Shown here piece after piece: positions 1-14,789 of a DNA stretch of 14,789 nt. The notes beneath the pieces were generated by a model. That model searched no databases and was not told the origin of the DNA. It worked only from the letters and a program-made list of their open reading frames with translations. The stretch spans positions 1 to 14,789 of the forward strand of contig JAFYIK010000250.1 of assembly GCA_017538685.1 (NCBI GenBank), in the 5' to 3' direction. This DNA is from Bacteroidales bacterium (GTDB lineage: Bacteria > Bacteroidota > Bacteroidia > Bacteroidales > UBA932). Within the stretch, counting starts at the first letter, position 1. Each line of letters starts with the position of its first letter. Made by a program: the position numbers and the translations under genes.

Positions 1-20
1 ATAATATGGGGTTTTTGCTT

Positions 21-49
21 AAGATGTCCCAAAAATCGGGACATCTTTT
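21..49. terminator. Hairpin terminator downstream of radA
   Basis: A perfect 10-bp inverted repeat (AAGATGTCCC at 21-30 and its complement at 38-47) encloses a 7-base loop. On the plus strand the right arm runs into TTTT (46-49), which resembles an intrinsic terminator for a plus-strand gene arriving from left of the window. On the minus strand only TT follows the stem and the next T-poor bases make a weaker radA terminator. It lies 11 bases past the radA stop codon, so a bidirectional role between convergent genes is plausible. Confidence 0.6.
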
Positions 50-59
50 ACACCGGGAG

Positions 60-1424
60 TTATTTAAAGAGTTTTTTCACCAGTTCGGCGACGTCGGGGA
101 CGCGGACGATTTCGATCTTCGCGTTCTTCACGGCGTCCAGATTGGAGTACGAACTAAGGAAGATCTTGCGGAAACCGAGGCGCTGGGCTTCGATGACGCG
201 ACGGTCGGCCTGGGCCACGGGGCGGATTTCGCCGCTGAGGCCGACTTCGCCTGCAAAGCAGAAGTCGGACGGGATGGCGAAATCGAAATTCGACGAGAGT
301 ACCGCGCAGATGACCGCCAGATCACACGCCGGATCGGTAATCTTCAGGCCTCCGGCCATATTCAGGAACACGTCTTTCGCGCTGAGATGGAATCCGGCTC
401 TCTTTTCGAGAACTGCCAGAAGCATATTCAGGCGGCGCACATCGAAACCTGTTGCGGAACGCTGTGCGGTGCCATACGCCGCGGTGGAGACAAGAGCCTG
501 GACTTCGAACAGGAACGGACGTGTGCCGTCCAGCATCGCGCAGATGGCGGTGCCGCTCAGACCCTGCTCGTGCATAGGGATGAGCATTTCGGAAGGATTC
601 GCCACTTCGCGAAGACCCGTGCCGGTCATCTCGAACACGGCGAGTTCGGACGTGGAGCCGAAACGATTCTTGATGGACCTCAAAATCCTGTATGATCCGC
701 GGTTTTCGCCTTCGAATTGCAGGACCACGTCGACTATATGCTCCAGAATCTTCGGACCGGCGATGAAACCGTCTTTCGTGATATGGCCGATCAGGATCAC
801 CGGCACTCCGGAATCTTTCGCGAAACGGAGAAGACGGGCTGCGACTTCCTTGATCTGGGAGACTGAACCCGCGGCGGATTCGACGGTCTCCGTGTACATA
901 GTTTGCACGGAATCCACCACCATCAGGTCCGGCTGAATCTCTTCGGCTTCTGCCAGGATATTCTCGAGGAGGGTCTCTGCGTAAATCAGGCAGTTGTCAG
1001 CATCGCCGCCGAGACGCGCCGCGCGCATCTTAACCTGTTTCGCACTTTCCTCACCTGTGACATACAATGTACGGAGCGAAGGACAATGAAGAGGTATCTG
1101 CAGAGAGAGGGTGGATTTGCCGATTCCGGGTTCGCCGCCTATCAGCACCAGGGATCCCGGCACCATACCGCCGCCCAGAAGGCGGTCGACCTCGGCGCTC
1201 CCGAGGCTCACGCGAGCCTCGGCCGAGAGGTCGACTTCGCGAAGGCTCACCGGTTTGCGGCGCTCTAAAGCGCCCGCAAACTGCGCCTTCGCCGCCTTGC
1301 CCGCGGCGGGCACCGGAGCCTCCACCATCGTGTTCCATTCCTTGCACGCCGGGCACTGCCCCATCCATTTCGGGCTCTCGTTTCCGCAATTCGTGCAATA
1401 CCAAAGACTCTTCGCTTTCGGCAT
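60..1424 (-). CDS. radA: DNA repair protein RadA (Sms)
   Basis: Full-length RadA, 454 residues, the usual family length. It is a cytoplasmic RecA-like ATPase that acts with RecA in recombinational repair, driving branch migration of recombination intermediates. All diagnostic parts are visible: an N-terminal C4 zinc finger (C10, C13, C24, C27), a Walker A motif GGEPGIGKST (residues 96-105), a Walker B-like strand ending at D171 with SVQT after it, the RadA signature KNRFG (252-256), and a Lon-protease-like C-terminal domain (about 280-454) without an obvious Ser-Lys protease pair. The ATG is supported by the zinc finger beginning ten residues in and by a GGAGAG ribosome site 6 bases upstream. 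It starts 2 bases after the stop of the phosphoesterase gene, so the two are probably cotranscribed and translationally coupled. The identification is very secure. Confidence 0.97.
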   Translation of the reverse strand: MPKAKSLWYCTNCGNESPKWMGQCPACKEWNTMVEAPVPAAGKAAKAQFAGALERRKPVSLREVDLSAEARVSLGSAEVDRLLGGGMVPGSLVLIGGEPGIGKSTLSLQIPLHCPSLRTLYVTGEESAKQVKMRAARLGGDADNCLIYAETLLENILAEAEEIQPDLMVVDSVQTMYTETVESAAGSVSQIKEVAARLLRFAKDSGVPVILIGHITKDGFIAGPKILEHIVDVVLQFEGENRGSYRILRSIKNRFGSTSELAVFEMTGTGLREVANPSEMLIPMHEQGLSGTAICAMLDGTRPFLFEVQALVSTAAYGTAQRSATGFDVRRLNMLLAVLEKRAGFHLSAKDVFLNMAGGLKITDPACDLAVICAVLSSNFDFAIPSDFCFAGEVGLSGEIRPVAQADRRVIEAQRLGFRKIFLSSYSNLDAVKNAKIEIVRVPDVAELVKKLFK

Positions 1425-1426
1425 AA

Positions 1427-1918
1427 CTATCTCTCCAGTTTAAATAATTCCATTTCGGACAGTTGTCCGCTTTCGATTTTGAAACGCAGTGCCGTGCGAA
1501 GGACCTGCCAGCCCTGGAGGCCGCACGCACCGGGATTGAGGGTCATCATCTGGTAGTGGTCGTCGTACATCACTTTCAGGATGTGCGAATGTCCGCAGAC
1601 GAATACCTGCGGCCGGAAGCGCTCGATCAGGGCGCGGGCGCGATAATCGTAGTGCCCGGGATAACCGCCTATGTGCGTCATCAACACACTCATTCCGCCG
1701 CATTCAAACAACTGATATGCGGGGTATTCATAGCGTATGTCCTGCCCGTCGCAATTTCCGTGGACCCCCACAACCGGTTTCCAATCTGAAATCTGTTTGG
1801 TGAAATCCACTCCTCCTCCCCAGTCGCCTGCGTGCCACACCACGTCGCACGGTTCCAGGAACTCCTTGAATTCCGGGGACCAGACTCCGTGCGTATCGCT
1901 GATCAGTCCAACTAACAT
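1427..1918 (-). CDS. YfcE/MJ0936-type metallophosphoesterase
   Basis: A 163-residue calcineurin-like phosphoesterase of the small YfcE/MJ0936 group, presumably a cytoplasmic two-metal phosphodiesterase of unknown physiological substrate. The metal-binding motifs are in the expected order: D8-T-H10, G31-D32, G54-N55-C56-D57, H82 in strand context, G109-H110-S-H112, followed by the typical N128-P-G turn. No signal peptide is present. The start is fixed: an in-frame TGA lies only three codons upstream (1927-1925), and the DTH motif needs the N-terminus here. It is the upstream partner of radA with a 2-base gap. The function as a phosphoesterase is clear; the cellular role and a gene symbol cannot be given from sequence alone. 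Confidence 0.93.
   Translation of the reverse strand: MLVGLISDTHGVWSPEFKEFLEPCDVVWHAGDWGGGVDFTKQISDWKPVVGVHGNCDGQDIRYEYPAYQLFECGGMSVLMTHIGGYPGHYDYRARALIERFRPQVFVCGHSHILKVMYDDHYQMMTLNPGACGLQGWQVLRTALRFKIESGQLSEMELFKLER
1431..1436 (-). promoter_or_regulatory. Shine-Dalgarno site of radA inside the preceding gene
   Basis: Read on the minus strand this is GGAGAG, 6 bases before the radA ATG. It is formed by the last codons (Leu-Glu-Arg-stop) of the phosphoesterase. It is notable because the five plus-strand genes in the window lack such a site. It supports the chosen radA start and coupling of the two genes. Confidence 0.65.
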
Positions 1919-1925
1919 ATCGAGT

Positions 1926-1933
1926 CAAAGATA
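1926..1933 (-). promoter_or_regulatory. Candidate Bacteroidota -7 element for phosphoesterase-radA
   Basis: On the minus strand the bases read TATCTTTG, an exact match to the Bacteroidota -7 consensus TAnnTTTG. No convincing TTTG (-33 element) is found about 19-21 bases upstream, where the sequence is GGCAAA. The element ends 7 bases before the ATG, so if it is used the transcript would have almost no 5' leader. Chance occurrence is possible in this AT-rich gap. Confidence 0.4.
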
Positions 1934-1952
1934 CGAAATAATAATCTCTGGA

Positions 1953-1986
1953 TTTGCCGACTTTTAAAAAAATATTTCTAACTTTA
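1953..1986 (+). promoter_or_regulatory. Candidate promoter of the five-gene lipoprotein operon
   Basis: A TTTG at 1953-1956 and a TAACTTTA at 1979-1986 resemble the Bacteroidota -33 (TTTG) and -7 (TAnnTTTG) elements. The second deviates in its last base and the 22-base spacing is slightly long. Transcription would begin near 1992, leaving about a 40-base A-rich leader before the ATG at 2032. The 113-base gap 1919-2031 must carry promoters for both directions, but this exact placement is tentative. Confidence 0.3.
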
Positions 1987-2031
1987 AGGGTTGAAAACCT
2001 ATGAGCTAATACCAAATTTAACCAAAATCAT

Positions 2032-3270
2032 ATGAGTCAAATCCGACCGAAAAGCATTTTGAGCACCGTCTTGGCTGCTCTCATTGCGATTTTCCTTACC
2101 TCCTGTGAGGGAGGGGAAAATGTACTGCCCGACGGATTTTCCTTCAACTTCAATCCGAAGGAAGTGACAATCCCCTCTACCGGCGGCAGTGCCACCGTCA
2201 CCTTCAAGGCTCCCTACGACTGGAGTGTCGAAAGCACCGCGGAATGGATCCAGGTGACCCCGACTTCCGGAACCGTAGGAGATGTCACCGTGGAGATCTC
2301 GGTAGGCGTCAACCCCGCCCGCGAATCCCGCACCGCGACCGTCTCGGTCTCGCTGCCCGGATTCGAGTACACTGAATCTTTGAAGGTCACCCAGTTCGCC
2401 TGGGATCCGTCCATAGCCCTTTCAGAGGAGGCCCTCACGGCCCCTGCTGAGGGTATGACCGCCACCTTCAAGGTCAATGCTACCAACGACTGGAGCGTTT
2501 CCTCCGATGTCGATTGGATCACCCTCAGCCCTGAAGCAGGCGGCTTCGGCGAGACGGAAGTTACCGTCACCTTCGCTGCCAACCCGGTGGCCAGAGAACG
2601 TGCAGGCGTCATCACCGTCGCAGGTGAAGGCCAGACCGCAAGCGTGGCCGTAAGCCAGGCTGCCGCAGAACCCGCGCTCGATCTTTCCGCAGAGAATGTG
2701 GAGGTCAATAGCGAGGGCGACGCCGTGACGCTTACCATCTTCACCACCCTCGAATGGACGGCTGTCCCGGCCGACGAATGGGTCACCGTGGAGCCCGTCG
2801 AGGGCGACTATGGCGAGTCATCCGTGGTGATCACAATCGCAGAGAACGTCATCGCCCGCGAGCGCACCTCTTCTGTGGTGTTCACGTCCGGCGAACTGAC
2901 CGTGACGCTGCCCGTCGTGCAGGCGCCCGCTCCGGCGTGGATCACCCTTTCCGGCTATGAGGCCGAGTTCGCCTCCGGCGCCGGAAGCCTCATCCTGACC
3001 GTCACGACCAACGCCGACTGGACGGTGGGAACCGAGGCCGAATGGATCACCCTCTCAGCTGAGTCAGGTGAGCCCGGCGAGGCGCAGGTTACCGTCGCGG
3101 TGGCAGTCAACGACTCCCCGGATGCCCGCAGCGCAGACATCGTTTTTGTCGCAGTCAATGAAACAGCCACCCTCAAGCTGGCCCAGAAGGGTCGCGGAGA
3201 GCTCGGCGGCATCACCGGCGACATAGGCGAATGGGGCGACGGCGGCGAAGCCGAATATGGAAGAAAATAA
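2032..3270 (+). CDS. BACON-repeat lipoprotein (four BACON domains)
   Basis: A 412-residue lipoprotein. The signal peptide ends in a lipobox LTSC with the lipidated cysteine at C25, followed by E-G-G-E-N, an acidic stretch that could serve as a Bacteroidota surface-export signal. The rest is four BACON domains at about residues 37-122, 126-210, 216-298 and 305-386. Each holds a pair of tryptophans exactly eight residues apart (W64/W72, W154/W162, W242/W250, W330/W338) and a later N-x-x-x-R-like turn (for example N94-P-A-R). The C-terminal tail (387-412) is Gly/Asp/Glu rich. BACON domains occur on Bacteroidota surface proteins and have been linked to carbohydrate or mucin binding, but no ligand or catalytic motif is visible here. 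It is the first gene of the operon, 19 bases before the first fimbrillin-like paralog. No Shine-Dalgarno site precedes the ATG. Confidence 0.9.
   Translation: MSQIRPKSILSTVLAALIAIFLTSCEGGENVLPDGFSFNFNPKEVTIPSTGGSATVTFKAPYDWSVESTAEWIQVTPTSGTVGDVTVEISVGVNPARESRTATVSVSLPGFEYTESLKVTQFAWDPSIALSEEALTAPAEGMTATFKVNATNDWSVSSDVDWITLSPEAGGFGETEVTVTFAANPVARERAGVITVAGEGQTASVAVSQAAAEPALDLSAENVEVNSEGDAVTLTIFTTLEWTAVPADEWVTVEPVEGDYGESSVVITIAENVIARERTSSVVFTSGELTVTLPVVQAPAPAWITLSGYEAEFASGAGSLILTVTTNADWTVGTEAEWITLSAESGEPGEAQVTVAVAVNDSPDARSADIVFVAVNETATLKLAQKGRGELGGITGDIGEWGDGGEAEYGRK
2140..3189 (+). repeat. Four tandem BACON domain repeats
   Basis: Protein-level repeats with a period of 88-90 residues, set by the paired tryptophans in each copy. 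The shared pattern is D/E-W-(S/T)-V, then eight residues after the first Trp a second W-(I/V), then a P/S-x-x-G turn and a beta strand. Copies are well diverged at the DNA level, so this is an old internal duplication. Confidence 0.85.
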
Positions 3271-3289
3271 CTAAAACAACCATTGATAT

Positions 3290-5764
3290 ATGACCAAACG
3301 TTCAGCCCTGATGCTGGTTCCGCTCGCAGCCTTTTTGCTGGGAGCGTGCAACCAGTTGCCCGAAGGAGTAAACAACTTGGGGCAGTCCCGGGAGATTCAT
3401 CTCGCGGGGTCCATCGGCTCGTACACCAAAGTCTCGGGGTCCGCTTTTGATGCGGGCGATGAGACGGGCCTCTTTATCGGAAGCCCGGTGAACGTGTCCA
3501 ATGTCAAAATCACCAGCAACGGGGAAGGCGGTTTCACCCCTTCCGAGAAGCTGTACTGGGCCGCGGGACAGCAGGACGATGAAGCATCCGAATTCATCGC
3601 CTATTATCCCTACATAGCCGAGGCCAGTGTCGAATCCGATCTCACTTTCGAATTGCAGACGGACCAGACTTCAGCCGAAGCCCTTGCGGCCTCTGATTTC
3701 CTTTACGCCCACGCAGAGGCAACTCCTGCCGATGCCGGCGTGAACCTCCCCTTCAACCACTTAATGTCGAGCTTTGCAATCAGCGTCGACTGTATGGTGG
3801 AGGGCCACTACATCACCGACGTGACGGTTGACGGCGTGCAGGTGGCGGCCAGCGTCACCCTCGCCGACGGCAGCGTCGTGGCAGCGGGCGACCCGGCCGC
3901 CGTGCAGGGAGCCGTGACCAACGAAGGTTTCTTCCTCGTGGTCGTGCCTCAGACTGCTTCCCCGGAAATCATCCTCGGCGTTTCCAACGGAGAGAAGGTC
4001 TCCTTCACTCCTCTCAAGCCCGTGGAATTCCCTGCCGGCAAGACCGTACGCGCACATCTCGTGCTTGAAATGGACACCATCAGCAGCTTCACTGCCGAGG
4101 TTGAAGACTGGATCGAAGACGAACTCGTCATTCAGGGCGAAGTCGCCGGCGACAGCGGCCTCGACCATAGCTGGTATGTCTATCTTCCTGAAAGAAACGA
4201 AATGATTGAGCTCGTTCCGGATGAAGGCGGACTCCTTACCAGGCGCATCTTCGGTTACGCCTATGAAGAATTCTTCATCTCGAAGGACGGCGAACCGGCG
4301 CAGCTGCTCGGCCAGGTGTACCAGAATTACTACTATGCACCGGATGCTGCAGACATCAAACTGATCTACACCAAGGATCTCCGTTATTCCATTCTGGTGG
4401 ACACCGATCTGGACATCATCGTGAACTTCGATCCGAAGCAGATGAGCCTGTCGATAGAGGAAGTCCCATATGCCTGGGACTCTCTCGGCGACGGTAAGTT
4501 CATCGACGGCTTCATTGCCGGCCTTTTCGGATTCCCCGATCAGGAAGTGGATGTGAAGGTATTTATGTCCCTCAATTATGACGGAGTGTATGCCCTGAAG
4601 GATCCTTTCAAGGATTTCCGCTGGGTCTCCGAGTATAATTTTGAAGTGGAGCCCGCAGAACTCATCTTTGTGATCAAGGAAGACAATAAGGCTTACTTCA
4701 AAGAGTCCTATACCGGATTGAAGTACAGGAGTTACGGACAATTCTGGGTGGAATCCCTCGTTCCTGAAACAGGAGAAGAGATGGAGAACTATGGAATCTT
4801 TGACCCGGAAAATCTCTACATCAGTTTCAAAGAGCGTACGGGCACGATGACCGATGTCGGAGGCTGGTACTCCAACCGCTACGGCAAGATGGCGGTCACT
4901 CTTCCCGGAGGCACCCGTACGGACCGTTATGAGACCGTTTCCGTGGACTACGTCAACACCCCTTCCGTGACCGACGAACAGAAGATAGTCAATTTCGGGG
5001 GTACAGTAGGACTGGACGTCCCCAGAGTCGTCTACGCCGTATTACCCGGCTACCTTACGACGGATGAAATCACAGCCGCATCACCTGCGGAGGCGCTCGA
5101 AGTGGACGAATCGGTCCCCGGCGACCATTACACTGCGAACTGGGAATGCCCTGAATCCGGCGACTATACGATTATCGTGTGGGGCCTCTCCGAAGAAGGT
5201 GAGGTGCTTACGCACACATCCACCATCTTCAGCGCCAAACTCGAGATGGACAAGCGCTATCTCGCCTGGCTGGGCACCTGGAGCATTGCAGCGTACGGCG
5301 GTTCGGTCTACGAATATACCCTCAGCATCAATGAGCCTGAACAGAGCTATACGATGAGCGGATTCTCATTCGATTGCCCGGTCTACTTCGACCAGAGCAC
5401 GGGAGACATTCTCTTCTACGGCGGATATCAGGTCTACAAGGATGAGGACAATTACATAATGACTATCGGCTATGGTGATGAGCGTTACGCATACCTCTCA
5501 CCTATGGCCCGCTTCGTTATGGGTGATGACCTCGACACAGCTGAGATTCAGCCTGTGTTGGATGACGTCTTCCTGTTCGGCCAGTGGATCTACTACGCGG
5601 ATGGATCTTCTTATGGATACTATCATAAGTATGATTTGCTTTACGCGTCCCAGACAATCAGCAGAGTACTGGAAGAAGAAGGGGCGGATGGCGGTCGCGG
5701 AGTGCACAGCCAGACCCTCGAAGTTCCTTCCGATGCAACTCCCTTTACAAGAAGTAATAAATAA
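3290..5764 (+). CDS. Fimbrillin-like (Mfa-like) lipoprotein 1 with NPY module and GTW domain
   Basis: An 824-residue lipoprotein with lipobox LGAC (C20). Residues about 35-277 form an Mfa-like/fimbrillin domain: S-x-G-S-Y-T-K (41-47), F-D-A-G-D-E-T-G-L-F (53-62), A-Y-Y-P-Y (104-108), D-Q (125-126), F-N-H (155-157), a V-V-P-Q strand (218-221) and a closing D-W-I (273-275). A SusE/F-like beta-sandwich may follow (about 292-385). Residues about 395-520 hold a module with W396-x-x-L-G and D-P-F (438-440), related to two in the next gene. After a further stretch (535-650) comes a domain opening L-G-T-W (661-664). The C-terminus is Tyr-rich with an acidic patch and ends P-F-T-R-S-N-K. Its exact role is unknown; an outer-membrane, surface-exposed adhesin or glycan-binding protein is the inference. 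No Shine-Dalgarno site precedes it. The stop codon is 5 bases before the next gene. Confidence 0.85.
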   Translation: MTKRSALMLVPLAAFLLGACNQLPEGVNNLGQSREIHLAGSIGSYTKVSGSAFDAGDETGLFIGSPVNVSNVKITSNGEGGFTPSEKLYWAAGQQDDEASEFIAYYPYIAEASVESDLTFELQTDQTSAEALAASDFLYAHAEATPADAGVNLPFNHLMSSFAISVDCMVEGHYITDVTVDGVQVAASVTLADGSVVAAGDPAAVQGAVTNEGFFLVVVPQTASPEIILGVSNGEKVSFTPLKPVEFPAGKTVRAHLVLEMDTISSFTAEVEDWIEDELVIQGEVAGDSGLDHSWYVYLPERNEMIELVPDEGGLLTRRIFGYAYEEFFISKDGEPAQLLGQVYQNYYYAPDAADIKLIYTKDLRYSILVDTDLDIIVNFDPKQMSLSIEEVPYAWDSLGDGKFIDGFIAGLFGFPDQEVDVKVFMSLNYDGVYALKDPFKDFRWVSEYNFEVEPAELIFVIKEDNKAYFKESYTGLKYRSYGQFWVESLVPETGEEMENYGIFDPENLYISFKERTGTMTDVGGWYSNRYGKMAVTLPGGTRTDRYETVSVDYVNTPSVTDEQKIVNFGGTVGLDVPRVVYAVLPGYLTTDEITAASPAEALEVDESVPGDHYTANWECPESGDYTIIVWGLSEEGEVLTHTSTIFSAKLEMDKRYLAWLGTWSIAAYGGSVYEYTLSINEPEQSYTMSGFSFDCPVYFDQSTGDILFYGGYQVYKDEDNYIMTIGYGDERYAYLSPMARFVMGDDLDTAEIQPVLDDVFLFGQWIYYADGSSYGYYHKYDLLYASQTISRVLEEEGADGGRGVHSQTLEVPSDATPFTRSNK
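4472..4849 (+). repeat. NPY-type module, copy in lipoprotein 1
   Basis: Residues about 395-520 align by eye with two segments of the next gene: W-x-x-L-G-x-G at the start, then a hydrophobic F-x-x-P-x-Q-E-V-(D/E)-V strand, then Y-x-x-K-(D/N)-P-(F/Y). I recognise this layout from other Bacteroidota surface proteins but do not know a secure family name or a ligand. Confidence 0.55.
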
Positions 5765-5769
5765 TATAT

Positions 5770-8688
5770 ATGAAAAGATACATTAAATTCTTGACAATTG
5801 CACTCGCTGCAGGGGCGCTCATTTCCTCCTGTGATTTAAGCGAGAAAGCATCCGATGTTGCCGGAGGAAAAGCCATCCGCTTCACTGCGACCATCGGCCA
5901 GTATCAGGTCAAGGCGACCGACACCTCCTTCGAGGAAGGTGATGCCATAGGCCTGTTCTCCACCCAGCCCGTGGAGGCGGACAATGCCCGCCTTACCATC
6001 GTGGGCGGCGAATTGAACCCCGACACCCCTATCCTTTGGGGCGAGTACCAGCAGACGGACAAAGCCGTCAATTTCTACGCCTATTATCCTTACCAGGAGC
6101 AGGCTACCCCCAGGTTTACCTTCACCGTGGCTGAGGATCAGTCAGTCGAAGCCAACTACAAAGCTGCCGACCTGATGCTCGCCAGCACCACGGCGGCTCC
6201 GATCGACGATGCCGTTGTCCTCAACTTCGCGCACCATATGTCCCGCGTCATCTTCGTGGTGGACAACCGCACGGACGCCAAGGTCGTTGAGGTCTCGGTG
6301 GACGGTGTCGCTCTCGCAGCGGACGTGAATATCGAGGTTCCTGAGGCAATGGTGGTGAAAGACGGCGAACCCGCTTCCGTCAAGGCGGCCCCCGTGGTCC
6401 GCGGCGAGACCGAGGGCTGGTCTGTCATCATTCCTGCGCAGGCCTGTGCTCCTGTCGTCACCGTGAAGATGGACGACGGCAAGGAATATCAGGTTGCTCC
6501 CGAAGAAGACGTGTGGATCGAGGCAGGACGCAGCTATATGGTCGGCCTGATCATCGACGCCACTATGACTCCTCCGGCATTCAACGCCACCGTCTCCGAC
6601 TGGATCGACGACTGGGGCTGGATGGGCAAGGAAGACGATCCCGGCAAGCTGTCTGTGACCTGGCACGTGTCCCTTGGAGGCGAATGGTTTGATATGGAAG
6701 AGCAGGAGGACGGCCTCTGGCACGCAATCGTTCCGACAATGGACGAGTATGTCAGGGTTCAGATCGTCAAGAACAATCATTATGGCAACAGCGTCATTCC
6801 GAGTTACGAACTGTTCGGAGCGAATACACCTGAGTGGTACGCCCACGAGGTGAAGGAAGGTAAGCCCGTCGAGTTTGCGCTTGCACCTGATTCATATATC
6901 ACTCTTGCCATTGATGCTCCCGCTATCGAATTCCTGCTTGATCCTGTGACACGTCATCTGACTGTCTCGACGCTTTCCTATGAGTGGGAGACTCTCGGTA
7001 CCGGATCTATTCTTGAGACTGTCCTCGCCACTTACTTTGACATTCCCAGACAGGAAGTTGAGGTCACGGTGGAGGCTGACTCCCGTATCCCTGGTCTTTA
7101 TCGCATAAAGAATCCTTATCTGAATTGGGTATGCCCTGAAGGCTTCCGCTATGTGGGTGGTGACGACCTTTTGATCTATGTGCAGGAGGACGGACGCGTA
7201 CGCTTCGATTTCAACGATACGGGTATCATCTTCGAGAAGGCCGGCCAGATCTATGTTTCTTTAAACACCGGCTACTTATATGAGGATAGAAACGCCGTCC
7301 TTGTCTGGGGCGCTGAAGTTATGGCCGGAGGAGACGAAGATTGGGTGGAGTTCAGAACGCCTATGTATGTCGTCCTGCCCGGTGGTTTCCGTCCCGAGGA
7401 ATTGAGCGTAGAGCTTAATTATCTCGGAGTCCCCGAGGTGGCCGATGGAGAAGTTCCCGAAGAGACCTGCGTGGAGATCGAACTCTACGCCGGTATGGAT
7501 GTCACCAGTGTCCGCGGCGGCCTGTTCGCCGGCACGCTTTCCACCAAGGAGCTTCTTGCTCTCGTGGATGAGGTGAAGACGAACGGCGAGGAAATCGAGT
7601 TTGTGCCTCAGGGCTGGAGTCTCCTGACCATTCCGATCGAGCAGACCGGTTCTTATACTTTCTTCGTAGTCTCCCAGGGAGACGGCGAGGGATACGACGC
7701 AGACTACGTGCACTTCTCGGTGCTGATGCCCGGTGAGGAAGCTCCGGACGCGGCAATCGAAGTGACGGCCGCCCCCGGCATCTTCGGCGAGGCGGAGGTG
7801 CTTGCAAACGTAGTCTTCCCGAACTCTGATTACATCCAGGCCCTTATTATGGACGACAAAGCCTGGGCAGATGCCAATCTGACCTCGGACGACATCTACG
7901 ACTATGTGATGTCCAACGGTCAGGAACTCTACTCATACTATATGAGCAGCACCGGCCAGGAAGTTTACTTCGGCGATCTCGAACCGGAAACGACTTATCA
8001 CATCCTCGTTGCCGGCGTCAGCGCCTTCGACAAGTCCGCCTGGGCTATGACCGAAGTGACGACGACCGCCGAGCCTGAATTCGCGGAATTCGGCACAGGT
8101 CACTACCACGACAACTGGTACAACGCTTTCGGTCCTAAGGGCTGGCACACTGAGGTCTCTATCCTTAAGGCCGAGACCGATCCTGTCCGCTACCGCGCCC
8201 TGAATCCTTACAAGGGCTACTGGGAGAATCCCACCGAGGGCTACGACTCCTATTATGGCAAGTCCGCTCCTTGGATCGACTTTGCAGTGGTCGGCGAGGA
8301 AGTTCACTACCTCCCTTATCTGATCGGCTACCTTGAGAAGGGCTACGGTCCCGTTCTGTACACCTGCCGCAATAAGTATTCAGGATACTTCTATCCTAAC
8401 AATGCGCTTATTGAGGAAGGCGTTCTCAACATCGCTCCGACTGCTTACATCCTCGGTACTCAGTACTGGTATGGTAATGTGGATGCCTGGAGAGAGATTT
8501 ACCTGGAGATGCCTGGCTATACCATCACTCCGGAAGAAGAAGAGGAGGAACCGGTTGTGGAACCTGGAAGGGCTATGCGTAAACTGGATGGCAACACTCA
8601 GGTTCTGGCCCCCCAGAAGGACGCCCGTTCCTTTACCCGTCACATACTCCACACTGGAGAAATCAAAGTGACCGTCCGTGAAAAATAA
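5770..8688 (+). CDS. Fimbrillin-like (Mfa-like) lipoprotein 2 with two NPY modules
   Basis: A 972-residue lipoprotein, the largest of the four paralogs; lipobox ISSC (C21). The Mfa-like domain covers about 35-280: T-I-G-x-Y-x-V-K-A-T-D-T-S-F-E (41-55), G-D-A-I-G-L-F (57-63), F-Y-A-Y-Y-P-Y (102-108), E-D-Q-S (122-125), N-F-A-H-H (152-156), I-I-P-A-Q (220-224) and D-W-I (277-279). A SusE/F-like segment follows (about 295-400). NPY module 1 spans about 405-540 (W406-x-x-L-G-T-G, N-P-Y at 448-450). Residues 660-767 look like an Fn3-type domain ending in V-T-T-T-A. NPY module 2 spans about 769-905 (F-G-T-G at 774-777, N-P-Y at 812-814). A six-Glu run (922-927) then leads to a basic tail containing F-T-R. 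It lies 5 bases after the preceding stop, so reinitiation is likely. A surface adhesin or glycan binder is inferred, not shown. Confidence 0.85.
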   Translation: MKRYIKFLTIALAAGALISSCDLSEKASDVAGGKAIRFTATIGQYQVKATDTSFEEGDAIGLFSTQPVEADNARLTIVGGELNPDTPILWGEYQQTDKAVNFYAYYPYQEQATPRFTFTVAEDQSVEANYKAADLMLASTTAAPIDDAVVLNFAHHMSRVIFVVDNRTDAKVVEVSVDGVALAADVNIEVPEAMVVKDGEPASVKAAPVVRGETEGWSVIIPAQACAPVVTVKMDDGKEYQVAPEEDVWIEAGRSYMVGLIIDATMTPPAFNATVSDWIDDWGWMGKEDDPGKLSVTWHVSLGGEWFDMEEQEDGLWHAIVPTMDEYVRVQIVKNNHYGNSVIPSYELFGANTPEWYAHEVKEGKPVEFALAPDSYITLAIDAPAIEFLLDPVTRHLTVSTLSYEWETLGTGSILETVLATYFDIPRQEVEVTVEADSRIPGLYRIKNPYLNWVCPEGFRYVGGDDLLIYVQEDGRVRFDFNDTGIIFEKAGQIYVSLNTGYLYEDRNAVLVWGAEVMAGGDEDWVEFRTPMYVVLPGGFRPEELSVELNYLGVPEVADGEVPEETCVEIELYAGMDVTSVRGGLFAGTLSTKELLALVDEVKTNGEEIEFVPQGWSLLTIPIEQTGSYTFFVVSQGDGEGYDADYVHFSVLMPGEEAPDAAIEVTAAPGIFGEAEVLANVVFPNSDYIQALIMDDKAWADANLTSDDIYDYVMSNGQELYSYYMSSTGQEVYFGDLEPETTYHILVAGVSAFDKSAWAMTEVTTTAEPEFAEFGTGHYHDNWYNAFGPKGWHTEVSILKAETDPVRYRALNPYKGYWENPTEGYDSYYGKSAPWIDFAVVGEEVHYLPYLIGYLEKGYGPVLYTCRNKYSGYFYPNNALIEEGVLNIAPTAYILGTQYWYGNVDAWREIYLEMPGYTITPEEEEEEPVVEPGRAMRKLDGNTQVLAPQKDARSFTRHILHTGEIKVTVREK
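6982..7389 (+). repeat. NPY-type module, copy 1 in lipoprotein 2
   Basis: Residues about 405-540, beginning E-W-E-T-L-G-T-G and containing Q-E-V-E-V (428-432) and P-G-L-Y-R-x-x-N-P-Y (441-450). It closely follows the layout of the module in lipoprotein 1, including the position just after the SusE/F-like segment, and both are followed by a V-x-L-P-G-G strand. Confidence 0.6.
8074..8484 (+). repeat. NPY-type module, copy 2 in lipoprotein 2
   Basis: Residues about 769-905. It starts F-A-E-F-G-T-G and has V-R-Y-R-A-L-N-P-Y at 806-814. It is preceded by an Fn3-like domain rather than a SusE/F-like one and is the C-terminal folded unit before the Glu-rich linker. It is more diverged from copy 1 than copy 1 is from the module in lipoprotein 1, judged by eye. 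Confidence 0.55.
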
Positions 8689-8707
8689 CTCCTAGAACGA
8701 ACGAAAA

Positions 8708-11491
8708 ATGAAAAAGATATTTAGATTAATTGCCCTTGCCACCGCTTTCGGCGCTGCGCTCTCCGGCTGTACTCTGACGGAAGAGACCGGCCAGACCGGA
8801 AAGAATGAGATCAAGTTCTCAGCCACGGTGGGTTCCTTCCAGGTAAAGGCCACAGATACAGCCTTCGATGCGTTGGATGCAATCGGTCTGTTCGCAGATG
8901 AGCCCGTCTATGCTTACAACGTCAAACTGACCTACGAGAACGGAAAACTCACACCTGAGGAGCCGGTCTACTGGGGCAGCTACCAGCTGCTCGAGCAGCC
9001 TACCTACTTCTATGCTTACTATCCTTATGACGCAGACCGCGATGGTATGGAAGGCCGTCATTCAGTGGCGAAGGACCAGTCTACGCCCGAGGCCCTCTCG
9101 GCTTCAGACTTTATGGTCGCTAAAGCCCTGAGCGCTCCTGCCGACGGTGCAGTCCAGCTGAACTTCGCCCACGCATATTCGAAGATAGTCTTCACAGTGG
9201 AGAACCTCGTCGACGATGTGGCGGTGGAAAGCGTTCATCTCGGGAATGTCGCCCTGTCCGCCAGGGGCGTGGCCGGCGAAATCGCCTCTTGCTGGTCTGA
9301 CTTTGATGTATTCGGCGACGTGAAGACCGCTCCGGTCACCACGGCTGCCGACGAGCCCGCGTGGGCTTGTATCATCCCTCCTCAGAGCGCGTTCCCTATC
9401 GTTCTGGTCGTGATGAAGGATGGCCGTCAGTATGCATTCAACTCAGAGAAAGAGGTCTATTTCAACCCGTCTCTGCGTTACAATGCAAAGATCGTCATCG
9501 ACGAAACGACCGTCTCGGCTGATTTCGCTTACGATATCACCGACTGGATCGACAGCGGCGACATCACCTTCGGCCAGTTCAGGGATTATGGCGTGTGGTA
9601 TTGTATGACGGATGAGAACTATTGGGGCCGTATGTATGATGAAGGAAAGACCGTGCGTTACACCAACATAGAGTATCACGCTGGCGAGGTTATCCGCTTC
9701 TACAGCGATCAGGAGAACCTCTATTATGGTGTCGCACTCTCCGACGGTGCCGTGCTTGCAGCGGAAACTGCATATCCTATGGCTCCCGGCGAGTATGAGA
9801 ACGTAGGCTTCACCCTGCCTCAGGAAGGTTACTGGAATCTTGTGATCAACGCTGCGGCAAAGACCGTTACGGCTTACTACACCGGCGGCTTCCCCGAGAC
9901 CGAGAACTGGGCTCTTGTCGGTACCATCTATGGTGGCGACTGGAATACAGACTACGAGCTGACTCCTTATGCGGACGAAATCAATGTCTTCTATACTAAT
10001 CTGACCTATCACGTCGGCGAGGAGTTCAAGCTCCGCAAGGATGGCGCTTGGGCAGAAAACTTCGGCATCAACAATGGCGGAAAGCCTCTGCAGAGCGATA
10101 ATGAGTATGCGCTTACCGCAGGCGGTGACAACATCACTCTCCCCGAGGATGGTATCTGGTACATTGCTGTCAGCATCAATGATGGATGGCTCTACTGCTA
10201 CCGTATGAGCGATATTCCTGACGATGAATATGAACTTACATCTGTGCAGGATGCGGTCGATGTTCCGAATAACACCGAAGTCCAGGTGACCAATGTGGTC
10301 TATGCCACCACCACCAGGGGCTTTATGCTGTTCGACGGCAAGTATTCAATCTTCGTGTACGCCGCGGGTGATCCCGGCGTCGGCCCTGGAGATGTCGTGC
10401 GCGTCAGCGGAACAAAGACAACCTATAATGGCGTTCCTGAGATTACTAATCCGGTCTGGGAAGTTCTCGGTCACGAGTATCTGATGGATCTTAGCTACTA
10501 TTATGAGGATATCACATCCTACTTTGACAGCTACACAGCCGGCATCTCGACCCTGATTTCGTTCGTGGGTGTCCTTGGCGACAATGCTTACATTATGACA
10601 GTGGAGGGTGCCGAGACACAAGGTAACATCTATTATGCTACTTCGGATCTTGGTCTATCCGGTTTCATTGGTCATAAGATTCGCGTAAACGGCTTCTACA
10701 ACGGCCGTAACAAGAACAATCAGCTGAGTATCGTCGTGACCGAAGTCTCCGAGGATTGGGGAATTCCCGAGCCGGAGCCGGAACCGGAACCGATCGACCT
10801 CTCTATCAGCATCGCTGATGGTACACTGGCAGCCAGCTGGGCAGCCGTGGAAGGCGCCTACCTATATGGCTGGTCAGTCCAGAATGCTTATGGCGACATT
10901 CTGCTCGACGGAAGAACTGCAGACACTTCGCTTGAAGTCAGTGTTGCGGAACTCGCCGCCGGTAATTATATGTTCCAGATTTTCGCGGTAACCGCCGATG
11001 GTAATCTGCTCGCCCTGACCAACGTCGACTTCGCTATCGCGGGAGAGGATCCTGAGCCGATGGCAAATCCTTTCGAAAGCAATGTGACTTGGTCATTGAT
11101 CAGCGCCGCATATGATGACAATACGCTCAATGTTACCATAGATAGAAATACTTTCGAAAATGTGCCTAACGTGAAACTGGGAACATCTTCGAGGGTAGGA
11201 TCTTTCTCCATTACCGTTCCTGCAGGCACCACCGCCCTTTCTTTCTGGGCGGCGGCTTGGAAGGGATCGGACGCAACTCTCGTTGTTACATACGGCGAAA
11301 ACACTGTTGAGTTTACCGTTCCTGCGAATGACGGTGCGTCTGGCAGCAAACCTTACAATATGACGGTTGACGGGTCCAATGCTTTCTATTTGAATCTGGG
11401 CGTTATCGAGGAAGATACGGTTATCACTTTCGAGACCACAACCTCCGCTTATCGCGCATTCGTTTTCGGTATTCAAGCTCTTGATAAATAA
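8708..11491 (+). CDS. Fimbrillin-like (Mfa-like) lipoprotein 3 with SusE/F-like and OB-like domains
   Basis: A 927-residue lipoprotein, lipobox LSGC (C21). The Mfa-like domain runs about 34-282: V-G-S-F-Q-V-K-A-T-D-T-A-F (41-53), D-A-I-G-L-F (57-62), F-Y-A-Y-Y-P-Y (101-107), K-D-Q-S (122-125), N-F-A-H (152-155), C-I-I-P-P-Q (221-226) and D-W-I (279-281). Two SusE/F-like starch-binding-type domains follow: about 293-391, and 400-498, the latter with G-x-x-x-G-G-D-W (405-412), E-E-F-K-L-R (438-443) and G-G-D-N-I (472-476). Residues 507-682 look like a pair of OB-like beta-barrels with V-G-P-G-D-V-V-R-V-S-G (558-568). A Pro-Glu linker (687-695) leads to an Fn3-like domain (about 696-778) and a final beta-sandwich (786-927) of a type often found at the end of Bacteroidota surface proteins. 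The ligand is unknown. It lies 19 bases after the preceding gene, without a Shine-Dalgarno site. Confidence 0.85.
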   Translation: MKKIFRLIALATAFGAALSGCTLTEETGQTGKNEIKFSATVGSFQVKATDTAFDALDAIGLFADEPVYAYNVKLTYENGKLTPEEPVYWGSYQLLEQPTYFYAYYPYDADRDGMEGRHSVAKDQSTPEALSASDFMVAKALSAPADGAVQLNFAHAYSKIVFTVENLVDDVAVESVHLGNVALSARGVAGEIASCWSDFDVFGDVKTAPVTTAADEPAWACIIPPQSAFPIVLVVMKDGRQYAFNSEKEVYFNPSLRYNAKIVIDETTVSADFAYDITDWIDSGDITFGQFRDYGVWYCMTDENYWGRMYDEGKTVRYTNIEYHAGEVIRFYSDQENLYYGVALSDGAVLAAETAYPMAPGEYENVGFTLPQEGYWNLVINAAAKTVTAYYTGGFPETENWALVGTIYGGDWNTDYELTPYADEINVFYTNLTYHVGEEFKLRKDGAWAENFGINNGGKPLQSDNEYALTAGGDNITLPEDGIWYIAVSINDGWLYCYRMSDIPDDEYELTSVQDAVDVPNNTEVQVTNVVYATTTRGFMLFDGKYSIFVYAAGDPGVGPGDVVRVSGTKTTYNGVPEITNPVWEVLGHEYLMDLSYYYEDITSYFDSYTAGISTLISFVGVLGDNAYIMTVEGAETQGNIYYATSDLGLSGFIGHKIRVNGFYNGRNKNNQLSIVVTEVSEDWGIPEPEPEPEPIDLSISIADGTLAASWAAVEGAYLYGWSVQNAYGDILLDGRTADTSLEVSVAELAAGNYMFQIFAVTADGNLLALTNVDFAIAGEDPEPMANPFESNVTWSLISAAYDDNTLNVTIDRNTFENVPNVKLGTSSRVGSFSITVPAGTTALSFWAAAWKGSDATLVVTYGENTVEFTVPANDGASGSKPYNMTVDGSNAFYLNLGVIEEDTVITFETTTSAYRAFVFGIQALDK
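10766..10792 (+). repeat. Pro-Glu linker, short hexanucleotide repeat
   Basis: Four near-perfect tandem units of GAGCCG/GAACCG encode an alternating Pro-Glu stretch (residues 687-695). It separates the OB-like pair from the C-terminal Fn3-like region and should act as a stiff, extended linker. The hexamer unit could change copy number by slippage without breaking the frame. Confidence 0.75.
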
Positions 11492-11497
11492 TAGCTT

Positions 11498-14110
11498 ATG
11501 AAGATCTTTAGAACAATATACAGACTGGCTCTGACGGCCCTGACGCTCGGCGCCGTCCTCACCGGATGCTCTGCCATCCAGGAGGACGATCCCGGGCAGG
11601 ACGGCCGTCGCGAGATCAAGTTCACGGCGTCCGTGGGCACCTATCAGGTGAAAGCCACGGACACCTCCTTCGAGGGAGGTGATGCCGTGGGCCTGTTCGC
11701 AGAGGCCTACTTCAGCGCAAACAACCTGCGCCTGGAGTGGGACGGCCAGCACCTGGTGCCCCAGGAGCCTCTCTACTGGGGACCGGTCAATCAGGTCTAC
11801 CGCTTCGCGGCTTACTATCCCTATAATCCCGAGTGGATGGGTGGCAATCGTCAGGAGTTCGTAGTCAATTCCGACCAGACCACTCACAAACTCTTCACTG
11901 AGTCCGACCTTATGATGGCCAGTGCGAGGGTCACCACGGCTGACGGGGATGTAAACTTCCACTTCCATCACGTGCTCTCCAAGATTATCATCCATATCGA
12001 CAACCAGCTTGAGGAAGAAATCAGCGAAGTCTTTATGGGCGATATCTACGGAGCAATACGTGTGTATCCCTACGACCTTGTCAACTTCGAATTATCCGGC
12101 ACACCCGGCACGATCAAGGCCGGTGCGGTGACCACGGCCGCAGGCGATCCCGCCTGGGCCCTCATCGTGCCTCCTCAGACCGGACGTCCGACCATTCTGA
12201 TAACCACCGTCAGCGGCAAGCAGTACACTTGCACCACGGAAGGTTACATCGGTTTCGAGAACGGTTGCTGCTACAATGCCAACGTGACTCTGGACGAGAA
12301 TTTGATTTCCACCGAGTTTACCGAGGAAGTGACCGAGTGGGTTGACAACAAAGACCTTATGTTCCACGACTTTGATTGGGGCTTAACCGGTTCATTCACC
12401 AACTGGTCTTACGATTACCAGATGGGTCGTACTGCAGACAAAGGCATCTTCGAACTCGAACTCGCTTTAGAATTGGGAGACGAGTTCAAGTTCCGCAGGG
12501 ACTTTGATTGGGACTTCAACTACGGTATCGGTGAGATGGGTGATGCGGTCGAGGTGGCGGAGGGCACTTACCCCCTGACCCGCAACGGTTCCAACATCAC
12601 GATGGCTACCGACGGCCGTTGGAAAATCACACTCGACATCCTGGCGGAAACGGTTACCTTCACCCTCCTCGAGTCCTTCGGCTCGGAAATCATTTGGACG
12701 GGCTCTCAGCAGATAGAATGGGACGCGGCTCTCCAGGACTTCGCCTATGAAGCATACGACTGGTCTACAGTCGCTCCCGGAACCATCCTTCGCATCAGCT
12801 TCGCCCAGAACAATTACGACTGGTGGTGTATGCGCGTTGCCGATGGCTACAAATGGGAGGCTCTGCCCGGACTACCGGATCTCTATGAGTGTCCTTCAGG
12901 CGCCATCGAGGTTTTCCTTACGGAAGAAATTCTTGATCAACTCGTCAATAACGGCGGCCTTATCATCTACGGCACAGGCATTACCCTGAAGAAACTTGCT
13001 CTGGTGAAAGACAGATTCGATTACACACCTTCTGCCGATTACCTCTCGGATGCCAATATCTGGAAGGCGGTGGACGAGAATTCCACGCTGGAGTGGTTCT
13101 ATTGCCCTGGTTGGGGAGACGAGAAGAATCCCCCGTCCGTCGGTAAATTCGGATCTACCTACGTGTTTACGAATGCCTACGACACCAATGATTATTGGCA
13201 GGCACAGATGTGGATTATGCCGAATAACGGACTCTATCTCGATCCCAACAAGACGTATAGTTTCTCGTGTACCATCTACTCTTCCAACTACGTTCCTTTC
13301 TTCGTGAAGATGTATGAGAAGGGAGTGGATTACCCCTCGTCCTTCGAGAGCGACCGTTACACGCTTGGCTACCGTCAGTACACCTACAGAGTGAACGAAT
13401 TCACGCCGCTTTCCACTTCTCAGTGCCTTCTCTTCGACTTCGGCGGGATTGCCGCCAACACCAGGGTTTACATTAAGGACATCGTCCTTAAGGAAGTTGG
13501 TGGAGGTGCCGTCGTTGCCGAAGCCGAGGCTGTCGATCTGGGCCTGTCCGTCAAGTGGGCAAACATCAATCTTGGCGCGGCATCTCCTGAGCAGTGCGGC
13601 ACTTATTATGCCTGGGGAGAAACGACTCCGAAACAGGATTATAAGTGGGATACCTATAAATGGTGTCTTAAGGGTAACGGAACGGAAAGATGCTACACAT
13701 TGACCAAGTATAACACGGATGCCGAGTACGGCGAGGTGGATTATGTGACGGTCCTTGACGCGGACGATGATGCTGCTTCTTATGCACTCGGCGCAAATTG
13801 GCGTATGCCTACTCAGGCCGAATGGGAGGAGCTCGTCAATAGTTGCGAATGGTCTTTGACGGCAGTCAACGGCCAGGACGGTTATATCGTTTCCGGCAAT
13901 GGCAATAACATATTCTTACCTCTCGCTGGTTTCGCACATACCAGTCAAACCTATAATGTGGGAGGTACAGGCTATTATTGGACTGCCAATATGTCCCAGA
14001 ATATGCCTGACCACGGAGTTTGTACGCGCATTGATTATGACGGTCAATTCCCCGGGGATATATATGGCAAATTCCACGGGTTCTCCGTCCGCGCTGTTAC
14101 AGAATTGTAA
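11498..14110 (+). CDS. Fimbrillin-like (Mfa-like) lipoprotein 4 with carbohydrate-binding-like domains and FISUMP C-terminus
   Basis: An 870-residue lipoprotein, lipobox LTGC (C24). The Mfa-like domain covers about 39-282: V-G-T-Y-Q-V-K-A-T-D-T-S-F-E (46-59), G-D-A-V-G-L-F (61-67), A-A-Y-Y-P-Y (104-109), S-D-Q-T (125-128), F-H-H (156-158), I-V-P-P-Q (223-227). A SusE/F-like domain follows (292-391; G-S-F-T-N-W at 298-303, D-E-F-K-F-R at 328-333, G-S-N-I at 364-367). Residues 398-504 and about 505-667 look like two carbohydrate-binding-type beta-sandwiches. The C-terminus (677-869) is a clear FISUMP domain: V-D-L-G-L-S-V-K-W (679-687), Y-Y-A-W-G-E-T (703-709), T-K-Y-N (736-739), W-R-M-P-T (768-772), I-F-L-P-L-A-G (805-811), G-Y-Y-W (825-828), S-V-R-A-V (863-867). 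It is the last gene of the operon, 6 bases after its neighbour. A surface glycan-binding or adhesive role is inferred. Confidence 0.88.
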   Translation: MKIFRTIYRLALTALTLGAVLTGCSAIQEDDPGQDGRREIKFTASVGTYQVKATDTSFEGGDAVGLFAEAYFSANNLRLEWDGQHLVPQEPLYWGPVNQVYRFAAYYPYNPEWMGGNRQEFVVNSDQTTHKLFTESDLMMASARVTTADGDVNFHFHHVLSKIIIHIDNQLEEEISEVFMGDIYGAIRVYPYDLVNFELSGTPGTIKAGAVTTAAGDPAWALIVPPQTGRPTILITTVSGKQYTCTTEGYIGFENGCCYNANVTLDENLISTEFTEEVTEWVDNKDLMFHDFDWGLTGSFTNWSYDYQMGRTADKGIFELELALELGDEFKFRRDFDWDFNYGIGEMGDAVEVAEGTYPLTRNGSNITMATDGRWKITLDILAETVTFTLLESFGSEIIWTGSQQIEWDAALQDFAYEAYDWSTVAPGTILRISFAQNNYDWWCMRVADGYKWEALPGLPDLYECPSGAIEVFLTEEILDQLVNNGGLIIYGTGITLKKLALVKDRFDYTPSADYLSDANIWKAVDENSTLEWFYCPGWGDEKNPPSVGKFGSTYVFTNAYDTNDYWQAQMWIMPNNGLYLDPNKTYSFSCTIYSSNYVPFFVKMYEKGVDYPSSFESDRYTLGYRQYTYRVNEFTPLSTSQCLLFDFGGIAANTRVYIKDIVLKEVGGGAVVAEAEAVDLGLSVKWANINLGAASPEQCGTYYAWGETTPKQDYKWDTYKWCLKGNGTERCYTLTKYNTDAEYGEVDYVTVLDADDDAASYALGANWRMPTQAEWEELVNSCEWSLTAVNGQDGYIVSGNGNNIFLPLAGFAHTSQTYNVGGTGYYWTANMSQNMPDHGVCTRIDYDGQFPGDIYGKFHGFSVRAVTEL

Positions 14111-14126
14111 TATCTGCGGATAACAC

Positions 14127-14162
14127 AAAAAATCCCGGAGCTTCAAGGCCCCGGGATTTTTT
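14127..14162. terminator. Strong bidirectional terminator between the operon and the OPT gene
   Basis: A 12-bp perfect inverted repeat (AAAAAATCCCGG at 14127-14138, its complement at 14151-14162) with a 12-base loop. GC pairs sit at the loop side and A/T tracts flank both outer ends, so it reads as an intrinsic terminator in both directions. It starts 16 bases after the last operon stop codon. Its last two bases are part of the stop codon of the convergent transporter gene. Confidence 0.9.
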
Positions 14163-14789
14163 ATTTCTTCAAACGAAGGGAGGAGAGAGTCATATAGACT
14201 ATCAGTGCGAGCAGCGGAATGATGGCGATGGCTTCGGCGCCGCCGGATGCGTTCCAGGCGGAGAGGAACCAGTCCACGCCCGCGAACTTCAGGATCGCGG
14301 ACACGACGCCCATCAGCGCACCGCCGGCGATGAAGCCGGACGCGATAAGCGTTCCCTTGTCCAGACGCGCTTTGTTCACCTCTTCGTCCTTGGAACGTGT
14401 GCTCACGAACCAGGAAACGGCGCCGCCGACGAGCAGCGGGAGGTTGAGGTCGATGGGGATGAACATTCCGAGGCAGAACGCCAGCGCCGGCACCTTGAAG
14501 ACTGTCAGCAGGATGGCGATCAGCGCACCTATGCCGTAGAGTAGCCAGGGGGCGTTGCCGCCGTTCATCATAGGCTGGATCACCGCCGCCATAGCGTTGG
14601 CCTGGGGAGCGACCAGCGCGCCCTCGCCCGTGAAACCGTAGGTTTTGTTGAGGATCATCATCACCCCGCCTACCGTGGCAGCAGCGACGAGCGTGCCCAC
14701 GAACTTCCAGGTCTCCTGCTTCGCGGGGGTGGTGCCGGTCCAGAAGCCGATCTTGAGGTCGGTGATGAAACCGCCCGCCATCGAGAGGG
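14161..14789 (-). CDS. OPT-family oligopeptide transporter, C-terminal part (cut by window edge)
   Basis: The last 209 codons of an OPT (oligopeptide transporter) family inner-membrane permease; the reading frame stays open to the window end, so the true start lies outside. The visible part opens with the family's S-M-A-G-G-x-x-x-D-L-K-x-G segment, then A-P-Q-A-N-A-M (loop), a V-P-A-L-A-F-C-L-G-M-F-I-P stretch and G-T-L-I-A-S-G-F-I-A-G-G-A-L-M-G-V. About five hydrophobic membrane segments are seen, at roughly residues 26-45, 77-94, 105-127, 143-165 and 186-204 counting from the first visible Met. The protein ends S-L-R-L-K-K. Family members import oligopeptides or metal-chelate compounds by secondary transport; the substrate here is unknown. 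It converges on the lipoprotein operon and shares its terminator. The Met at 14781-14779 is internal, not the start. Confidence 0.9.
   Translation of the reverse strand, partial: LSMAGGFITDLKIGFWTGTTPAKQETWKFVGTLVAAATVGGVMMILNKTYGFTGEGALVAPQANAMAAVIQPMMNGGNAPWLLYGIGALIAILLTVFKVPALAFCLGMFIPIDLNLPLLVGGAVSWFVSTRSKDEEVNKARLDKGTLIASGFIAGGALMGVVSAILKFAGVDWFLSAWNASGGAEAIAIIPLLALIVYMTLSSLRLKK

Follow-up and report, generated by a model that had tools for sequence, protein, structure and literature searches.

SusE/F modules are classic partners of SusCD, and SusE, SusF and the SGBP-B proteins of polysaccharide utilisation loci share X25/SusF-like and SGBP-B-like modules with the lipoproteins described here. 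In the window (the whole 14,789-nt stretch of DNA that was analysed), however, such modules ride on a fimbrillin domain and no SusC/SusD is adjacent; no SusE/F protein is known to carry a fimbrillin domain. The amylosome of Ruminococcus bromii (Sca5, Sas20) likewise contains starch-binding X25 modules, and its site residues recur in two window modules, but the platform here is the fimbrillin domain, and the five proteins of the set gave no cohesin or dockerin match in Pfam at E ≤ 1. Fimbrillin-amylase clusters have in common with the window a BACON domain, SusE/F modules and several fimbrillin genes; they differ in having a SusG-like GH13 amylase and, in the two checked, DUF3575, both absent from the window.

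Known Bacteroidales tip pilins (Mfa3 and tips with ligand-binding ends) share with the window proteins the fimbrillin fold, a precursor that is a lipoprotein, a basic residue immediately behind strand 1 and a domain-end Trp followed by an extension (PMC5789003, PMC12632263). The window differs from them in that four such genes stand in tandem behind a BACON gene, with no stalk-sized pilin or DUF3575, and in that the conserved Trp is followed by 550–694 residues of SusE/F, SGBP-B-like, CBM4-like, OB-like and Fn3-like modules. The original prediction could match the full arrangement to no named system. In the open-licence literature, we found no description of a BACON-fimbrillin array or of a fimbrillin-SusE/F fusion; tip pilins with ligand-binding ends, as such, are already known from a 2025 review (PMC12632263).

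We propose, with a probability of about two in three, that the array encodes modular surface adhesins of the tip-pilin type for starch and other glycans. A type V pilin domain with tip-pilin architecture would present glycan-binding heads on surface lipoproteins, with the BACON lipoprotein as a putative spacer or partner. The fimbrillin domain would anchor each protein at the outer membrane or, alternatively, be cut behind the Lys that ends strand 1 and then dock through strand exchange. X25/SusE-F modules, of which two in the window keep the site, would bind starch-like alpha-glucans and the SGBP-B/CBM4-like modules other plant glycans, so that the cell could cling to particles of starch and plant material. 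Position 2, together with position 1 in near relatives, would form a constant core whose heads are related to SusD-adjacent proteins, and positions 3–4 would have diversified through module exchange. Little is known of what the type V pili of gut Bacteroidales bind, as stated in the same review (PMC12632263). In this locus, fimbrillins meet Sus-type glycan binding, both of them large surface systems of the order. Because relatives of the modules have solved structures and known ligands, recombinant heads would allow immediate tests of ligand binding.

Table 1. Features of the window, with positions, strands and the basis of each assignment.
Feature	Position	Strand	Basis
radA	60–1424	minus	Pfam/ORF annotation of window
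Phosphoesterase gene	1427–1918	minus	ORF annotation of window
P0001, lipoprotein with four BACON domains, 412 aa, first of the set	2032..3270	+	Pfam
P0002, position 1, fimbrillin-domain lipoprotein, 824 aa, MFA-a-e-c1-d1	3290..5764	+	Mfa_like_1 9e-37
Mfa-like (type V pilin) domain of P0002	3389..4123	+	Pfam and custom HMMs, by sequence
P0002 head: module a, NPY-type module e, c1, d1	4157..5584	+	Custom HMMs
P0003, position 2, fimbrillin-domain lipoprotein, 972 aa, MFA-a-e-c-d-e	5770..8688	+	Mfa_like_1 1.5e-32
Mfa-like domain of P0003	5869..6615	+	Lys48 after strand 1, Trp278 near domain end
P0003 module a, SusF-like fold, without WKWN site	6643..6999	+	Predicted fold
P0003 NPY-type module e, Fn3-like c and d, second module e	7000..8523	+	Custom HMMs and model
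P0004, position 3, fimbrillin-domain lipoprotein, 927 aa, MFA-SusEF-SusEF-OB1-OB2-Fn3-S2	8708..11491	+	Mfa_like_1 1.6e-29; by sequence
P0004 SusE/F-like module 1, WRNG, site lost	9587..9883	+	Custom HMMs and site alignment
P0004 SusE/F (X25) module 2, WKWN kept	9908..10207	+	HMMs and site alignment
P0004 OB-like module pair	10241..10744	+	HMM; PF01336 at E ≤ 0.01 in 6/53 family members
P0004 Fn3-like module and terminal sandwich S2	10790..11479	+	HMM, by sequence only
P0005, position 4, fimbrillin-domain lipoprotein, 870 aa, MFA-SusEF-SGBP-CBM4-FISUMP	11498..14110	+	Mfa_like_1 2.8e-29
P0005 SusE/F (X25) module, WKWN kept	12377..12667	+	HMM and site alignment
P0005 SGBP-B-like module	12692..13003	+	Custom HMM
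P0005 CBM4-like module	13052..13498	+	Module assignment
P0005 FISUMP/Lcl_C-like C-terminal module	13526..14098	+	Sub-cut-off Pfam E 0.0065, 0.0025; HMM link to P0024
Terminator-like hairpin, TCCCGG/CCGGGA stem between A and T runs	about 14127–14162		Read from sequence
OPT transporter gene, convergent with the array, cut by window end	3' of hairpin	minus	ORF annotation

The gaps within the five-gene plus-strand set measured 19, 5, 19 and 6 bases, and the BACON gene and the four fimbrillin genes are likely to form a single transcript. The hairpin that separates the array from the convergent OPT gene could act as terminator for both units; it is absent from the list of our terminator scan, which had a loop limit of 8. 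Window scans revealed no excess of terminators (9 versus 12.6 in shuffles) or of sigma-70 promoters (8 versus 7.8). The only DNA repeats of at least 24 bases were located where the fimbrillin domain begins in genes 2–4. Searches of the window gave nothing at gathering score in Rfam, no PHROGs match at E 0.001 and no NCBIfam match over cut-off for its proteins. A look for a diversity-generating retroelement found no reverse transcriptase among the window genes; matches to this enzyme occurred in 2 of 6 relatives' genomes, away from the array. The other window genes are those for BACON, RadA, phosphoesterase and OPT proteins, with no stalk or anchor pilin gene, no DUF3575 in Pfam, and no SusC/SusD pair or amylase.

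All four array proteins exceeded the curated Mfa_like_1 cut-off of 27 bits, with scores from 103 to 128 bits (E 9e-37 to 2.8e-29), and structure prediction gave a type V pilin fold for both N-domains modelled, those of P0003 and P0005. The lipoprotein Cys lies at residues 20, 21, 21 and 24, the signal peptides being judged by eye. These results bear out the predicted set of four lipoproteins with a common N-domain of Mfa-like fold. A Lys follows strand 1 in each of the four. In three sets of fimbrillins, compared after leaving out 14 of 223 proteins with a late-starting domain, the residue at this point was basic in 54/54, 84/87 and 67/68 members, and the Trp was conserved in 54/54, 85/87 and 67/68. 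The basic residue is nearly universal among the fimbrillins examined and consequently does not discriminate between roles.

The architecture beyond the domain was compared with those of the pilin classes. Shaft pilins end in a tail soon after the Trp, a feature seen in none of the four window proteins. The disulphide-fixed strand 1 loop without basic cleavage site, typical of Mfa2-type anchors, was not found either: the stretch from the lipid Cys to residue 168, 226, 195 and 245, respectively, is free of further cysteines, and the Lys is present. This comparison covers the Mfa2 type alone, and other anchor types may still apply. As in tip pilins, the fimbrillin domain of all four is followed by a long C-terminal part of the ligand-binding kind, as a matter of architecture only. 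The idea of a platform with tip-adhesin-like heads is partly supported; the stalk and anchor pilins of such a system are missing from the window.

Tips capping conventional type V pili, with shaft, anchor and assembly genes elsewhere in the genome, would be a special case of the preferred reading with overlapping odds, and we regard it as unlikely. DUF3575 was present elsewhere in all six genomes searched and a FimA-family match over cut-off in five of them, and in three loci of Bacteroides, Muribaculaceae and Alistipes a big MFA-LRR-BACON-M64 protein stands between two fimbrillins of ~300 aa. Against conventional pili, the array would supply four tips with no stalk among its genes. Moreover, in the genome with the closest array (G001, completeness not given), only one of the five Mfa_like_1 matches, with 357 aa and 34.5 bits, falls outside that array, and the sole FimA match of the genome was below cut-off.

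A second possibility is a short mixed fibre, in which Lys-processed fimbrillin domains exchange strands to form a four-headed heteropolymer scaffold for binding starch and plant glycans. It is compatible with the preferred reading, and we hold it with little confidence. The near-constant basic residue and Trp in the three fimbrillin sets, the low-confidence loop around the basic residue in both models, clostripain-family proteases in 6/6 genomes and the positional order common to the nearest arrays are in its favour. However, the basic residue is not specific to array proteins, and the C-terminal tail of known shafts is a proposed donor strand (PMC5789003); here, the Trp is followed by the long head instead.

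The heads include SusE/F (X25), SGBP-B-like and CBM4-like folds among others, and custom HMMs resolved four distinct architectures, one per protein, as had been read from the translations. BACON, named in the same reading, was recovered as well: P0001 matched Pfam BACON_2 (3.3e-45) and BACON (5.5e-42) over four stretches. The module HMMs were run at E 1e-3 on 252 proteins only, so weak assignments are uncertain. A phmmer search against the PDB returned no match for P0002 at E ≤ 1, two weak matches for P0004 and a weak fibronectin match for one SusE/F module; after these weak results, the structural link of the SusE/F modules needed profile A7, built on ten hand-picked modules. A7 did not match module a of P0002 and P0003, which was linked by its fold and by an iterated profile that may drift. 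A shared fold by itself is no evidence of function.

For P0005, a head consisting of a SusE/F-like module, two beta-sandwiches and FISUMP had been suggested. The SusE/F-like module and two further modules, SGBP-B-like and CBM4-like, were found, while FISUMP stayed below the Pfam cut-off. The model of this protein is weak, with a mean pLDDT of 61 and residues 669–870 unusable. Structural matches with SGBP-B of B. ovatus (6e57/6e9b) extend as far as residue 503 and are only suggestive, because they span 159..503 at an rmsd of 12–13.

In the crystal structure of the Sca5 X25 modules, the 2b lobe holds maltotriose via W620, K654, W661, N684 and N687 (PMC9112005). Counted along the alignment, W620, K654, W661 and N687 correspond to the invariant A7 columns W12, K41, W48 and N75. 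This WKWN set was complete in 77/119 SusE/F modules of MFA proteins, 20/23 modules of SusE/F-like proteins and 13/15 of BACON-SusEF proteins, compared with 2/27 for module a and 0/183 for modules of other kinds; the counts include copies and the modules of A7 itself, and the 183 unrelated modules, being force-aligned, are a weak control. Two of the five window modules keep the set (P0004 401–500 and P0005 294–390), and it is lost in P0004 294–392 (WRNG), P0003 module a (WQFE) and P0002 module a. Starch binding by P0004 and P0005, two of the four proteins, is a fair prediction from these residues. At positions 1–2 starch is unsupported, as module a there lacks WKWN. The same paper reports that an X25 module of Sca5 does not bind when taken singly, in contrast to the modules of SusE and SusF (PMC9112005). 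A phage-display screen of human gut DNA had proteins with SusF_SusE domains among its starch binders (PMC10076258).

The recurrence of the gene set was surveyed by a pattern scan of one genome per species in 84,980 species, which matched 148 stretches, 89 of them encoding a relative; the best 80 of these 89, as 75 loci, formed the sample. A first genome scan with P0003 had found no relative, and the relatives came from a second scan with alignment A2 (26 proteins; A5 held 12, and A3 53 of 58 with P0043, P0044 and P0060–P0062 left out). For the best loci, the records name red deer, sheep omasum, roe deer omasum, yak rumen and water buffalo reticulum. The window is probably from a gut bacterium. 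Among the matches listed, a BACON gene lay directly upstream in 13 of 17 tandem arrays, the window included, an array being at least two adjacent MFA genes of at least 500 aa; these are not 13 independent events because L009/L023 and L013/L016/L041 are close relatives. The arrays without it, among the same matches, were L002, whose upstream gene is truncated where the contig ends and resembles the head of a position-2 protein, L069, at a contig edge, L025 and L026. The L101 array, outside the 17, is also BACON-first.

An N-domain tree of 95 rows, covering the window and 37 of the 75 loci (L021 is labelled window-type in it though of the amylase type), paired window genes 1, 2 and 3 with the same-position genes of L001 (support 100/100, 97/92 and 100/99). 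N-domain identity to the L001 orthologs was 60% for P0002 and 62% for P0004 (L001_3). Window gene 4 grouped with L001_4, L002_2, L003_3 and L004_3 (92/97). Genes of L003 and L004 fell at positions 2–4 and those of L009 and L023 at positions 1–2; the tree did not place genes 3–4 of L009/L023, or L013, L014, L016 and L041 beyond position 1, with those of the window. Of the five-gene order suspected to be conserved, the leading BACON gene and the positional pairing with L001 were found, and the other arrays among the matches listed were placed only in part. Of the 101 genomes around that of L001, 39 matched the position-2 alignment at E ≤ 0.001, many via parts only. A match above 400 bits spanning the protein was present in four (G001, G003, G057 and G060), and the array that contains it starts with BACON in every case; a further tandem array lies on contig C105 of G003.

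The survey contradicts the reading as chance neighbours or an assembly artefact, that is, duplicated genes of unrelated function with no common role, which we consider highly improbable. P0003–P0005 are only 21–30% identical to P0002 over the whole alignment, and the radA and phosphoesterase genes of the window were absent from the other loci (searched over up to 10 kb per locus, among the matches listed; the OPT part of this flank search gave no self-hit as positive control), as chance would allow. The recurrent upstream BACON gene and the positional groups among the matches listed argue against chance, as do proteins in the collection that are almost the same as P0003 (98% identity) and P0004 (96%).

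The heads might instead hand glycans or peptides to a SusCD importer encoded elsewhere, a role that we find quite doubtful. Modules of kinds c/c1, d and e also occur in lipoproteins encoded beside SusD in 4/4 loci tested, of five fetched, and the SusE/F modules point the same way through their classic partnership. As a reservation about the adhesin reading, the SusD-linked partner proteins may serve other nutrients, so modules c, d and e may have other ligands. Against an import role, no SusCD pair lies beside the window array, and none of the 10 neighbours of five sister arrays matched SusC or SusD; these neighbours were of varied function, the one upstream of the L001 array being a GH31 enzyme. 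A fimbrillin domain, moreover, is not known from SusE/F proteins.

Returning to the adhesin reading, related clusters show what else the fimbrillin domain is joined to. It is fused elsewhere to CotH, CBM48-GH13 or LRR, and to LRR-BACON-M64 peptidase in all three Bacteroides, Muribaculaceae and Alistipes loci tested; with so many partner modules, it looks like a general carrier. In 6/6 loci tested (L012, L024, L030, L042, L044 and L104), GH13 and CBM58 domains identified the BACON-SusEF-SusEF protein as a SusG-like amylase. Downstream in these loci lie fimbrillin genes, of which many carry SusE/F modules, and a DUF3575 gene follows in L030 and L104 (G002), both of the amylase loci checked. Judging from their titles, L030 and L023 belong to one MAG (RGIG7961), and L039 is a near-copy of L030. 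A tentative and rather unlikely extension would make the array a fimbrial counterpart of the amylosome, in which the type V pilin domain would serve quite generally as a platform where devices for capturing nutrients dock. The fimbrillin domains of positions 1–4, once processed, would form a short mixed fibre by strand exchange, bearing four glycan-binding heads of which the core head is constant and the outer heads recombined, and sister clusters would add the amylase.

Head diversity differed by position. Position 2 had one architecture in 15/15 proteins, a set drawn partly from a full-length P0003 search that favours constant architecture; the position-2 proteins found via loci alone were constant in 5/5. 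Position 1 had one architecture in the nearest 4/4 proteins and other modules in 7/11 of the wider group, in five strings. Positions 3 and 4 displayed 15 architectures among 24 proteins and 9 among 12, respectively, in lists hand-assigned from a quick tree (group support 0.86 and 0.88) that omit P0024 as a copy of L004_3, keep near-copies such as P0009 and P0044, and may contain incomplete proteins from short contigs (P0020, P0027). Positions 3–4 diversify by module exchange, and position 2 is constant.

The exchange is visible in individual pairs. P0033 and P0037 share MFA at 96% and SusEF at 99%, then carry different terminal modules. Between P0030 and P0033, MFA (96%) and OB1-OB2-DUF6359 (99–100%) enclose a SusEF part of 58%; P0045 and P0046 share OB1 (93%) and OB2 (88%) flanked by parts of at most 63%. 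The mosaics, 96–99% identical on one side of the breakpoint, are recent, and such natural swaps provide material for studying how surface adhesins diversify. L003 and L004 have no position 1, and their modules a-e are carried by the BACON protein. The position-4 gene of L001 matches P0019 in MFA (98%) and SusEF (97%) and then reaches a stop. Downstream of this stop, a short stretch resembles, by eye and with no HMM hit, the start of the P0019 CBM4-like module.

The position-4 gene of the L001 sister array is shortened, and judged from its sequence it has probably undergone a recent head loss. A stretch beyond its stop codon retains similarity to the first part of the CBM4-like module found in the related protein P0019. 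Arrays at L003 and L004 lack position 1, and their BACON proteins bear modules a-e, which belong to position 1. An 849-aa BACON-a-SusEF-e protein is encoded by a divergent gene near the array on the contig shared by L102 and L014. The gene directly upstream of the L001 array, adjoining its BACON gene, encodes a GH31 enzyme; neighbours of four other sister arrays were of other kinds. At the end of the window array, a terminator scan did not list the terminator-like hairpin, probably because of its long loop.

Coordinates of features in the window and in related loci
Feature	Coordinates	Remark
Terminator-like hairpin	window 14127-14162	common to array and convergent OPT transporter gene
CBM4-like stretch (probable remnant)	L001:13675-13780	
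BACON proteins with modules a-e	L003:5447-6949; L004:66-1565	
BACON-a-SusEF-e gene	L102:14346-16895	
GH31 gene	L103:6760-9510	
Amylase-fimbrillin cluster	L030:5015-14779	example
CBM48-GH13 fusion	L038:9935-13348	
Three tandem Mfa-type proteins	L069:2-9920	Prevotellaceae MAG
Second tandem fimbrillin array	C105:2277-8475	G003, genome of L004

Six loci (L012, L024, L030, L042, L044 and L104) contained a BACON-SusEF-SusEF-GH13-CBM58 amylase clustered with several fimbrillin genes, some with and some without SusE/F modules. From this arrangement, the amylase appears to be coupled with a fimbrillin system. CBM26 matches were found in the amylases of four of the six, and DUF3575 in both clusters checked for it (L030 and L104).

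Other domains were found on the fimbrillin N-domain (Mfa) itself. In L045, L066 and L070, an Mfa-LRR-BACON-M64 protein of ~1,170 aa, flanked by two ~300-aa fimbrillins, would represent a peptidase on a fimbrillin platform; similar gene lengths also occurred in other Bacteroides/Muribaculaceae loci. The N-domain was fused to a CotH kinase domain in P0041 and to CBM48-GH13 in P0042 and at L038.

The tandem proteins of L069 (986 aa, cut; 1,180 aa; 1,140 aa) carry BACON domains. Loci L010, L015, L017 and L025 (Tidjanibacter) had fimbrillin-SusE/F genes (two in L025, one in each of the others) with no upstream BACON gene, and a ribonucleotide reductase lay near those of L017 and L025.
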